DNA of 64,000 bases. Origin: Methanobrevibacter sp. YE315 (GTDB lineage: Archaea > Methanobacteriota > Methanobacteria > Methanobacteriales > Methanobacteriaceae). Within the stretch, counting starts at the first letter, position 1. Every line of letters starts with the position of its first letter. Location: contig NZ_CP010834.1 in the NCBI RefSeq assembly GCF_001548675.1, positions 1,337,501-1,401,500 of the forward strand. The letters are read 5' to 3'. Made by a program: the position numbers and the translations under genes. Below are positions 1 through 64,000 of the stretch, one piece after another. The notes under the pieces were generated by a model. The model was not told where the DNA came from. It worked only from the letters and a program-made list of their open reading frames with translations, and searched no databases.

Positions 1-1
1 G

Positions 2-574
2 GATGAGGATGCACTTGACTTTCAGGCAACATTTCTCTCCTGCGGTGTTGAATCAGCACCCAACAGGGAGGAATATGAAACCAAATTGGGTTATATGAAA
101 AAACACACAAGGGAAATGTTCAGGGAAGGCGAAAGAATATTCACTGATTTTGAAACAGCAAAAACAAATATCAAAAACCGCCCTATTTATGATACTGAGG
201 ACTATGTGATATTCAAAGGCCTTGAAAATTTGGAGGATGGTGAAATCCCACTGTCTGTTATTTTTACTGTCAATCCTGTAGAATTGACTGCATTAATCCA
301 GATTAACACATCATTTAGAACAGAAGGGGCTTATCTTTTAACTCCACAGGCATCATCATGTCAGGCAATAGGCAGCTTCACATTCAAAGAGGCTGAAAGC
401 GAAGATCCAAAACCTATTCTCAGTCCGATTGACTTTGCAGGCAAAAGAAAAACAAAACACTTCATCCCAAATGAGTATATGCACCTGTCAATGCCTTGGA
501 AACTGTTTTTAAAATTAGAAGAGGTCAGCAAAAAAAGCGTTCTTCAAACCGAACTGTGGCAAAAGTTCAAATGA
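2..574 (+). CDS. DUF169-like conserved protein, 3' part
   Basis: The reading frame is open from the window edge (first full codon at position 2), so the N-terminus lies outside the window; an internal ATG at 86 is unlikely to be the true start. The visible 190 codons include a stretch around FTVNPVELTALIQ and TPQASSCQAIG that resembles the DUF169 family (COG2043), whose members are common in methanogens and have no firm biochemical role. The gene ends just before a strong hairpin/T-tract terminator, so it is the last gene of its transcript. Family assignment is from memory of the pattern; the function is unknown. Confidence 0.65.
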   Translation, partial: DEDALDFQATFLSCGVESAPNREEYETKLGYMKKHTREMFREGERIFTDFETAKTNIKNRPIYDTEDYVIFKGLENLEDGEIPLSVIFTVNPVELTALIQINTSFRTEGAYLLTPQASSCQAIGSFTFKEAESEDPKPILSPIDFAGKRKTKHFIPNEYMHLSMPWKLFLKLEEVSKKSVLQTELWQKFK

Positions 575-587
575 ACATTCAAAAATC

Positions 588-624
588 GCTGGTTGGAGCA
601 ATTCCAACAGCTTTTTCTATTTTT
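588..624 (+). terminator. Hairpin plus T-tract terminator after the DUF169-like gene
   Basis: A stem GCTG(g)TTGGA / TCCAACAGC with loop GCAAT is followed at once by TTTTTCTATTTTT. It starts 13 bases after the stop codon at 572-574. The form is that of a bacterial intrinsic terminator. Confidence 0.75.
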
Positions 625-647
625 ATAGACAATAAATGATTGTCTAT
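625..647. repeat. Perfect inverted repeat between convergent genes
   Basis: Arms ATAGACAAT and ATTGTCTAT (9 bp each) are separated by AAATG. It lies between the plus-strand terminator and the 3' end of the minus-strand ABC operon (stop at 682). No T-tract follows it in the minus direction, so a terminator role for the ABC operon is uncertain. Confidence 0.5.
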
Positions 648-681
648 TTAATCAAAACCATTACCACAATTGATTATCCTA

Positions 682-2475
682 CTATTCCTCAAAGGAAATC
701 ATCCTATTTTGACTATTCAGGGTATTGTAATAGTATCCTTTTTGTTCCAGCAATTCTTCATGAGTTCCATGCTCAATAATGTGACCGTCATCAATTACAA
801 TTATCTTATCTGCATCCCTAACGGTTGAAAGCCTATGGGCTATGATGAAACTGGTCCTATTCTCCATTAAGCTATCCATAGCCTTTTGAATTAATTTTTC
901 TGTTCTTGTATCAACTGATGAAGTCGCTTCATCTAGAATCAGTATCTGCTTGTTTGAAAGGATTGTTCTTGCAATTGTCAAAAGCTGTTTTTGACCGTGG
1001 GAAATATTGTCTGCATCCTCATTGAGCATCATTTCATATCCTTCAGGGTTTTGCATTATAAAATGATCTGCATGAGCCTCTTTTGAAGCGGCTATGACTT
1101 CCTCATCAGTGGCATCCAATTTACCGTAGCGAATGTTATTGAAGATTGTGTCATTGAACAGCCATGTATCTTGAAGCACCATTCCTACAAGGGATCTGAT
1201 GCTGTGCTTATCGTATCTGTTGATGTTTACTCCATCAATTTTTATTTCACCGCTGTTTACATCATAGAATCTCATTAGAAGCTTTACGATTGTAGTTTTA
1301 CCCGCTCCGGTTTCACCTACAATAGCTATCTTTTCTCCTTTTTTAACCTTAAATGACAAATCCTTTATTACCAGTTCATCTTCAGAATATCCGAAGTTAA
1401 CGTTTTCAAAGCTGATTTCTTCATTAATCTCTTTGATTTGTTCTTCATATGGATTTTTTTCGACATCTATTTCTAGGAATGCAAATATCCTTTCACTTGC
1501 CGCCATTGCGGTTTGAATCATGTTCATGATTCTTGTAATCTGTTCGATTGGGGTTGTGAAGTTTTTGGAGTACTGGATAAATGCCAAAATGTCACCGACA
1601 CTTATTGCATTTTGAAGTACAAACACCGCACCAAGAACTGATATTATTACATACTGCAGATTGGAAATGAAATGTACCAGAGGGCCTGATAGGCTTGAGA
1701 AGAACTTGGATTTCCATTCCTGTTCATACCAGTTTTCATTTTCCTCATCAAAAATGTTCATGGATTCCTCTTCCTGGTTGAATGAACGGATGATTTCATG
1801 GCCTGTAAATGACTCTTCAATTTGTCCGTTGAGCCTGCCCCGGTATTCCAATTGCTTTAAATAGTAATCCTGTGAGAATTTGGTAACCTTGAATATAATG
1901 AAAAATGAGATTGGAACCAATACTATTGTAGCAAGTGTCAGCCATACGTTGATGGATAGCATCATTGCTGTAACGCCGACTATTGTAACTACACCTGTCA
2001 ATAATTGGTTGAATGTTTGAACGATTCCTGACTGGAGTGAATCCACATCGTTTGTAATTCTTGACAGTATATCTCCCCTAGTATTCTTATCCAAATCGCC
2101 CATCGAGAGATGAGTAACCTTTTCAATTAAATCTTTTCTTAGATTATAGCTTATGTCGGTTGTAATGTCAAGCAGAAGATAACTTTGAAGATATGAGAAA
2201 ACTGCACTTACAACATACAGAATTACGACTGTTATGAGCAGATTGATTATATATTCCATATTCATATTTCCGGACCTTATACCATCGAATATTGCAGTTG
2301 TGGCAAATCCGATTAAGAGAGGGCCAATTACCGAAAATACTGTTGATATGATTCCGCAAATAACTGTTAAAGTTAACTTTAACTTATATCCTACCAGAAG
2401 GCTGAATATGTTTTTTATGGATTGTTTTGTATTTGCCGGCTTTTCAGGAGGCGCCCTTCTTGGCTTTCTTGCCAT
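682..2475 (-). CDS. ABC exporter half-transporter with catalytically competent ATPase domain (partner B)
   Basis: A 597-aa type I ABC exporter: about six membrane helices in the first 320 residues, then an ATPase domain with Walker A GETGAGKTT near residue 390, Walker B ILILDEATSSVD near 510 with its catalytic Glu, and a switch His in IIAHRLST. The signature loop is SHGQKQ instead of SGGQ, so it is degenerate. I chose the ATG at 2475, preceded by GGAGGT, over a longer in-frame start that would overlap the upstream gene by 38 bases. It lies one base after the stop of partner A, which points to translational coupling and a heterodimer. The substrate cannot be told from sequence; drugs, lipids or peptides are all possible. 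Confidence 0.9.
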   Translation of the reverse strand: MARKPRRAPPEKPANTKQSIKNIFSLLVGYKLKLTLTVICGIISTVFSVIGPLLIGFATTAIFDGIRSGNMNMEYIINLLITVVILYVVSAVFSYLQSYLLLDITTDISYNLRKDLIEKVTHLSMGDLDKNTRGDILSRITNDVDSLQSGIVQTFNQLLTGVVTIVGVTAMMLSINVWLTLATIVLVPISFFIIFKVTKFSQDYYLKQLEYRGRLNGQIEESFTGHEIIRSFNQEEESMNIFDEENENWYEQEWKSKFFSSLSGPLVHFISNLQYVIISVLGAVFVLQNAISVGDILAFIQYSKNFTTPIEQITRIMNMIQTAMAASERIFAFLEIDVEKNPYEEQIKEINEEISFENVNFGYSEDELVIKDLSFKVKKGEKIAIVGETGAGKTTIVKLLMRFYDVNSGEIKIDGVNINRYDKHSIRSLVGMVLQDTWLFNDTIFNNIRYGKLDATDEEVIAASKEAHADHFIMQNPEGYEMMLNEDADNISHGQKQLLTIARTILSNKQILILDEATSSVDTRTEKLIQKAMDSLMENRTSFIIAHRLSTVRDADKIIVIDDGHIIEHGTHEELLEQKGYYYNTLNSQNRMISFEE

Positions 2476-2476
2476 A

Positions 2477-4282
2477 TCATTTACCTCCTGCAGTTTTTCT
2501 AATATAATCAGCATCTATGATAAAGTTGGAGGATTCCTCTTCATCATACAATAACTCTTTTGACTGCTCTATTTGGGAAGATACAATTTCCCTATAAATT
2601 TTGCAGTTCTCATTCAAGTAGTCATGGCTGCCCTTATCAATAATCTCTCCCTCATCAAGCACGATTATCTCATCGGCATCCATGATTGTTGAAATCCTCT
2701 GTGAAATGATAAGCATTGATGAGTTTTCCTTAAGGCTTTTTATGTTTTCCTTCACTTTCGCTTCAGTATTCATGTCAAGTGCTGAAAAACAGTCATCAAA
2801 GAGGTAAAAGTCACGTTTGGCCAGTACTGATCTTGCCAGCTGAAGACGTTGCTTCTGTCCTCCTGAGAAATTGGATGCTCCCTGCAAAACCTCATCATCC
2901 AAACTTTCTATAAAGTCCACTTCCGCCATGGCCAATGCTTTTTTAATCTCTTCATCAGTTGCATCTTCTTTACCTATCTGCATATTTGACCTTATTGTTC
3001 CTTCAAAAAGAATTGCCTTTTGAGGAGCATAGGAAATTCTCTCTCTAAGGACGGATAGCTTATAATCCTTAATGTTTTTATCATTGATTAATATTTCACC
3101 ACCGCTTACATCCTGAAGACGGGGAATCAAGTTTAGAATTGTGGATTTTCCGCTTCCGGTTCCGCCTATTATTGCAGTGGTCTTTCCCTTTTCCAGTTTA
3201 AAGTTGATATTTTTCAGTATTTCCTTTTCGCTTCCTGGATAAATGTAAGTAACATCCTTAAATTCGATAGTTGGGTTATCATCAATCTTGTCAATAGGCC
3301 CGTCACTGATGGATATTTCAGTGTTTATCACTTCAGCAACACGCCTTCCGGATACTAAAATTCTTGGAATCATTACCAGAAATCCGCCCATCATCAGGAA
3401 TGCCATTACGATTTGTGTTGCATATTGTATGAATGCTATGATTGTTCCTGTTAATATTTCCCCTCTGATTGCATCATATGCACCGAAATACAGGATAAGA
3501 ACAATCATCAGATTCAACATCATGGTCATTGCAGGTATTAAAACTAAGAGGATTCTGAAAACCCTTAAGTTCACTAATCTGAACTCTTTATTTGTTTGTT
3601 CAAATCTTTTTTCTTCGTAATCTTGTCTTACAAATGCTTTAATAACCGGAAGCCCTATCAATATTTCCCTTGATGTCTGATTGATCTTATCGGTCAGTTG
3701 TTGCATTACGTTGAAGTAGGGCATGGTTTTTACAAATATTATGGCAAATGGTATGATTACTGCTGCAAATGTAACTCCAATAATCCATAACAGATTGGTT
3801 CCAAGTTCCATTGCCTTGAGAATACTTCCTATACCCAATATCGGTGAAAACAATATTGTTGTAAAGAATAAGCCTAAAAAAATCTGTATCTGATATACGT
3901 CATTGGTGTTACGTGTAATGAGAGACGCCCTTGATATCTTATTTAATTCAAAATTTGAAAACTTTAAAATCTTGTCATAGCTTATTTTCCTTAAATCTCT
4001 TCCATAAGCCGCTGACACTTTACTTGAGAAGTATGAAAGTCCAATTGTGGCCAAGACACCTATTAAAACCATAATCATCATCATGGTTCCTACACTTATT
4101 ATGTAATCGAAATCAGTGTTTTTAATACCAATATCCACAATATCTGCAGTGTATGCGGGCAGAGTCAGGTTACAGTAAACATCAATCAATAGGAATGCAA
4201 CAATGAGAAAAAGTGGAATTATGCTCTTTTTTAATGGGCTGAGTAATTTTCCTATGGTCTTTAGTGTCTTAGTTAAATTCAT
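2477..4282 (-). CDS. ABC exporter half-transporter with degenerate ATPase site (partner A)
   Basis: A 601-aa type I ABC exporter, first gene of a two-gene operon. Six membrane helices precede an ATPase domain with Walker A GGTGSGKST and a normal SGGQKQR signature. The Walker B ends FDD, so the catalytic Glu is Asp, and the switch-loop His is Gln (ISQRIST). These changes complement those of partner B: A's Walker site pairs with B's odd SHGQ signature to form a degenerate site, and B's Walker site pairs with A's SGGQ to form a working one. This is the arrangement known from heterodimeric exporters such as TM287/288 and LmrCD. The acidic C-terminal tail (about 30 residues) has no known role. Confidence 0.9.
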   Translation of the reverse strand: MNLTKTLKTIGKLLSPLKKSIIPLFLIVAFLLIDVYCNLTLPAYTADIVDIGIKNTDFDYIISVGTMMMIMVLIGVLATIGLSYFSSKVSAAYGRDLRKISYDKILKFSNFELNKISRASLITRNTNDVYQIQIFLGLFFTTILFSPILGIGSILKAMELGTNLLWIIGVTFAAVIIPFAIIFVKTMPYFNVMQQLTDKINQTSREILIGLPVIKAFVRQDYEEKRFEQTNKEFRLVNLRVFRILLVLIPAMTMMLNLMIVLILYFGAYDAIRGEILTGTIIAFIQYATQIVMAFLMMGGFLVMIPRILVSGRRVAEVINTEISISDGPIDKIDDNPTIEFKDVTYIYPGSEKEILKNINFKLEKGKTTAIIGGTGSGKSTILNLIPRLQDVSGGEILINDKNIKDYKLSVLRERISYAPQKAILFEGTIRSNMQIGKEDATDEEIKKALAMAEVDFIESLDDEVLQGASNFSGGQKQRLQLARSVLAKRDFYLFDDCFSALDMNTEAKVKENIKSLKENSSMLIISQRISTIMDADEIIVLDEGEIIDKGSHDYLNENCKIYREIVSSQIEQSKELLYDEEESSNFIIDADYIRKTAGGK

Positions 4283-4290
4283 GATTTTCC

Positions 4291-4312
4291 TACATTTATT
4301 TTCTTAAATGTA
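4291..4312. promoter_or_regulatory. Inverted repeat in the leader of the ABC operon (candidate operator)
   Basis: Perfect 8-bp arms TACATTTA and TAAATGTA are separated by 6 bases. The repeat lies 9 bases upstream of the start codon at 4282. The position fits an operator or a leader hairpin controlling the exporter. No regulator gene is adjacent, and the AT-rich context makes chance palindromes fairly common. Confidence 0.4.
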
Positions 4313-4384
4313 CCTTTAGATTTTAATTAATTTAAATATTTTCACTAAAATAGGTTAAACAAACAATCAAAAGAAATCATTATT

Positions 4385-4420
4385 TTAAAAAAAAGATAAA
4401 AAAAGGACATGAAAGTCCTT
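4385..4420 (-). terminator. Terminator after the alcohol dehydrogenase gene
   Basis: Read on the minus strand, the stem AAGGAC-TTTCAT-GTCCTT is followed by a T-rich run. It begins 7 bases past the stop codon of the gene ending at 4427. Confidence 0.75.
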
Positions 4421-4426
4421 AATAAT

Positions 4427-5470
4427 TTATTCGTCGAATTCTTCAAAGGTAATGACAGCTCTACCTTCAACTCTTCCATTTCTTAAGTCATCAAGAGCTT
4501 CTAGAACTTTACTGAATGGATATTTTTGAGCTTGAACTGTGATTTTTCCAGCTTTTGCCAGATCCATAATTTCGTAAAGGTCAGTGATAGTTCCACCTTG
4601 AGTTAATCTTACCATAACACCAGGTTTTACAGTAGTCCAGCTTACAGGGAGTGTTCCTCCACCAAGACCTAAAATGGAAATAAGACCTAATCCTTTGGTA
4701 ATTTGTGCAGCAAGTTCCAAAGTGTTGTCCCTACCTACAAAGTCAAATACTGCATCTACACCTTTACCATCAGTCAATTCCATAATCTTGTCGTATGCAT
4801 TATCATCTAAAACAACCAATTCATCAGCACCAAAGTTGGTCATTTTAGCCATCTTATCAGCAGACCTGTTAACTACGATAACACGAGCAGAGGTTGTTAA
4901 CGCTAAATATTGACAACAGTAGAATCCAAGTCCACCTACACCGATAACCACTGCAGTACCATTGTTTGGAATGAACGGTTTTGCGGTTTGAACAGCTCCA
5001 TATGGAGATAAACCTGCATCAGCCAATGCCACATATTCTGTAGGGTCAAGATCACCTAAAGGTGCAACTTCCCTTGCATCAGCAATCATGTATTCTGCCA
5101 TTCCTCCATCTTCTTTAAGACCACGTGCGCTTGCAACTTCACAGAAGTTGTCACGGCCTGAAAGACAGTATTGACATTTACCGCATGCATGTAATGTGTC
5201 TACAATGACATTTTGTCCTACTTCAACAGTGTCGACTCCAGGTCCAAGTTTTGCAACAGTTCCTGCGTTTTCGTGACCGAAGGTGAATGGTCCTACGAAT
5301 GGAACTGTAATGAAACCTTCATCAATAACTTCAAGGTCAGTTCTGCACATTCCTGCACCTTTCATTTTAATTAAGATTTCACCAAATCCAGGTTCTGGTA
5401 TAGGCACTTCTTCCAATACAGGAGGTTTTCCTAATTCATTAATTCTCCAAGCTTTCATTGTTTCAGCCAT
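4427..5470 (-). CDS. Zinc-dependent alcohol dehydrogenase (MDR family)
   Basis: A 347-aa medium-chain dehydrogenase. Catalytic zinc ligands are visible at Cys42 (MCRTD) and His66-Glu67 (GHENAG); Asp151 may be another. The structural zinc lobe has Cys96, 99, 102 and 110. The nucleotide fold has GVGGLG at 177-182. The family oxidises or reduces alcohols and aldehydes with NAD(P). Human-gut Methanobrevibacter are reported to use alcohol dehydrogenases so that ethanol or other alcohols feed methanogenesis, which fits, but substrate and cofactor choice cannot be read here. It is last in a minus-strand group with two short-chain dehydrogenases, although gaps of 66 bases or more suggest separate promoters. 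Confidence 0.88.
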   Translation of the reverse strand: MAETMKAWRINELGKPPVLEEVPIPEPGFGEILIKMKGAGMCRTDLEVIDEGFITVPFVGPFTFGHENAGTVAKLGPGVDTVEVGQNVIVDTLHACGKCQYCLSGRDNFCEVASARGLKEDGGMAEYMIADAREVAPLGDLDPTEYVALADAGLSPYGAVQTAKPFIPNNGTAVVIGVGGLGFYCCQYLALTTSARVIVVNRSADKMAKMTNFGADELVVLDDNAYDKIMELTDGKGVDAVFDFVGRDNTLELAAQITKGLGLISILGLGGGTLPVSWTTVKPGVMVRLTQGGTITDLYEIMDLAKAGKITVQAQKYPFSKVLEALDDLRNGRVEGRAVITFEEFDE

Positions 5471-5536
5471 TTTTATTCCTCATTTTAATTTTATTCATTA
5501 AATTATAATTCAATGATATTGATAATGTTAAACAAC

Positions 5537-6277
5537 TTATTGTAATACAAATCCACCATTAGGAGAAATTACTTGTCCTGTTAAGTAATCTGCAGTTAAG
5601 ATGTATTCTAAAGCACCGGCAATTTCTTCAACTTCACCAATGTGTCCGAGAGGGATTGTTGCAGCAAGTGCATTTAATTCATCCTGATTTACGCCGCGAA
5701 GCATGTCGGTCATAATCATACCAGGAGCAATTGAGTTTACTCTTACTTTTCTTGGAGCAAATTCTAAAGCAAGTGCACGGCATAATCCGATTACACCAGT
5801 TTTAGCAGCACAGTAGTCAGCTTGGTTGATTACACCTGTTAATCCACCTACTGATGCTGTACATACAATTGCAGTGTCACGGTCTACCATGTAAGGAAGT
5901 GCTAAGTGACACATGTGCATCATACTTACGAGGTTTGTGTTAATTACAGCTTCATATTGTTCTGGTTGCAAGTCAATGAAGTTGCTGTTGTTGGTAATTC
6001 CTGCGTTGTTTACTAATGCATCAATTTCTTCACCAAATGCTTCAACAGTAGCTTCAACTAATTTTTTGCAGTCTTCAAATTTACTTACATCCGCTTGAAC
6101 TGCAATAGCCTCCACACCATACTCTGATTTAATTTCTTCAATCAAATCTTCAGTTAACTGCTTAGATGAGTCACTTCTGTAGTTGATTGCTACATTGTAG
6201 CCAAGTTCACCAAGTTTTAAAGCCATAGCTTTTCCGATTCCTCTGGAACCGCCTGTAATAATTGCATTTTTTGCCAT
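5537..6277 (-). CDS. Short-chain dehydrogenase/reductase (FabG-like)
   Basis: A 246-aa classical SDR of normal family length. The cofactor motif TGGSRGIG is at residues 8-15, NNAG near residue 90, and the catalytic Tyr/Lys in ADYCAAK near 155-159. The reaction is an NAD(P)-dependent oxidation or reduction of a hydroxyl or keto group. FabG-like enzymes in archaea need not be fatty-acid enzymes and the substrate is unknown. An imperfect dyad (TCATAT/ATATGA at 6287-6306) lies just upstream of the start. A second SDR at 7360 and the alcohol dehydrogenase at 4427 flank it, suggesting a small redox-enzyme neighbourhood. Confidence 0.85.
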   Translation of the reverse strand: MAKNAIITGGSRGIGKAMALKLGELGYNVAINYRSDSSKQLTEDLIEEIKSEYGVEAIAVQADVSKFEDCKKLVEATVEAFGEEIDALVNNAGITNNSNFIDLQPEQYEAVINTNLVSMMHMCHLALPYMVDRDTAIVCTASVGGLTGVINQADYCAAKTGVIGLCRALALEFAPRKVRVNSIAPGMIMTDMLRGVNQDELNALAATIPLGHIGEVEEIAGALEYILTADYLTGQVISPNGGFVLQ

Positions 6278-6440
6278 TGTTTCACCTCATATATTCGATA
6301 ATATGAATTATATGATTAAATATTTTTAAACTTAATGAATCTGCACCAATAATGGATAATATCCAGTTAAACGAAAAAAATCTCAGATAAATAATCGATA
6401 TATAATATAATACATATCATTCTAAACAAAGTAAAATTGA

Positions 6441-7235
6441 TTATAATTTTTCTAAACAGACATCCCACATATCCTTAGAGTCATCATCTAAGATTTTAAT
6501 TGAATTTGCTTTTTTGAAAAATTCATCTGCCTTATCATATTTTTCCCAATAATAATATGTATATGCTTTTCCCTTCAAAGCATCGAATGAATTTTCATCG
6601 ACCTTTAAAACAGAATCAAATAATGCAATTGCTTTGGCATATTCAATCTTAAACAAGTATGCAAATGCAATGTGCAATCTGGCATCAAGATTATCTTCAT
6701 TTAAAGCTAAAGACTTGATTAACTGATCAATAGCATCATCATATTTATCTATATTGATTAATGCAATTCCTTTAAGGTAATATGCTTCCCAATTAAAATA
6801 ATTTACTTCAATCGCCTTATCACAAAGTTCAATAGCCCTGACACTAGATCCATAATTATCTGATTTTAATTTTCTTTTAGCCTTTAAAATGTAAGTCTTA
6901 TCCCTATTTAAAGCAAATTTCATATTGTTTGAGTAATCTTTTATAAATTCAGGCAATTCTGTATTGTAAATATAACCGTCTTTAATCTGCAATACATCAT
7001 CGATAAAATCATAAATATTATTGATTGATTCCTCCTTCAATTCTTCAACATCGATACTGTCGATTTTTTGTTTTAATTCTGTTGAATATATTCGTTTTAA
7101 AAGAGACTTATTCTCATTTTTTATGAATTCCATACGATTATATATTGTCTGAACATTAGGGGATTCAAAATAGATTCTATCTGTCCTTCTTTTATTAATT
7201 CCAATATCCTCAAAATCTTTTTTGTCATCCTTCAT
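6441..7235 (-). CDS. TPR-repeat protein
   Basis: A 264-aa protein with several tetratricopeptide-like helical pairs in its C-terminal two thirds (for example AIELCDKAIEVNYFNWEAYY and the repeats after it). TPRs mediate protein-protein contacts; the partner is unknown. An upstream in-frame start at 7382 would add a hydrophobic segment, but that stretch overlaps the preceding gene and translates a T-rich terminator/promoter region. The ATG at 7235 has GGTGAT seven to eight bases upstream, so I chose it; on that choice the protein is cytoplasmic. The remaining doubt is whether the hydrophobic segment is a real anchor. Confidence 0.65.
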   Translation of the reverse strand: MKDDKKDFEDIGINKRRTDRIYFESPNVQTIYNRMEFIKNENKSLLKRIYSTELKQKIDSIDVEELKEESINNIYDFIDDVLQIKDGYIYNTELPEFIKDYSNNMKFALNRDKTYILKAKRKLKSDNYGSSVRAIELCDKAIEVNYFNWEAYYLKGIALINIDKYDDAIDQLIKSLALNEDNLDARLHIAFAYLFKIEYAKAIALFDSVLKVDENSFDALKGKAYTYYYWEKYDKADEFFKKANSIKILDDDSKDMWDVCLEKL

Positions 7236-7359
7236 GATATCACCCGCAAAAATTATTGAAAAAGCACATGTAATTAGACTAAAAAAACACCCAATATAAA
7301 AAAGAATAAAAAAAATAAAAATAGTGGTAGCGGATAAAAATCCAACTACTTTAAAAAAC

Positions 7360-8103
7360 TTAACACTCAAATCCGCCGTCACATCTGATGATTTGACCGT
7401 CTACGAATTCAGATTCGTCAGAAGCAAGGAATAATGCTAATGCAGCAATGTCTTCTCCTTGACCAACCCTTTTCATAGGAGCTCCGTCAACCATCATTTG
7501 CAATGCTTCCACTCCTCCGATACTATCTACCATAGCGGTGTGGATAGCACCAGGAGCAATACCGTTACATCTTATTTCTGGACCAAGTTCGAATGCCATG
7601 GACTTGGTAAGACCTGCAATAGCGTGTTTGGATGAGATGTAACCTACAAATCCAAAGTGTGCAGCGTAAGATGCTACTGAACAGGTGTTAATTACAACAC
7701 CTTTTCCTTTTTCTTTCATTACAGGAGCTACCAATTGTGTTAAGTATAATGGAGCGTATACATCAACTGCAAATACTTTGTCCCATTCTTCTTTGGTAAT
7801 TTCCAAAAGAGGAGTTACGCTTAAAAGTCCTGCATTGTTGAACAAAATGTCGACTGTTCCATATTTTTCAATGGTTTCATCAAAGATTTTTTTAATGTCG
7901 TCAACATCAGCCATATCTGCAATAACTGCGAATGCTTCTCCACCAGCTGCTTTAATGTCATCCACTACAGCATTTGCTCTTTCTTCGTTTCTTCCAGTTA
8001 CAACAACTTTTGCACCTTCTTCAGCAAATAATTTAGCTGTAGAACGACCCATACCGGAGGTTGATCCAGTAACGATTGCTACTTTTCCATCTAGTTTACC
8101 CAT
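7360..8103 (-). CDS. Short-chain dehydrogenase/reductase (glucose dehydrogenase-like)
   Basis: A 247-aa classical SDR. TGSTSGMG at residues 12-19 binds the nucleotide, NNAG is near 89-92, and the active-site Tyr and Lys are in GYISSKHA. The N-terminal segment after the second strand (VVTGRNEER) has an Arg that often goes with NADP preference, which is an inference only. The substrate is unknown. A perfect inverted repeat 20 bases upstream of the start (8123-8144) may control it. A T-rich run downstream (about 7300-7350 on the minus strand) may terminate transcription before the TPR gene. Confidence 0.85.
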   Translation of the reverse strand: MGKLDGKVAIVTGSTSGMGRSTAKLFAEEGAKVVVTGRNEERANAVVDDIKAAGGEAFAVIADMADVDDIKKIFDETIEKYGTVDILFNNAGLLSVTPLLEITKEEWDKVFAVDVYAPLYLTQLVAPVMKEKGKGVVINTCSVASYAAHFGFVGYISSKHAIAGLTKSMAFELGPEIRCNGIAPGAIHTAMVDSIGGVEALQMMVDGAPMKRVGQGEDIAALALFLASDESEFVDGQIIRCDGGFEC

Positions 8104-8122
8104 TTATTTCACCTTCTTTAAT

Positions 8123-8144
8123 CATAAAATCCTATGATTTTATG
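8123..8144. promoter_or_regulatory. Inverted repeat upstream of the SDR gene (candidate operator or leader hairpin)
   Basis: Perfect 9-bp arms CATAAAATC and GATTTTATG flank CTAT. The repeat sits 20 bases before the start codon at 8103, so it may be a DNA operator near the transcription start or an RNA hairpin in the leader. Confidence 0.5.
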
Positions 8145-8786
8145 TTTAACATTTTGTAAATCCATGTATTTAAATATTCATAATATTTTTTACATAACTC
8201 TAAATAACATTCAGAATTTTTTAAAAAATATGTCGTTTACCCCAATTATTTTATAAATATTATCATTTTATATTAATTTAATAAAAAAATATTGTCAAAA
8301 AATATAATAAAAATAAGAAAACTTGCACAAAATTATAAAAATTAATTTTTAATTAAAGTTTAAAATAAGATTAATTATTGCCACTCAAAATATAGAGATG
8401 CTCTTGAAGTTTCAGCCTCTCATTGAAACCGGAAGGTTCGAAAGATTCTACAAGGAAATGCAGATTACAGACCTTCAAAAAGAACTTGAATAAATGGGTG
8501 GCGAATAAGACTTCAAAACTTGTTTCCAGGATCTCTTAAAAAACTGTTTTTTGATGGTTAAATGAAATAATATTTTATTATTACTTTATATTTTTCTAAT
8601 TGTAATATTGTGAAGAATGCATTTGGAAAATAACTGTTTTTCGTATGAAATATATGCTTAATATATTTTTTAAAATGAAACATTCATAGATAATAAATTA
8701 GCAAAAATATGGAAAAATCAGTGGTAAAAACTACGTTCAATGTTCAAAATAATGTCAAATATGAAAAATTTGTAAAATTTAAAATA
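8145..8786. other. Gene-poor AT-rich interval
   Basis: Apart from a more GC-rich patch at about 8382-8530 (separate entry), this stretch is very AT-rich and shows no convincing coding frame, tRNA or repeat on either strand. Confidence 0.5.
8398..8565 (+). pseudogene. Possible remnant of a degraded gene
   Basis: Inside a very AT-rich gap, this segment has coding-like composition. From the ATG at 8398 the frame reads 31 codons ending LQKELE, stops at 8491, resumes as MGGE, stops at 8506, and continues to a third stop at 8563. The composition and the broken but in-phase frame suggest a decayed gene tail, but I do not recognise the family. Chance is a real alternative. Confidence 0.25.
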
Positions 8787-8810
8787 GGTTGTTAAAATCA
8801 GTTAACAACC
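8787..8810 (-). terminator. Hairpin after the small secreted-protein gene
   Basis: Perfect 9-bp arms GGTTGTTAA and TTAACAACC with a 6-base loop lie 13 bases past the stop codon of the minus-strand gene at 8824. A T-containing run follows on the minus strand (TATTTTAAATTTTAC). Confidence 0.65.
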
Positions 8811-8823
8811 CCATAAATTTAAT

Positions 8824-9327
8824 CTATGCTTTTTTAAATGTATCAGCAACACTTTTCAGGAAATCTAAATCGTCACCTTGGAGTTCATATAGTGTTGTAC
8901 CGTCATGGTAAGCTAAAATATAACCAGAGTTTGTTGAGTTACCATCATCTGATGGAACACCATTCACATCAATTATGGTCCAGTTACCATGGTCTCCTTT
9001 AAGGGAAGCACCATCATTAACCCAGTTACGTGCAAATTCTTCAGCTGTATCTACAGCCCCGTCACCTCTTGTAACATCAACAAAGAAAGAAGTATCAGGA
9101 GTACTTACGATGAATGAATTTACAGTAAAACCGTTTCCGTCCCAAGTGAAGTTAGTAATGGAAGTATTTGATGGTAAGACTAAAGAAAATCCGTCAAGGG
9201 TATATGTTTCATTGGTTGCTTCAGATTCTCCTCCCAAAAAGTCAAATATTCCTGCACTTACTACATTCAAGCAGCAGAAAACCGCAAATATTACTAAAAC
9301 AAAAGCTAATATCTTTTTCATATTCAT
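8824..9327 (-). CDS. Secreted hypothetical protein
   Basis: A 167-aa protein with a clear signal peptide: Lys-Lys, then a hydrophobic core, then a cleavage-like VVSAG near residue 25. The mature part is acidic and rich in Asn, Thr, Ser and Gly, as is usual for surface-exposed proteins of this group, and has no Cys or catalytic motif that I recognise. The pattern ([24 protein letters not shown]) resembles small exported proteins seen in several copies in Methanobrevibacter, but no function is known. Its ATG overlaps the stop of the upstream small gene (ATGA), suggesting coupled translation. Confidence 0.7.
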
Positions 9328-9515
9328 TTTAAAACCACCATATTTTTTACATTATTAAAAAATTGATTTGATCCCGTTTTTGTGATGGTTATTGAAGGTA
9401 CATATTTCAAGATTTCTGATGCATAAACAATTGTATCCAAACCTCTCTTTTTCAGTGATTGGATTCGAGATTCTTTAAAAATTTTTTTAAAAGAAACTCC
9501 TATTACATTATCCAT
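9324..9515 (-). CDS. Small hypothetical protein coupled to the secreted protein
   Basis: A 63-aa frame whose stop codon overlaps the start of the next gene by four bases (ATGA). The ATG at 9515 has GAGG upstream, and a TATA-like box lies about 45 bases upstream at 9561-9570, so a transcript would begin just before it. It is basic and has no membrane segment or recognised domain. Promoter placement and overlap support it; its short length and lack of known relatives count against it. Confidence 0.45.
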
Positions 9516-9560
9516 CAAAAAAACCTCACAAAATATAATAAAATTTTTGTGAACATTTAC

Positions 9561-9588
9561 ATATATAATTTACTGAAAGATTTTCAGT
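9561..9588 (-). promoter_or_regulatory. TATA box with an abutting palindrome
   Basis: The minus-strand TATA element AATTATATAT (9561-9570) is preceded directly by the 17-bp palindrome ACTGAAA-N3-TTTCAGT (9572-9588), in the position where a repressor or activator would meet TFB/TBP. It would control the 63-aa and 167-aa gene pair. Confidence 0.45.
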
Positions 9589-9770
9589 TTTTAGCATATG
9601 AAAAAGATTACTAATAATTTAATATCAAATAATATAAATTATAGAATATTTTACAACATTGACTTTTTTAACCTATCTTTTTGGAATAGATTTCTTGATT
9701 CTGCTATGATCAGTAGAGAAAAATATATGATCTATTGGTATTTCCTAAAACACTACTTTTCAACCTATTA

Positions 9771-10601
9771 CTAATCTTCCTTGTTTTGATCAATCAATTC
9801 TTTTAACTCATCAAAACGTTTATTGAAATGTCTTGTTAAAAGAGCGGCCGTTAAAGTGGCGGTACCGACACCAGATAATATATAACCTCCCCAAACCAAT
9901 AAAACACTGTTCAATTTACCTAACGTTGAAGTTCCCAAAACGGTATAACCATTACTTGTAAACGCATTGGAAACCATAACCAACGAATCAATCAAATCAA
10001 CATGTTCTACAGCAGCAGTGAAAATTAAACTAACAAATACTACTGTAAACAAGAGCAATATGGATACTCCAAGCCCATTAGATTCAGTATAATGAATGAA
10101 TTTAGTATAATACTCTTTAATAATGAACAAGAATAGTGGCATGTGAATAACAAATAATATGATAATAAATGGTGCACTAACATATAAATATGGTGATCCT
10201 TCCCATCCAAAAGCTAAAAATGTCATGGACCCTAATGGGAACAATAAAAGGAAGAATATTTTATGTTTAAAAGTTGATTTATCGATGACTAAACAACATA
10301 TCAATGAAACAAAACAATCAAACAATGCAAATAAAACCATATCTGTATACCAGAACAGAATCACATAGATAATATTAATAAACGATAAAGTAATCATTAT
10401 TAAGTAAGATACCTGTTTTAATGTATGTATTTCCTCTTCTGGCAAATATTCTTTTAAATTAAATATTTTTCTATCAGAATTTCGTTTTAAATAATTGTAG
10501 ATTTTGTTTATGGCATATAATAAACCTGAAAATAGAAGAATTTCTGCGATTAAAATTAAAATTTCCGCAATAAAAATAACCAATTGATTATCAACTGCCA
10601 T
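9771..10601 (-). CDS. Multi-pass membrane protein with a potassium-channel-like pore region
   Basis: A 276-aa protein with about seven membrane helices. Near the C-terminus an S5-pore-S6-like layout appears: a helix, then the stretch AFTSNGYTVLGTSTLGKL, then a Gly-rich helix (GGYILSGVGTA). This lines up with the two-helix potassium-channel pattern TTVGYGD...TTTLGKL, but the selectivity filter TVGYG is replaced by TSNGYT. An ion channel with altered or lost potassium selectivity is an inference. The ATG at 10601 is preceded by GAGATGG; an ATG nine bases upstream is less well placed. It may be co-transcribed with nothing: the next gene upstream ends before its own terminator at 10650-10685. Confidence 0.55.
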   Translation of the reverse strand: MAVDNQLVIFIAEILILIAEILLFSGLLYAINKIYNYLKRNSDRKIFNLKEYLPEEEIHTLKQVSYLIMITLSFINIIYVILFWYTDMVLFALFDCFVSLICCLVIDKSTFKHKIFFLLLFPLGSMTFLAFGWEGSPYLYVSAPFIIILFVIHMPLFLFIIKEYYTKFIHYTESNGLGVSILLLFTVVFVSLIFTAAVEHVDLIDSLVMVSNAFTSNGYTVLGTSTLGKLNSVLLVWGGYILSGVGTATLTAALLTRHFNKRFDELKELIDQNKED

Positions 10602-10649
10602 AAAAACCATCTCAATTAAATATTTTAAAATAGTGATTAATAAGAGTTA

Positions 10650-10685
10650 CTTAAAAAAATAATTTGGAAAGTTCAAAGAACTTCC
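10650..10685 (-). terminator. Terminator after the first sulfhydrylase gene
   Basis: On the minus strand the stem GGA-AGTTC / GAACT-TCC (one bulged A, three-base loop) is followed by AAATTATTTTTTTAAG, starting four bases past the stop of the gene at 10689. Confidence 0.65.
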
Positions 10686-10688
10686 AGT

Positions 10689-11975
10689 CTAAATTTTTTC
10701 TAAAGCCTGATCCACATCGGCCAAAATATCTTCAATATCTTCAATACCTACAGAGAATCTAATCAAATCAGGAGTTACGCCTGTAGACAATTGCTGTTCG
10801 GCTGATAACTGAGAATGTGTTGTTGATGCTGGGTGGGTAACCAATGATTTGGCATCACCTATATTTGCTAAAAATGAAAGCAGTTCTACACTTTCTATGA
10901 ATTTCAAAGCTCCTTCATAGCCTGCTTTAAGACCAAATGAAACTATTCCACCATATCCTTTTTCTGCATACTTTTTAGCGACTTCATGGTTTGGACTAGA
11001 TTCAAGACCTGAGTAAGTTACCCAAGCCACTTTAGGATGAGCTTCCAAGTGTTCTGCAACAGCCATTGCATTTGATGCATGCCTTTCAATTCTAAGTCCT
11101 AATGTTTCAAGACCCTGCAAGAGCAAAAATGAACCGAACGGAGAAGGCACTGCACCAGTATCCCTTCCGATAACTGCTCTGATTCTTGTTGTAAAAGCAG
11201 AACCCTTAAATGTTTCGGCAAATACCAATCCATTATATGTTGGGTCAGGCTCAGACAATGTCGGGAATTTTCCGTTCATCCAGTCAAAGTCACCTTTTTC
11301 TATGACAATTCCACCGAGAGTTGTACCATGACCTCCAATGTATTTAGTTGCAGATGATGCAATGATGTCTGCTCCATGGTCAAATGGCCTGACAGATCCT
11401 ATCCCAACGGTATTGTCTGCAATCAATGGGATTTGATGGGAATGAGCTATTTCTGCCAACTTATCAAAATCAGGAATATCCAATTTTGGATTTCCAATTG
11501 ATTCAACATATATTGCTTTTGTTTTATCATCAATAGCTTCTTCAAACAATTCAGGAGATTGGGAGTCAACAAATGTTACTGTACGACCCAATTCTTCCAA
11601 TGTGTTTTCAAATAACTCATAAGTACCGCCATACAGGTTATCTGCAGAAACAATATTGTCCCCCACTTGAGTCAAGTTAATGATTGCATAAAAGATAGCT
11701 GACATTCCGGAAGCAGTTGCATATGCTGCAGTTCCTCCTTCAATAGCTGCCATCCTTTTTTCAAAAGCTTCAGTTGTAGGGTTTGTAAGTCTAGTGTAAA
11801 TGTTTCCCCCTTCCTTAAGAGCAAATCTATTTGCAGCCTGTTCAGATGATTCAAATACATAAGAAGTAGTTTGATAAATTGGAGTTACTCTTGAACCAGT
11901 CTCATCAACTTCTTCCTGACCGGCGTGTACGCCAATTGTAGAAATATTTTTTTTATTTTTAATTTCATATGCCAT
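10689..11975 (-). CDS. metY: O-acetylhomoserine sulfhydrylase-type PLP enzyme, copy 1
   Basis: A 428-aa Cys/Met-metabolism PLP enzyme of usual family length. The PLP lysine lies in SSATKYIGGHGT and the N-terminus has VTPIYQTTSYVF. The family joins O-acetylhomoserine (or O-acetylserine) with sulfide or methanethiol to give homocysteine, methionine or cysteine; the exact acceptor cannot be read. A paralogue of almost the same length lies at 62274. I chose the ATG at 11975; the in-frame GTG nine bases upstream belongs to the GTGAT ribosome binding site. It sits 43 bases downstream of an aldo/keto reductase gene and may share its transcript. Confidence 0.9.
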   Translation of the reverse strand: MAYEIKNKKNISTIGVHAGQEEVDETGSRVTPIYQTTSYVFESSEQAANRFALKEGGNIYTRLTNPTTEAFEKRMAAIEGGTAAYATASGMSAIFYAIINLTQVGDNIVSADNLYGGTYELFENTLEELGRTVTFVDSQSPELFEEAIDDKTKAIYVESIGNPKLDIPDFDKLAEIAHSHQIPLIADNTVGIGSVRPFDHGADIIASSATKYIGGHGTTLGGIVIEKGDFDWMNGKFPTLSEPDPTYNGLVFAETFKGSAFTTRIRAVIGRDTGAVPSPFGSFLLLQGLETLGLRIERHASNAMAVAEHLEAHPKVAWVTYSGLESSPNHEVAKKYAEKGYGGIVSFGLKAGYEGALKFIESVELLSFLANIGDAKSLVTHPASTTHSQLSAEQQLSTGVTPDLIRFSVGIEDIEDILADVDQALEKI

Positions 11976-12018
11976 AATAATCACGTTATATTTTTGTAAA
12001 AATTAATATAAAAATTTT

Positions 12019-13167
12019 TTAAAACCCGAACAAATCCTGTGCATCCAACATCACATCTACAATGTGCACCTCAAAAGGACATCTGAGTTCACACTCCCCG
12101 CAGGCGATGCATTGGGTTGCATTATACTTCAAGTTATTATAGTGTTCTTGAACGCCTGGTGGAACCTTGTCGTGGTTTTTAGCAAGGTCAAACAGTTTAT
12201 TTACCATTGCTATATCAATTCCTGAACTGCATGGTTGACAATGTCCGCAATAAGTGCACTGTCCTTTAAAGGAATGTTTAGGGGCATTTTTTAAAACTTC
12301 AGCATACTCCTTTTCATTATCGCTTGCAGTGCAATACTTCAAGGATTCTTCAAGCTCATCGACAGTTTTTACACCTACAAAGATGCTTGAAACTCCTTTT
12401 TGAGATAATGCATAATGAATGCACTGAACGGGGGTTAATGCAACGCCAAATGGAGAAGTTTCATCAGAAAGCAGATTTCCACCTGCAAAACCTTTCATCA
12501 CTGTTAATGCAGTGCCGTTTTCTTCACATAAACTATAGATTTCATCTCTTTTAGGATTGACGCTTGAAAATTCCCCATCATAGGCATTTTCTTTCCTATA
12601 TTCTTCAATATCATCCATTGAATCGAACATGTCAAAAGCAGGGTTAATCGAAAACATCAAAAGTTCGATTTCAGGATTTTCTGCAGCCAATATCCCGATA
12701 TCGGGGTTATGGGTGCTTAATCCAATGTGTGCTATTGTACCGTCTTCCTTTAGTTTGCGAACATATTCAATAAACGGACCGTTCATAATGTTTTCATAGT
12801 CTTCAATCTGGTCAACATAATGAATCATTCCAAAATCCAATGTATCAATCTGAAAGCGTTCCATAAAATCTTCAAATGCCGGAATGACCTTATCCATTTC
12901 ACGTGTTCGGACATACTGTTCATTTTGCCATGTTGCACCAATATGGCCTTGGATAATCCAATTTTCACGAGTATCCTTAATTGCACGGCCCAAATGGGAA
13001 CGCACATCCGGTTCACTCATCCAACAATCCAAAAAATTAATTCCGTTTTCTTCACATGCACGAACAAGTTCTTCTGCATCCTCATAAGGTCTTTCTACTA
13101 AAAATTCAGCTCCAAAAGCTATTTCAGATACTTCAAGACCCGTATTTCCTAACGTTCTATATCGCAT
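12019..13167 (-). CDS. Aldo/keto reductase with C-terminal ferredoxin-type Cys motifs
   Basis: A 382-aa protein. The first about 270 residues match the aldo/keto reductase barrel (LGNTGLEVSEIAFGAEFL at the start, FGMIHYVD in the middle). The C-terminal about 90 residues carry Cys clusters CTYCGHCQPC and CIACGECELRCPF, of the kind that bind 4Fe-4S clusters; the first is incomplete for a classic cluster. Such fusions are widespread in anaerobes, with unknown substrates. The ATG at 13167 follows GAGGG; a TTG codon just before it is less likely. It is divergent from the 13263 gene, with a shared 95-base promoter region. Confidence 0.85.
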   Translation of the reverse strand: MRYRTLGNTGLEVSEIAFGAEFLVERPYEDAEELVRACEENGINFLDCWMSEPDVRSHLGRAIKDTRENWIIQGHIGATWQNEQYVRTREMDKVIPAFEDFMERFQIDTLDFGMIHYVDQIEDYENIMNGPFIEYVRKLKEDGTIAHIGLSTHNPDIGILAAENPEIELLMFSINPAFDMFDSMDDIEEYRKENAYDGEFSSVNPKRDEIYSLCEENGTALTVMKGFAGGNLLSDETSPFGVALTPVQCIHYALSQKGVSSIFVGVKTVDELEESLKYCTASDNEKEYAEVLKNAPKHSFKGQCTYCGHCQPCSSGIDIAMVNKLFDLAKNHDKVPPGVQEHYNNLKYNATQCIACGECELRCPFEVHIVDVMLDAQDLFGF

Positions 13168-13189
13168 CAATTTCCCTCAAAATTATCTC

Positions 13190-13205
13190 TACATTTATTT
13201 ATGTA
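13190..13205. promoter_or_regulatory. Short dyad in the divergent promoter region
   Basis: Arms TACAT and ATGTA around TTATTT lie between the aldo/keto reductase (minus) and NAD-binding protein (plus) starts. The core resembles the TACATTTA arm upstream of the ABC operon at 4291. It is short and AT-rich, so chance is possible. Confidence 0.25.
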
Positions 13206-13262
13206 AACAAATATTTAATATTTATATTAAAAAATTCAAAATAATATTTAAAAGGTGAAATA

Positions 13263-13859
13263 ATGAATATTGCAATTATTGGAGCAACTGGAAAATTTGG
13301 AATACCGTTTACAGCTAAGCTGCTTTCAAATCCCAATTATAAATTAACATTGATATCAAAATCTGCAGCCAACATATATGAAGATAATCATAGGCTAACT
13401 GCGAAAAGCATTGATGCTACTAATATAAAAGACTTAAATAAAGCCTTAGAAAATAGCGATATCGTAATATCTGCCGTTTCAGGCTCTGACCAGCCTGTCA
13501 TTGCACGAAATCTTGTTGAATTGGACGTCAAAAGACTGGTCTACATGAATGTTGTCGGAATTTACAATGAGTTGGCTGAAGGAAACGGGGATGAATTCAA
13601 TCTGGACAATGAAAAAGAGCAGATTCCAAACAGAAATGCAGCCGACATAATAGAAAATAGCAATCTTGACTATACTATCCTAAGATTGGGATATATGATA
13701 TTTACTGAAGAGGAAAACAATGTCTTGACCAAAAAAGGAGAAACACCTAAAGGATATGTTTCCACATACAGGTCAGCTGAAAAGATTATTCTAGAAATGA
13801 TTGAAAATCCTGAATTATATTCACACGAAAACATAAGCATTACACAAGATATGAGTTAA
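13263..13859 (+). CDS. NAD(P)-binding protein of the atypical SDR/NmrA type
   Basis: A 198-aa Rossmann protein. GATGKFGIP at the N-terminus is the GxxGxxG nucleotide motif, followed by SDIVISAVSG and DYTILRLGYM, typical of NAD(P)H-binding atypical SDRs (YwnB-like). The Tyr-Lys catalytic pair of classical SDRs is not evident, so it may act as a reductase with another mechanism or as a redox sensor. The start is preceded by AAAGGTGAA. Its stop codon directly abuts the ATG of the PP-loop ATPase, so the two are probably co-translated. Confidence 0.75.
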   Translation: MNIAIIGATGKFGIPFTAKLLSNPNYKLTLISKSAANIYEDNHRLTAKSIDATNIKDLNKALENSDIVISAVSGSDQPVIARNLVELDVKRLVYMNVVGIYNELAEGNGDEFNLDNEKEQIPNRNAADIIENSNLDYTILRLGYMIFTEEENNVLTKKGETPKGYVSTYRSAEKIILEMIENPELYSHENISITQDMS

Positions 13860-14879
13860 ATGTATACTAAAGAATTCATTTTGGATGAAGTCAATAGCAT
13901 AAGAGATGAAATAGGTCATGAAAAAGTGAATATTTTTATTGAAGACCTTTATTTCAACAAAAAGACCAATGAGCTATGGATTATTACTGAAGACCGACCG
14001 GATAAATCAGCAATTATTGGAAAGGGCGGTTGGGTAATTGGCAGGCTGCGTGAAAAGTTAGGCCTTGAAAGCATTCATGTCGAGTCCTATGGTGATTTTT
14101 TAAACAAGGAATACAAGTTGAAACTGGCTAAAAAAACCGTGCATAATTTGAATTCCGACTTAACCGGCTTAAAAAACTTGGAAAAAACAATTAATGCCAA
14201 ATTATCTAATATTTATAGCTTTAACTTTAAAAATTACATTGATGAAAATGAATTTGAAGAGTCTGAAAATGTTGAAGCAGTTGTTGCTCTTTCAGGTGGT
14301 GTTGACAGCAGCTTTTCACTGATTTTAGCTAAAAAACTTGGATTCAATCCAATTGCAGTTACAGTTGATCCAGGAACCATAATCTTACCAAATCAATTCA
14401 AGAGAAACATTAAAATCATATGTGAAGAGCTGGATATATTTCATGAATATATTGAAAGCGATTATTCACAGGTGATTGAAGAGTCATTTACAGGCAAGCT
14501 TCATCCATGTGGAAGATGCTCCAAAAATACTAGCGACCTTGTAAAGGAATATGCAAAAAATAGAAAAATCCCTATAATTATATATGGTGATATGCTTGCA
14601 ACTGGCAGTCAATGCATAAATTTACAGGACGATTCATTATATCGCTTGAACCTTCCAGCAAGTTTAAGCATCACCAAGCAAGAGATGAAATCCTTAATAC
14701 GAACATATAATTTGAGTGAGTTTAAGGGATTCGGATGTCCACTGCTTTATGAAGTGCACAAAAAATTCCCATACATGAAAAAATTTTCAATACAAAGAAT
14801 CTTAAGGGAAACCCGTTCAGGAGCACTTGAGCCCGGTGAAGCGTTGGACCTAATTTGGAGTTTCTATAAAACTAAATAG
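13860..14879 (+). CDS. KH-domain/PP-loop ATPase, probable tRNA or small-molecule thiolation enzyme
   Basis: A 339-aa two-part protein. The N-terminal part has a KH-like IIGKGGWVIGRLREKLG, which suggests RNA binding. The middle holds the PP-loop ALSGGVDSS near residues 147-155, which adenylates substrates, and a CGRC pair near 220, then GDMLATGSQ and a C-terminal Cys (FKGFGCPLL). PP-loop enzymes with extra Cys residues commonly thiolate tRNA bases, so an archaeal tRNA-modifying role is likely but the base is unknown. It starts with no gap after the NAD-binding gene, so no separate ribosome binding site is visible beyond the coding sequence. Confidence 0.7.
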   Translation: MYTKEFILDEVNSIRDEIGHEKVNIFIEDLYFNKKTNELWIITEDRPDKSAIIGKGGWVIGRLREKLGLESIHVESYGDFLNKEYKLKLAKKTVHNLNSDLTGLKNLEKTINAKLSNIYSFNFKNYIDENEFEESENVEAVVALSGGVDSSFSLILAKKLGFNPIAVTVDPGTIILPNQFKRNIKIICEELDIFHEYIESDYSQVIEESFTGKLHPCGRCSKNTSDLVKEYAKNRKIPIIIYGDMLATGSQCINLQDDSLYRLNLPASLSITKQEMKSLIRTYNLSEFKGFGCPLLYEVHKKFPYMKKFSIQRILRETRSGALEPGEALDLIWSFYKTK

Positions 14880-14915
14880 CTAAACTTAATAATAACTTAT
14901 TCAATACTAATTACC

Positions 14916-15098
14916 ATGATGTTTAAAATTTGCCCTAGATGCGGATCTAAGAATGTAAAATGGATTATACCTCAAAATTGGTCACAGTGGGTTTGCTATG
15001 ATTGCGATTATACTGGACCTATTATTGAAGGAAACCAAGAACTAGCAGATGAGATTCATGAAAGTTATTTGGAATCTCAAAATGAAAAAGACGAATAA
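14916..15098 (+). CDS. Small zinc-ribbon protein
   Basis: A 60-aa protein. CPRCGS near the start and CYDCDY about 22 residues later form a one-knuckle-pair zinc ribbon resembling the TFIIS/TFB type; the tail is acidic (EIHESYLESQNEKDE). The role is unknown; nucleic-acid or protein binding is typical of such ribbons. It follows the PP-loop ATPase by 36 bases on the same strand. The start could be either of two adjacent ATGs (14916 or 14919). Confidence 0.7.
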   Translation: MMFKICPRCGSKNVKWIIPQNWSQWVCYDCDYTGPIIEGNQELADEIHESYLESQNEKDE

Positions 15099-15101
15099 CC
15101 C

Positions 15102-15129
15102 TTAACTTAATTTTCTTAAAAGAAGTTAA
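15102..15129. terminator. Hairpin at the end of the zinc-ribbon gene
   Basis: Nested arms TTAACTT/AAGTTAA and TTTT/AAAA with a CTT loop start four bases past the stop codon at 15098. The symmetry would allow it to act on transcripts from either strand, including the leftward transcript proposed from the promoter at 15281-15306. Confidence 0.45.
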
Positions 15130-15280
15130 TGATTTACGATTGAGATATAAATAGAAGCTGAGCTCTACTTATTGAATCATTGAGGAATAACTAATAAGTT
15201 TTCTATAAATACCTCTTTCGTCAATCATACTTCAATAACCAAAAAAGATTATATCAGTAATTAATTGTTTGTTAATTTTA

Positions 15281-15306
15281 CTATATAAAGTTTAGGTATA
15301 CCTAAA
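15281..15306 (-). promoter_or_regulatory. Palindromic operator and TATA box of an orphan promoter
   Basis: The perfect palindrome TTTAGGTATACCTAAA (15291-15306) directly precedes, on the minus strand, the TATA-like CTTTATATAG (15281-15290). The same order is found at the DtxR-family gene (29151-29178) and the second sulfhydrylase gene (63650-63677). A transcript would run left across about 15260-15130, where no gene of normal size exists; a 19-codon frame lies at 15169-15228. The sites resemble IdeR/DtxR-type boxes (TTAGG...CCTAA), so metal-responsive control is an inference. Confidence 0.6.
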
Positions 15307-15337
15307 CAAATTCGATTTTAAAAAAAATATTGAAAAA

Positions 15338-15356
15338 TGGAATCAATTAAATTCCA
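15338..15356 (-). terminator. Terminator overlapping the end of argH
   Basis: Minus-strand arms TGGAAT and ATTCCA with a 7-base loop include the argH stop codon and are followed by TTTTTCAATATTTTTTTT. Confidence 0.7.
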
Positions 15357-16768
15357 TGCTTTTCAAATTCATCATCTAAAAACAATTTGATGTTTTCACG
15401 AGCTATTTGAACCATTTCAGGAGCGGGACCTCCAGGAACAGCCCTTATTCTAACATTTTCCACAGGATTTAAAGCTCTTTGTATCAAATCATCCTCAAGA
15501 TTTAACTCATCAAAACCTAAATCAACAGCAATTTCATCAATAAACTTGGAAGTAATATCCTCTTCAGCCATTTCATTGGCACTAGCTTCATTAACTATCC
15601 TTCCAACGATTTTATGAGCTGTTCTGAATGGTATTTTTTTCTCACGAACCATAATGTCTGCCAAATCGGTTGCTGTTGCAAAGTTTTTGCCTGCGAGTTC
15701 AGCGCATCTTTCTGTCTTGAACTCAACAGAAAGCAGCATCTTAGTTACAACGGACAAAGTATCCTGAGTAACCTTCAATGCATTCCATAAATGAGGAGTA
15801 ATCTCTTGCAGATCCCTGTTATAGGTGTATGGAATAGCTTTAAGAATTGTCAGAATTGTTACAAGTTCACCGTTGACAATTGTGCATTTGCCTCTTGCAA
15901 GTTCAGCTACATCAGGGTTTTTCTTTTGAGGCATAATAGAAGAAGTAGATGAGTATTCGTCGGCCATTTCAATAACGCCGAATTCATAAGTGCTCCATAA
16001 TATCAACTCTTCACAGATTTTAGATAATGTTGTGCACAGAGAGACCAAATCAAATACTGTTTCTGCGATGAAGTCCCTTGCTGAAACGCCGTCCATGGAA
16101 TTTTCAAGATATGCATCAAATCCAAGCAAATCAGTAGTCAACTGCCTATTTATCGGGAAACTGGTAGTTGCCATAGCCGCTGAACCTAATGGATTTAGAT
16201 TAACACGCTTATAGGTGTCGGCTAAACGTTCATAATCCCTTTTAAGCGCTTGTACATGAGCCATTAAATGATGAGCAATTGTAATTGGCTGAGCATGTTG
16301 CAAGTGGGTAAATCCGATGAAAACATCCTCCAAATGCTCGCCGGACATTTCTACTAATCCTTCCATAAATTCCAAAATGCCAATCTGAATTTCAATAATC
16401 TTTTCCCTTAAAACTAATCTGACATCACATGCAACCTGGTCATTACGTGATTTGGCGGTATGCATAAAACCTGCTTCAGGTCCTATTTTAAAAGTCACAT
16501 AATTCTCAATAGCCATGTGAACATCTTCAACAGAAGGATCAAAGACTAATGCTTCGTAACCTTCTTCTTTAAGACTATCAAGTGCACATAAAATATTATC
16601 TGCTATTTCTGCATCAATAATTCCTTCATGTTTTAGCATTGAAGTGTGTGCAAAATTAGTTTTAATATCTGCTTCAAAAATAATTTTATCTGCTTCAAGA
16701 GATGAAGTATATTCCGCTGCTTCATCAGTCATTCCAGTCTTAAAACGACCATTTCTAATATTATCCAA
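15347..16768 (-). CDS. argH: Argininosuccinate lyase
   Basis: A 473-aa enzyme of the fumarase/aspartase superfamily that splits argininosuccinate to arginine and fumarate, the last step of arginine synthesis. The signature loop [11 protein letters not shown] holds the catalytic Ser; [12 protein letters not shown] and THLQHAQPI are also typical. The start appears to be a TTG at 16768 with AAGGGA upstream; no ATG lies near the expected N-terminus ([15 protein letters not shown]). It appears to be monocistronic, lying between its own terminator and that of the ribosomal operon. Confidence 0.95.
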
Positions 16769-16802
16769 AAGAATCCCTTCTTAAAAAATAATTAAAAATA
16801 AA

Positions 16803-16838
16803 AATAAATAAAAAAAAGAAATTAAGATTAGAAATCTT
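16803..16838 (-). terminator. Terminator of the ribosomal/translation superoperon
   Basis: Minus-strand arms AAGATT and AATCTT around TCT begin within the rps27ae stop codon and are followed by a long T-rich tract (TAATTTCTTTTTTTTATTTATTTT). Confidence 0.7.
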
Positions 16839-16989
16839 ATTTTTTCATTTCAGTGTATCCGCATTTACCACAAGCAACTCTGTCACCATGGTCAGCCATG
16901 AATACACCTTCACCACAACGAGGACAAATTTGGTTTTTTCTTACAATTTTGTCTCCATCAACTTCATATAAATCAGATTTTCTTACCAT
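16837..16989 (-). CDS. rps27ae: Ribosomal protein S27Ae
   Basis: A 50-aa small-subunit protein. It contains the four-Cys zinc finger CPRCG (residues 22-26) and CGKCG (40-44), as in archaeal and eukaryotic S27Ae (fused to ubiquitin in eukaryotes, free here). The ATG at 16989 follows GGTGAT. It is the last gene of the long minus-strand operon, nine bases after rps24e, which is the usual order in archaea. Confidence 0.95.
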
Positions 16990-16998
16990 TTAAATCAC

Positions 16999-17319
16999 CT
17001 ATTCTTCTGCATCTTCTGCATCTTCTGCAGGTTCTTCTTCAGGTTCTTCGTTTTTAGCGATTACATGTTTAGTTTCAATGTATTCTAAATCATCTACAGT
17101 GTCATAAACTTTAGCATATCCAATAGCTTTAGGTTCACCGTAATGTGGTTGTACATTGTCAACAACAATTAAATCTTTTTTAGTGTTTAATAAAGCAACT
17201 AATTTTGATTTGATGTCTAATACTTTAGGAGTTGCTTCACCATCATAATCAACGTAAAATTTAATTTCTTTTCTATTAAATAATTTATTTTCTTTTTCTT
17301 CAATAAATTCAATTTCCAT
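16999..17319 (-). CDS. rps24e: Ribosomal protein S24e
   Basis: A 106-aa small-subunit protein recognised from NRKEIKFYVDYDGEATP and HYGEPKAIGYAKVYD, typical of archaeal S24e. The last about 17 residues are an acidic tail of Glu, Asp, Ala and Pro, which is longer than in many archaea. It lies between the dephospho-CoA kinase and rps27ae genes, as in other Euryarchaeota. Confidence 0.95.
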   Translation of the reverse strand: MEIEFIEEKENKLFNRKEIKFYVDYDGEATPKVLDIKSKLVALLNTKKDLIVVDNVQPHYGEPKAIGYAKVYDTVDDLEYIETKHVIAKNEEPEEEPAEDAEDAEE

Positions 17320-17337
17320 GATAAAACCTCATTTAAT

Positions 17338-17847
17338 TTATTCTTCAATAAATCCGTCAATAAGCATTTGAGCTTTATTTTTAACATCAGCCACTTTTAA
17401 AAGCACCAAACCTTCATTTGGTTGACCATATAAAATGGTAGCTTCAGGATCAGCCATTAAGATGCAAGGAAGAACTGCAAGATCTTCTTCCCCCGCTACT
17501 TCAATTACATAACATTCGCCATTGTTAGATAATTCAAGAGCTTGGCCTATGGTTTCCCATAGATCATCTGTAATAGTTCCCGCAGGATTATCAGCTTTTA
17601 AAATATGATCTGCAAGTATTATTTCATGAGTATGATTTTTTCTTTGAATTAAATTATCAATTATACCAATATTCGGATATAATTTATAGTCAGTAAGATT
17701 ACCAAAAGTCGCATCACCAACAGAAATTAAAAACTCGGAAGATTTGATTTCATCAATTGCATCTTCGAAGTTAGGATATAATTTGCCTAACGGCTTTTTA
17801 AGCTCAGCTATTATATCTTTATTTAATTCTGCATCTAAACGTAACAC
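17338..17847 (-). CDS. GTP-dependent dephospho-CoA kinase (DUF359)
   Basis: A 169-aa member of the archaeal DUF359 family. The motifs SVGDATFGNL, VAGEEDLAVLPC and ILYGQPNEGLVLL are diagnostic. A member from Thermococcus was shown to phosphorylate dephospho-CoA with GTP, the last step of CoA synthesis in archaea. The start is a GTG at 17847 preceded by GAGGG; the next in-frame ATG would remove the conserved N-terminus. It sits between spt4 and rps24e, its usual place, so expression follows the translation operon. Confidence 0.9.
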   Translation of the reverse strand: MLRLDAELNKDIIAELKKPLGKLYPNFEDAIDEIKSSEFLISVGDATFGNLTDYKLYPNIGIIDNLIQRKNHTHEIILADHILKADNPAGTITDDLWETIGQALELSNNGECYVIEVAGEEDLAVLPCILMADPEATILYGQPNEGLVLLKVADVKNKAQMLIDGFIEE

Positions 17848-17857
17848 AAAAAACCCT

Positions 17858-18034
17858 CTATCTTACCCTTAAACAATATTCGCCTGGAATTTCAATGTTC
17901 AATTCTTTAGCGACTCTGGATTCTTCCGGATCAGTTATAATTAAAAGACCGCTCCAATTATCGGAAGTTGGGCTTCCACAGCTAGGACAGTGGTCTTTGT
18001 TTGAAATCATTTTACAAACTGTACATGCTTTCAT
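17858..18034 (-). CDS. spt4: Transcription elongation factor Spt4 (RpoE'')
   Basis: A 58-aa protein. Two CxxC pairs (CTVC at residues 4-7 and CPSC at 16-19) form the zinc site, followed by NWSGLLIITDPEESRVAKEL, the conserved Spt4 core. Spt4 pairs with Spt5 and keeps RNA polymerase elongating. It lies two bases after rpo7, the standard archaeal order, so both are probably co-translated. The length is normal for the family. Confidence 0.93.
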   Translation of the reverse strand: MKACTVCKMISNKDHCPSCGSPTSDNWSGLLIITDPEESRVAKELNIEIPGEYCLRVR

Positions 18035-18036
18035 TA

Positions 18037-18615
18037 TTAACCCTTCTTATTCTTTTGTTTGGCTTCTTCAATCCATTCGAATCTACCTAAATTAGTTTGT
18101 CTCATTGTAAGAGGAATTTTTGAATTCCTGTTATTTTCGATATTATTGGTAGATTCATCCTTAATGGAAACGCTAACTGCTCTAGCTCTAACTAAATCTC
18201 CTTCATCCAAGGTTTTGTTAGATTCTTTTGCGAGCAAAGCGCCTCTTTTTGCATCATAGTTAATGTAATCATCAGTTACTTGGGAAACATGGATTAAACC
18301 ATCCATAGGTCCGATTCTTACAAAAGCACCGTAATCAACAATATCAATTACTTCACCATCAAAAATCTCATGTTGTTCTGGTTTAAAGAAAATTGCTTCG
18401 AAAACAACATTATGGTATGCAGCTCCATCACCCATGATGAGTTTTCCTTCACCAATTTCAACAATATCATTAACACAAATGAGTAAACCAAGTTTTTTGT
18501 CTAAACGACCCTCGTAAGTTTCGTTTAAAGTTTGAATAGCGACTTCTTTGAGAGGATTTTCAAATCTGTAAGGTGGTATTCTTACAGTATCCTCAATTTT
18601 TGTTTTATAATACAA
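18037..18615 (-). CDS. rpo7: RNA polymerase subunit Rpo7 (RpoE')
   Basis: A 192-aa subunit, homologue of eukaryotic RPB7. The N-terminal half has [17 protein letters not shown], and the C-terminal half is an S1 domain ([24 protein letters not shown]). With Rpo4 it forms the polymerase stalk that guides RNA and helps initiation. The start is a TTG at 18615 with GAGGGA upstream; no ATG fits. It is followed at once by spt4. Confidence 0.95.
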
Positions 18616-18651
18616 AATAATCCCTCATTTATTTAATAAGTTTAATTAATA

Positions 18652-19044
18652 TTATATTTTACCTTCAACAGCAATATATTTTTTTTGTCTTAAGTATGCA
18701 ACAGTAATTCCTTTATCTTTTGCACGATTTTTTAATTCAACATCATTCGTAGCTAAAACTTCTGAAACTCTAAGTAACGCATCATCCACAGTTTCATTTT
18801 CAAGTAATGAAATATCCTTTATTTCAACTTTTGAAGAATTAGCTAACTTTAAGGCCAAATTTGCATTTAACCTTATTTTTCCTTTATTGTTTTTTTTCAA
18901 ACCCTTCAATTCATTGATAACAAAGCTTGGAGTTGTTAATTTATAAGAAGGTAATAATTTTTCAAGTTCAGTGATTATATCCACATTGAACTGAAAAGGA
19001 ACCATAAAAAAATTGGTATCAATTACAACTTCTTTAGAGTCCAT
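18652..19044 (-). CDS. PIN-domain RNase, Fcf1-like
   Basis: A 130-aa PIN domain. The acidic residues of the metal site are visible: Asp in VIDTNFFMVP, Glu in VINELKGL, and Asp in LATNDVELKNRAKD. PIN domains cleave single-stranded RNA with Mg2+ or Mn2+. Genes of this type next to aIF2-gamma in archaea resemble Fcf1/Utp24, an rRNA-processing nuclease, rather than VapC toxins; no antitoxin partner is present. That role is an inference from location. Confidence 0.85.
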   Translation of the reverse strand: MDSKEVVIDTNFFMVPFQFNVDIITELEKLLPSYKLTTPSFVINELKGLKKNNKGKIRLNANLALKLANSSKVEIKDISLLENETVDDALLRVSEVLATNDVELKNRAKDKGITVAYLRQKKYIAVEGKI

Positions 19045-19055
19045 TATTTTTCCCT

Positions 19056-20270
19056 CTATTTAATAATACCGTAACCAATCAATCTCCAACGAGCTCCGAC
19101 TCTACGACTTAAAGCTACTCTATCGCCTGGGCTTGCGCAAACAGGCAATTTAAGAACAACATCAACATCATTCTTTTTAGCAGATGTTACAACACCAATG
19201 GTTGTTGTAGTACCACAATTAATCATTAAAGGTTCTTTAATTTTAATTGGAGCAACATCACGTTCTTCTTTAGTACCTACAACACGGTCAAGCAAATTAG
19301 CTTCCATTTTGAAAGAATCCAACACATCAGGTAAAGTTCCTTCTTCACCAGCAACGGTTCCGGACAATGAATCTGATTTGGTTAGAGATGGATCTAATTT
19401 GGTTGCAATACCTACGAGACCTCCAGGGCCAATTTCTTCAACTTGTTTTCCGTTAGCTTCAAGACCGATAATTTCAGATTTTAAGGTGATTCTTTTGCCC
19501 TCATTGGTAGGGCCTGGCCTAATTTCAATGGTATCGCCTAGTTTGAATTTACCTTGAACCAAGGTTCCTCCAATAACTCCACCTTTAATCTTATCAGCAC
19601 CTGAACCAGGTTTATTGATGTCGAATGACCTTGCTACATGCATTAATGCAGTATCATCGATATTTCTTTCTGGAGGTTGAATTTGCTTAAGCATAGCTTC
19701 GATTAATATATCTACATTCGCACCTTGTTGAGCGGATACAGGTATTATTAAAGCATCTTCAGCACAAGTACCTTTAACAAATTCCCTAATTTCATTATAA
19801 CTTTCAATAGCTCTTTCTTTTGAAACAATATCTATTTTGTTTTGAACTACAATAACATCCTTAACACCGATTACATCAAGCGCCATGAGATGCTCTTTAG
19901 TTTGTGGTTGTGGACATGTCTCATTTGCAGCAATTACTAACACTGCACCATCCATAATTGCGGCACCAGATAACATAGTTGCCATAAGAGTTTCGTGACC
20001 TGGAGCGTCGACAAAAGACACTTTTCTAATTAATTCAGTTTCAGTCCCACAGATTTCACATTTATCAGAGGTAGTGTAGCATTCCGGTTCATCACAATTA
20101 GGACATTTTCTAAATTCAATATCCGCATAACCTAAACGAATTGAAATACCTCTTTTTGTTTCCTCACTGTGAGTATCAGTCCATATCCCTGATAATGCTT
20201 TGGTAAGAGTTGTCTTACCGTGGTCTACATGACCAACTAAACCTATGTTAACATCTGACTGTACGTTCAC
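19056..20270 (-). CDS. eif2g: Translation initiation factor aIF2 subunit gamma
   Basis: A 404-aa GTPase that carries initiator Met-tRNA to the ribosome with the alpha and beta subunits (not in this window). G1 is [10 protein letters not shown]3 is DAPGH, and NKID is the base-recognition motif. The zinc knuckle has four Cys (CPNCDEPEC...CEIC), as in archaeal gamma subunits. Domains II and III follow ([23 protein letters not shown]). Length is as usual for the family. Confidence 0.96.
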
Positions 20271-20332
20271 AGATAACCACCTTTTTTTATAAATTTTAAT
20301 TCACTTAAAAGTAAATAAGAAAGATAGTAAAA

Positions 20333-20716
20333 CTATTCTTCCTCTTCTTCACCAGCACCAAGAATATCAGCTATTGATTTGCTTCCAGCTTGAGTAACTA
20401 CAGTGTTGATTTGTACAATATCTTCAGCGATAGTGTTTCCTCTAACAGTTTTTCTTCTTTTTACACCATCAGCTTTAGGATGATAACCGATACCACCAGT
20501 TAATAAACTTTTGATTCTTCTGGTACCTGAAACATCTTTTTTCATGGTAAAACCATTTTTATCACTACCACCAGTGATTTTTAAAGTGTAACCATCTAAA
20601 CCAACAATTCCACCATCAAATTCATCACCGATGACTAATCCGTTAAGAGCTTTAGTTTCATCGATTTCGAATTGATGAGTTTCAGCTTTTTGGGACACAA
20701 CAACTTTAAATGCCAT
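20333..20716 (-). CDS. rps6e: Ribosomal protein S6e
   Basis: A 127-aa protein with the S6e core LVIGDEFDGGIVGLDGYTLKI and GGIGYHPKADGVKRRKTVRGN. It is shorter than eukaryotic S6 because the phosphorylated C-terminal helix is absent, as in other archaea. The end is a short acidic run. RBS AGGAGG is present. It lies between infB and the aIF2-gamma gene. Confidence 0.95.
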   Translation of the reverse strand: MAFKVVVSQKAETHQFEIDETKALNGLVIGDEFDGGIVGLDGYTLKITGGSDKNGFTMKKDVSGTRRIKSLLTGGIGYHPKADGVKRRKTVRGNTIAEDIVQINTVVTQAGSKSIADILGAGEEEEE

Positions 20717-20751
20717 GGTATTCCTCCTTAGTTTTTTATAACAATAATTTA

Positions 20752-22542
20752 TTATTCAAAAAGACCAAATTTACCCCAATCAGGATCTTTTTTACGTTTA
20801 ATTTCTAAAAATTCGTAAAGAGTCTCGAATTCATCTTCAGTTAATTTATCTTTAAATTCCCTTTCAATAAACTTATAATGTTTTTCAGGAACATCAACGT
20901 ATAATTCATCCCCTTCATCAAAATGTTTTCCGACAATAGCGTCCTTAATAGCCATAGCCACCCTTTGACCTCTAGAAATATCAGGCAATGTTTCACCTTT
21001 ATCTTCCATACTGGCTATTACACCAACATATTCTCCATTCTTGTTAATCAAAGTTTGACCTTGTTTGATTGTTCCACTAATGGATTCTATTCCGACAATA
21101 GCTGGTTTACTTTGGCGGAAAACCAATTTAGGTAAAGCCATGAATTTTGCAGGTTTGATAATGGCATTGTAGAATGCTTTTTTCTTGGCTCTTTCAATTT
21201 CATCGATCCATGCCTCATAATCTTCAATAATCTGATATATGACATCTCCTTCGAAGAGTTTAACATCAGAATTTTTAAGATCATCAGCTGAATTCGGATG
21301 AACACTTACATTAAAAGCAATAATAGCACCATGCGCATCATTTTCATTCAAAGCTATGGATGAATTAATAATATCTCTACGATTTACATCACCAATATTT
21401 GCTTCGCGAATAGGAATGTCCAATTCTCTCAACAACTTAACAATAGCTTCGAGAGAACCTAATGTATCCGCTTTAACTAAAATACCTTCATCTTCAGTAC
21501 TTATGGTAATATCTTCAATCTCTTTTAAGAGCTCTTCTTCAACATCCACGTCATCACTTAACACTCTAAGCGGTGAACCGGAAATAACATCATCCAAGTT
21601 TGGAGCCGCAATTTTAATACCTGCAGCAGCAACAACCTCATCGAACTTCTGGAATTTCTTTTTAGAATCCCTCATTTCCTCCAATGGGAGCGGCCTTAAA
21701 ATAGACCTGATTTTAGTTGTTAAAACCTCATTTGAAGAAGTGATTAAAGCGATTTCATCATTAGTTCGCAAAACACCATCATAAATAATACTATCAATAG
21801 TAAGACCTAATCCTACTTCTTCTTTAATTTCCAGTACAGTACCTTTAGCAGGGGCATCTTCATTAATTTCCAATTGTTCAGTCAAATACTCTTGAGCAAG
21901 ACCCAATAGCATTGCAAGAACTTCAATTATACCTTCACCGGATTTAGCGCTAATAGGAATAATACTAATCTGTGAAGCAAAATCACTGACTCTGTCAAAC
22001 CTTTCGGATTGGAAACCCTCTTTGTGAAGGGTACCTACGATTTCATAGACTTTAGTGTCTAACTCGGTTTTAACACTTTGAGCTTGCTGATTGAAAGATT
22101 CTTTAAAGGAAACGCCTTCATGTGCTTCCCAACCAAAAATCATGTCGATTTTATTGGCAACAACAATGAATGGAGTCCTATACATTTTAAGAATATTCAA
22201 AGCTTCATAGGTTTGTGGTTTAAATCCATCATTAATATCCACAATTAAAACAGCTAAATCAGCTAATGCTCCACCACGTTTTCTTAAACTAGTAAAAGCT
22301 GCATGTCCAGGAGTATCAATGAAGAATAAACCTGGTATTAAATCTTTGATAGTTAATTTTGATATAAAATTTCCACAGATTTCTTCAATAGTATCGTTAG
22401 GGATTTCAGTAGCACCAATGTGTTGAGTAATACCGCCTGCCTCTTTATCAGCGATGGTACTGCCTCTAATATAATCCAACAATGTAGTCTTTCCATGGTC
22501 TACATGTCCTAAAACTGATACAATCGGGGATCTGATTTTCAT
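20752..22542 (-). CDS. infB: Translation initiation factor aIF5B (IF-2 like)
   Basis: A 596-aa GTPase that joins the ribosomal subunits. The G domain starts almost at the N-terminus: GHVDHGKTT near residues 12-20, DTPGH, NKID. The rest matches aIF5B domains II-IV. Many archaeal infB genes carry inteins at the P-loop or nearby; none is present here and the length is that of a bare aIF5B. It follows ndk and precedes rps6e in the translation operon. Confidence 0.95.
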
Positions 22543-22579
22543 AATATCGTCTTTGATAATAAATTTTTAAAATTTAAAT

Positions 22580-23032
22580 CTATTCATAAATTAAATCGTT
22601 ATCAACAATTTGATAATCACAAATTTCGTCTTCATTAAAGAAAAGACCAATTTCTCTTTCTGCAGATTCAGGAGCATCTGAAGCATGAATAATGTTTCTA
22701 CCTGTATGCATACCGTAATCTCCTCTAATAGTTCCAAGATCTGCTTCTAAAGGGTTAGTTGCACCAACTAATTTTCTGATAGTGGTAATAGCTTCTTCTC
22801 CTTCAATTACCATAGCTAATGATGGTGAAGAAGTGATGTATTCAACTAAACTAGGGAAAAACGGTTTTTCAGCATGTTCCCCATAATGAGTTTTTGCTAA
22901 TTCTTCATCAATTTGAATTAATTTACAAGCAACTATTTGAAGACCTTTTTCTTCAAAACGAGACAAAATTTTACCCATAAGACGTCTTTGTACAGCGTCT
23001 GGCTTTATCATTACAAAACTTTTTTGAATCAT
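22580..23032 (-). CDS. ndk: Nucleoside diphosphate kinase
   Basis: A 150-aa enzyme that moves the gamma phosphate of ATP to other nucleoside diphosphates. The phosphate-carrying His lies in GRNIIHASD, and KPDAVQRRL marks the N-terminus. Its ATG overlaps the stop codon of rpl24e (ATGA), which supports this start over an internal ATG seven residues in. Co-location with rpl24e and infB is standard in archaea. Confidence 0.96.
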
Positions 23033-23190
23033 TCTTTAACCCATTTAACCTTTCTTGAAACTCTTCCGAGTTTAATCATATTTTTTTCACATTTGCTGCT
23101 ACAAAAGAAATAAATTGATCCGTCTCTTTTGACGTACATTTTTCCAGTACCTTCTTCTATTTCTTTTTTACAGAATGAACAAGTTCTCAT
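23029..23190 (-). CDS. rpl24e: Ribosomal protein L24e
   Basis: A 53-aa large-subunit protein. A four-Cys zinc finger is visible: CSFC at residues 4-7, then Cys30 and Cys34 (FFCSSKC). The remaining sequence ([26 protein letters not shown]) matches archaeal L24e. The stop codon overlaps the ndk start by four bases, and rps28e lies 14 bases upstream. Confidence 0.94.
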
Positions 23191-23204
23191 GTTCTTACAC
23201 CTTC

Positions 23205-23411
23205 TTAAGGAGTTCTAATTTCTTTAGCTTCTCTAATTGTATCAAGTAACATTAAAATGTCGCCTTCTCTTACAGGGCCCATAATGTTTCTTGTTAAAAT
23301 TCTTCCTTTATCTCTACCATCGAGGATTCTGCATTTAATTTGCATTACCTCACCAGTCATACCAGTTCTTTTTAAAACTTCAATGACTTCAGCAGGAGTA
23401 CCTTCTTCCAT
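23205..23411 (-). CDS. rps28e: Ribosomal protein S28e
   Basis: A 68-aa small-subunit protein with the S28e signature [23 protein letters not shown] and a C-terminal REAKEIR. I placed the start at the ATG at 23411 because GGTGATTTAC precedes it; the GTG nine bases upstream is part of that ribosome binding site. It follows rpl7ae closely in the operon. Confidence 0.95.
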
Positions 23412-23443
23412 GTAAATCACCGTTATCTATTAAAAGAATTTAT

Positions 23444-23812
23444 CTATTCTTTTAATTCAGCAACTTTTTCAGCAATTTCAGCAACAGCAGCTTCAGCATC
23501 ACCAGCGTCTACAATACATGCAGATGCAGTTCCAACGGTTAATCCAGCAGCTCCACCAACTTGTTCTTTGGTAGGTAAGTAAACGTAAGGAATTTCTTTT
23601 TCGTCAGCTAAAACAGGGATGTGTGCAACGATTTCAGCAGGATCAACATCTTCTGCGATAACGACTAATGCTGCGTCTCCTCTTTCAATAAATTTAGTTA
23701 CTTCATTAGTACCTTTTGCTACTTTACCAGTAGATTGTGCGGTTTCTAATGCTTCTTCAGCTTGTTTAGCTAATTCTTCAGGTGTGTCAAATTTTACATA
23801 AATGTTTGCCAT
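23444..23812 (-). CDS. rpl7ae: Ribosomal protein L7Ae (kink-turn RNA-binding protein)
   Basis: A 122-aa protein of the L7Ae/L30e family. [26 protein letters not shown] is the RNA-binding core. In archaea it serves in the ribosome, in C/D and H/ACA guide RNPs, and in RNase P. The ATG at 23812 has a strong AGGAGGT; an upstream in-frame start seven codons earlier would bury that site. It is the first gene of the operon, with a TATA box at 23893-23900 and a structured leader, which opens the possibility of autoregulation. Confidence 0.95.
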
Positions 23813-23831
23813 AAAATATACCTCCTTTTTC

Positions 23832-23858
23832 ATCTGGCTATGCCATCCATCGGCAGAT
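23832..23858 (-). promoter_or_regulatory. Structured leader of the rpl7ae operon
   Basis: Between the TATA-like element (23893-23900) and the start codon, the minus-strand RNA can fold with outer arms AUCUG/CAGAU, or alternatively with UGGC-AUA-GCCA. It is unusually GC-rich for an intergenic stretch here and lies about 20 bases upstream of the start. L7Ae binds kink-turns, and some archaea autoregulate it this way; I cannot show a canonical kink-turn in this sequence. Confidence 0.35.
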
Positions 23859-23900
23859 ATTATAATTCTTTTGAATCATAATATAATGTAATTATATATA

Positions 23901-24242
23901 GTTATATTATTTTTTAACTATAGAAATTACTCAAATTATTCAATAGATGAATAATTTAATATAGTTTTTAATAATACTAATTCTTGAATAATTCATATAT
24001 CACTAAATATAATCCCGGAAAAAAAATAAGAGGGATTAGACTTTCAATACAAATACTTCTGAATTTCATATAATTTTTAGCAAAACTAAAAATAAAAATT
24101 TAGTAATTAATGAAATAATTCTAGAGAACTAGACAATATTAAATTGGTTAGTATAGTATATAAATGTTTTTAAAAATAAGGCAAAATAAGTAATTTTAGA
24201 ACTATAAAGTTCTTAATGATTAATTAATAAAAAGTGTAAAAG
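23901..24242. other. AT-rich gap between the rpl7ae promoter and the histone gene
   Basis: No coding frame, structured RNA or repeat stands out on either strand; the sequence is low-complexity A and T with short poly-A runs. Confidence 0.5.
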
Positions 24243-24265
24243 AGATAGTAAATAAATTACTATCT
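24243..24265 (-). terminator. Terminator hairpin after the histone gene
   Basis: Perfect 9-bp arms AGATAGTAA and TTACTATCT with a 5-base loop lie 19 bases past the stop codon and are followed on the minus strand by CTTTTACACTTTTTATT. Confidence 0.7.
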
Positions 24266-24284
24266 AAATGATCAATTTGCAAAT

Positions 24285-24485
24285 CTATTTGATTGCTAAT
24301 TTTACATCTTCAGCTTTTACAGTTTTTCTACCAGCGTGACGAGCAAAGCCTACAGCTTTAGCTGCGATTTCGTTTCCGTAATCTTCGATTGCTTCGGTTA
24401 AAGCAACTTTTGCGTCATCACTGACTCTTTGTGCACCAGCATTTTTTAATATTCTTCCTACAGGAGCAATTGGTAATTCACTCAT
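24285..24485 (-). CDS. Archaeal histone
   Basis: A 66-aa histone-fold protein of the HMf type that wraps DNA as dimers and longer polymers. [22 protein letters not shown] and [15 protein letters not shown] are the conserved ends. No tail extensions are present. The ATG at 24485 follows GAGGTG; a longer frame beginning at 24500 includes part of that ribosome binding site. A TATA box at 24529-24540 gives a short leader. Confidence 0.95.
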
Positions 24486-24528
24486 AATTATACACCTCAT
24501 TTTTTTGATAATAATAGTTTTTATTTGC

Positions 24529-24540
24529 TTATATATAAAT
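24529..24540 (-). promoter_or_regulatory. TATA box of the histone gene
   Basis: The minus-strand sequence ATTTATATATAA lies 44 bases upstream of the histone start, giving a leader of about 20 bases that carries GAGGTG. Confidence 0.6.
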
Positions 24541-24556
24541 ATATTGGTTCATTAAA

Positions 24557-24578
24557 GCTGATTTTTAAAAATTTCAGC
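24557..24578. repeat. Inverted repeat between thrC and the histone gene
   Basis: Arms GCTGA and TCAGC enclose a self-complementary ATTTTTAAAAAT core. It lies just upstream of the histone TATA box. It may be an operator or a second stop for thrC read-through. Confidence 0.4.
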
Positions 24579-24699
24579 ATAAAAAACTAAACTATTATAA
24601 CATGAAAACCGACATTAATATATTCAAAAATGTTTTTCATAGACTTGCTTAATCAAAAAAAGTGTGAATTATATAAGAAAAATAAAAAATTGAAAAGCA

Positions 24700-24736
24700 A
24701 AAAAAGTAGAAAAAAAGATTTAAATGACTTAAATCT
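24700..24736 (-). terminator. Terminator overlapping the end of thrC
   Basis: Minus-strand arms AGATTTAA and TTAAATCT around a 5-base loop include the thrC stop codon and are followed by CTTTTTTTCTACTTTTTTTG. Confidence 0.75.
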
Positions 24737-25931
24737 ATTTGTTCATAAGAATTCTTCTTAAGGTGTCTATATCCGCATCAACCTCAGTAGGTTGGGTACA
24801 TGCATTAATAGCAGTGTTAGGATCTTTCAATAAGTGTCCTGTAACAACACATGTGATTGTTTCACCTTTATCAACTACACCTTCATCTACAAGTTTTTTA
24901 AGACCTGCAATTGAAGCTGCTGAAGCCGGTTCGACACCAATACCCTCTGTTCTTGCAAGCAATTTTTGAGCATCCAAGATTTCCTCATCAGTTACGGTTT
25001 CAGAATAACCGTTTGAATCATAAATTGCGTTTAATGCTTTGATATCGCTTACTGGAGCACCAATACGAATAGCAGTAGCAATTGTTTCCGGATTTTCAAC
25101 AGGAACTACTCTTTTATCCCCTTTTCTGAATGCATTAGTTACTGGGCATGCACCTTCAGCCTGAATACCTGTCATCATAGGCAAATCTTTAATGAATCCT
25201 GCATCATAGAACTCTTTTACACCTTTCCAAATAGCTGAAATGTTACCTGCATTTCCAACCGGCAAAATGATTCTATCAGGGGCTTGCCATCCTAAATCGC
25301 GAACGATTTCATAACCGATGGTTTTTTGTCCTTCCAGTCTGTATGGGTTAATGGAATTTAATAAGTAAAGATGTTTTTCTAATGCAAGAGCAGTCATGGC
25401 TTCCAATGCTTCGTCGAAGTTTCCATTGATTGACATTACTTCAGCGCCATGGAACATTGCTTGAGCAAGTTTTCCTAAAGCAACTTTTCCAGAAGGTAAA
25501 AATACTATGCATCTTAAGCCTGCACGAGCCGCATAAGCGGATAATGATGCGGAAGTATTACCTGTTGAAGCGCAACCAACTGTATCAACGCCCAATTCCA
25601 TTGCTTTAGTCATTCCAACAGTCATTCCTCTGTCTTTGAAACTTCCAGTAGGATTGGAACCTTCCACTTTAACATATAGATTTACGCCAAGTTCATCTCC
25701 TAATTTATCACATTTGCAAAACGGAGTTCCACCTTCATCAAGAGAAACAATTTTTGCTTCATCTACAGGAATGCACTCTTTGAATTTCCATAAATTATCT
25801 CTTCTACCATCAAAAATGTCTTTAGAAACATTAATTTCATTGACGAGTTCAAGTACAGATCCACATTTTTCACAAGTGTAGATTACTTCATCGTCATCAT
25901 ATTCTTCTCCACAAGAAACACATCTTATCAT
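24735..25931 (-). CDS. thrC: Threonine synthase
   Basis: A 398-aa PLP enzyme that turns O-phosphohomoserine into threonine and phosphate. The PLP lysine is in GSFKDRGMTVG. The N-terminus holds a four-Cys zinc ribbon (CVSCG and CEKCG), which is usual for archaeal threonine synthases. It seems to be transcribed alone: a terminator overlaps its end and the SpoIIM-like gene upstream is 41 bases away. Confidence 0.95.
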   Translation of the reverse strand: MIRCVSCGEEYDDDEVIYTCEKCGSVLELVNEINVSKDIFDGRRDNLWKFKECIPVDEAKIVSLDEGGTPFCKCDKLGDELGVNLYVKVEGSNPTGSFKDRGMTVGMTKAMELGVDTVGCASTGNTSASLSAYAARAGLRCIVFLPSGKVALGKLAQAMFHGAEVMSINGNFDEALEAMTALALEKHLYLLNSINPYRLEGQKTIGYEIVRDLGWQAPDRIILPVGNAGNISAIWKGVKEFYDAGFIKDLPMMTGIQAEGACPVTNAFRKGDKRVVPVENPETIATAIRIGAPVSDIKALNAIYDSNGYSETVTDEEILDAQKLLARTEGIGVEPASAASIAGLKKLVDEGVVDKGETITCVVTGHLLKDPNTAINACTQPTEVDADIDTLRRILMNK

Positions 25932-25972
25932 AAAATCACATTAATATTTTTTAATAGTATTATTATAAAAAT

Positions 25973-26590
25973 TTAACCTAAAACTCCAATAACAAACTCT
26001 GCAATAGGGATTGTCAAATATGCTTCAACAAATCCTGCAATTATTAATAAAATTACAGAAGTAACAAATAATATACATGCTTGTTTTAGTTTATCATAAC
26101 TGGAATCAAAAGAATTTGCCAATTTATTTTTAAAAGAACCATCTTCCTGAATCAATAATGCTTTCAAAAATTTATAAAGGAAGTTAAACAAAACAAAACC
26201 GCTGGCACAAGCCAAAGCACATGAAGACAATTCAAATATTCCATGAGGGATAATGTAAAGCAATACTTCAAATAAATTACCTGAGAAAGCCACATAATAG
26301 CCTACAAAAAAGCCATTAAATGACAATATCACTGCTGAAAAACAAAACAGCAATCCTAGAATAAACATTTCACAGATTATTTTGAAATTATTTAAGAAGA
26401 TATCAGCAAATGTTAATTTAACAACACCAGATTGGACCTTTTGAGTCAGGTCTTCAACAACGGGATTGAGATATTTGTAAAGATAGGGTTCAAAAAAGTA
26501 ACCAAGAACCATCGACACGATAAGAATGACTATTGCAATGTAGATGGCTCGCTTATTTTCAGTGAATGCCCGTTTGAATTCATTAAACAT
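25973..26590 (-). CDS. Stage II sporulation protein M-like membrane protein
   Basis: A 205-aa protein with about five membrane helices. IPHGIFELSSCALACASGF is the hallmark of the SpoIIM/DUF95 family. In archaea no sporulation occurs; the family is thought to act in membrane remodelling or peptidoglycan-like wall contexts, which is only an inference here. Its start overlaps the stop of trpS by one base (TAATG), so translation is coupled. Confidence 0.85.
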   Translation of the reverse strand: MFNEFKRAFTENKRAIYIAIVILIVSMVLGYFFEPYLYKYLNPVVEDLTQKVQSGVVKLTFADIFLNNFKIICEMFILGLLFCFSAVILSFNGFFVGYYVAFSGNLFEVLLYIIPHGIFELSSCALACASGFVLFNFLYKFLKALLIQEDGSFKNKLANSFDSSYDKLKQACILFVTSVILLIIAGFVEAYLTIPIAEFVIGVLG

Positions 26591-27687
26591 TATATCAAGG
26601 TTTTAGCGATTTCTTTTGCTTCAATCTGTTTAACTTTCAAATCTTCCATAAACTCTTCCATCAGCTCTGCAGTCCTTACTTTGCAATCGCCACAACGTAA
26701 AGTACCATTCAAGCAGTCCTGCCTTATCTTTTCAAGTTCACTATCATCATCTATGAAATGATACAACAGCATCTCATAAATAACGCATTTATCGACTTCT
26801 CCACCTAATTCCTGCTGTTCTTTCAAGCTTTCTCTACCGCCTGTCTTAGCTGATTTAACTTTTTTGACAGCATCTTTTGTATCATCATTGAGGTAAATTG
26901 CTGTTGACGGCTTGGAACTGCTCATCTTATCACCGGTCAGGCCGGTTAAAAACCTATGATATGTTGAAGCAGGGGTTAGGAATCCTAACTCTTCATGAAG
27001 CTTTTGAGCAATGTCCCTGGTTAATCTGATATGAGGGTCCTGGTCGATTCCTACTGGAACAACAACCTTTTTCGGACCTCCGAATTCCTCAATTTGAGGA
27101 AGCAAAATATCGGCAACTTGAACCAACGGCGCCTGTACGTGAGCGATGTTTGTGGACGGAGTAAATCCGTAAATGGCCTTAAGTTGATTGAAATTAGTTT
27201 TGCTTGAAGCTTTAAAGGCCAAGTCCTGCAATTGCTTATTTTGAGATTGAAGATAAACATTTACATTATTTTTCTCCAAATCCAAACCTAAAGCAATCCA
27301 ATTGGTCAGGTATTCGTCTACGGCAATCTGGCGGCCCTTTTCAAAGCTCATGCCACGAGCTGCATAAGATTCCAAATCAGCGATTGGAAGCGATAACATT
27401 GCACCCTTATTTTGGTACCATATTAACTGGTCCACAACCATCTTATGACCAATGTGCATTTGACCACTTGGCATCATGCCTGTTACAACTGCAAAATCCT
27501 TATTTTGATTAATCAAATTATTGATTTCATTAAATTCCCTATGTCCAAAGATTACCCCTCTTTTCATTAGCTTTTGAGGGTTTTTTATATCATCGATTAT
27601 GTCTGAAATTTTCCCAATACCAAACTGATTAACTAACTTATCATAATCTAGGCTGAATGATGCCCATGGATCAATTAAATCTGCCAC
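26590..27687 (-). CDS. trpS: Tryptophanyl-tRNA synthetase
   Basis: A 365-aa class I synthetase that charges tRNA-Trp. The HIGH motif appears in PSGQMHIGHK and the KMSKS motif in DKMSSSKPS, both near the expected positions. The archaeal/eukaryotic type is indicated by its N-terminus (DPWASFSLDYDKLV). The start is a GTG at 27687 with GGTGAT directly upstream. The C-terminal Cys pair (LRCGDCKVR) is also seen in archaeal relatives. Confidence 0.95.
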   Translation of the reverse strand: MADLIDPWASFSLDYDKLVNQFGIGKISDIIDDIKNPQKLMKRGVIFGHREFNEINNLINQNKDFAVVTGMMPSGQMHIGHKMVVDQLIWYQNKGAMLSLPIADLESYAARGMSFEKGRQIAVDEYLTNWIALGLDLEKNNVNVYLQSQNKQLQDLAFKASSKTNFNQLKAIYGFTPSTNIAHVQAPLVQVADILLPQIEEFGGPKKVVVPVGIDQDPHIRLTRDIAQKLHEELGFLTPASTYHRFLTGLTGDKMSSSKPSTAIYLNDDTKDAVKKVKSAKTGGRESLKEQQELGGEVDKCVIYEMLLYHFIDDDSELEKIRQDCLNGTLRCGDCKVRTAELMEEFMEDLKVKQIEAKEIAKTLI

Positions 27688-27785
27688 ATTATCACCAACA
27701 ATTTCGTTAAATTAACAATACAACTAATTATTATTATAGTAATTAAAATATTTTATAAAAATATAATGGATTTCTTTAATTTAAA

Positions 27786-28301
27786 TTATGGTCTGGTCCA
27801 CTCAATATTATAATAGGTAATATCAAAATCCTCATCAACAATAGCCAAAAGAAGTTTCTTATTAACTCCATGTGAAACCCTTACATAACTTGCAAAATCA
27901 AGTGCATTAATATCATAATTTTCAAATAGAATCTTTACCAGATAATCGGAGTGACTATGACCCGGACCCCCTCCACGATTATATAATCTAAATTCGGATC
28001 CATACTTAAAGCCTGTCTTGATTACAAATCCACGGTCTTTCAAATCACGATAAACAATATACTTTCCATAAAGGTCCTGTTCTTTCAAAAGGTCTATGAT
28101 ATATCCGATGCTGCATTCAATATCATCTTCAAAAATATCCAAACGGCCTTTTTCCAATAAATAACAAGCTTCGATTAAAGAAAGATTTAATGTATCTGCT
28201 TCAATTTTACCAAACTTACTTTTTTCATGCAAAGCTATTGGCCTTTTACTTCCTTCTTCAATTTTAATAGATACAATTTCATTAGATAAATTACCTCGCA
28301 T
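27786..28301 (-). CDS. endA: tRNA-splicing endonuclease (homodimer/tetramer type)
   Basis: A 171-aa enzyme that cuts introns at bulge-helix-bulge motifs in pre-tRNA. The catalytic triad candidates are Tyr in RLYNRGGGPGHSH, His in GHSHSDYLV, and Lys in RVSHGVNKKLLLA. The length is that of the single-domain euryarchaeal alpha4 form. It is on the minus strand between trpS and the DtxR-family gene, apparently with its own promoter. Confidence 0.92.
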   Translation of the reverse strand: MRGNLSNEIVSIKIEEGSKRPIALHEKSKFGKIEADTLNLSLIEACYLLEKGRLDIFEDDIECSIGYIIDLLKEQDLYGKYIVYRDLKDRGFVIKTGFKYGSEFRLYNRGGGPGHSHSDYLVKILFENYDINALDFASYVRVSHGVNKKLLLAIVDEDFDITYYNIEWTRP

Positions 28302-28394
28302 TAAAACACCGCAAAAAGAAATAAATTATATTTAATGCTAATAACTTTGAAGTAAATCTTATATAAATTTTTGTAAAAATAAGAAAAAAAGAAG

Positions 28395-29108
28395 TTAAAT
28401 TCTAATAAAAATATTATTAGCCATTTCTAATGGAATATTTAACTCTTTATCATCAATTTCAACTAAATAATGATTACCTATACGATTTTCATCATATTCA
28501 TAATTTAAATTCATACCAACCTTGATACCTAAATCAGAAACATTATCTAAAAGCTCATCATTGCCCCTGATAAATGAAACAACACCATTAGCATTAGATG
28601 TTAATTCAGAAATAGACAATAAATTGAAGTTCCTATTAATGATTTGGTCAAAATCAGAGAGGGAATAACATTGCTTACAACTAGCAAAATCGAAATCACA
28701 TGCAGGTATCGCATTATTGTCAGGACATAAATCAGGATTACGCAACATAGTACACAATGCTCTTTCAGCTTCATCAGATAAAGAATGTTCCATCTCACAA
28801 GCTTGTTCATGTACGTTTTCTTCCTTGATTTTTAAGATATCAGTTAGGAATTTTTCTAGAATTCTGTGTTTTCTTGTAATTTTTTGAGCTATCTTCAAAC
28901 CTTCATCAGTTAAAGTAGCTCCTTTATATGGAGTATAACTAATATAACCTAAATTTTCCAATTTTTTAAGCATTTGAGTTACACTACCGGGTGCAATACC
29001 CAATTCTTTTGATAATTTAGTAGTAGAAACCTGTTCCCCATTACTTCCATTACGATAGAGAACTTCCAAATATTCTTCAATATTTTCACTGATCTTATCC
29101 TCAGCCAT
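28395..29108 (-). CDS. DtxR/MntR-family metal-dependent transcription regulator
   Basis: A 237-aa regulator. The N-terminal winged helix (KISENIEEYLEVLYR; LSKELGIAPGSVTQMLKKL) is followed by the dimerisation/metal-binding domain (HRILEKFLTDIL, ACEMEHSLSDEAERAL) with Cys, Glu and His ligands, and a C-terminal FeoA-like SH3 domain. A Cys-rich insert (CPDNNAIPACDFDFASCKQC) sits between them. In this family Fe2+ or Mn2+ binding enables DNA binding and repression. The ATG at 29108 follows GGTGA. Its own promoter carries the GGTATACC palindrome, which suggests autoregulation. Confidence 0.9.
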   Translation of the reverse strand: MAEDKISENIEEYLEVLYRNGSNGEQVSTTKLSKELGIAPGSVTQMLKKLENLGYISYTPYKGATLTDEGLKIAQKITRKHRILEKFLTDILKIKEENVHEQACEMEHSLSDEAERALCTMLRNPDLCPDNNAIPACDFDFASCKQCYSLSDFDQIINRNFNLLSISELTSNANGVVSFIRGNDELLDNVSDLGIKVGMNLNYEYDENRIGNHYLVEIDDKELNIPLEMANNIFIRI

Positions 29109-29150
29109 AATGTTCACCTTAATTATAATTAGTGTAATATTTATTGCTTA

Positions 29151-29178
29151 AAGTATAAAAGGTTTTGGTATACCTAAA
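29151..29178 (-). promoter_or_regulatory. Palindromic operator and TATA box of the DtxR-family gene
   Basis: TTTTGGTATACCTAAA (29163-29178) lies directly upstream, on the minus strand, of TTTTATACTT (29151-29160), 43 bases before the start codon. The identical 16-mer occurs at 63662-63677 and a perfect version at 15291-15306. The location fits self-repression by the encoded regulator. Confidence 0.65.
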
Positions 29179-29251
29179 ATATTTTTAAAAATAGATATGG
29201 CATGAAAAATGAAAATCTGAATCTTAAAAAATAAAAAAAAGATGTAGGAAA

Positions 29252-32200
29252 TTAGAATTCAATACTTGAAGTAATTGAATGTAATGAAAATGAATTTGTA
29301 TTCCAATTTACTACATTTCCAAATGAATTTCTTGAACTGGTCGGATCTGAGAGTGTCCACATATCACCAACTAAGATTTGAGCCCATACGTGACCATAAG
29401 TACTTCCACTACTGAAGTGGCATGTACCATGAACATATCTAGCAGGCAAACCAGCAGTTCTAGCCATAGCCACTAATAAATGTGCTTGATCAACACAATT
29501 TCCAGTTTTTGCATTTAATGTACCTACAGCACCGTACCTAGTATCATAATAGAAGGAATAACTAATGGAATCTCTTACATATTTATATAATGCATTAGCA
29601 ATATCATAATCTGAAGTTAATCCTTTAGTTAATGAATCAACTATATTCTTGATACTAGTGTTATTTACTTGACAGTTAGTAGTAGCCACTAAATATGGTT
29701 TCAAATTAGTGATTGTATTTTTCTCATTTAAACCAGTACCCTTTTCATCAACAGGATCAACGGATCCTCCTTCGGAGTAACGGACTGTTACATAGGTAGG
29801 TAATTCTTTATTACTTCCATAAAATGCTACGATACGTGCATATGCATCGACCAATTCTGTGAAGATAATGTTACCCACATCAGATGAAGCGAAGTTAGGT
29901 GCTTGATTATTCTTTTCAATGTAACTAGCTACATTTGAAGCAGTATTAACATATCCTGCTCTAGGCAAGGTTGCTGAACCAATTTCATCTCCAGATGGAG
30001 AATCTGGTGCCAAAATCTTAGTAACAAGAGGAACAGCTCCAGTATTGGATTCATCAAGTTGGCAAACGGCTTTAGTTAACAAGTACAAAAATTTCTGCAT
30101 TGTAACTTTTAAACTACCAACCTCTACTGAACTGGGTAATTTAGTATTTTTCTCATAGTAAGTTTTGATTACACCAGCAGCGGATATTATATCCTTAAGA
30201 GCTACTGTTTCACCAGAGGGAGGGACAGGCTCTGGACTGGGAGAAGGTCTTGAAGTAGGATTAACCTTAATAGAAGTTGGCAATTTATTATTTGCTTTAT
30301 ATGATGCTAAAACTCTAGCAAATGTATCAACTAAAGATTGATATTTAATTGTACCTACAGTTGAACTAGCATAATTTGGAGCTAGCTCATTATTTACAAT
30401 GAAGTTTGCTACTCTTTGTGCAACATCAACATAGTCTGCCTTAGATAAAGTTGCCTCATTACTGATTCCAGACGGATTTGCAGGAGCGGAAGCTGGGACT
30501 AAATCAATAGCCGAAGTCTTACCTTGATTAATATTAGCAACAGCTCTGGTCATTAAGTATAGGAATCTTGGCATAGAGTAATCTACTCCATCAATAGTAA
30601 CTTTTGTTGGAATGGAATCCACAGATTTGATATTGTTACTTAATGTAGTTGCAGCTGCTACAATCTTTGCAAGAGTTAATGAAGTTGAGGTATCACTATC
30701 ACCATCTATTGACTTAAAATCAATAAAGTTAGTTACACCCCATCTGAATACAACAACTCCTTTTGCTTTACCGTTTAATGCATTTTGCGCATCGGTTTTT
30801 AATTGGGAAACAGGTAATTTAGAAACATCATCATCAGATACATATCCTTGTAAACCTGACCAAATCACAGCACCATTTGAATTATCTACAAACCATTTGG
30901 TAGTTGTGGCAATCCATTTTGAATTTTGATTATAATTTCCTTTGTAAATCATTGGAATAATAACATCCATATATTTACTTAGTTGAGCATGGTCCTGACC
31001 GTAATAATAAACATTACTGGTAGTTTCCGGCATTACTGCACATGAAACTATAAGATTTGGATTAACAGCATGAATAGCACTAGCAGCTTGTTTTGCAAAT
31101 TGGGTAACAGCTGCAGCACCGCCACTAGTTTTATAAGCATTACCGGGATATCTTAAATAATCAAAGTGAATTCCTGCTACACCTTTAATTTTAGCATAAT
31201 TTTTTGCTTCATTAATCTTTGTATTGAAGTAAGCAGTGTTAGGTTGACCATTTTTAACTGGGTTTATCCATGAGCCGTCATAAAATGCTTGCATCCAAAT
31301 ATGAACATTGATTCCTACTTTGTTTGCACTTGCAATCCATGATTCAACACTTGATTGACCATGTTTGCTAATAGCTGCATAGTTTAAGAAAATATCAGTA
31401 GTTCCTTTAGATGCTAAACTGCCTAAATCGACATTTCTCATGTCTGCACCGAATACCCAATATCCGTATCCGCTAAGAGATTTTCTAGCAACTTTTATTG
31501 TAGTAGTACCTGTACGTCCGGAATAATTTGGATCACTAGTACCGTCAAACTTGTATGAAACAGTATAAGAACCAGCAGGAAGGTTTACATTGAATGTAGC
31601 AATACCCTCTGAATTAGTGATTGCAGTATAAGTATTGGAATTGACTGTCAAAGTAATAGATTTCTTAGCTATACCCACACCATTAGCAGTTTTCAATGCA
31701 ACTTTAAATTGTTGGGTTCCAGTATTGAAAGTAGTAGCACTCTTCCAAAGAATCCTGGTTTCAGCTTTCTGCTTAACAGTGACTTTAACTGTACCTGTAC
31801 GTCCGGAATAAGTCGAATCTTTAGTACCGTCAAACTTGTATGTAACAGTATAAGTACCAGCAGGAAGGTTTACATTGAATGTAGCAATACCCTCTGAATT
31901 AGTGGTTGCAGTATAAGTTTTTGATTTAACAGTCAAAGCAATGACTTTTTTAGCTATGCCTATACCTTCAGTATTTTTCAATGCAACTTTAAATTGTTGG
32001 GTTCCTGTATTGAAAGAAGTAGCACTCTTCCAAAGAATCCTAGTTTCTTTCTTCTTCTTAACAGTGACTTTTGTAGTACCGGTACGTCCAGAATAATCTT
32101 CATCACCAGCAGCACTGAACTTGTATGTAACAGTATATGTGCCTGCAGGAAGGTTTACATTGAATGTAGCAAAACCATTTGAATTAGTGGTTGCAGTATA

Positions 32201-33769
32201 AGTTTTAGAATTAACAGTCAAAGTAATTGTCTTTTTAGCAATACCCACACCGTCAGTATTTTTTAATGCAACTTTAAACTGTTGGGTTCCCACATCGAAA
32301 GTAGAATCGCTTTTCCAAATAATTCTAGTTTCAGCTCTCTCTTTGACAGTGACTACAGTATCACCAGTAACGGCCTTCATATCAGAGGTGCCGTTGAAAG
32401 AATATTTGATGGTGTGTCTACCAACATCCAAATTAATTGGTATGGATGCAATACCTTTACTATTGGTCTTAACTTTAATGAATGTTTGACCTTTAACAAT
32501 GAAATTAATATACTGATTTGAAATCGGTACATCACCAGAAGTCAATTTCACTGCAAATGAAGAACCTGATCCTTTACCAAACACAGTTTTTCCATCAACA
32601 TTGAGGGATAAAGTTTTGGTTGGAAGGAAATAAATTTTATTCTGAGCGCTAGATGCTCTGTAATGTTCATCGCCTGCAAAGGCATATGTTGCAACATATC
32701 CTCCGTTAGCTAATTTAGGTAAAGTGAATTTTGCAATACCGTTAGCATTAGTTTTTGCACTATATTTTTTTCCATCTACAGTTAAAGTAACTAATTTGCC
32801 TGTAGTGGGTGCATAACCGAAGGAATTGAGCAATTTAACTTGAACGTTAGCAGTATCGCCCGCATAGAATGCGTAAATATTGGTGACCAACTTAGTATCG
32901 ACATGATTATATACTTTAATAGTATTTTTCTTAGTCAAACCGTCGACATTATAAGAGGTCATAGTAAAAGTACCACCTGGGAGATTGGATAATGATTGTG
33001 TGGCCAAACCATTAGCATTGGTTTTTACAGTATATGTTTTACCATTGACATTAAACTTAACATTTTGATTAGCTATTGGTTTACCATTACTATCAACAAA
33101 TGTTGCTTCGAAACTCCTTGTATCAGCGTATACTTTAGATACGTCAGCAGCACTAATTGTAGATAAAATTTTAAATGTATTAGTTAATTTATAACCAGTT
33201 ACCGGATTTACTGAAATAATCTGATATGTTCCTGGTTTTTCGTGAATACCTAATGAAGCAATCCCTCTTGAATTTGTTTTTACGGTATGGTCAACACCAC
33301 ATGCAGTAATTTTAACATTTCTATTTGCTAAAACATTACCGTTACTGTCATAAAATGTTGCACTAAAAGGAGTGCTTCCCTTATAATATTTAGTAACATC
33401 TTTTGCTTTGATACTATCTGAAATACCTGAAGAAATTTTACCTTCACCAGAAGCAAAGGCAACCCCAATAGTATCATTTAAATCATTACTTTCCGAGTTA
33501 GTTGATAAAGTATTTGAATAATCAGATCCTAAAACTTCTTTACTTGATAGAGAAACTTTAGATGAATCATTATCAACATTTGAAACACTAGATACAGAAA
33601 GCACTGATGAATCAGCGATTTTCTCCATTGGGACTGAGACATCTGTTGTGTCATCTACTAAGTTAGCAGTATGCGAATCTGTAACACTTATCTCACTTGC
33701 TGAAACGGCACTGACTGACAACAATACAGTGAACACCATTAGCAATGTGAGTAATAATTGTTTGTTCAA
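29252..33769 (-). CDS. Modular surface protein: Ig-like repeats, glycoside-hydrolase-like barrel, pseudomurein-binding repeats and C71/transglutaminase-like peptidase
   Basis: A 1505-aa exported protein. A signal peptide (residues 1-24) precedes a Ser/Asp-rich region, seven Ig-like repeats (about 120-765), a TIM-barrel-like domain (about 766-1040) with GIHFDYLRYPG typical of GHL10-type putative glycosidases, four alternating pseudomurein-binding repeats (about 1045-1330), and a C-terminal papain-like domain. Its Cys (GNCVDQ, near 1425), His (YGHVWAQ) and Asp (LSDPTS) match the triad of the viral pseudomurein endoisopeptidases PeiW/PeiP (C71). It is therefore likely to bind and cut or remodel the cell wall; adhesion is an alternative. 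The start is a TTG preceded by GGAGGT. No C-terminal anchor is seen. Confidence 0.88.
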   Translation of the reverse strand: MNKQLLLTLLMVFTVLLSVSAVSASEISVTDSHTANLVDDTTDVSVPMEKIADSSVLSVSSVSNVDNDSSKVSLSSKEVLGSDYSNTLSTNSESNDLNDTIGVAFASGEGKISSGISDSIKAKDVTKYYKGSTPFSATFYDSNGNVLANRNVKITACGVDHTVKTNSRGIASLGIHEKPGTYQIISVNPVTGYKLTNTFKILSTISAADVSKVYADTRSFEATFVDSNGKPIANQNVKFNVNGKTYTVKTNANGLATQSLSNLPGGTFTMTSYNVDGLTKKNTIKVYNHVDTKLVTNIYAFYAGDTANVQVKLLNSFGYAPTTGKLVTLTVDGKKYSAKTNANGIAKFTLPKLANGGYVATYAFAGDEHYRASSAQNKIYFLPTKTLSLNVDGKTVFGKGSGSSFAVKLTSGDVPISNQYINFIVKGQTFIKVKTNSKGIASIPINLDVGRHTIKYSFNGTSDMKAVTGDTVVTVKERAETRIIWKSDSTFDVGTQQFKVALKNTDGVGIAKKTITLTVNSKTYTATTNSNGFATFNVNLPAGTYTVTYKFSAAGDEDYSGRTGTTKVTVKKKKETRILWKSATSFNTGTQQFKVALKNTEGIGIAKKVIALTVKSKTYTATTNSEGIATFNVNLPAGTYTVTYKFDGTKDSTYSGRTGTVKVTVKQKAETRILWKSATTFNTGTQQFKVALKTANGVGIAKKSITLTVNSNTYTAITNSEGIATFNVNLPAGSYTVSYKFDGTSDPNYSGRTGTTTIKVARKSLSGYGYWVFGADMRNVDLGSLASKGTTDIFLNYAAISKHGQSSVESWIASANKVGINVHIWMQAFYDGSWINPVKNGQPNTAYFNTKINEAKNYAKIKGVAGIHFDYLRYPGNAYKTSGGAAAVTQFAKQAASAIHAVNPNLIVSCAVMPETTSNVYYYGQDHAQLSKYMDVIIPMIYKGNYNQNSKWIATTTKWFVDNSNGAVIWSGLQGYVSDDDVSKLPVSQLKTDAQNALNGKAKGVVVFRWGVTNFIDFKSIDGDSDTSTSLTLAKIVAAATTLSNNIKSVDSIPTKVTIDGVDYSMPRFLYLMTRAVANINQGKTSAIDLVPASAPANPSGISNEATLSKADYVDVAQRVANFIVNNELAPNYASSTVGTIKYQSLVDTFARVLASYKANNKLPTSIKVNPTSRPSPSPEPVPPSGETVALKDIISAAGVIKTYYEKNTKLPSSVEVGSLKVTMQKFLYLLTKAVCQLDESNTGAVPLVTKILAPDSPSGDEIGSATLPRAGYVNTASNVASYIEKNNQAPNFASSDVGNIIFTELVDAYARIVAFYGSNKELPTYVTVRYSEGGSVDPVDEKGTGLNEKNTITNLKPYLVATTNCQVNNTSIKNIVDSLTKGLTSDYDIANALYKYVRDSISYSFYYDTRYGAVGTLNAKTGNCVDQAHLLVAMARTAGLPARYVHGTCHFSSGSTYGHVWAQILVGDMWTLSDPTSSRNSFGNVVNWNTNSFSLHSITSSIEF
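31480..32345. repeat. Three near-identical tandem repeats within the surface-protein gene
   Basis: Repeat units of about 285-291 bp encode Ig-like repeats 5, 6 and 7 (TRIxWKSxxxFxxGTQQFKVALK...). They are much closer to each other than to repeats 1-4, which points to recent duplication and a region prone to expansion or loss by recombination. Confidence 0.75.
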
Positions 33770-33846
33770 AATATTTTACCTCCATAACAATTGATAATAT
33801 AACCATGAGACTATTATCTCACTTCATCAATATTTATTTTAAATAT

Positions 33847-33858
33847 CTTATATAAACC
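33847..33858 (-). promoter_or_regulatory. Promoter of the surface-protein gene
   Basis: The minus-strand TATA-like GGTTTATATAAG lies about 80 bases before the start codon. The intervening leader can form a small hairpin (TGAGA-N6-TCTCA at 33806-33821) and ends with GGAGGT. Confidence 0.5.
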
Positions 33859-34309
33859 TTTTTATTTACTAAATCGCATTAAATGAGTTTAATTTTTAAA
33901 AATAAGGTTAAAACTTTATGAAAATAAAATATTAAGTAAGGATATAGTTAAAATAGGCTATAAAAGTGTAAAATGATATGAAATAATATTTAAAGTAACT
34001 TCAATATATAAAAATGTAAACATCAATGTTAATGGTTTTTATATAAAATAACATATAATAAAAAACTATTTAATTAAAAAACATTGAAAACAATAAAGTT
34101 AGATTAAAAAACAACCTATTTAATCAAGTATAAATAAAAATAAGCAAGTATAACAAAAAAAATGAAAATTTTATAAAATATTTAATTATGAAGTATTTTG
34201 AGGCAAAAAAACTAAAAAAATTTCATTAAGATTAAATTCAATTTGAAATAATGTAACAAATTAAAAATAAAGATATTCACATCAAAATTTAATTTTTTTA
34301 AAATTTAGT
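33859..34309. other. AT-rich gap without visible genes
   Basis: About 450 bases of very AT-rich, poly-A/T-rich sequence between the surface-protein promoter and the thermosome terminator. No coding frame or structured RNA is apparent on either strand. Confidence 0.5.
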
Positions 34310-34352
34310 GAATTGAAAAAAAAGAAAAAATGTAAAATATTAAAATTTTACA
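34310..34352 (-). terminator. Terminator overlapping the end of the thermosome gene
   Basis: Minus-strand arms TGTAAAAT and ATTTTACA around a 6-base loop take in the stop codon and are followed by TTTTTTCTTTTTTTTC. Confidence 0.75.
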
Positions 34353-35988
34353 TCATTGGTGGCATTCCGCCCATACCTGGTGCAGGAGGCATACCACTGT
34401 TATCATTTCCTGACTCATCAGGTCCGGTTGAATTCAATGCGTTTCTTGCTGCAATCATGTCATCAATTCTTAAAATCATTTCACTTGCAGCACCAGCAGA
34501 TTGTAAAGCTTGGATTTTTACTCTTAAAGGTTCAATAACTCCAGCTTCTTTCATATCTTCAACTTCGCCAGTGAACACATTGATTCCGATGACATTGGAT
34601 TCTTCGTGAGCAGCTTTTAAATCAGCAATCAAGTTGATAGTGTCCAAACCTGCATTTTCGATTAAGGTTCTTGGAATGACTTCTAAAGCTTCAGCATATT
34701 TTAAAATAGCTAATTGCTCTCTTCCACTTACAGATTCACCGTAATCTCTTAACTGTTTTACCAAATCAATTTCACAAGCTCCACCACCGATGAGAACTTT
34801 GCCTTCTTCGATAGTAGCTGCAACTACACCTAAAGCATCATCAATAGCTCTGGAAATTTGTTCAGTCACATAACGGGTACTTCCTCTTAATACGATGGAA
34901 GAAGCTTTAGGATTGTCACATTCTTCAATGAAAGTCAATTCATGATCAAATATTTTATCAAGATATACGTGACCAGCAGTACCTAATTTATCAGCTGATA
35001 AATCTTCAATGTCAGTTACGAGTTTTGCACCAGTAGCTTTTTCAATTCTTTCCATATCAGATTTTTTAACTCTTTTATAAGTCATGATTCCTGCTTTTCT
35101 TAAGTAATGTTCTGCCATGTCATCAATACCTTTTTGACAGAATAACACATTAGCACCGGAATCAATAATTTTGGCCACTAAATCTTTAATCATTTGTTCT
35201 TCATTGTTCAAGAATAATTCAAATTGTTCAGGACTGGTAATGTCGATTTTAGTATCAGTATTCATGTCTTTTAATTCAATAGGATATTTCATGATAGCAA
35301 TTTTTGCATCTTTAACATCTTTAGGCATGCTTTTAGATACAGGAGCCTTATCAATAACAATTCCTTCAGCCAAGAATGAATCTTCAACAGAATCTCCAGA
35401 TACTCTTTGAATGTTGATATTGTCAATGTCAGATTTGCCGTCTTCTTCGATTCTTAATGCAGCTTCAACAACAAGGTCTGCCAAATGTTCTTTAGCGTAA
35501 TCTGAACCTTTACCACTCATTGCAGTAACAGCAACTTTTTTAAGGGTTTCTTTATCATCAGCATCCATAGCTATTTCTTTTAAAAGTTCAACTGCTTTTT
35601 CAGTTGCATTTCTGTATCCTTTTACAACAACAGAAGTTGCAATTCCGTCTTCCAATAATTCTTCAGCTTTAGCCAATAATTCACCTGCGATTACAACAAC
35701 AGAGGTGGTTCCATCTCCGACGATATCCTCTTGTTTTTTAGCTGTTTCTACAAGCATTCTAGCTGCAGGCTGTGCAATATCCATTTCACTCATGATGGTT
35801 GCACCGTCATTAGTTACGGTTACATCACCTAATGAATTAACTAACATTTTATCCATACCTTTAGGACCTAATGTAGTTCTAACAATACCTGATAAAACTT
35901 TTGCTGCTGTGATATTCATTCTTAAAGCATCTCTTTTTGAATATCTTTCAGTCCCTTCCGGAAGGATAAAAATTGGTTGATTTGCCAT
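34348..35988 (-). CDS. Thermosome (group II chaperonin) subunit
   Basis: A 546-aa chaperonin subunit that folds proteins inside a double ring with ATP. The ATP site motifs [10 protein letters not shown] and GDGTTSVVV are intact, and the tail ends in Gly-Met repeats (GMGGMPPMM) that project into the cavity. Length is standard. GGTGAT precedes the ATG. It is transcribed alone, with its own terminator; the plus-strand TPR gene is divergent from it. Confidence 0.96.
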
Positions 35989-36108
35989 TTCATAATCACC
36001 TTTAAATTTTTTAAATAAAATAATATAAAACTAAGTTTTTATACATATATAGTATGAGTTAGAGGTTATATAAAAAGATTACTTATTAAACTAACTTTAG
36101 GTGTTTTA

Positions 36109-37125
36109 ATGTATGATGAAATAATTAATGAAATTAAATCTAATCTAGGTGAAAACAGCGAATTAAACAGAAGATACCTATCATCCCAAATTGAAAAATA
36201 TAAAGATCACCCCTACAATGAAGAAATCATTAAAGAGATTTCACGTATGATGTGGGATTGCTTAAGCGAAGATGAAAAAGAAGAATTTATTAGAATATCC
36301 GAAGAAGAGACTCCAATCATTGATATTTTAGAAGAATCATTCCCGTATATTGAAAATGGGGAATATGAAACTGCATTAAGCATTCTTGAAAGTTTCATTA
36401 ATACATTGCCGCCAATGTTTGAAGACGATAAAGTCAGCGAGTACCACTATTTCACAAATCCTCTGGAAGAAGAAATATTTAATAGGTATATTGGTGCTAA
36501 AAAAGAAGTTAGATATATACCAAATAACCAACCTTTGATAGATTTGTATTATGCTTATGGATTTTTACTTTTGGAAACCAATAACTTGAAGGAAAGTGAA
36601 GTGTATCTTAAAAAAGCTTTGAAAATTAATCCCGTTTCATCTAGAATACTATTGGAATTATCCGAAATATACAAAATAAAAACACCAAGCTTCAATAAAT
36701 TTTTCATGTATACAACAGAAGCTCTGGAATATGCATACTACCCTCAGGACATTGCAAGATGCTATAGGAACCTTGGCCATTTCTATATTGAAGAAAATGA
36801 ACTTGAAACTGCTGCAGGGCTATTTAACTACAGCATGAAATATGAGTTGAGTCCGCTTGCTTATAAGGAACTCCAATACATCAAATCCAAAGGGCAGAAC
36901 ATAGATTTGACAAGGGACGAATGCGTATCCTTACTAAAAAACAAGAACATCCAGGTTGATGCAAATCCATTTGTCATAAAAACACTGAATGAACTTGCAA
37001 ACAAATATGATAGCGAACATGCATTTAATCAGGCATTGTATTTCTATGAGCTTCTTTTTGATTTGACCAATGACAAGAATATTCTTGAAAAAATAAATAA
37101 TATTCAAAAAATTATAAAATATTAA
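36109..37125 (+). CDS. TPR-like helical-repeat protein
   Basis: A 338-aa acidic protein made almost entirely of helices. At least three TPR-like units are readable (LIDLYYAYGFLLLETNNLKE; ARCYRNLGHFYIEENELETA; FNQALYFYELLFDLTNDKN). There is no signal peptide or membrane segment, so it is probably a cytoplasmic scaffold. It is divergent from the thermosome gene and shares its 120-base promoter region, which hints at, but does not prove, a chaperone link. Confidence 0.65.
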   Translation: MYDEIINEIKSNLGENSELNRRYLSSQIEKYKDHPYNEEIIKEISRMMWDCLSEDEKEEFIRISEEETPIIDILEESFPYIENGEYETALSILESFINTLPPMFEDDKVSEYHYFTNPLEEEIFNRYIGAKKEVRYIPNNQPLIDLYYAYGFLLLETNNLKESEVYLKKALKINPVSSRILLELSEIYKIKTPSFNKFFMYTTEALEYAYYPQDIARCYRNLGHFYIEENELETAAGLFNYSMKYELSPLAYKELQYIKSKGQNIDLTRDECVSLLKNKNIQVDANPFVIKTLNELANKYDSEHAFNQALYFYELLFDLTNDKNILEKINNIQKIIKY

Positions 37126-37165
37126 ATAATATATAATAATATATAATATAACAAGGTGATTTTGA

Positions 37166-37321
37166 ATGTGTTCTAGCGGAGGGCCAATGGCCGATATCGA
37201 TTTAAAAAAATTGAAAACAAAAAAATATCACTGCAAAGATTGTGGCAACACTTTTAAAGGTCTCGGAAAAAAAGTAGTTTGTCCGTCCTGCCAAAGTGAT
37301 AACGTAGATCTTGTAGAGTAA
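37166..37321 (+). CDS. Small zinc-ribbon protein
   Basis: A 51-aa protein: MCSSGG start, then CKDCG and CPSC about 17 residues apart, forming a rubredoxin- or FmdB-like zinc ribbon. The ATG at 37166 follows AAGGTGAT. It lies 40 bases after the TPR gene on the same strand. Its function is unknown; ribbons of this size often bind RNA or act as parts of larger complexes. Confidence 0.75.
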   Translation: MCSSGGPMADIDLKKLKTKKYHCKDCGNTFKGLGKKVVCPSCQSDNVDLVE

Positions 37322-37358
37322 ATTCTTTTACTCTATTCTTTATTTTTTAGTGATTTTT

Positions 37359-37811
37359 ATGAATATTGATTTTGAAAATGACGAAATACTGTTCCTTGAA
37401 GGTGAAACAGGAATGGTGGGCGTTGTTAAAGTATCCTATGAGAATAAGATGCTGTTTATAGCAACACAGGATAATGAAGAAATTGTCCAATTTTTAGAAC
37501 CTGATGACATAATAGCCGTTTCAAACTTTAAAAAAGACAAAAGGGCTATAAGGTCCCAGGCGTATCTGAGTCGTGAAGAATCATCCCCATTAGTAATTTT
37601 AAATAAAGATCATCCATCCACAAAACGTTTAGAAACTGTTATATCAATCGGAGAGGAAGTAAACTTAAATTGCAATATTACACCAGGTACACACCCTGAA
37701 CAAAATGTACTGTGCTCCTGCGACAGTTTATCAGGACTTGAAATAAAAAAAACACCTACAGGCGTTAAGTTGAATAAAGATTTTGTTGATTATACAATTG
37801 AAGAATTTTAG
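37359..37811 (+). CDS. Hypothetical protein
   Basis: A 150-aa acidic protein with no membrane segment and no motif I recognise. It has alternating strands (MVGVVKVSYENKMLFIAT) and three Cys (NLNCNI, LCSCDS). The ATG at 37359 is preceded by GTGAT; the GTG nine bases upstream belongs to that ribosome binding site. It lies eight bases before the DUF116 gene, so both are probably in one transcript with the zinc-ribbon gene. Confidence 0.6.
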   Translation: MNIDFENDEILFLEGETGMVGVVKVSYENKMLFIATQDNEEIVQFLEPDDIIAVSNFKKDKRAIRSQAYLSREESSPLVILNKDHPSTKRLETVISIGEEVNLNCNITPGTHPEQNVLCSCDSLSGLEIKKTPTGVKLNKDFVDYTIEEF

Positions 37812-37819
37812 GTGAAAAA

Positions 37820-38458
37820 TTGGTTATAGAATCATTTTATACATTTTTAGGACAATTAGTGGTTTTTTTAGCAATACTTGTTGTTATCCTATTCATTGTC
37901 GTGTTTATATTGGGTCTTTTTATTGCTAAAAAAAATCAGATAAAATTCCCTAGATTTGTATTGTTCGTAGTTGACTTATTATATTCACCCTTTAAAACAA
38001 TAGCTAACCTATTAAATCTTGATGAACATCTTATCGATAATATTGCCATACAGGTCAGAGATGACGTTAATAAAGAAAAATTTAAAGAGATTCCTGCTGA
38101 AAAAACCTTAATATTCCTGCCACATTGTTTAAGGCATAGGGATTGTCCGGCAACACTTCAAAAAGAAGGCTTGAATTGTACTGAATGTGGATTATGTTCC
38201 ATAGGTGTCATTAAGAAAAAAGCCGAACCTTTAGGTTATAAATTATATATTGTACCTGGATCAAGCTTTGTTAAAAAGATTGTTAAAGAAAACAAGTTTA
38301 AAGCCGTGCTTGGCGTGGCCTGCCATGAAGATTTAAACCAAATGATGATGCTTCTTTCTGACTTTTGTCCGCAAGGTGTTCTGCTTGAAAAAACAGGATG
38401 CTATGAAACTAAAGTGAATGTTAAAAAAGTATTTGAAAAAATAGATTCCAAATATTAA
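37820..38458 (+). CDS. DUF116 membrane protein with Cys motifs
   Basis: A 212-aa protein. Two hydrophobic segments in the first 60 residues anchor it; the rest carries the DUF116 pattern FLPHCLRHRDCPA, CTECGLC, GVACHEDL and TGCYETKV. The many Cys suggest a metal or Fe-S site facing the cytoplasm. No biochemical role is known to me. The start appears to be a TTG at 37820 with AGGTGA upstream. Its stop codon overlaps the stop of the converging 68-aa gene (TTAA at 38455-38458). Confidence 0.8.
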   Translation: MVIESFYTFLGQLVVFLAILVVILFIVVFILGLFIAKKNQIKFPRFVLFVVDLLYSPFKTIANLLNLDEHLIDNIAIQVRDDVNKEKFKEIPAEKTLIFLPHCLRHRDCPATLQKEGLNCTECGLCSIGVIKKKAEPLGYKLYIVPGSSFVKKIVKENKFKAVLGVACHEDLNQMMMLLSDFCPQGVLLEKTGCYETKVNVKKVFEKIDSKY

Positions 38459-38661
38459 TCTTCATAATATCTCATGAACTCTAGAGATTCAGGAGTTTCA
38501 TCGAATTCATCAATAAACTCCCTTAAATCCTTTAAAAACTCTTTTTTTCTATCATTTAGATTTTCTATTTGAGAATAATCCTTTTTCACAGCAATAGTCA
38601 TTATTATATCATCAGTCTCAAGAGTTATTTCCGGATACAAATCATCTAAAAAATCATCCAT
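38455..38661 (-). CDS. Small acidic hypothetical protein coupled to hmgA
   Basis: A 68-aa, strongly acidic protein (start MDDFLDDLYPEITLE) with no recognised domain. The ATG at 38661 lies one base after the hmgA stop and has GAGG upstream within the end of hmgA, so it is likely to be co-translated. Its stop overlaps the stop of the plus-strand DUF116 gene by four bases. The function is unknown. Confidence 0.6.
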   Translation of the reverse strand: MDDFLDDLYPEITLETDDIIMTIAVKKDYSQIENLNDRKKEFLKDLREFIDEFDETPESLEFMRYYED

Positions 38662-38662
38662 A

Positions 38663-39865
38663 TTATCCTCTTCCAAGTTCCTGATGAGCTCTTGCCAAGT
38701 GCCCAGCAGCTAATGCTCCAAGTAAAGATAATTCTCCAGCTAAAACAGTACATGCAACAATCTCTGCATATTCACGAGCTTTATTTGAACCTGCAACGCC
38801 TAAAATATTCAATCCTTCCTGAGCTACTTCAAGACTTGTTCCTCCACCAACAGTAGCTACAGGCAAATCAGGCAAGTTAACTGAAAAATATAAATCTCCA
38901 TTTCTATTTTCTGCTGTTGTAATGCCCAATGATCCTTCAACAACATGAGCCGCATCCTGGCCGGTTGCTAAAAATATTGCTGCAACCATATTTGCATAAT
39001 GAGCATTGAATGCCATACTGCCTGAGGCAGCAGAACCAATTAGATTTTTAGCTGTATTCACTTCAACAATCGCTTCGGCAGTAGTCTTTAATTTTTTAGA
39101 TACTATATCTTCTGGAATCAATATGTCTGCTATAACGCTTTTTCCTCTTCCTTCAACAATATTTATAGCAGCAGGTTTTTTATCAACACAAACATTACCA
39201 CTTAATGCAAGGTGAGTTGCAGTAGTTTCTTGAGCTAATTTATCCAATATTTTTTCTGAAGCGATAGTTACCATATTCATCCCCATACTGTCCCCAGTAG
39301 AGAAAACAAAACGAGGATAAACATAGTTTCCAACAATTAAGATAGGATCAATTTTAATTAATTTACCGTGAGAAGTTGTACTTTCTGCAATTTCTTTTAA
39401 CTCGTCGAAATTATCAATAAACCATTGTTTGATATTTAATGCATCACTAACCCCTTCACATTTAATGGCAGGTGCACGGGTCATGATATCAGACACCACT
39501 CTTGCATTTGCTCCACCAGAAGCTGTAATGGTAGAAGCACCTCTGTTGATTGATGCGACTAATGCTCCTTCAGATGTTGCAAGAGGAATGAACACTTCCC
39601 TTTTGCAGTATTCACCATTGATTTTTAATGGGCCTGCAACTCCCATTGGAAGCTGTAGAACACCGATTGAATTTTCAATGTTTCTTGCTGATGCCCTTTC
39701 CATATCAAGAGTGTAATTGGAAATGTTCTTTAAATCTATGTTGAATTTTCTTTCTAAAAATTCCCTTCTAATATCAGTTGCCTGTTTGGCTGGGACTTCT
39801 TTATCAACCTGATAAAGTTTCATCTCGCCGTTTAACAATTTATTAATAATTTCTTCGTTTGACAT
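38663..39865 (-). CDS. hmgA: HMG-CoA reductase (NADPH, class I)
   Basis: A 400-aa enzyme that reduces HMG-CoA to mevalonate, the committed step to the isoprenoid chains of archaeal lipids. Catalytic features are visible: Glu in ATSEGALVASI, GDSMGMNM, Asp in GQDAAHVVEG, and the late His in LAAGHLARAH. The N-terminal membrane domain of the eukaryotic enzyme is absent, as in archaea. The start overlaps the sucD stop (TAATG). Confidence 0.96.
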   Translation of the reverse strand: MSNEEIINKLLNGEMKLYQVDKEVPAKQATDIRREFLERKFNIDLKNISNYTLDMERASARNIENSIGVLQLPMGVAGPLKINGEYCKREVFIPLATSEGALVASINRGASTITASGGANARVVSDIMTRAPAIKCEGVSDALNIKQWFIDNFDELKEIAESTTSHGKLIKIDPILIVGNYVYPRFVFSTGDSMGMNMVTIASEKILDKLAQETTATHLALSGNVCVDKKPAAINIVEGRGKSVIADILIPEDIVSKKLKTTAEAIVEVNTAKNLIGSAASGSMAFNAHYANMVAAIFLATGQDAAHVVEGSLGITTAENRNGDLYFSVNLPDLPVATVGGGTSLEVAQEGLNILGVAGSNKAREYAEIVACTVLAGELSLLGALAAGHLARAHQELGRG

Positions 39866-40728
39866 TACATAACCTTTTTAAGTAAATCTACAATTTCAGA
39901 CGGTTTGATAGCTACTTCAACACCGGCTTCGTTCAAAGCTTTGGTTTTACTTTCTACAGTACCGGAATTTCCTTGAATAATTGCTCCTGCATGTCCCATT
40001 CTTTTACCAGGAGGAGCAGTTCTTCCAGCAATATAAGATACGACAGGTTTGGACATTTCATCTGCAATGAATTTACCTGCCCTTTCTTCTGCAGTTCCTC
40101 CAATTTCACCAATTAAAACAACTGCATCGGTATCATCGTCTTTTTCGAATCTTTTTAAGATATCAACATAATTGTCACCGGTAACTGGGTCACCTCCAAT
40201 ACCGACAGCTGTACTTTGACCTATTCCTGCATTGGTAAGTTCACTTGCAATTTCATAAGTTAAAGTACCGCTTCTTGAAATTACGCCAACATTACCTTCC
40301 TTAAAAATATGAGTAGGCATAATACCCAATTTACCAACACCTGGAGAGATAACTCCTGGAGTATTTGGACCAATGACTGTTGTTTCCATTTCTTTTGCAT
40401 ATGCCATGATTTTCATACTATCATGTACTGGAATATGTTCAGAAATAATAACAACCAAATCCAAGTGTCTAATTGCTTCAAAAGCAGCATCTTTCGCAAA
40501 TTTTGCAGGAACAAAAATGATTGAAGAATTGATATCGACTTCATCTTTTGCCTCTTCAATTGAATTGAAAATTGGAACTTTGTCTAAAAATTTTTGACCG
40601 CCTTTTCCAGGAGTGATTCCTGCAACAATATTAGTATTGTATTTTAACATTTGTTCTGTATGAAATGAACCTTGTTTACCAGTTATCCCTTGAACTAAAC
40701 ATTTTGTATCTTCATTTAATAAAATCAT
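39865..40728 (-). CDS. sucD: Succinyl-CoA synthetase alpha subunit
   Basis: A 287-aa subunit. The CoA-binding fold starts [11 protein letters not shown], and the phosphorylated His lies in [13 protein letters not shown]. With the beta subunit (not in this window) it interconverts succinyl-CoA and succinate in the incomplete TCA cycle. It overlaps hmgA by one base and follows the 241-aa conserved gene by 12 bases, so the three form an operon. Confidence 0.95.
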
Positions 40729-40740
40729 AATTAATATCTC

Positions 40741-41466
40741 CTATCTCAATATTCTAGTTTTATTTTCAAATGGAACAGCTAAATCTATTACATTTCCATT
40801 CATAAATGCAGTAGCGGAAAATATTACGCTACCCGGCAATACATTACAAGTTGTCCCTCTTTTAACTAAATAAACATTCTTATTTCCAAGTGCAGCCCCA
40901 ATCATTGCGCTGGCTATTACTCCAACAGACTCTATATCCTCAATTGTCGCCACAACAACAGGGTCATCAGTTTCTGGCGAAACATAACCCACACCAGGTA
41001 TTTTCTTTGTTTTCGGTTCGATATAATCAGACACATCAGTTAGATTTTTCATGCCTTTAGCAGCATCAATTGCGGAATTCGCAACATCAGCAACAAACGG
41101 TTCACCCCCATAAGTATCGAAACCTAAGACAATGGCATCAGGATATCTGTCAGGCCTTATATTTGCTTCAGCATAAGAAATACCTTCACCAGCACCCTCC
41201 GGAGTTGATGAAATTCCTGACAAATCACCGAAGTTTTCCGCACTCTCTTTTAAAATATTAACAATACCTTCATTAATGGATTCAAGCAAGTCATCCTCCA
41301 CAAATGCACTAATAACAACATCGTCGCCGGTAACATTTGTTAGAGCCACATCCCTTGCACCCAATTCTTTAACTCTATAAAGGTTTTTTTCAATAGTTTC
41401 TACTAGCATAGTACTGCAGGATACATCATTTCTTGATATATCAGCACCTATAGCTGAAATTTTCAA
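40741..41466 (-). CDS. Conserved methanogen protein of unknown function
   Basis: A 241-aa cytoplasmic protein. Repeated Asp/Gly patterns (GADISRNDVSC, GFDTYGGEPFVADVANSA) and GSVIFSATAFMNG look like a conserved enzyme core, but I do not recognise the family. I chose the TTG at 41466 preceded by GGTG; an earlier TTG at 41487 is possible and would add seven residues. It is first in an operon with sucD, hmgA and a small gene, and divergent from aroD. Confidence 0.6.
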   Translation of the reverse strand: MKISAIGADISRNDVSCSTMLVETIEKNLYRVKELGARDVALTNVTGDDVVISAFVEDDLLESINEGIVNILKESAENFGDLSGISSTPEGAGEGISYAEANIRPDRYPDAIVLGFDTYGGEPFVADVANSAIDAAKGMKNLTDVSDYIEPKTKKIPGVGYVSPETDDPVVVATIEDIESVGVIASAMIGAALGNKNVYLVKRGTTCNVLPGSVIFSATAFMNGNVIDLAVPFENKTRILR

Positions 41467-41603
41467 ATTAACACCTTGTATAATCAATTAATTAATAAAT
41501 AAAATATAAAATTTTATTGATATATTATTTGTTAGTTAATTTATATAAATATACGAGTTTTTAAAGAAAATATAATAATAACAATAGACTAATATAATAA
41601 TTA

Positions 41604-42278
41604 ATGTATTCACAGACAAAAATTGCAATTCCAATACTTGAAGAAAACTGCAAACAAGTAATTGAAGTAGCTAATGATTGCATTGGAAAAGGAGCCGATA
41701 TTTTAGAATTTAGAATTGACGGTTTGAAGAATCCTGATATCAATGAAATCAAAAAGACAATTGAAGAAATCAGTTTTCCAATGATAGCTACCAATAGAAT
41801 CAGCAATGAAGGCGGATTCTTTAAAGGCAGTGAAGAAGAAAGATTCGAAATTTTATACGAATGTTGCGATTTAGTAGACTATGTAGACATTGAACTTCAA
41901 TCTGATGATGAATACATTAATAAGATTCATGATACCGGCGTAAAAACAATCGTTTCCTATCATGATTTTAAAAAAACACCTAAACTTAATGAAATTTTGT
42001 ATATTGTTGAAAAGGAACAGGAACTTGGAGATATTGCAAAAGTTGCTTTCATGCCACAAGATCTGGAAGACACATTAACCATATTGGCCGTTCTTTCCCA
42101 TTGCAAAGATACAATAGCTATTTCCATGGGAGATTTGGGCAGTTATACAAGAGTTATGGCGTCAAAATTTGATTCACCGATAACTTTTGCCGCCGGAAGG
42201 GATGCAACAGCACCAGGTCAAATCGATATTGAAACAATGAGAGCATTGCTGAATATGGATTTAAATATAATGGATTAG
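41604..42278 (+). CDS. aroD: 3-Dehydroquinate dehydratase, type I
   Basis: A 224-aa enzyme that dehydrates 3-dehydroquinate in the shikimate pathway to aromatic amino acids. EFRIDGL, the catalytic His in VSYHDF and the Schiff-base Lys in AKVAFMP are in the expected order. There is no clear ribosome binding site; an AT-rich TATA-like run ends about 24 bases before the ATG, so the mRNA may be leaderless or nearly so. The peptidase gene follows directly. Confidence 0.95.
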   Translation: MYSQTKIAIPILEENCKQVIEVANDCIGKGADILEFRIDGLKNPDINEIKKTIEEISFPMIATNRISNEGGFFKGSEEERFEILYECCDLVDYVDIELQSDDEYINKIHDTGVKTIVSYHDFKKTPKLNEILYIVEKEQELGDIAKVAFMPQDLEDTLTILAVLSHCKDTIAISMGDLGSYTRVMASKFDSPITFAAGRDATAPGQIDIETMRALLNMDLNIMD

Positions 42279-42287
42279 GTGGTTAAA

Positions 42288-42896
42288 ATGGCTAAAAAGA
42301 TTATTTTAGCTTTAATAATACTTATTTTGATTATTATAGGATTATTCACATTTACAAACCTCGGCGGAGATTCTGTAGATGTTTACCTCGATGGGGAAAA
42401 CGTTACTGTTACAACCCATACCATTTCAAACATTGATACTGCCAGTTTGAATTCGGAAATCTGCAATTATACTTTCAATGTAATGAATGACAGCATATCC
42501 GACACAGAGACACTTAAAAATGGAATTTCCGACATTTGCAGTTATTATGGTATTGAAAATCCTGAAATCAACATCGATTCAAGTTTGGGTCCTAATCAGA
42601 TACCTGTTATTGTCCATGTTGATGGAACCTCAATGCTTCCAACACTTCAAGACGGACAAGATGTTCTATTGAATAAAACCCACAATATCCATGTTGGAGA
42701 TATTGTTGTAGCCGAATCAGATGAATACGGGCCGATTATAAAAAGAGTCAGCGAAATCGATGAAAATATGATTCATTTAGTCAGCGACAATAAAAACATT
42801 TCCTACGAATACATCAACGGCGAATTATATGAAGTCAAGGGCATTGAAACCTGGGTTGACATATCTGACATTAATGGTGTTGTGATTTCATATTGA
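42288..42896 (+). CDS. Signal peptidase I-like (S26) membrane protein
   Basis: A 203-aa protein: one N-terminal membrane helix, a variable extracytoplasmic region (about 30-110), then an S26 fold with the nucleophile Ser in DGTSMLPTLQDGQ and a probable general-base Lys in PIIKRVSEI. Archaeal Sec11 enzymes use Ser/His; the Ser/Lys look here is closer to bacterial LepB/LexA. It may process a special substrate. The ATG at 42288 follows AGGTGG; a GTG at 42279 is part of that site. It is probably co-transcribed with aroD. Confidence 0.75.
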   Translation: MAKKIILALIILILIIIGLFTFTNLGGDSVDVYLDGENVTVTTHTISNIDTASLNSEICNYTFNVMNDSISDTETLKNGISDICSYYGIENPEINIDSSLGPNQIPVIVHVDGTSMLPTLQDGQDVLLNKTHNIHVGDIVVAESDEYGPIIKRVSEIDENMIHLVSDNKNISYEYINGELYEVKGIETWVDISDINGVVISY

Positions 42897-43023
42897 TGGT
42901 GATTTCTTAATGATTTGACTAAAAAAAGTATAAAAGGAAAATAATGCGATTTGCACCATTTTCCAAATGGGGAATTATAGAGATAGGTCATATCTGTTGG
43001 TTTTATGCATATTGGAAAATATT

Positions 43024-43362
43024 CTACACTGCTTTATCCCCATCTTCGTTAGTTCTTATTCTAATTACATTTTCCACATTCTGAATGAAAATCTTTCCAT
43101 CCCCAATGTTTCCGGTGAATGCTCCTTTTTTAATTGCTTCTACATGTGAATCAAGTTCTTCACTTTTTACAACAATTTCTATGCGTGTTTTAGGAATTAA
43201 ATCAATACAATAGTTTGATCCCCTATAGGATTCTCTTATTCCTCTTTGACTTCCTCTTCCTTTTACTTCTGAAACTGTCATTCCTTCACAGCCAACGTTT
43301 ACCAATTCCCTTTTTACATCCTCAAACTTTTCCTGTCTGATAATCGCAATAATACTTTTCAT
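43024..43362 (-). CDS. glnK: PII nitrogen regulator GlnK
   Basis: A 112-aa PII protein. The T-loop has GIRESYRGSNYCIDLIPKTRIEIVV, with a Tyr at the position that some bacteria uridylylate, and the C-terminus matches the ATP/2-oxoglutarate site region (IRTNEDGDKAV). In archaea it binds and closes the ammonium channel when nitrogen is ample. It lies 12 bases after amt, under the same NrpR-type promoter. Confidence 0.95.
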   Translation of the reverse strand: MKSIIAIIRQEKFEDVKRELVNVGCEGMTVSEVKGRGSQRGIRESYRGSNYCIDLIPKTRIEIVVKSEELDSHVEAIKKGAFTGNIGDGKIFIQNVENVIRIRTNEDGDKAV

Positions 43363-43374
43363 TTATTATTCCCC

Positions 43375-44592
43375 CTATAGATTAAAGTTATAAGCGGATT
43401 CTTTGTGGAGGTGAGAGTCTAAACCTCCAATTTCTTCATACTCTTCAACTCTAATACCATTTAATGATTTATCCAGTACTTTTGCTATTATGTAACTTAT
43501 TACAAATGAATAAATCATTGTGGCTATTATGCTTATAATCTGTACTACTACCTGATTAGGGTTTCCTGCAATCAATCCTGCTACTCCACCAACTGCCGGA
43601 ACAGCAAATATTCCTGTTGCAAGTGCCCCCCATACACCGGACATACCGTGAATGCCCCATACATCCAATGCATCGTCATATCCAAGTTTTGGTTTTAAAT
43701 AATTAATTGAATAGTATGAAATAATAGGAGCTATTGCACCAATGACTAAAGCTCCAAAAACATCAACGAAACCAGCAGCTGGTGTAATACCAACTAAACC
43801 TGCTACTGCACCGGATATCGCACCTAAAATTGTTGGTTTTCCAACTTTAATAACATCTATTATTGTCCAGACAATAAGACCGACTGCTGCAGACACATTA
43901 GATACAATTATCGCATTTGCTGCAAGTCCATCTGCAGCAAGGCCTGATCCTCCATTGAATCCCATCCAACCAAACCAAAGTAGTGCAGCACCAAGTACTG
44001 CATAAGCTAAATTGTGAGGAATTAATGCATCATTTTTCCTTTTACCTAACACTAATGCAACTGCTAAAGCGGAAATTCCTGAGTTAATGTGAACTACAGC
44101 ACCTCCTGCAAAGTCAAGTGCTCCCATCTGCATTAACCAGCCTCCACCCCATACCCAGTGGGCAATTGGGATATATACAAGGCACGCCCAAATCGGAACA
44201 AATATTACCCATGCTTTGGTTTTCATCCTTCCAACTAGCGCACCGGACATAATTGCACAGGTAAGACCTGCAAATGCGCACTGAAACATTACAAACAATA
44301 ATGTTGGAATTGTACCGTTTAAATCATTCAATCCAATTCCCTGTAAGAAGAAATTGGTTGGTGAACCTATTAATCCACTAACATCACTTCCAAATGCAAA
44401 CTGGTAACCAAAGCATACCCATATTACACTAATAATTGAAAACGCAATGAAACTTAAAAACATTGTATTTAAAACATTCTTTCTTTTACTTAATCCTCCA
44501 TAAAAAAATGCTACTGCAGGAATACTCATTAACAGTACGAGTAATGTACAAACAAGAATCCATGCAGTATCACCAGCACTAAACATATCCAT
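43375..44592 (-). CDS. amt: Ammonium transporter
   Basis: A 405-aa channel with eleven expected membrane helices. It carries family marks such as [14 protein letters not shown] and [13 protein letters not shown], the latter with one of the two pore His residues; the other is in [10 protein letters not shown]. It conducts ammonium into the cell when nitrogen is scarce. It is first in an operon with glnK. A strong GGAA-N6-TTCC operator lies upstream. Confidence 0.95.
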
Positions 44593-44623
44593 ATTATCAT
44601 AACTCTATATATTTTAATCAATC

Positions 44624-44661
44624 GGAAGTAAACTGTCGGAAGTATACTTCCGATATAATGG
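44624..44661 (-). promoter_or_regulatory. NrpR-type operator pair and TATA box of amt-glnK
   Basis: The exact NrpR consensus GGAA-N6-TTCC appears at 44638-44651 inside the longer palindrome TCGGAAGTATACTTCCGA (44636-44653). A second, weaker copy (GGAA-GTAAAC-TGTC) abuts it at 44624-44637. A TATA-like ATTATATC lies just upstream on the minus strand (44654-44661), so a bound repressor would cover the transcription start. NrpR represses nitrogen genes in methanogens until 2-oxoglutarate rises. Confidence 0.85.
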
Positions 44662-44792
44662 TATGTACCTAATCATATATAAACATTATGAAATCAATAA
44701 AAAAAACAAGGAAAATGGGCTTATTTTTTCAAAAATATTAAATAATAGCTTAAAAAAAATATCAAATAGTATAAATTAAAATAAGTGTTAAT

Positions 44793-45092
44793 ATGAAAGA
44801 CTCCGTAAAAGCTAATTTAATAGTATTTTTGATAATTGCTGTAATTGCATTCGGCGTTAGCTCTGCATTTGCCAATTTGACAGTAACCGAAGATACTACT
44901 TCATATAAAATGATTCCAATTAAAAATGATTCATTCGAACCTAAATATATAGATGAAGTTCCAACCATCATTCCAAAAGTTGTAGTAAACTATACAAACA
45001 CATCAAGTAACCACACTTATAACGGCAGCGACATACCTGACACTAATAATACGCTTAACGATTGGAGTTTTAATCGATATGGAGATTGGTAA
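44793..45092 (+). CDS. Small exported or membrane-anchored hypothetical protein
   Basis: A 99-aa protein. A single hydrophobic stretch (LIVFLIIAVIAFGVSSAFA) reads as a signal peptide or anchor, followed by a Thr/Asn-rich extracellular part with several potential N-glycosylation sequons (NYT, NHT, NGS, NNT). No domain is recognised. A TATA-like element lies about 24 bases upstream and no ribosome binding site is visible, so the mRNA is probably leaderless. It ends one base before the HD phosphohydrolase ATG. Confidence 0.6.
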   Translation: MKDSVKANLIVFLIIAVIAFGVSSAFANLTVTEDTTSYKMIPIKNDSFEPKYIDEVPTIIPKVVVNYTNTSSNHTYNGSDIPDTNNTLNDWSFNRYGDW

Positions 45093-45093
45093 A

Positions 45094-46320
45094 ATGGTTG
45101 AAAAGAAAAAATTCATCAGAGACAGCGTCTATGGAGACATAAGCTTAAACAACTTTGAAGTAAAGATTCTGGACATGCCGCAATTCCAACGCTTAAGAAG
45201 AATTAAGCAATTAGGTTTAATAGGCCTGATTTACCCTGGAGCCACCCATACCAGATTCGAACACTCCATCGGAACAATGAACCTTGGATCAAAACTTTCC
45301 GAAGAGCTTGGTTTGAAAGAAGATGAAACTGAACTGATTAGAGCTTCAGCATTAGTGCATGATATCGGCCACGGACCGTTTTCACATGTTTCAGAAGGGG
45401 TTTTATCTGTTCCCCATGAAGAATTAACCAAATACGTAATCACAAAAACATCAATGAGAGATTTGCTCGAAGAAAAATTTGACGTTAATGAAATTGTAGA
45501 CATAATCAATGGAAGAGGCTATCTGGGTCCAATCGTTTCAGGAGAGCTTGATGTGGATAGAATGGACTACCTTTTAAGAGATTCACACAATACAGGAGTG
45601 GCCTATGGAGTAATTGATTATGAAAGAATCATTTCAAATTTAAAACTTGAAGACGGATTGATTTTAGACATCAAAGGGGTTCAGGCCGCTGAAGGAGCTC
45701 TTGTCGCTAGATATTTCATGTATCCTAGCGTTTATCAGCACCATACAACCCGTATTGTCAATTCAATGTTTAGAAGAGCTCTTAAAAAAATAATAGATGA
45801 AAAAATAATCAATGAAAAAGACATATACAAATATGATGATGCAGACATTATTGGAATCTTTAGACACTGCGAAAATGAATTTGCCAATGACATAATGTCC
45901 AGATTAGATAATAGAAACATTATGAAAAGAGTTAAAACAATCAGATTGGATAACTTCAAATATCCTGAAAAAATGTATAAGATTGAACAGAAAGCCATAA
46001 GAAAAGCAGAAAAAGAAATAGCTGAAGATTACAAGATAGATGAAGATTATGTGTTTATCAATATCGCTGAATATCCTCGTTTTGATGAAATGAAAACACA
46101 GGTTAATGTTGATGGAAAACTATATCCATTGACTGAAATTTCAAATATCATTGGTGCATTGAGTAAGGCAAGATTCAATATACCAGACATCAGCGTTTAT
46201 GTCGATGAGAATGAAAAACCGAAATTTGAAAAATTCAAACTGGAAAATTACCTTGATTTACCGGAAATTGATCGTGAAAAATTCCACGGAATACATTACG
46301 ATCAGATTAAACTATTTTAG
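45094..46320 (+). CDS. HD-domain phosphohydrolase (dGTPase/SAMHD1-like)
   Basis: A 408-aa metal-dependent phosphohydrolase. TRFEHSIGTMNLG, HDIGHGPFSHVSE and DVDRMDYLLRD carry the His/Asp ligands of the HD superfamily, in the order seen in dNTP triphosphohydrolases. It probably degrades nucleotides, but the substrate is unproven. The ATG at 45094 has GGAGATTGG upstream; an ATG at 45079 would overlap that ribosome binding site. It is followed by ubiX with a ten-base gap. Confidence 0.85.
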   Translation: MVEKKKFIRDSVYGDISLNNFEVKILDMPQFQRLRRIKQLGLIGLIYPGATHTRFEHSIGTMNLGSKLSEELGLKEDETELIRASALVHDIGHGPFSHVSEGVLSVPHEELTKYVITKTSMRDLLEEKFDVNEIVDIINGRGYLGPIVSGELDVDRMDYLLRDSHNTGVAYGVIDYERIISNLKLEDGLILDIKGVQAAEGALVARYFMYPSVYQHHTTRIVNSMFRRALKKIIDEKIINEKDIYKYDDADIIGIFRHCENEFANDIMSRLDNRNIMKRVKTIRLDNFKYPEKMYKIEQKAIRKAEKEIAEDYKIDEDYVFINIAEYPRFDEMKTQVNVDGKLYPLTEISNIIGALSKARFNIPDISVYVDENEKPKFEKFKLENYLDLPEIDREKFHGIHYDQIKLF

Positions 46321-46329
46321 GAGATATTT

Positions 46330-46878
46330 ATGATAGTAGTTGCAATTACAGGAGCAAGCGGAGTAATATATGGAATAAGACTCTTGGAAGCTCTAAAAGA
46401 ATTGAACATTGAAAATTCTTTAGTGATTAGTGATGCTGCAAAGATTGTCATTGAATCAGAAACCGATTATAAAGTTGAAGATGTAATCAAGCTTGCAGAC
46501 ACTCATTACGATTTCAATGACCTGACCGCTTCTATCAACAGCGGATCATTTAAAGCGGATGCTTTGGCAATAGTGCCATGTTCCATGAAAACATTATCAT
46601 CAATCGCTAATGGTTATGGAGCAAATACAATAACAAGAGTGGCGGATGTGAGCCTAAAAGAAAGAAGGCCTACAGTTATTGTTCCTCGTGAAACCCCACT
46701 CAGAAGCATTCATTTACAAAATATGCTAACATTATCACAAGAGGGGGCTATAATATTGCCTGCAATGCCTGGTTTTTACTCAACACATGATACCGTTGAG
46801 GACCAAATCAATTTCATTGTCGGCAAAATATTGGACTCTCTGAAAATTGAAAATAACTTATTTAAAAGGTGGGAGTAG
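46330..46878 (+). CDS. ubiX: Flavin prenyltransferase UbiX
   Basis: A 182-aa enzyme that attaches a dimethylallyl group to FMN, giving the prenylated cofactor used by UbiD decarboxylases. GASGVIYGIRLLEAL and PCSMKTLSSIANGYGANTI are diagnostic. No ubiD lies in this window. The ribosome binding site AGGAGAT is strong. It sits in a plus-strand run with the HD protein and cbiT, and its end carries the GGTGGGAG ribosome binding site of cbiT. Confidence 0.95.
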   Translation: MIVVAITGASGVIYGIRLLEALKELNIENSLVISDAAKIVIESETDYKVEDVIKLADTHYDFNDLTASINSGSFKADALAIVPCSMKTLSSIANGYGANTITRVADVSLKERRPTVIVPRETPLRSIHLQNMLTLSQEGAIILPAMPGFYSTHDTVEDQINFIVGKILDSLKIENNLFKRWE

Positions 46879-47442
46879 ATGTTAGAAGATGGGGATTTTA
46901 TTAAATCCTGTGATGTACCGGGACCTACAAAAGAAGCCATAAGGGCAATAATCCTTTATAAATCTGGAGTTACACCAGAAGACAAGGTTGTTGATTGCGG
47001 GTGTGGAACCGGTGGAATTACCTGCGAATTTTCCCAAAGAGCACGTGAAGTAATATCCATCGATACAAATCCCGAAGCTATTGAGATAACCTCTAAAAAT
47101 CTTAAAAATTTTGGTCTTGGAGACAACGTCACATTAATTAACGATGATGGAGCGAATGCCTTAAAAGATATTGACGATATAGATATTGCCATTGTTGGGG
47201 GCAGTGGCAGACAACTCGAAAATATATTGGACATAGTTCATGAAAAATTAAATTCTAAAGGAAGAATCATAATCACAGCTATTTTGGTTGATACAAAAGT
47301 TGAAGCAATCAATAAACTCAAAGATTTAGGATACAATCCAAAAATAATGGAAGTTAATGTTTCTAATGGAAGAGTTCTTGATCGTGGAGTTTTAATGATT
47401 AGTGAAAATCCAATAGCAATCATTACTGCTAAAAAAAGATAA
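46879..47442 (+). CDS. cbiT: Cobalt-precorrin-6B C15-methyltransferase (CbiT)
   Basis: A 187-aa SAM methyltransferase of the anaerobic cobalamin pathway. VVDCGCGTGGITCEFSQRA is the SAM-binding motif, and the N-terminus GDFIKSCDVPGPTKEAIRA is typical of CbiT. It methylates C15 and removes the C12 acetate in corrin formation. Methanogens need corrinoids for methyl transfer. It starts directly after the ubiX stop. Confidence 0.93.
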   Translation: MLEDGDFIKSCDVPGPTKEAIRAIILYKSGVTPEDKVVDCGCGTGGITCEFSQRAREVISIDTNPEAIEITSKNLKNFGLGDNVTLINDDGANALKDIDDIDIAIVGGSGRQLENILDIVHEKLNSKGRIIITAILVDTKVEAINKLKDLGYNPKIMEVNVSNGRVLDRGVLMISENPIAIITAKKR

Positions 47443-47458
47443 AATTGGAGATTAAAAA

Positions 47459-48220
47459 ATGGATGAACATAAACGTTGGAAAATTAAATTTTCATTGTTA
47501 ATGGTTGTTTTGATAATTATCATTTATGGATCAAATTACCTCGTATTGGGTGATGCCGAACATATTATATCATACATCTGGACCCATTTGGGTTTTATTC
47601 CTGTTGATATACTTGTTGTAGCATTTTTACTTGATGAAATTATTGAAAGAAAAGAAAAAGAAGCTATGCTTGAAAAATTAGACATGCTCATGAGTACATT
47701 CTTTTCAGAAATCGGTAATGACTTAATTAAACAATTAAGTGCTGTAAACAAATACAAAACAGATACTGAAAATTTAAAATTAATTAAAAACTGGAGTCAA
47801 AAAGATTACGAAAATAAATTAGCTGAACTAAAAGACAAAAGCATTGACTTTAGAGCAGATATTGCACCCGAACAGAGAGAAGAATTTTTGGAAAACTTGA
47901 GAGAATTGCTTGTTAATAAAAGAGAATTCATCATTAACTTAATTAACAACCCGAATTTGCTTGAAAAAGAGGAATTTACAGGTTTAATTAATGCAATTCT
48001 CCACTTAGATGAAGAATTAGAACACAGAAAAGATTTAGCATTAGTCAATGAGACTGACTTCGGACACTTGAATGGGGACATGCAAAGGGTATATGATAAA
48101 TTAGTCCATGAATGGGTGTACTACCTAAAATATCTGGACAAACACCACCCATACATGATTGCATTGATTATCCGTACCAATCCATTTGACGAAAATGCCG
48201 ATGTCTATGTGAAAGAATAG
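47459..48220 (+). CDS. Membrane-anchored hypothetical protein with a long helical tail
   Basis: A 253-aa protein. Two hydrophobic segments lie in the first 65 residues (FSLLMVVLIIIIYGSNYLV and GFIPVDILVVAFLLDEII), followed by a charged, largely helical cytoplasmic region likely to form coiled coils. I do not recognise the family; related proteins seem to occur in other methanogens. GGAGAT precedes the ATG. It lies between cbiT and mobA in the plus-strand run, so co-transcription is likely without proving a functional link. Confidence 0.65.
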   Translation: MDEHKRWKIKFSLLMVVLIIIIYGSNYLVLGDAEHIISYIWTHLGFIPVDILVVAFLLDEIIERKEKEAMLEKLDMLMSTFFSEIGNDLIKQLSAVNKYKTDTENLKLIKNWSQKDYENKLAELKDKSIDFRADIAPEQREEFLENLRELLVNKREFIINLINNPNLLEKEEFTGLINAILHLDEELEHRKDLALVNETDFGHLNGDMQRVYDKLVHEWVYYLKYLDKHHPYMIALIIRTNPFDENADVYVKE

Positions 48221-48238
48221 AAAATCCGGAGATTTAAT

Positions 48239-48868
48239 ATGAGTAGTGAAATTGAAAATAATGAAAATATTAAATCTTGCATTATTTTATGTGGAGGGCA
48301 AAGTAGAAGAATGGGTCGCGACAAAGGATCAATGATTATTCAAGATAAACCTATGATAAAACACATCCTTTCTACTTTAAACCACCAGATTGATGAAGCA
48401 ATAATCGTTTTAAATGATAAGACCAGAGTTGACAAATATAACGAATTTATCAATCCCGAAGAATACTCATATACCATCACATTTTTAGAAGACAAAATAA
48501 AAAATAAGGGCCCTATGCCTGGAATTATGACCGGACTTGAACAGATAAAAAGTGATTATGCATTAATATTGCCATGTGACAGCCCTTATGTATCTGAAAA
48601 ATACATAAAAACTATTTTTTCTGAATTAGATAATAATTATCAAGCTATCGTTCCTTTTCACGATGAACAAAATAAATTGAAAACATCAGAACCACTGCAC
48701 TCAATTTACAGTAAGAAAATCATTCCTAAAATTGAAGAATTGGTTAGGGAGGATGTTTTGCACATTAAAGGACTGATAGAAAAAATAGATGTTAAATTTG
48801 TTTTGATTGATAATAAAAAAATAGAAAAAAAAGAATTTAGAAATCTTAATCGTCCGGAAGACATTTAA
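48239..48868 (+). CDS. mobA: Molybdenum cofactor guanylyltransferase
   Basis: A 209-aa nucleotidyltransferase that joins GMP to molybdopterin. CGGQSRRMGRDKGSMII is the GTP-binding signature, and LPCDSPYVSEKYI the metal-binding part. Molybdo- or tungstopterin is needed for formylmethanofuran dehydrogenase in methanogenesis. A related cofactor nucleotidyltransferase remains possible. The stop overlaps the stop of the converging rrp42 gene by four bases. Confidence 0.9.
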   Translation: MSSEIENNENIKSCIILCGGQSRRMGRDKGSMIIQDKPMIKHILSTLNHQIDEAIIVLNDKTRVDKYNEFINPEEYSYTITFLEDKIKNKGPMPGIMTGLEQIKSDYALILPCDSPYVSEKYIKTIFSELDNNYQAIVPFHDEQNKLKTSEPLHSIYSKKIIPKIEELVREDVLHIKGLIEKIDVKFVLIDNKKIEKKEFRNLNRPEDI

Positions 48869-49659
48869 AGATATTCTATTAACTCTTTTACTTTACCTAC
48901 TGCAGTATTTACACAGTAGAGAATTTCATCTTTAGTAAATGGTTCTTTTCCACCTTTTTGCATGGAACAGATGTGACCTTCTTTTGTAACACCAACATTT
49001 AAACGAGCACTGGATACTCTTTCCTCATCCAATGTTGGGTCAATAACCATTTTATCACCAATTTTAACGAAGGTACATAATGCTAATTCGTTGTTGATTG
49101 GTAAATCAAAGGTTTCATCTTCACTAATGACTACTTCTTCATCAACAATTTCAGCAACAGGCAATTTTGTTGATTTGAGTGCAGCCATAACAGCTAATTC
49201 ACATGCATCGAAAAGGTTTCCGCAGTTGTCGATAATGTGCAAATCAATGAATAACATCCAAACGTGTTTTCCTTCTTCAACACATAATTTGTCTAATTCC
49301 ACCAATTCACTTTCACGGATACCTCTGTCAACCACACGTGCAAGTTCAATGGAATCGTCACTAGGTGGTCCTGGTTCAAAATTAGGATCAGCCATCGGCA
49401 ACATTTCACAATTGGTCATTAAAACTCCTAAATCAGGAGTATCTGGGAATGGGCTTCCAAGTTGTGGTTTAATACCCACCATAACTTGAGTTCCACCAAG
49501 TCTTACGCGAGCAGAACCTTCAGCTTTAGAAATAACATTAGTTTCAATAGAAATATCCCTATATTCAGTTAATCCCCTGCCATCTTCTCTTTTATCGTTT
49601 TTGACAAGGTTAGTAATACTTTGTCTTGTAATTTCTGGTACTATATCCATATTATCCAC
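48865..49659 (-). CDS. rrp42: Exosome subunit Rrp42
   Basis: A 264-aa RNase PH-like subunit, the partner of Rrp41 in the hexameric exosome ring. DGRGLTEYRDISIETN and RVVDRGIRESELV are family features; the catalytic Asp pair of Rrp41 is not retained in this subunit type. It is last in the order rrp4-rrp41-rrp42 and starts three bases after rrp41 ends. Its stop overlaps that of mobA. Confidence 0.95.
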   Translation of the reverse strand: MDNMDIVPEITRQSITNLVKNDKREDGRGLTEYRDISIETNVISKAEGSARVRLGGTQVMVGIKPQLGSPFPDTPDLGVLMTNCEMLPMADPNFEPGPPSDDSIELARVVDRGIRESELVELDKLCVEEGKHVWMLFIDLHIIDNCGNLFDACELAVMAALKSTKLPVAEIVDEEVVISEDETFDLPINNELALCTFVKIGDKMVIDPTLDEERVSSARLNVGVTKEGHICSMQKGGKEPFTKDEILYCVNTAVGKVKELIEYL

Positions 49660-49662
49660 TCA

Positions 49663-50358
49663 CTATTCTGTAGAATACTTTTTCATTAAAGCTTCTTTTT
49701 GAATTTCACTAACTTTAAGACATCCTTCCATAGCTAAGTCAATAGCTTTTGCAAATTCCTCTTCAGTTAAATTACCGTCACTTTGCAATAAGGTAATTTC
49801 GCCTGTTCTTGGCATCATAGCTATTGGAACATCAGCCTGACCTTCTTTATCTTCGTATTCAGATAAATCAAGTACAACTTCATCATTAACTTTACCTGCA
49901 GCGCAACCTACAACAATATCTTTCATAGGCACTCCTGCATCAACAAGTGCAACGGAAGCTGCTGTAATACCTGCACAACGAGTTCCACCTTCAGCTTCTA
50001 TTACTTCTATATAAATATCAATCATTGAACGAGGATAGTTTTCCAACATTAAAGCTGGTCTTAAAGCATCAGCTGTAATTTTAGAAATTTCAGATGATCT
50101 TCTATCAGGCCCTGGTCTTTTCCTGTCATCTACTGAAAATGGAGCCATATTGTATCTGCATCTGATTACACCAGTGTTTGGCTCAAGTAATCTTCTGATA
50201 TATGATTCTCTAGGACCATAAACAGCTACTAAAATTTTATTTCCACCAACTTCCAAGTAAGCTGAACCATCAGCACGTTCAAGCACTCCTGCTTCAATTT
50301 TGATAGGACGTAATTCATCAAATTTCCTACCATCCTTTCTAATAAATTCTGACATCAT
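49663..50358 (-). CDS. rrp41: Exosome subunit Rrp41 (catalytic)
   Basis: A 231-aa RNase PH-like subunit that degrades RNA from the 3' end with phosphate. [20 protein letters not shown] and [23 protein letters not shown] are typical of the active subunit, with [22 protein letters not shown] for the metal site. GAGGTTGAT precedes the paired ATGs. It sits between rrp4 and rrp42, as in most archaea. Confidence 0.96.
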
Positions 50359-50381
50359 ATCAACCTCTTAATCGTGAAGAA

Positions 50382-51302
50382 TTATTTATTATTCAATATA
50401 AAAGAATTATTTGAGTTATCACCATAAGATAAGGAACCGTCTTTTTTATTTTTTCTTTTTAATTCTTCAATAACCTCAGCTATGTTAGGCTTATCACTTT
50501 TTTCTTTTTTCTCTTCTTCTTTTTCTTCTTCTTCTAATTCTTCTTCTTCTAATTCTTCTTTAAAATTTTGAAGTTTAGGTTTTTCTAAAACAAATTCCTC
50601 TTCCTCTTCATTAACTTCTTCAGGTGGTAATTCACCATCGATAGCTAAATATAATTTGTTCTTAATTTTGTTAGTTAAACCAGAAGTATGAGCTTCAGCC
50701 TCAATTAAATGAATAATGTTTTTGGTAAGTTGTTCCATGTCTTCGTCACCTTTTACCCAAACGAGACCGTTTTGACCAACAACAATTTTACAATTGGTTT
50801 TGTCTTTAATCATGTTGATCATAGAACCTTTTTTACCAATTAATCTAGGAACTTTAGTTGGAGCAATATCTACGATAATTCCTCCTTTAAATTTACCCAT
50901 GCCTCTTCCTTTTAAACCGAGTTTTGCCTTTTTAATCTCATCAACATCGACAACTCTTAAAAATAGAACATCCCCAACATCATAAACTTTGTTGAGTTCT
51001 TTTTTCTCACGACCAAACACTTCAAAAGCAGGTAAAATTCCGGAATAAGGTGAATTAATGTCGACATCCCACATTGAGAATCTGACATCATTAATCTTAC
51101 CTATTACAACATCTCCTTTTTTAGGAACATATTTACTTTTAAGAGGAATAACTCTAAGTTTTTTATTCCTCAAAGAAACAAGCCCCATTAAAGAAGAACA
51201 AACTTTACCATTCTCTTTAAAGGTACCTCTTCCTGAATAGTATTCATCGTCAGCTAAAATCTGACCAGGAATAACTAAATCTTTATTTTCCACATATATC
51301 AT
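50382..51302 (-). CDS. rrp4: Exosome RNA-binding cap subunit Rrp4
   Basis: A 306-aa subunit with an N-terminal domain, an S1 domain ([21 protein letters not shown]), and a KH domain ([19 protein letters not shown]). It feeds RNA into the exosome channel. An unusual feature is the C-terminal extension of about 80 residues, mostly Glu and Lys, that ends in a Asn/Ser stretch; typical archaeal Rrp4 is about 230 aa. Confidence 0.93.
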
Positions 51303-51322
51303 AATAATCCCATAAGTTTAAA

Positions 51323-52024
51323 TCATTTAATAGTTCTAGTTTCTGCTTCACCATTTGAAATTTCAGCCATTTTTGCAGCAAAGGAATCTTGAAGACCTCC
51401 CGGCATTTCAACAATGCCAATCCAAGATCCATCTTGTTGCCATTCTTCGTTTATAACTTCACCAAATCCATGAATAATGGAATAAGCGCCTCCAGCAGCA
51501 GCACCAGGAAGTCTAACAGCAACTTTGATTTTTTCAAACCTGATTGGAATTAACGGTTTGATGGCTTTTAAAGCTGATTGTACTTGTTGGTCGACTGAAG
51601 TAAATGGATCAAACTTAACTTTTGCCTCATCACAAGCATTTTCAATCCTTTGAACCGGATGAGGTAAACCATTTTGAGGATTAACCGCTTCTTTAGCAAT
51701 TTTATTAATGACAAGCCTTCTTTTGTCCGCTTGCATTTTCCTTTTTTGATCTGCAGTTAACTGAACAGTCCCTTTTTCAAGAATAACTTTAGAAACTTCA
51801 ATAGGATCTGTAGTTTCAAAAATTTTATTCATAGCTTCATCAGAAGCCTTATCTCCTTTTTTGGAATCTTTGAAAATTTCTTCAACAGCTAAAAGATCTT
51901 CAATGGCAACATCCGGACCATCAGGATTCCTATAATCAGCTGCTAAATCAGGGTCAACCAATATTTCAAAGTGTTCACCGCAGTATTCATATTTAGCGAT
52001 AATAGCTTCATCAACATTAACCAT
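51323..52024 (-). CDS. Ribosome maturation protein SBDS (Sdo1)
   Basis: A 233-aa three-domain protein, homologue of the human Shwachman-Diamond protein. EDLLAVEEIFKDSKKGDKAS is the FYSH domain core, and IKVAVRLPGAAAGGAYSIIHGFGEV the third domain. It helps to release aIF6 from large ribosomal subunits. In archaea it is regularly next to exosome and proteasome genes, as here. Length is standard. Confidence 0.95.
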   Translation of the reverse strand: MVNVDEAIIAKYEYCGEHFEILVDPDLAADYRNPDGPDVAIEDLLAVEEIFKDSKKGDKASDEAMNKIFETTDPIEVSKVILEKGTVQLTADQKRKMQADKRRLVINKIAKEAVNPQNGLPHPVQRIENACDEAKVKFDPFTSVDQQVQSALKAIKPLIPIRFEKIKVAVRLPGAAAGGAYSIIHGFGEVINEEWQQDGSWIGIVEMPGGLQDSFAAKMAEISNGEAETRTIK

Positions 52025-52057
52025 TGAAACATCCCCTAACTAATAATCAGAAAAAAT

Positions 52058-52837
52058 TTAATCATTTATTTCTTCATCTAAATCTTCTTCGGATTCCTCT
52101 TCTTCTTCCTCTTCTTCGACTAGCACTTCATCAATGTACTTTTGCACTTCGTCTTGAGGGAGTTTAACGTATTTTTCATCTTCAATTTTAATAATTGCAA
52201 TTTCAACATTTTTTGAAGTGGTTTCATGATCTGTAGCGCCATTGATAGCAACTAATGCTAAGTTAATTGCATCTTCCAATGTCAAATCATCTTTGTATTT
52301 TTCTTCGAATATTTCCATTGCAGCAGATCTTCCTGAACCAATAGCGGTTGCCTTATATTCGATTAATGCTCCACTAGGATCAGTTTCGAATAATTTGCAT
52401 TTTCCATTATATACTCCACCAATGATTAATGCAGAACCGAAAGGCCTTACACCACCATTTTGAGTGTATAATTGTAACATATCACATAGTTTTTTAGATA
52501 AACTAGTTACACGAATAGGTTCACTATAGGTGATTTTATTAATTTGAGCTTCGACCCTAGCTCTTTCGACTAAAGCTCTTGCGTCAGCTACAAGACCTGA
52601 AGTGGCTGCTCCAATATGTTCATCAATTTTAAAGATTTTTTCGATTGATGAAGCTTCTACCAAACTTGAAGTGGTTCTTTTATCAACAGCTAAAACAATA
52701 CCTTCAGAACTTTTTACACCAATAGATGTAGTTCCTCTTTTTACAGCTTCTCTTGCATATTCAACCTGGAAAAGTCTTCCATCTGGGCTAAATACAGTAA
52801 TTGCTCTATCATATCCAGCGTTTTGTAAAGGTTGCAT
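52058..52837 (-). CDS. psmA: Proteasome alpha subunit
   Basis: A 259-aa subunit. Its N-terminus [21 protein letters not shown] is the conserved alpha-ring gate segment. The outer rings control substrate entry and are non-catalytic. The last about 20 residues are nearly all Glu and Asp, longer than usual. The ribosome binding site GAGGT is clear. It is first in the run that continues with SBDS and the exosome genes. Confidence 0.96.
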
Positions 52838-53053
52838 AAATAATACCTCACATTTTTCATAAATATTTATAAATTTTAAATTCGACTACATAAAAAAATA
52901 AAACCAAATCTCCATGAAAAGGTGAATTTTAATTTTAATTACTACATTGTAGCTGATTAAAATAATTTTTTTATTCTTTTTCCATAAATCCAATAGATAT
53001 TTATATTAATATATTATTTATAAAGTTTTCTATTTTAAACTAACAAAAAGTAA

Positions 53054-53410
53054 TTAAATATATTTTTGTGAAGATTTAATTGTTCCGGACAATCCGACAG
53101 TTGTAAGGGCAATCCTATTGCCACTATACATATTTGCCAAAGCCAATGCTGATCTGACTTCATCAACATATCCTCTTTGACATCGAATAATGGCCTTATA
53201 ATGATAATAATCCTCTTCTTTTTCCATTTCAAAGAATTTCATTACCCATAAATTAAAATTAGATGTTTCAAGCTCTCCTTGAAAACGAATACAGGCATCC
53301 CAAATTATTGTCACCAAATCATCTTTGGATATCTCTGAAATTGTTTTGACATCAACTGTCAGATACCTATTGTTTTTTCTAAGGGTAGGGGGCAATACTC
53401 TAAGCTTCAT
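53054..53410 (-). CDS. rnp2: RNase P protein component 2 (Pop5)
   Basis: A 118-aa protein, homologue of eukaryotic Pop5. LRVLPPTLRKNNRYL and GLSGTIKSSQKY mark the ends. With Rpp30 it activates the catalytic RNA that trims tRNA 5' ends. I chose the ATG at 53410 preceded by GGAGG over the TTG two codons earlier. It overlaps the end of rnp3 by 11 bases, so the two are coupled. Confidence 0.94.
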   Translation of the reverse strand: MKLRVLPPTLRKNNRYLTVDVKTISEISKDDLVTIIWDACIRFQGELETSNFNLWVMKFFEMEKEEDYYHYKAIIRCQRGYVDEVRSALALANMYSGNRIALTTVGLSGTIKSSQKYI

Positions 53411-54110
53411 CGTCAACCCTCCTGACGCCTCTAAAAATCATCTGATCCCTATTTTTGTTAAATTCAAGGATGTCCTTTGAGCTTTTGAATGATTTGGAAA
53501 TCTCATCATCTGTTAAACCTGTCTGTTTAAAAAATGCAATAAAATCGTAAGTAGTCCTAATATCAAAAACAGATTCTGCTCTTGTGGATAAAACCAAAGG
53601 AAAATCAAATTTCCTATATAATGTATAGATATCCTTGAAATTAGAAAGTATTTTTGACCTGTGTGATAAATAACTCCTCAATATATCCTTAAAACATAAT
53701 TCTATCGCAACATTATTTCTTACGGCTTCTTTTGCAAGCACATGATTTATGCCACAGTCATATCTTTTCAAATAAGGCCTTGATAATATATCCACCTTAA
53801 CATTCTCCAAAGTAGCACGGTTGACCTTTAAATCACCACCAACAACAGAAATGCATGAGGATTTGCTCCTGTACTTATTTACAATCTTTCTAATTTCATT
53901 AACGTTGGATGAACTGATTTCCAAGGTAAAATCAAAATCGATTATATCCTCCAAAGTGTTTTTTAACTCATCATTAAAATCAAGCGCTTGTGAAAATTCG
54001 TTTTGATTATATGAAAAATTAATATGATTCCAACCATATCTGGAAGCTTCATTAGCTATTCTTATATTATCTTTCAAGCTACTTCCTTTAATATTTAAAT
54101 CAAAAAACAT
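53400..54110 (-). CDS. rnp3: RNase P protein component 3 (Rpp30)
   Basis: A 236-aa TIM-barrel-like protein, homologue of eukaryotic Rpp30. FFDLNIKGSSLKDNIRIANEA and VALELCF-type motifs (here VAIELCFKDIL) and STRAESVFDIRT match the family. It pairs with Pop5 (Rnp2) in archaeal RNase P. No ribosome binding site is visible just before the ATG, so a leaderless start is possible. It is first of a two-gene RNase P unit. Confidence 0.93.
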   Translation of the reverse strand: MFFDLNIKGSSLKDNIRIANEASRYGWNHINFSYNQNEFSQALDFNDELKNTLEDIIDFDFTLEISSSNVNEIRKIVNKYRSKSSCISVVGGDLKVNRATLENVKVDILSRPYLKRYDCGINHVLAKEAVRNNVAIELCFKDILRSYLSHRSKILSNFKDIYTLYRKFDFPLVLSTRAESVFDIRTTYDFIAFFKQTGLTDDEISKSFKSSKDILEFNKNRDQMIFRGVRRVDDEA

Positions 54111-54180
54111 ACTAGATTATTTATTATTCTATATATTAATAACTTTTTAAAAAATGAAAAAATAAATGATTAAAAATCAT

Positions 54181-54789
54181 TTATTGATACCTATAAAAAT
54201 TAACTTGCCACTCTACAGTTTCATAATAGTCAATAGTAAATGTTTGTGATGAAGAGGACGAATAGGAAAAGGAATCTGACCTTGTTTCAACAGCACTTGT
54301 TGAACCCCAATCAACCCCACCGGATTGTCCATTTGAACCTGAAACATACAAGTGATTTGTAGCATAATTTTTAATAGGATATGCAGAAAGCTCTACCTTT
54401 ATTTCACCTGCGGGCACATCAATGACTTGTGAACCTGAACCAGAACCCGAATAGCTGCCTATATTTACCCAAGATTTGGATGGGCTACTTGAAGAAGAAA
54501 CGCTTTCAGTAGAAACCTCTCCACTGGAACCCTGTGAAGATGAAACCTGGGAAGTGGCAGGGTTCTTACTAGAAGTATCAGCATTCGCATTAGAATTATT
54601 AGCCAATGCAAAATAACCTACAGTTGCAACAAGGATTATTATAATAATGACTAAAGCGATAATCACATATTTAGTGCTATTTGAACTATTTTGCGTATTT
54701 TCATTAGTTGTATTAACCAATGACACCCCGCATTTAGTGCAAAATTTCGCAGTACTTTTATTTTCAAAACCACATTCTTTACATTTCAT
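54181..54789 (-). CDS. Zinc-ribbon membrane protein with a Ser-rich exterior domain
   Basis: A 202-aa protein. A zinc ribbon at the N-terminus (CKECG...CTKCG) lies in the cytoplasm, followed by a single membrane helix near residues 45-65, a Ser/Thr-rich linker of about 50 residues, and a C-terminal beta-rich domain. Such ribbon-helix-exterior proteins are common in methanogens and may sense or transmit signals; this is an inference. The ATG at 54789 follows the weak GGATAAA. It is divergent from the winged-helix gene at 54948. Confidence 0.7.
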   Translation of the reverse strand: MKCKECGFENKSTAKFCTKCGVSLVNTTNENTQNSSNSTKYVIIALVIIIIILVATVGYFALANNSNANADTSSKNPATSQVSSSQGSSGEVSTESVSSSSSPSKSWVNIGSYSGSGSGSQVIDVPAGEIKVELSAYPIKNYATNHLYVSGSNGQSGGVDWGSTSAVETRSDSFSYSSSSSQTFTIDYYETVEWQVNFYRYQ

Positions 54790-54897
54790 TTTATCCAATA
54801 TCCAATGTTACTATTACTATTTTTAACACAACTTGCATAATAACTTAATGGTAATCTAAAAAATTTTAATAGGTGTTTAAAGTAATTATATCAAACT

Positions 54898-54947
54898 AAT
54901 AAGATGTTATAAAACATTTTATAGTATAAAATATATAATATCTTATT
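54898..54947. promoter_or_regulatory. Large inverted repeat enclosing the winged-helix gene promoter
   Basis: Arms AATAAGATGTTAT (54898-54910) and ATAATATCTTATT (54935-54947) match with a single mismatch and enclose an AT-rich TATA region. The right arm ends right at the ATG of the winged-helix gene. This geometry fits an autoregulatory operator with two half-sites 37 bp apart. Confidence 0.6.
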
Positions 54948-55244
54948 ATGGTAAAAGAAAACGATGAACTTTTGAAACTAACTTCCTATGTTCAAATTTC
55001 TAAATACCGAGAAAAAACTTTAAAATCCATTGGCGATGAAGTCAAAATACCGACTAATATCGCAAAAGACAGTGGAATTAGAACTAACCACATTTCAAAA
55101 GTTCTAAGTGAATTAAAAAGCAAAGATATTGTTGAATGTATAAACGAAGAAGCTCGTAAAGGCAGATTATATAGGTTAACCGACACCGGTAAAGATGTAT
55201 TAGAAACTATTAAAGACAAAGAGGAAAAAGAAAAAGCTAATTAA
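54948..55244 (+). CDS. Winged-helix DNA-binding protein
   Basis: A 98-aa basic protein made of one winged helix-turn-helix: IPTNIAKDSGIRTNHISKVL is the recognition segment, and GRLYRLTDTGKDVL the wing. It has no ligand-binding domain, so it likely acts as a simple repressor or activator. No ribosome binding site is visible, and the TATA region is about 20 bases upstream, so the mRNA is probably leaderless. It converges with the zinc-ribbon/zincin gene with overlapping stops (TTAA). Confidence 0.8.
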   Translation: MVKENDELLKLTSYVQISKYREKTLKSIGDEVKIPTNIAKDSGIRTNHISKVLSELKSKDIVECINEEARKGRLYRLTDTGKDVLETIKDKEEKEKAN

Positions 55245-56218
55245 TTTACTTCTATACCTTCTTTAATACTTTCTAACTCTTTTCGAGCCTCAGAACTTGA
55301 AGCTTCTTCAAATATCTCATACAAAATCTTTAATAACATACTATTTTTAACAACCAATGGCAAACATTCACCAGTTTCAATAAATATAGAATCAAAATTC
55401 GGAGTTTTTAAATCCATTTTATACTGTAATTTTATTTCTTCACGCAACCTTTCATCCAAATATTTTTCCAGATAAACGATGATTTCATTTGCAAAAGTAT
55501 TTCCAAATATCATCATGGTTTCAATAGATTCACTGTCCAAACTGGTATCCTCAACCAGCACATTGAATGATCCGTAATTCTGATAGCCGTAGGGAATGAA
55601 TCTACCTTCAACAGTGTGTGCGCAATACTCATTCATTATCTTGAATTCAGGCAATGTTAAAAAGTACCATACAAAACTCTGCAATGTTGAAGAAGTCTTG
55701 ACATGGAATATTTCACATAATAAAGATTCAACAATAGTAAATAAAAGATAATGAGCCAATTCATGAATGATGGTTGCTATTTGAACTGAATCATCCAATC
55801 GGTCATCGTAAAAAATTTTATTTCCTAAAAATATGAATCCTCTCTCATATCCTCTTGATTTTGGATAGCATTGGGTAAATATGCCTGCAAAATTCAGTAT
55901 CTTATCTTTTATAGTATTTCCTTCAATTTCAAAGTGTTCTGCCCTGAGGAAAATTTCAGACAATAATTTATTATATTCCACATCCCCTATGCTGGCATTC
56001 GACAATAGGTTTTCATTAAATTCACTGAACAACACATCAAAAGAATCAATGTATAACGGATTCATTTGCCTTCCACATTTAATACAGTAAGTAGCATAAT
56101 CAGGATTAGATTCACTGCAAAAAGGACAAAAATGTTCTGTAATCAATTTATTGCCGCAATGAGTGCAATAATTATTTTCTTTAAGGTTGTAATTTCCGCA
56201 AATATCACAAATCTTCAA
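55241..56218 (-). CDS. Double zinc-ribbon protein with a HExxH zincin-like domain
   Basis: A 325-aa protein. Two zinc ribbons occupy the first about 50 residues (CDICG...CTHCG and CPFCS...CIKCG). The rest is a helical domain with HELAHYLLF, the zinc-protease HExxH motif, followed about 50 residues later by NEYCAHTVEGRF, whose Glu or His could be the third ligand. A cytoplasmic metallopeptidase is likely but unproven; the family is not one I recognise. I chose the TTG at 56218 after GTGAT; the GTG at 56227 overlaps the upstream stop and is an alternative. Confidence 0.65.
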   Translation of the reverse strand: MKICDICGNYNLKENNYCTHCGNKLITEHFCPFCSESNPDYATYCIKCGRQMNPLYIDSFDVLFSEFNENLLSNASIGDVEYNKLLSEIFLRAEHFEIEGNTIKDKILNFAGIFTQCYPKSRGYERGFIFLGNKIFYDDRLDDSVQIATIIHELAHYLLFTIVESLLCEIFHVKTSSTLQSFVWYFLTLPEFKIMNEYCAHTVEGRFIPYGYQNYGSFNVLVEDTSLDSESIETMMIFGNTFANEIIVYLEKYLDERLREEIKLQYKMDLKTPNFDSIFIETGECLPLVVKNSMLLKILYEIFEEASSSEARKELESIKEGIEVN

Positions 56219-56226
56219 TAAAATCA

Positions 56227-57111
56227 CTACCTAAACCTATTTTTAAGACTTTTTACAGTATTAAATGAATTCTTTAATAGAACCGCACTTTTGATATTCT
56301 TACCGCAGTTATGGCAGAATTCAGAATCCCACTCAAGAATCTCGCCACAGGAACAGATGATTTTGGATTTGACAAGTCTTTGAGGATTTAAAGGCCTATC
56401 ACAATTTTGACAAAATTTAGAAGTAATCGGGTTTTTATGTCCGCAAACACATGCAATCAATGAATTTTCCTTTTTTAGATTGGTTCCGCATTCAATGCAG
56501 AAACTTGAGGTTACTTCGTTTATTGTTGAGCAAGTGCATAATATGAACACATCATTCAATACGCCATAATTTCTTAATGGAAGCCCGCAATTTTTACAGA
56601 ACAGAGCGAATTTCTCATTCTCCTCACCACATGTGCAAAATATAGGATCTTTAAATTCTAAACTGAAATTACTATAGTTGTCATGGGAATCATCTTTATC
56701 CTCAAGCAATTTCTTGCCGCACATTTCACAATAAACATTCTCTCGAGAATTAATTGCACCGCATTCACACAATACATTATCCATTGAAAATTTGGGTTTG
56801 GACCTATTTTTTAGAATACGGGCTAGCCTGCTTTCCTTACGTTTGGCTCCGCACATATAACAAAATTCATTATCAACATTATTAATATAGCCACAAGAAC
56901 AGATTTCATATTTAAAATCGCTTCTTTTACTTTCCAGATATGGTGAAAAATCAATGTTAAAATTAAAGAAACCTATATTATATATGGGAATGGTGAAAAC
57001 ATGAACATCATTTTTGGAATTGTTGTTTGTTTTTGCACCGCAATTGCGGCAATAAGGTTCATTTGGAAGTATTCTATTACCACATTTTCCGCAATAATTT
57101 TCTAAAGCCAT
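56227..57111 (-). CDS. Protein with seven tandem zinc ribbons
   Basis: A 294-aa protein. Seven ribbon units are visible: one classical CGKCG...CRNCG at the N-terminus and six of the variant CxC-x(11)-CxxC form (for example CSCGYINNVDNEFCYMCG). The units are linked by short variable spacers, and there is no membrane helix. Tandem ribbons usually bind nucleic acids or proteins. It overlaps the zincin-like gene at its 3' end and follows the RecJ-like gene by 13 bases, so it probably works with one or both. Confidence 0.7.
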   Translation of the reverse strand: MALENYCGKCGNRILPNEPYCRNCGAKTNNNSKNDVHVFTIPIYNIGFFNFNIDFSPYLESKRSDFKYEICSCGYINNVDNEFCYMCGAKRKESRLARILKNRSKPKFSMDNVLCECGAINSRENVYCEMCGKKLLEDKDDSHDNYSNFSLEFKDPIFCTCGEENEKFALFCKNCGLPLRNYGVLNDVFILCTCSTINEVTSSFCIECGTNLKKENSLIACVCGHKNPITSKFCQNCDRPLNPQRLVKSKIICSCGEILEWDSEFCHNCGKNIKSAVLLKNSFNTVKSLKNRFR

Positions 57112-57124
57112 ATTCTATCAACAG

Positions 57125-59386
57125 TTATTTTTTAGATAAAGATTGAATTTCTTCAACTACCTTATACAAAACCTCTTCACCTAATCCTTCAATATATTTA
57201 ATAGATCCCGCACATTCATGGCCTCCTCCATCTACACCGGCCTGAGGGACTCTTTCAGCAATTACAGTTACAATGTCATTTACATTGAATCCATACTGCT
57301 CATTTACTGCATCAGTTGCCCTGAATACTCCAAAGTCAGGCCCATGTCCTAATGTAACAATCGGCTTGTCCTCACCTAACTCCTTAATTATCCTATCATG
57401 GACAAAACCACATGTTTTACCTGGAGCTGGGAATGTAAACTTGTGTGCATATTTTTCAACATCTATTAGATTAAAGTAAATTCCGTTTTCCAATTGTGTC
57501 TTTCTAATATTCGGAATAGTTGCCTTAAGTTGTGTATCGACTCTTTTCTGGTATTCTTTGTATAATGCATCAATCATCTTTTCATGCTTATCAAAATTAT
57601 CGACGGCAAGAATAGTATCCATTATTCCTCTACCATTCATGAATCTTAAAAAGTAAGCTTCAAAATCAACACATTCAGCAATCTTCAATATATGCTGTTT
57701 GGTAAATCCCTTTTCAGCTGCAAGTTGCAAATATTGATAAACTTCTCCACATTCTGCACGGTCTCCCAAAGCGGCAACTGCCGGCAAATGCATAATCAAA
57801 TCCTTTACATTCGGATTAATGAGATGTGCAACTTCGGTTGCCAATGCTCCTGCTGTCAATTGAGAGTCTCCACCAACCAAATAAGGGTTTACATGAGTAT
57901 CAACAAATTCATCAACTGCTACGGTTGCACCGTAGATTTCTCCATCCCTTTCGTCTTTTGTTAATAATTCGCCAGGAGAGTGGTGGTCAATTACGACAAT
58001 TTCAATATCATAGATTTTGGCCTGCATCAATGAGACAATATCCTCTTCAGTAGATCCGTTATCCAAAAGTACGATGAGAGGCAATTTCTGACCGTGCCTT
58101 TCCTGATCTTCCAAAGCAAATGACAAGTCCTTAACTACGTCTTCAAGTTCGTAGAATGGGGCTTTACTTGGAGACCTTTTAAAGTAGTAATACTGAGCGT
58201 CATTGCTCGGGTTGTATTTTTCAATCAATGGAATAATGGCCTTTTCCATTGCAACACCTGAACAGATACCGTCGGCATCATTGTGGTGCCTGATTAAAAT
58301 GGTCCTGCCATCAAGTATAGCTCTTCTGATTTTTCGAGCAGCTTCCCTCATCTTTGGCTTAAGCCTATTTAAAACATCACTTTTGACCAAGAAATCAACA
58401 TGTTGAGGTTCAGCTTTCTTGTTTAAAGCATCATCAATTAACTTATGTAGCTTACGAGTATTTTCTTCACCAAGTTTGGTCATTGAAGATGATTCAATTT
58501 GTGTTTTTCCACCATGTTCATTGACTTCCCCTAAAACCTGAACTGCATCGCCGAGTTCAATTTCAGGATAGGACCTTTCACCTGCCTTGTCAAAAGCAGC
58601 TATTTCAGCAGTTCCGCTTTCATCGCTGATAATGAATATGGTAGGTCCGGAAGTCTGTTGGATCTGCTGGACTTCACCGTCAATCCTAACGATTTGACCT
58701 TTTTTCTTTTCAAGCTGGTCAATTAAAGTTCTTGGAATGGATTTGGTTAATCTTTTGAGATTATAAGCGTCAACATATGCCGGTGCAAAATCAATTTTAC
58801 CTTCCCTTGATTTAATTGAAGTGATAAATACTATGACCTCTTCACCTACGTGATATTCGGAGACATCACCTCTCATAAGTCCCCAAACATTATTATTTAA
58901 ACTAACAAAAGCACCATATCTTTCAATTCTTGTAATTTTACCTTTATATAATTTGTTTTTATCAATGTCTTTCATTTGACATAGTGAATCTAAAACATAT
59001 ACATCTCTAGCAGCTTTTCGGCGAGCTTCAAATTCATCAAATTTCATTTTCTCAACCTTTCTTTTCTCTTCACAATCAGGACATATGTCATATTTTTCAT
59101 CAATTATCTTACCGCAATCACGACAAACATTGATTTGACCGGTTCCATGGCAATAAGGACACTCTTCAAAAACTTCCACTTGTCCTTTTCCGTTGCATAC
59201 TTCACATGGAATATCTTCTTCTCCACCTAAGTCAAATTTTGCTTTTGCATTGCTGTTAACACCTTTAAAATGATTGCCGATATCGAATGCATCTTCTTCA
59301 AAACCTGTTCCGCCACAGGCATCACATTCTTTATAGTCCACTACAACTGAACCAATTCCTTTACATTTCGGACATTTAGCTTTCAA
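57125..59386 (-). CDS. RecJ-like DHH nuclease with DnaJ-type zinc finger
   Basis: A 753-aa archaeal exonuclease of the COG1107 type. The N-terminus has DnaJ-like CxxCxGxG repeats (CPKCKGIG, CDACGGTG, CEVCNGKG, CPYCHGTG) and a short CxxC ribbon, then an S1 domain (GKITRIERYGAFVSLN), an OB-fold (QIVRIDGEVQQ), and the DHH core (LIRHHNDADGICSG, VVIDHHSPGE) with GGGHECAGS near the end. It probably digests single-stranded nucleic acid; the DnaJ finger is typical of this group. The start is a TTG with GAGG upstream. It may bind GINS or repair partners, which is not shown. Confidence 0.88.
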   Translation of the reverse strand: MKAKCPKCKGIGSVVVDYKECDACGGTGFEEDAFDIGNHFKGVNSNAKAKFDLGGEEDIPCEVCNGKGQVEVFEECPYCHGTGQINVCRDCGKIIDEKYDICPDCEEKRKVEKMKFDEFEARRKAARDVYVLDSLCQMKDIDKNKLYKGKITRIERYGAFVSLNNNVWGLMRGDVSEYHVGEEVIVFITSIKSREGKIDFAPAYVDAYNLKRLTKSIPRTLIDQLEKKKGQIVRIDGEVQQIQQTSGPTIFIISDESGTAEIAAFDKAGERSYPEIELGDAVQVLGEVNEHGGKTQIESSSMTKLGEENTRKLHKLIDDALNKKAEPQHVDFLVKSDVLNRLKPKMREAARKIRRAILDGRTILIRHHNDADGICSGVAMEKAIIPLIEKYNPSNDAQYYYFKRSPSKAPFYELEDVVKDLSFALEDQERHGQKLPLIVLLDNGSTEEDIVSLMQAKIYDIEIVVIDHHSPGELLTKDERDGEIYGATVAVDEFVDTHVNPYLVGGDSQLTAGALATEVAHLINPNVKDLIMHLPAVAALGDRAECGEVYQYLQLAAEKGFTKQHILKIAECVDFEAYFLRFMNGRGIMDTILAVDNFDKHEKMIDALYKEYQKRVDTQLKATIPNIRKTQLENGIYFNLIDVEKYAHKFTFPAPGKTCGFVHDRIIKELGEDKPIVTLGHGPDFGVFRATDAVNEQYGFNVNDIVTVIAERVPQAGVDGGGHECAGSIKYIEGLGEEVLYKVVEEIQSLSKK

Positions 59387-59402
59387 ATTTAAAACCTCTT
59401 AC

Positions 59403-59918
59403 TTATATAATAGAATCTTGCTTGAACACTTTCGGATTCTCTTTAACTATAGTATCCCTTTCATTTTGATAGTTACTAGCTTCAAAAATTAAATCGTTCG
59501 CTTCAGAAGCATAACTTGTTCCAGTGGAATTAGAATTAACTTTAAAACAGTCAATAGCTTCTTTTAATTTATCAGCAGCATTAATCTTTAGTTCCAATTC
59601 CTTTATAACTATATCAATATACCTATTTTGAACATCATTTATATCCGAGGAATAATTGCTTTTAATGACTTGCAGATTATATAAACTAGCATTATAACTA
59701 TTTCCTGCAGATATTGCTTTACTCATCGATTCATCATAATTTTTATTATTCACTAGTTCAACAGCATCATTGTAGGCATTATCGCCTTTTTCAATTAAAT
59801 CACTGATTTCAGGCATTGTCTTGTTAATGTTATCTACCGAACTATCAATAAACACAATAGCTGCTGAAATAAAAATCAAAACAATTATAAAAATTATTAA
59901 TTTGCTATAGCTAGACAT
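59403..59918 (-). CDS. Membrane-anchored coiled-coil hypothetical protein
   Basis: A 171-aa protein. One N-terminal membrane helix (LIIFIIVLIFISAAIVF) is followed by a helical, mostly polar region of about 130 residues, likely coiled coil. No domain is recognised. It lies 16 bases upstream of the RecJ-like gene on the same strand, so it is the first gene of that operon. Its exterior or interior orientation cannot be decided. Confidence 0.6.
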   Translation of the reverse strand: MSSYSKLIIFIIVLIFISAAIVFIDSSVDNINKTMPEISDLIEKGDNAYNDAVELVNNKNYDESMSKAISAGNSYNASLYNLQVIKSNYSSDINDVQNRYIDIVIKELELKINAADKLKEAIDCFKVNSNSTGTSYASEANDLIFEASNYQNERDTIVKENPKVFKQDSII

Positions 59919-60154
59919 GATGATTATCCTACTCTTTTACATTCTCACAAATAGAAATATGAAAATAATTATACAAATAATTTATGCAAAATTACCTCTG
60001 ATTCCCATGAAATATTTCCCACATTAGGTTCTTATTTTTTCATCAATCTGAACAACATATTATACATTTAATATTTTCTGATGAAAATCAGATTCAAAAT
60101 TAATTGTATTTACAAAAAAAAGGTATATCCGGTAAAATATGCAATAGAAATTTT

Positions 60155-60202
60155 CATGAAAAAATAAATAAAAAAAAGAAGTTTAAAATGAATTTTAAAC
60201 TT
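60155..60202 (-). terminator. Terminator overlapping the end of the superoxide reductase gene
   Basis: Minus-strand arms AAGTTTAAAA and TTTTAAACTT (10 bp, perfect) include part of the stop codon and are followed by CTTTTTTTTATTTATTTTTTC. Confidence 0.85.
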
Positions 60203-60566
60203 ATTCGCTGGACCAGAGTCCGTGTAAGTTACAGAATGCGTATGCTACAACATCATCAGCTGCTTCAATAGTGAAGGTTGCTTCTGCAACGTCTCCAGGT
60301 TTGAAGCATTTTGCATATTGTTCAGCACCAGCTTCAACAATTAAAAATTGAATGTAGTGATCATCATCCATTGGGTGAGCAGCTTCACCGACTTTAACGG
60401 TTACTTTATCACCATCAATTTCAACAACTGGTTTGTGTTTAGGAGATTTTTCTCCTTCAGTTTGTACTGGAATTGCAAGCATGTGGTCATTGCATGCATT
60501 TTCATCGCCGACAGCTAAAACTTGGATAATACTTCCACATTCTTCACATTTTAATATTTTTGCCAT
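60201..60566 (-). CDS. Superoxide reductase (desulfoferrodoxin type)
   Basis: A 121-aa protein. The catalytic iron site is complete: His in KHKPVV, HPMDDDHYI (two His), and Cys and His in FCNLHGLW. It reduces superoxide to peroxide in anaerobes. The N-terminal desulforedoxin-type ribbon starts CEECG, but the second Cys pair, usually CC, is ACN, so one Cys is missing and the rubredoxin-like centre is probably absent or altered. It is last in the cluster with iscU, iscS and metY, separated by 55 bases from iscU. Confidence 0.85.
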   Translation of the reverse strand: MAKILKCEECGSIIQVLAVGDENACNDHMLAIPVQTEGEKSPKHKPVVEIDGDKVTVKVGEAAHPMDDDHYIQFLIVEAGAEQYAKCFKPGDVAEATFTIEAADDVVAYAFCNLHGLWSSE

Positions 60567-60621
60567 AATAAAACATCTCCATTAAATGTTAAAGTTAGTT
60601 TATTTCTTAAAGTATTTATTA

Positions 60622-60996
60622 TTATTGATTGGTTTCATAATAGTTTTCTATAGCTGCCTGAAGACCGTCTGCGGCAAGGTTTGAACAATGCATTTTTATA
60701 GGTGGAAGACCATCTAATTCTTCCGCAACATCATTTCTGGAAATTTGCAAAGCTTCATCCAATGTTTTGCCAACTGCAATTTCTGTAATCATGCTGCTGG
60801 TTGCAATTGCTGCTCCACAACCAAAAGTCTGAAATGATATGTCCTCAATCACTTTATCATCATTGACTTTGATATAAATTGTCATCAAATCTCCGCATGT
60901 CGGGTTTCCAACTGTTCCGACACCGTTTGCATCTTCCATTTTTCTACAGTTTCTAGGGTTTGCAAAGTGGTCCATTACCTTTTCTGAATAATCCAT
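60622..60996 (-). CDS. iscU: Fe-S scaffold protein IscU/NifU
   Basis: A 124-aa scaffold on which Fe-S clusters are built. All three ligand Cys are present: NPTCGD, FGCGAA and KMHCSN. No C-terminal Nfu domain is fused. I chose the ATG at 60996 (MDYSEKVMDHF is the usual start), preceded by AGGATGTG; an upstream GTG would overlap the end of iscS. It begins two bases after iscS, so the pair is coupled. Confidence 0.95.
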   Translation of the reverse strand: MDYSEKVMDHFANPRNCRKMEDANGVGTVGNPTCGDLMTIYIKVNDDKVIEDISFQTFGCGAAIATSSMITEIAVGKTLDEALQISRNDVAEELDGLPPIKMHCSNLAADGLQAAIENYYETNQ

Positions 60997-60998
60997 AA

Positions 60999-62207
60999 TT
61001 AACACATCCTACAGTCATCACCGTGTTTTCTACACATTACACCATTATAGTCCAATTCCTGATTCCATAAAGGTGACATTTCCCTTAATCTTGCAACTGC
61101 ATCGGCAAGAATATTTACAAATTCATCAACATCAAAACTATCACTTTCGGGAGCTAAGGACAATCTCAAAGATCCATGCACATCAACAGGGTCCAATCCT
61201 AAAGCGGTCAATACTGGAGAAGCTTCCAACTTATTGGATGAACATGCTGATCCTGTTGAAGCCTGATATCCTTTAGCATCCAACAAGAGAATTAATGATT
61301 CACCTTCAATTGCTTTAAATCTGAAGTTAACAAGATTTGGAAGTCTATGTTCCATATCACCGTTTACATAAGATTCTGGAATAGTGTTCAATACCTTTTC
61401 AATTAGTTCATCCCTAATGGAGGACAATTTAACATAATGTTCATCTAATTGTTCACTAGCTAGCTCGCAAGCTTTTCCAAATCCAACAACACCTGCAACG
61501 TTTTCAGTTCCTGCTCTAATACCTCTTTCTTGTCCCCCTCCATGGATAAGCGGGACAACACGAGTTCCTTTCTTAATGTATAATGCTCCAACACCTTTAG
61601 GACCATTAATTTTATGAGAAGATAAAGATAGAAGATCAACATTCAATTTTTCAACATCAACTTCAATCTTGCCGAATGTTTGAACCGCATCGGTGTGAAA
61701 TGTAATTCCTTTTTCACGTGCAATTTTACCAATCTCTTCAATTGGTTGAATTGTACCAATTTCATTATTACCATGCATAATAGTAATTAGAATTGTTTCA
61801 GGAGTTATTGCTTCTTTTAAGTCTTCGATTTTTATTATACCATTTTCATAGACTGGTAGGTATGTTACTTTGAAGTCTAATGACTCCAAGAATTTCAAAG
61901 TTTCCTTTACGGCAGGGTGTTCAAATTCTGTTGTGATTATATGTTTACCTTCGTTGAGGAATTTGAAAGCGATACCTTTAATTGCCAAGTTATCAGATTC
62001 TGATCCTCCGCCTGTGAAAATAATTTCATCCGGATTTGCATTGATTGCATCCGCCACTCTTTGACGGGCTTGATTTAACGCTTTTTTAGATTCACGACCA
62101 AATCCATATAGAGTGGAAGGATTTCCAAACACTTCTGTGAAATAAGGTTTCATTTCTTCAAAAACTTCTTTGCTGACCTGTGTAGTTGCTGAATTATCCA
62201 AATACAT
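60999..62207 (-). CDS. iscS: Cysteine desulfurase (IscS/NifS)
   Basis: A 402-aa PLP enzyme that takes sulfur from cysteine for Fe-S clusters and thiolation. PLP Lys is in SSHKINGPKGVG, and the active Cys in GSACSSNKLEASPVL. The end is unusual: after the normal fold comes a short tail with CRKHGDDCRMC, a Cys-His-rich motif that could bind metal or relay sulfur. GGGAGAT precedes the ATG. It lies 66 bases downstream of metY copy 2. Confidence 0.94.
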   Translation of the reverse strand: MYLDNSATTQVSKEVFEEMKPYFTEVFGNPSTLYGFGRESKKALNQARQRVADAINANPDEIIFTGGGSESDNLAIKGIAFKFLNEGKHIITTEFEHPAVKETLKFLESLDFKVTYLPVYENGIIKIEDLKEAITPETILITIMHGNNEIGTIQPIEEIGKIAREKGITFHTDAVQTFGKIEVDVEKLNVDLLSLSSHKINGPKGVGALYIKKGTRVVPLIHGGGQERGIRAGTENVAGVVGFGKACELASEQLDEHYVKLSSIRDELIEKVLNTIPESYVNGDMEHRLPNLVNFRFKAIEGESLILLLDAKGYQASTGSACSSNKLEASPVLTALGLDPVDVHGSLRLSLAPESDSFDVDEFVNILADAVARLREMSPLWNQELDYNGVMCRKHGDDCRMC

Positions 62208-62262
62208 TCTTTATCTCCCAATTTTTATTAATATTAATAAATTTTAAATAATTCAAGTGAAT

Positions 62263-62289
62263 AGATAGTTATTTTAATCTAAACTATCT
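62263..62289 (-). repeat. Hairpin at the end of metY copy 2
   Basis: Perfect 8-bp arms AGATAGTT and AACTATCT include the region of the stop codon. No clear T-tract follows, so it may be an attenuator or mRNA-stability element between metY and iscS rather than a full terminator. Confidence 0.45.
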
Positions 62290-63572
62290 AAAGCTTGACT
62301 TAAATCATCAATTAAATCATTGACATCCTCTAAACCAATTGAAAGCCTGATAAAGTCAGGTGTTACACCAGTTGCTTCCTGCTCTTCAGGACTTAATTGC
62401 TGGTGGGTTGTACTTGCAGGATGTATTGCTAGGCTTTTTGCATCACCGATATTTGCAAGTATAGAGAACAGTTCGAGTTTTTCAATTACTTTGCGACCTG
62501 CTTCTTCTCCCCCTTCAACTCCAAATCCTAAGATTCCTGCAAAGTTATCTTTCAAGTATTTTTTGTTGATTTCATAGGTTGGATGTGATTCCAATCCAGG
62601 GTAGTTTACCCATTTAACTTTCGGATGAGATTCTAAAAATTTAGCCACTTTAAGTGCATTTTCAGAATGTCTTTTTACCCTAACGTCAAGACTTTCAAGC
62701 CCTTGCAAGAATATGAAACTGTGAACCGGTGCTTGAGTTGCACCCAAGTCTCTTAAAAGTCTTGCTCTTATCCTTACAGTAAATGCAAGATTTCCAAGTT
62801 CAGGAACATCACCGAATGCATCCCAAAATACTAATCCATGATAACTTGGGTCCGGTTTGGTGAAATTTGCAAATTTGCCGTTTCCCCAGTTGAACTTACC
62901 TGAATCTACAATATATCCTCCAACTGCAGTACCGTGGCCTCCAACATATTTGGTTGCTGATGCTGCAATAACGTCTGCGCCATGTTCCAATGGCCTAACC
63001 AATCCTACACCAACTGTATTGTCTACAATCAATGGGATGTCATGAGAGTGTGCAATTTCTGCTAATGCTTCAAAGTCAGGCACATCCAGTTTTGGATTTC
63101 CGATTGATTCAACATAGATTGCCTTTGTCTTTTCATCAATTGCGTCTTCAAAAGCCTGCAAATCCTGTGAGTTTACAAATTTGACCTCCCTTGCAAGATC
63201 CTTGAAGGTATAGTTGAACAATTGGTATGTTCCTCCATAAAGGTTGTCTGCAGAGACAATATTATCTCCAGGTTCTGTTACATTTAAGATTGCATATGAG
63301 ATTGCTGCAAGACCACTTGATGTTGAAATACCTGAATTACCACCTTCGATTGCAGCAATTCTTGCTTCAAATACATCGCTGGTTGGGTTTGTAAGTCTGG
63401 AGTAAATTTGTCCAAACTCTTGAAGGGCGAATCTCCTTGCAGCTTCATCTGAATCTTTAAATACATACGAAGTAGTTTGATAAATTGGAACTGCTTGAGC
63501 CCCAGTTACGGGGTCTGGTTGTTGTCCTGCGCGTACACCTAATGTTGCTAATCCATAATTTTTATTTGTCAT
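62274..63572 (-). CDS. metY: O-acetylhomoserine sulfhydrylase-type PLP enzyme, copy 2
   Basis: A 432-aa PLP enzyme of the same family as the gene at 10689. The PLP Lys lies in AASATKYVGGHGT, and QAVPIYQTTSYVF is near the start. It makes homocysteine, methionine or cysteine from an O-acetyl amino acid and sulfide. Its neighbours iscS, iscU and superoxide reductase suggest a role in feeding cysteine to Fe-S assembly. GGTGAT precedes the ATG. Its promoter carries both operator types described at 63608-63732. Confidence 0.92.
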   Translation of the reverse strand: MTNKNYGLATLGVRAGQQPDPVTGAQAVPIYQTTSYVFKDSDEAARRFALQEFGQIYSRLTNPTSDVFEARIAAIEGGNSGISTSSGLAAISYAILNVTEPGDNIVSADNLYGGTYQLFNYTFKDLAREVKFVNSQDLQAFEDAIDEKTKAIYVESIGNPKLDVPDFEALAEIAHSHDIPLIVDNTVGVGLVRPLEHGADVIAASATKYVGGHGTAVGGYIVDSGKFNWGNGKFANFTKPDPSYHGLVFWDAFGDVPELGNLAFTVRIRARLLRDLGATQAPVHSFIFLQGLESLDVRVKRHSENALKVAKFLESHPKVKWVNYPGLESHPTYEINKKYLKDNFAGILGFGVEGGEEAGRKVIEKLELFSILANIGDAKSLAIHPASTTHQQLSPEEQEATGVTPDFIRLSIGLEDVNDLIDDLSQALDSLD

Positions 63573-63607
63573 TAATTATCACCTTAATAAATTGATTTCA
63601 GTAAAAA

Positions 63608-63732
63608 TATATCACGTGTTATATTTACTATATAACAATAGTTATTTTTTATATATAAATGTTTTGGTATACCTAAATATTAATGGAAAAATAGATTATA
63701 ACTTATGTTATACAATTATAACATGTGTTATC
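63608..63732. promoter_or_regulatory. Four-copy array of TATAAC-N4-GTTATA palindromes
   Basis: Copies lie at 63608-63623 (TATATC-ACGT-GTTATA), 63631-63646 (TATAAC-AATA-GTTATT), 63697-63712 (TATAAC-TTAT-GTTATA, perfect) and 63717-63732 (TATAAC-ATGT-GTTATC). Start-to-start distances are 23, 66 and 20 bp, close to whole helical turns. They surround the TATA and GGTATACC site, upstream of metY copy 2 and cysS. A dimeric regulator binding cooperatively is likely; its identity is unknown. Confidence 0.65.
63650..63677 (-). promoter_or_regulatory. Palindromic operator and TATA box of metY copy 2
   Basis: TTTTGGTATACCTAAA (63662-63677) directly precedes, on the minus strand, ATTTATATATA (63650-63660). 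The 16-mer is identical to that at the DtxR-family gene (29163-29178), so metal-dependent control of the metY-iscS-iscU-SOR cluster is a strong inference. Confidence 0.65.
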
Positions 63733-63833
63733 ATACTATATAAAGATTTCCCTAAATGTTAAAAAAACATACTCAAAAAAACTATGATTATATAAAAAAA
63801 CAGAAAAAAATAAGGGACGATTAAATTAATCCC

Positions 63834-64000
63834 TTAATCATTAATTTCATAACCTAACGCTTGTAGGTTGTCACGGATTTTATCAGACAAATCATATTGC
63901 TTGTTAGCTCGAAGCTCTGATCTGACTTCAGAAATTACATTAAGCAAATCATCTGATCCGGCATTAACCTCTTCAGTTTCAAAGCTAATACCAAAAATAT
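63834..64000 (-). CDS. cysS: Cysteinyl-tRNA synthetase, C-terminal part
   Basis: Only the last 55 codons lie in the window; the 5' part is cut off by the edge. The text ISEVRSELRANKQYDLSDKIRD and the ending QALGYEIND match the C-terminal helical region of CysS (family pattern of RN..R..KDF..AD.IRD.L...G). It charges tRNA-Cys. It lies on the same strand upstream of metY copy 2, with the double-operator region between. Identity is inferred from this short segment. Confidence 0.75.
   Translation of the reverse strand, partial: IFGISFETEEVNAGSDDLLNVISEVRSELRANKQYDLSDKIRDNLQALGYEIND

What the first reader, a model, noticed from the sequence alone, without database searches (positions are those of the whole stretch)
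29252..33769. One protein joins Ig-like stalk, glycosidase-like barrel, pseudomurein-binding repeats and a C71-type peptidase
The C-terminal Cys-His-Asp arrangement plus pseudomurein-binding repeats recalls the phage lysins PeiW/PeiP, but here it is in a 1505-aa exported host protein that also carries a GHL10-like barrel. It could cut both peptide and sugar bonds of pseudomurein, acting as an autolysin, a weapon against other methanogens, or a cell-separation enzyme.
Basis: partly seen in the sequence, partly recalled or inferred. Interest (0 to 1): 0.65.

Follow-up and report, generated by a model that had tools for sequence, protein, structure and literature searches.

The report
Methanogen's own two-bladed wall-cutting enzyme
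This methanogen secretes a large protein that joins a sugar-cutting-type barrel, wall-gripping repeats and a peptide-cutting-type domain; the set is conserved across pseudomurein-walled methanogens and reused in lysis enzymes of their viruses, so it is probably the enzyme these archaea use to loosen or split their own wall, and could include the first known enzyme that cuts pseudomurein's sugar chains.

Summary
The ORF is real: 1505 aa, minus strand, TTG start with a ribosome-binding site, signal peptide, about six Ig-like domains, an eight-stranded TIM barrel (AlphaFold pLDDT 97), four alpha-beta-beta-alpha units of pseudomurein-binding repeats and a C-terminal transglutaminase-like (TG) domain with an intact Cys1425-His1460-Asp1475 triad. 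'C71-type' is only loosely right: the domain is PF01841 (81 bits) and misses the C71 cut-off (15.7 of 22; 20.3 alone). It is nevertheless a clear relative: the best fold match of repeats plus TG domain is PeiP. The barrel's nearest solved structures act on N-acetylhexosamine or cell-wall polymers (PgaB, Cwp19, SleL). The barrel occurs in every genus of the phylum that was searched; fused to the TG domain it reaches Methanothermus-like and Methanothermobacter-like genomes, and in Methanobrevibacter it sits at one conserved locus. The same barrel family, with pseudomurein-binding repeats and a C71 or other cysteine peptidase, forms the apparent lysin of methanogen viruses. Best reading: an endogenous bifunctional pseudomurein remodelling enzyme, not a weapon. 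Glycan cleavage is inferred, not shown. I found no report of a pseudomurein glycanase in the held library. The main rival is that the TG domain cross-links rather than cuts.

The parts
29252..33769 (-). whole gene, 1505 aa, TTG start
33779..33783 (-). ribosome-binding site GGAGG, 9 nt before the TTG start
   Evidence: upstream sequence
33695..33769 (-). signal peptide or N-terminal anchor, residues 1-25 (MNKQLLLTLLMVFTVLLSVSAVSAS)
   Evidence: read directly from the sequence; no predictor run
31484..33409 (-). Ig-like stalk, residues about 121-762
   Evidence: Pfam Big_1, Big_3_5; about three 285-bp DNA repeats at 31505-32354
30704..31480 (-). glycosidase-like TIM barrel, residues 764-1022
   Evidence: DUF4015; AlphaFold pLDDT 97.1, pTM 0.93, eight strands; Foldseek PgaB, Cwp19, SleL
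31160..31162 (-). Asp870, candidate catalytic acid at the end of beta4, in HFDYLRYPG
   Evidence: invariant in all 23 and 31 barrels
31025..31027 (-). Glu915, second candidate catalytic acid just after beta5, in AVMPE
   Evidence: invariant in A1, at least 90% in A2
29735..30682 (-). pseudomurein-binding region, residues 1030-1345, four alpha-beta-beta-alpha units
   Evidence: PMBR 86.4 bits; secondary structure of the model
29255..29734 (-). transglutaminase-like cysteine peptidase domain, residues 1346-1505
   Evidence: PF01841 87 bits; PeiP and PeiW matches
29495..29497 (-). Cys1425, predicted nucleophile (GNCVDQ)
   Evidence: invariant
29390..29392 (-). His1460 of the triad (YGHVW)
   Evidence: invariant
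29345..29347 (-). Asp1475 of the triad
   Evidence: invariant

Best explanation
It is an exported, housekeeping, bifunctional pseudomurein-remodelling enzyme of the archaeon itself. The pseudomurein-binding repeats hold it in the sacculus. The C-terminal Cys-His-Asp domain cuts cross-linking peptides, as PeiW and PeiP do. The TIM barrel cuts the glycan strand, using Asp870 with Glu915 or a neighbour. The Ig stalk, with the N-terminal anchor or signal, spaces the catalytic part across the wall. The likely use is wall expansion or daughter-cell separation, comparable to bacterial Atl or to DigH acting after peptides have been removed. Shown here: architecture, conservation, folds, synteny, viral reuse. 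Inferred: both activities, the bonds cut and the cellular role.
For: Architecture above Pfam cut-offs for Ig, DUF4015, PMBR and Transglut_core. The barrel model is very confident; its best PDB fold matches are PgaB, Cwp19 and SleL, and sequence-profile matches are GH18 and DUF4015-like proteins and Cwp19. Near-invariant residues concentrate at the C-terminal ends of the beta strands, where TIM-barrel active sites lie (18 of 38, 9.4 expected, p = 0.0008). The repeats-plus-TG model has PeiP as best fold match, E = 4.7e-10; the TG profile finds PeiW at 1.2e-6 and PeiP at 3.8e-6. Barrel found in 123 of 139 family genomes and all 17 genera, and in the two further families of the order and another of the class. 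In-frame barrel-TG fusion in 29 of the 30 best loci, and in Methanothermobacter-like and Methanothermus-like genomes; the Methanothermus-like genome has a single TG match and it is the fused protein. Syntenic between thermosome and DtxR-family genes across the genus. Viral contigs carry the same barrel family with PMBR and a peptidase-like part, with an integrase nearby; one provirus-like copy has an above-cut-off C71 domain, 44.1 bits.
Against: No activity data. GH18's catalytic Glu position is taken by an invariant Arg in the printed alignments, so the catalytic mechanism would differ from that of chitinases and is unproven. The TG domain scores far better as transglutaminase-like than as C71. 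In some groups (g12, g8, f2/g18) the barrels examined are on proteins without a TG domain. The PMBR+TG model is only moderately confident (pLDDT 75, pTM 0.41).
Confidence: 0.6

Rival explanations
1. The TG domain is a transpeptidase that forms the Glu-Lys cross-links of pseudomurein, and the barrel trims glycan or makes room for insertion; the protein is then a wall-synthesis enzyme rather than a hydrolase.
For: Leahy et al. (PMC2812497) and PMC11915815 propose exported transglutaminases as the cross-linkers; every one of 16 genomes tested has at least one such TG protein.
Against: Nearest solved relatives by profile are a putative cysteine protease and the lytic PeiW and PeiP; PeiP is the best fold match of repeats plus domain; viruses pair the same barrel family and PMBRs with lytic-type peptidases.
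Confidence: 0.22
2. It is mainly an adhesin-like protein: the barrel binds or trims glycans of partner microbes or the host, and PMBRs merely anchor it.
For: Ig stalk; adhesin-like protein catalogues list TG-type members with PMBR and one M. smithii protein with a putative glycosyl hydrolase domain (PMC11532034); extra Ig-barrel paralogues without TG exist.
Against: The fusion reaches thermophilic genomes with no Ig stalk (L073, L076); barrel and TG are conserved more than the stalk (about 70% against 50%); viral lysins use the barrel without a stalk.
Confidence: 0.12
3. It is a weapon against other methanogens, or a captured viral lysin.
For: Resemblance to lysins PeiW and PeiP; exported.
Against: Vertically inherited, one conserved locus between thermosome and DtxR genes; barrel in nearly all genomes; the tree nests the main viral clade among host barrels, so capture most likely went host to virus (support of the grouping 94/87, the viral clade itself 100/100).
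Confidence: 0.05

Closest known systems
Phage pseudomurein endoisopeptidases PeiW and PeiP (peptidase C71, PMC2989375)
   Same: PMBR followed by a Cys-His-Asp domain; PeiP is the best fold match; profile match to both
   Different: Host-encoded core gene, exported, PF01841 rather than C71 by score, adds Ig stalk and glycosidase-like barrel
PeiR of provirus phi-mru (PMC6189367)
   Same: PMBR plus a C-terminal cysteine peptidase acting on pseudomurein
   Different: PeiR is short and C39-type, described with two PMBRs and no barrel
Cwp19 (GHL10 lytic transglycosylase, PMC6016235) and DigH (PMC12288456)
   Same: Glycan-cutting enzymes acting on cell wall; Cwp19 is a fold match (5oq3) and weak sequence match; Asp-Tyr after beta4
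   Different: They act on bacterial peptidoglycan; identity to Cwp19 11-12%; GHL10 below cut-off here; DigH itself was not compared with this barrel
PgaB C-terminal domain and GH18 SleL
   Same: Among the best fold matches of the barrel; act on N-acetylglucosamine-containing polymers
   Different: About 11-12% identity; GH18 catalytic Glu not conserved in the barrel
Adhesin-like proteins, TG-type group III of M. smithii and M. stadtmanae (PMC11532034)
   Same: Ig-like domains, PMBR and C-terminal transglutaminase-like domain; one M. smithii protein listed with a putative glycosyl hydrolase domain
   Different: That paper catalogues them as adhesins and in the passages read does not propose a wall-cutting role
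Staphylococcal Atl (bifunctional autolysin, PMC7679415 abstract)
   Same: One protein with a glycan-cutting and a peptide-side-chain-cutting enzyme domain
   Different: Different domains and substrate; analogy only

Membership tests
Peptidase C71 (Pei) | Pfam PF12386 above cut-off of 22 bits | tested here: not met
   15.7 bits whole protein, 20.3 bits domain alone
Peptidase C71 (Pei) | Cys-His-Asp triad with PMBR upstream | tested here: met
Peptidase C71 (Pei) | Cleaves Ala-epsilon-Lys isopeptide bond of pseudomurein | not testable with these tools
   needs purified protein
Transglutaminase-like superfamily (PF01841) | Score above 23 bits and intact triad | tested here: met
   81 to 87 bits; invariant C, H, D
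Pseudomurein-binding repeat proteins (PF09373) | PMBR above 24.9 bits | tested here: met
   74.9 and 86.4 bits
Pseudomurein-binding repeat proteins (PF09373) | At least three motifs, as needed for binding by MTH719 (PMC3124540) | tested here: inconclusive
   Two stretches pass on their own, four structural units in the model; binding untested
DUF4015 (PF13200) putative glycosyl hydrolase | Score above 27 bits | tested here: met
   34.8 and 39.0 bits
GHL10 (PF02638) | Score above 27.9 bits | tested here: not met
   17.5 bits; a Methanothermus-like relative reaches 31.5
GH18 | Catalytic Glu of the DxxDxDxE motif | tested here: not met
   Arg873 aligns at that place in the printed alignment
Glycoside hydrolase-type TIM barrel fold | Eight alternating beta-alpha units with conserved residues at strand C-terminal ends | tested here: met
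Glycoside hydrolase-type TIM barrel fold | Catalytic groove with two carboxylates at suitable distance | not tested

The most novel reading that the evidence does not exclude
The barrel is the first pseudomurein glycan-cleaving enzyme, and the barrel-PMBR-TG protein is the long-missing endogenous wall hydrolase of pseudomurein archaea, ancestral to the group and taken up several times by their viruses as a two-activity lysin.
Probability: 0.4. Interest if true: 0.82.

Novelty: new variant of a known kind. Interest (0 to 1): 0.62.

Why it matters
How pseudomurein methanogens open their own wall to grow and divide is not known, and the enzymes described for lysing them in the laboratory are viral peptidases. 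A conserved host enzyme with a candidate glycan-cutting barrel makes wall turnover in these archaea directly testable, and the barrel would be a new tool for lysis, DNA extraction and transformation of methanogens.

Tried and rejected
Strict C71 assignment rejected on Pfam scores. GHL10 and GH18 membership rejected for the window barrel. Known phage records: no tblastn match to the barrel, so the viral evidence rests on IMG/VR contigs and one provirus-like locus. Foldseek against BFVD gave only generic glycosidase barrels. PHROGs named the barrel proteins L177 and L105 by their Pei and endolysin parts only, and found nothing for L172, L174 and L175. A viral scan with the TG domain gave only two partial loci, so viruses use the barrel but rarely this TG type.

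Full report
WHAT IS THERE. The window lies in a 2.27-Mb single-contig genome. The reported ORF is intact on the minus strand, 1505 aa, starting with TTG nine nucleotides after GGAGG. It begins with a hydrophobic signal or anchor, continues with about six Ig-like domains, three of which are close DNA repeats, then a DUF4015 barrel, pseudomurein-binding repeats and a transglutaminase-like domain.

THE C-TERMINAL DOMAIN. It is PF01841 at 81 bits and misses the C71 cut-off (20.3 of 22 for the domain alone). The triad Cys1425, His1460, Asp1475 is invariant in 14 sequences. A profile of these finds three solved structures only: a putative cysteine protease (3isr), PeiW and PeiP. A model of repeats plus domain (pLDDT 75) has PeiP as its best fold match with E = 4.7e-10 over 419 columns. 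So it is kin to Pei without being a member by the curated rule.

THE BARREL. With an alignment of 31 relatives AlphaFold gives pLDDT 97.1 and eight strands. Among the best PDB matches are PgaB, Cwp19 and SleL, enzymes of N-acetylhexosamine or wall polymers; Cwp19 is a peptidoglycan lytic transglycosylase (PMC6016235). Asp870 and Tyr871 are invariant, Glu915 nearly so, and near-invariant residues concentrate at the strand C-terminal ends. The GH18 catalytic Glu is replaced by Arg.

DISTRIBUTION. The barrel is found in 123 of 139 genomes of the family and all 17 genera, and with the Pfam model in the other families of the order and class. The in-frame barrel-TG fusion holds in 29 of the 30 best loci. 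It is also present in G149 and G139. G149 has the contig length (1,751,377) that PMC2812497 prints in its table of Methanobacteriales genomes, which I read as M. thermautotrophicus delta-H; G139 (1,243,342) matches what I recall for Methanothermus fervidus. Both identifications therefore rest partly on memory. G139 has one TG match only, in the fused protein. In groups g12, g8 and g18 the barrels examined lie on proteins without the TG domain. In Methanobrevibacter the gene sits between the thermosome and DtxR-family genes, followed by the tRNA endonuclease and further conserved neighbours. Barrel and TG domains are about 70% identical between close orthologues where the stalk and the PMBR region are about 50 and 45%.

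VIRUSES. A scan of viral contigs with the barrel alignment returned ten loci, eight of them at 37% identity or more. L172, L175 and L177 are barrel, PMBR and a C-terminal cysteine-peptidase-like part; L177 matches endolysin families. L105, on a Methanobrevibacter contig with virus-like neighbours, is barrel, PMBR and an above-cut-off C71 domain (its barrel does not reach the DUF4015 listing there but is 49% identical to the window's). The genes follow long virus-type ORFs and precede an integrase in L172 and L177. In the tree six viral barrels form one fully supported clade nested among Methanobrevibacter host barrels; L177 and the L178-L179 pair are placed elsewhere, so three changes are needed. 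Viruses appear to have taken the barrel from hosts for lysis, which is the strongest hint that its substrate is pseudomurein.

MECHANISM. I infer an own-wall remodelling enzyme: repeats bind, the TG domain cuts peptides, the barrel cuts glycan. DigH, which cuts denuded glycans after amidases (PMC12288456), and Atl are the functional analogues. The most serious rival is a cross-linking transglutaminase (PMC2812497, PMC11915815). The weapon idea has little support.

NOVELTY. The review PMC2989375 calls Pei the first enzyme known to hydrolyse pseudomurein, and searches for pseudomurein glycanases, autolysins and DUF4015 in methanogens returned nothing of the kind. Domain tables for M. smithii already list TG, PMBR and one putative glycosyl hydrolase domain among adhesin-like proteins, so the parts were annotated but, in what I read, not put together as a wall enzyme. 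The library holds open-licence papers only, so earlier reports elsewhere are possible.

Noticed in passing
L097:209-1183, L098:1005-1979, L099:5905-6717: A secreted barrel about 55% identical to the window's, in high-GC rumen bacterial MAGs (labelled Lentisphaerae, Verrucomicrobia, Coriobacteriaceae); gene GC3 0.76-0.85, so probably a real transfer from methanogens to bacteria, perhaps directed at methanogen walls.
   Followed up: partly
G000:C1:412461-412553 (L002) and 1789267-1789359 (L004): Two near-identical 272-280 aa ORFs in the window's own genome with a PMBR and a Pei-like C-terminal motif (GSNCVDWGQ...GHIRLRL), probably prophage lysins without a barrel.
   Followed up: partly
G000:C1:1664290-1665210 (L001, L006): A second host PMBR-TG protein (983 aa open frame, Ig-like repeats, no barrel) in the same genome, a likely redundant partner.
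   Followed up: partly
window 25973-26590 (-): SpoIIM-family membrane protein (82.6 bits) four genes downstream, kept in most syntenic loci; in bacteria SpoIIM belongs to a wall-hydrolase complex (own knowledge), so the nearness may or may not be meaningful.
   Followed up: partly
L076:8177-10384 and L085, L109 barrels: Some thermophile and Methanobacterium-like barrels carry an insert of about 60 residues rich in Tyr, Trp, Lys and Arg before the catalytic beta4 motif; function unknown.
   Followed up: no
L077:6936-10277 (-): A 1113-aa Methanothermobacter-type version holds near-identical PMBR blocks in tandem (12 PMBR stretches).
   Followed up: no
L072:9405-10616 and L073:9028-11295: The Methanothermus-like genome has two genes with almost identical barrels, one fused to PMBR-TG and one alone; looks like recent duplication or conversion.
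   Followed up: no
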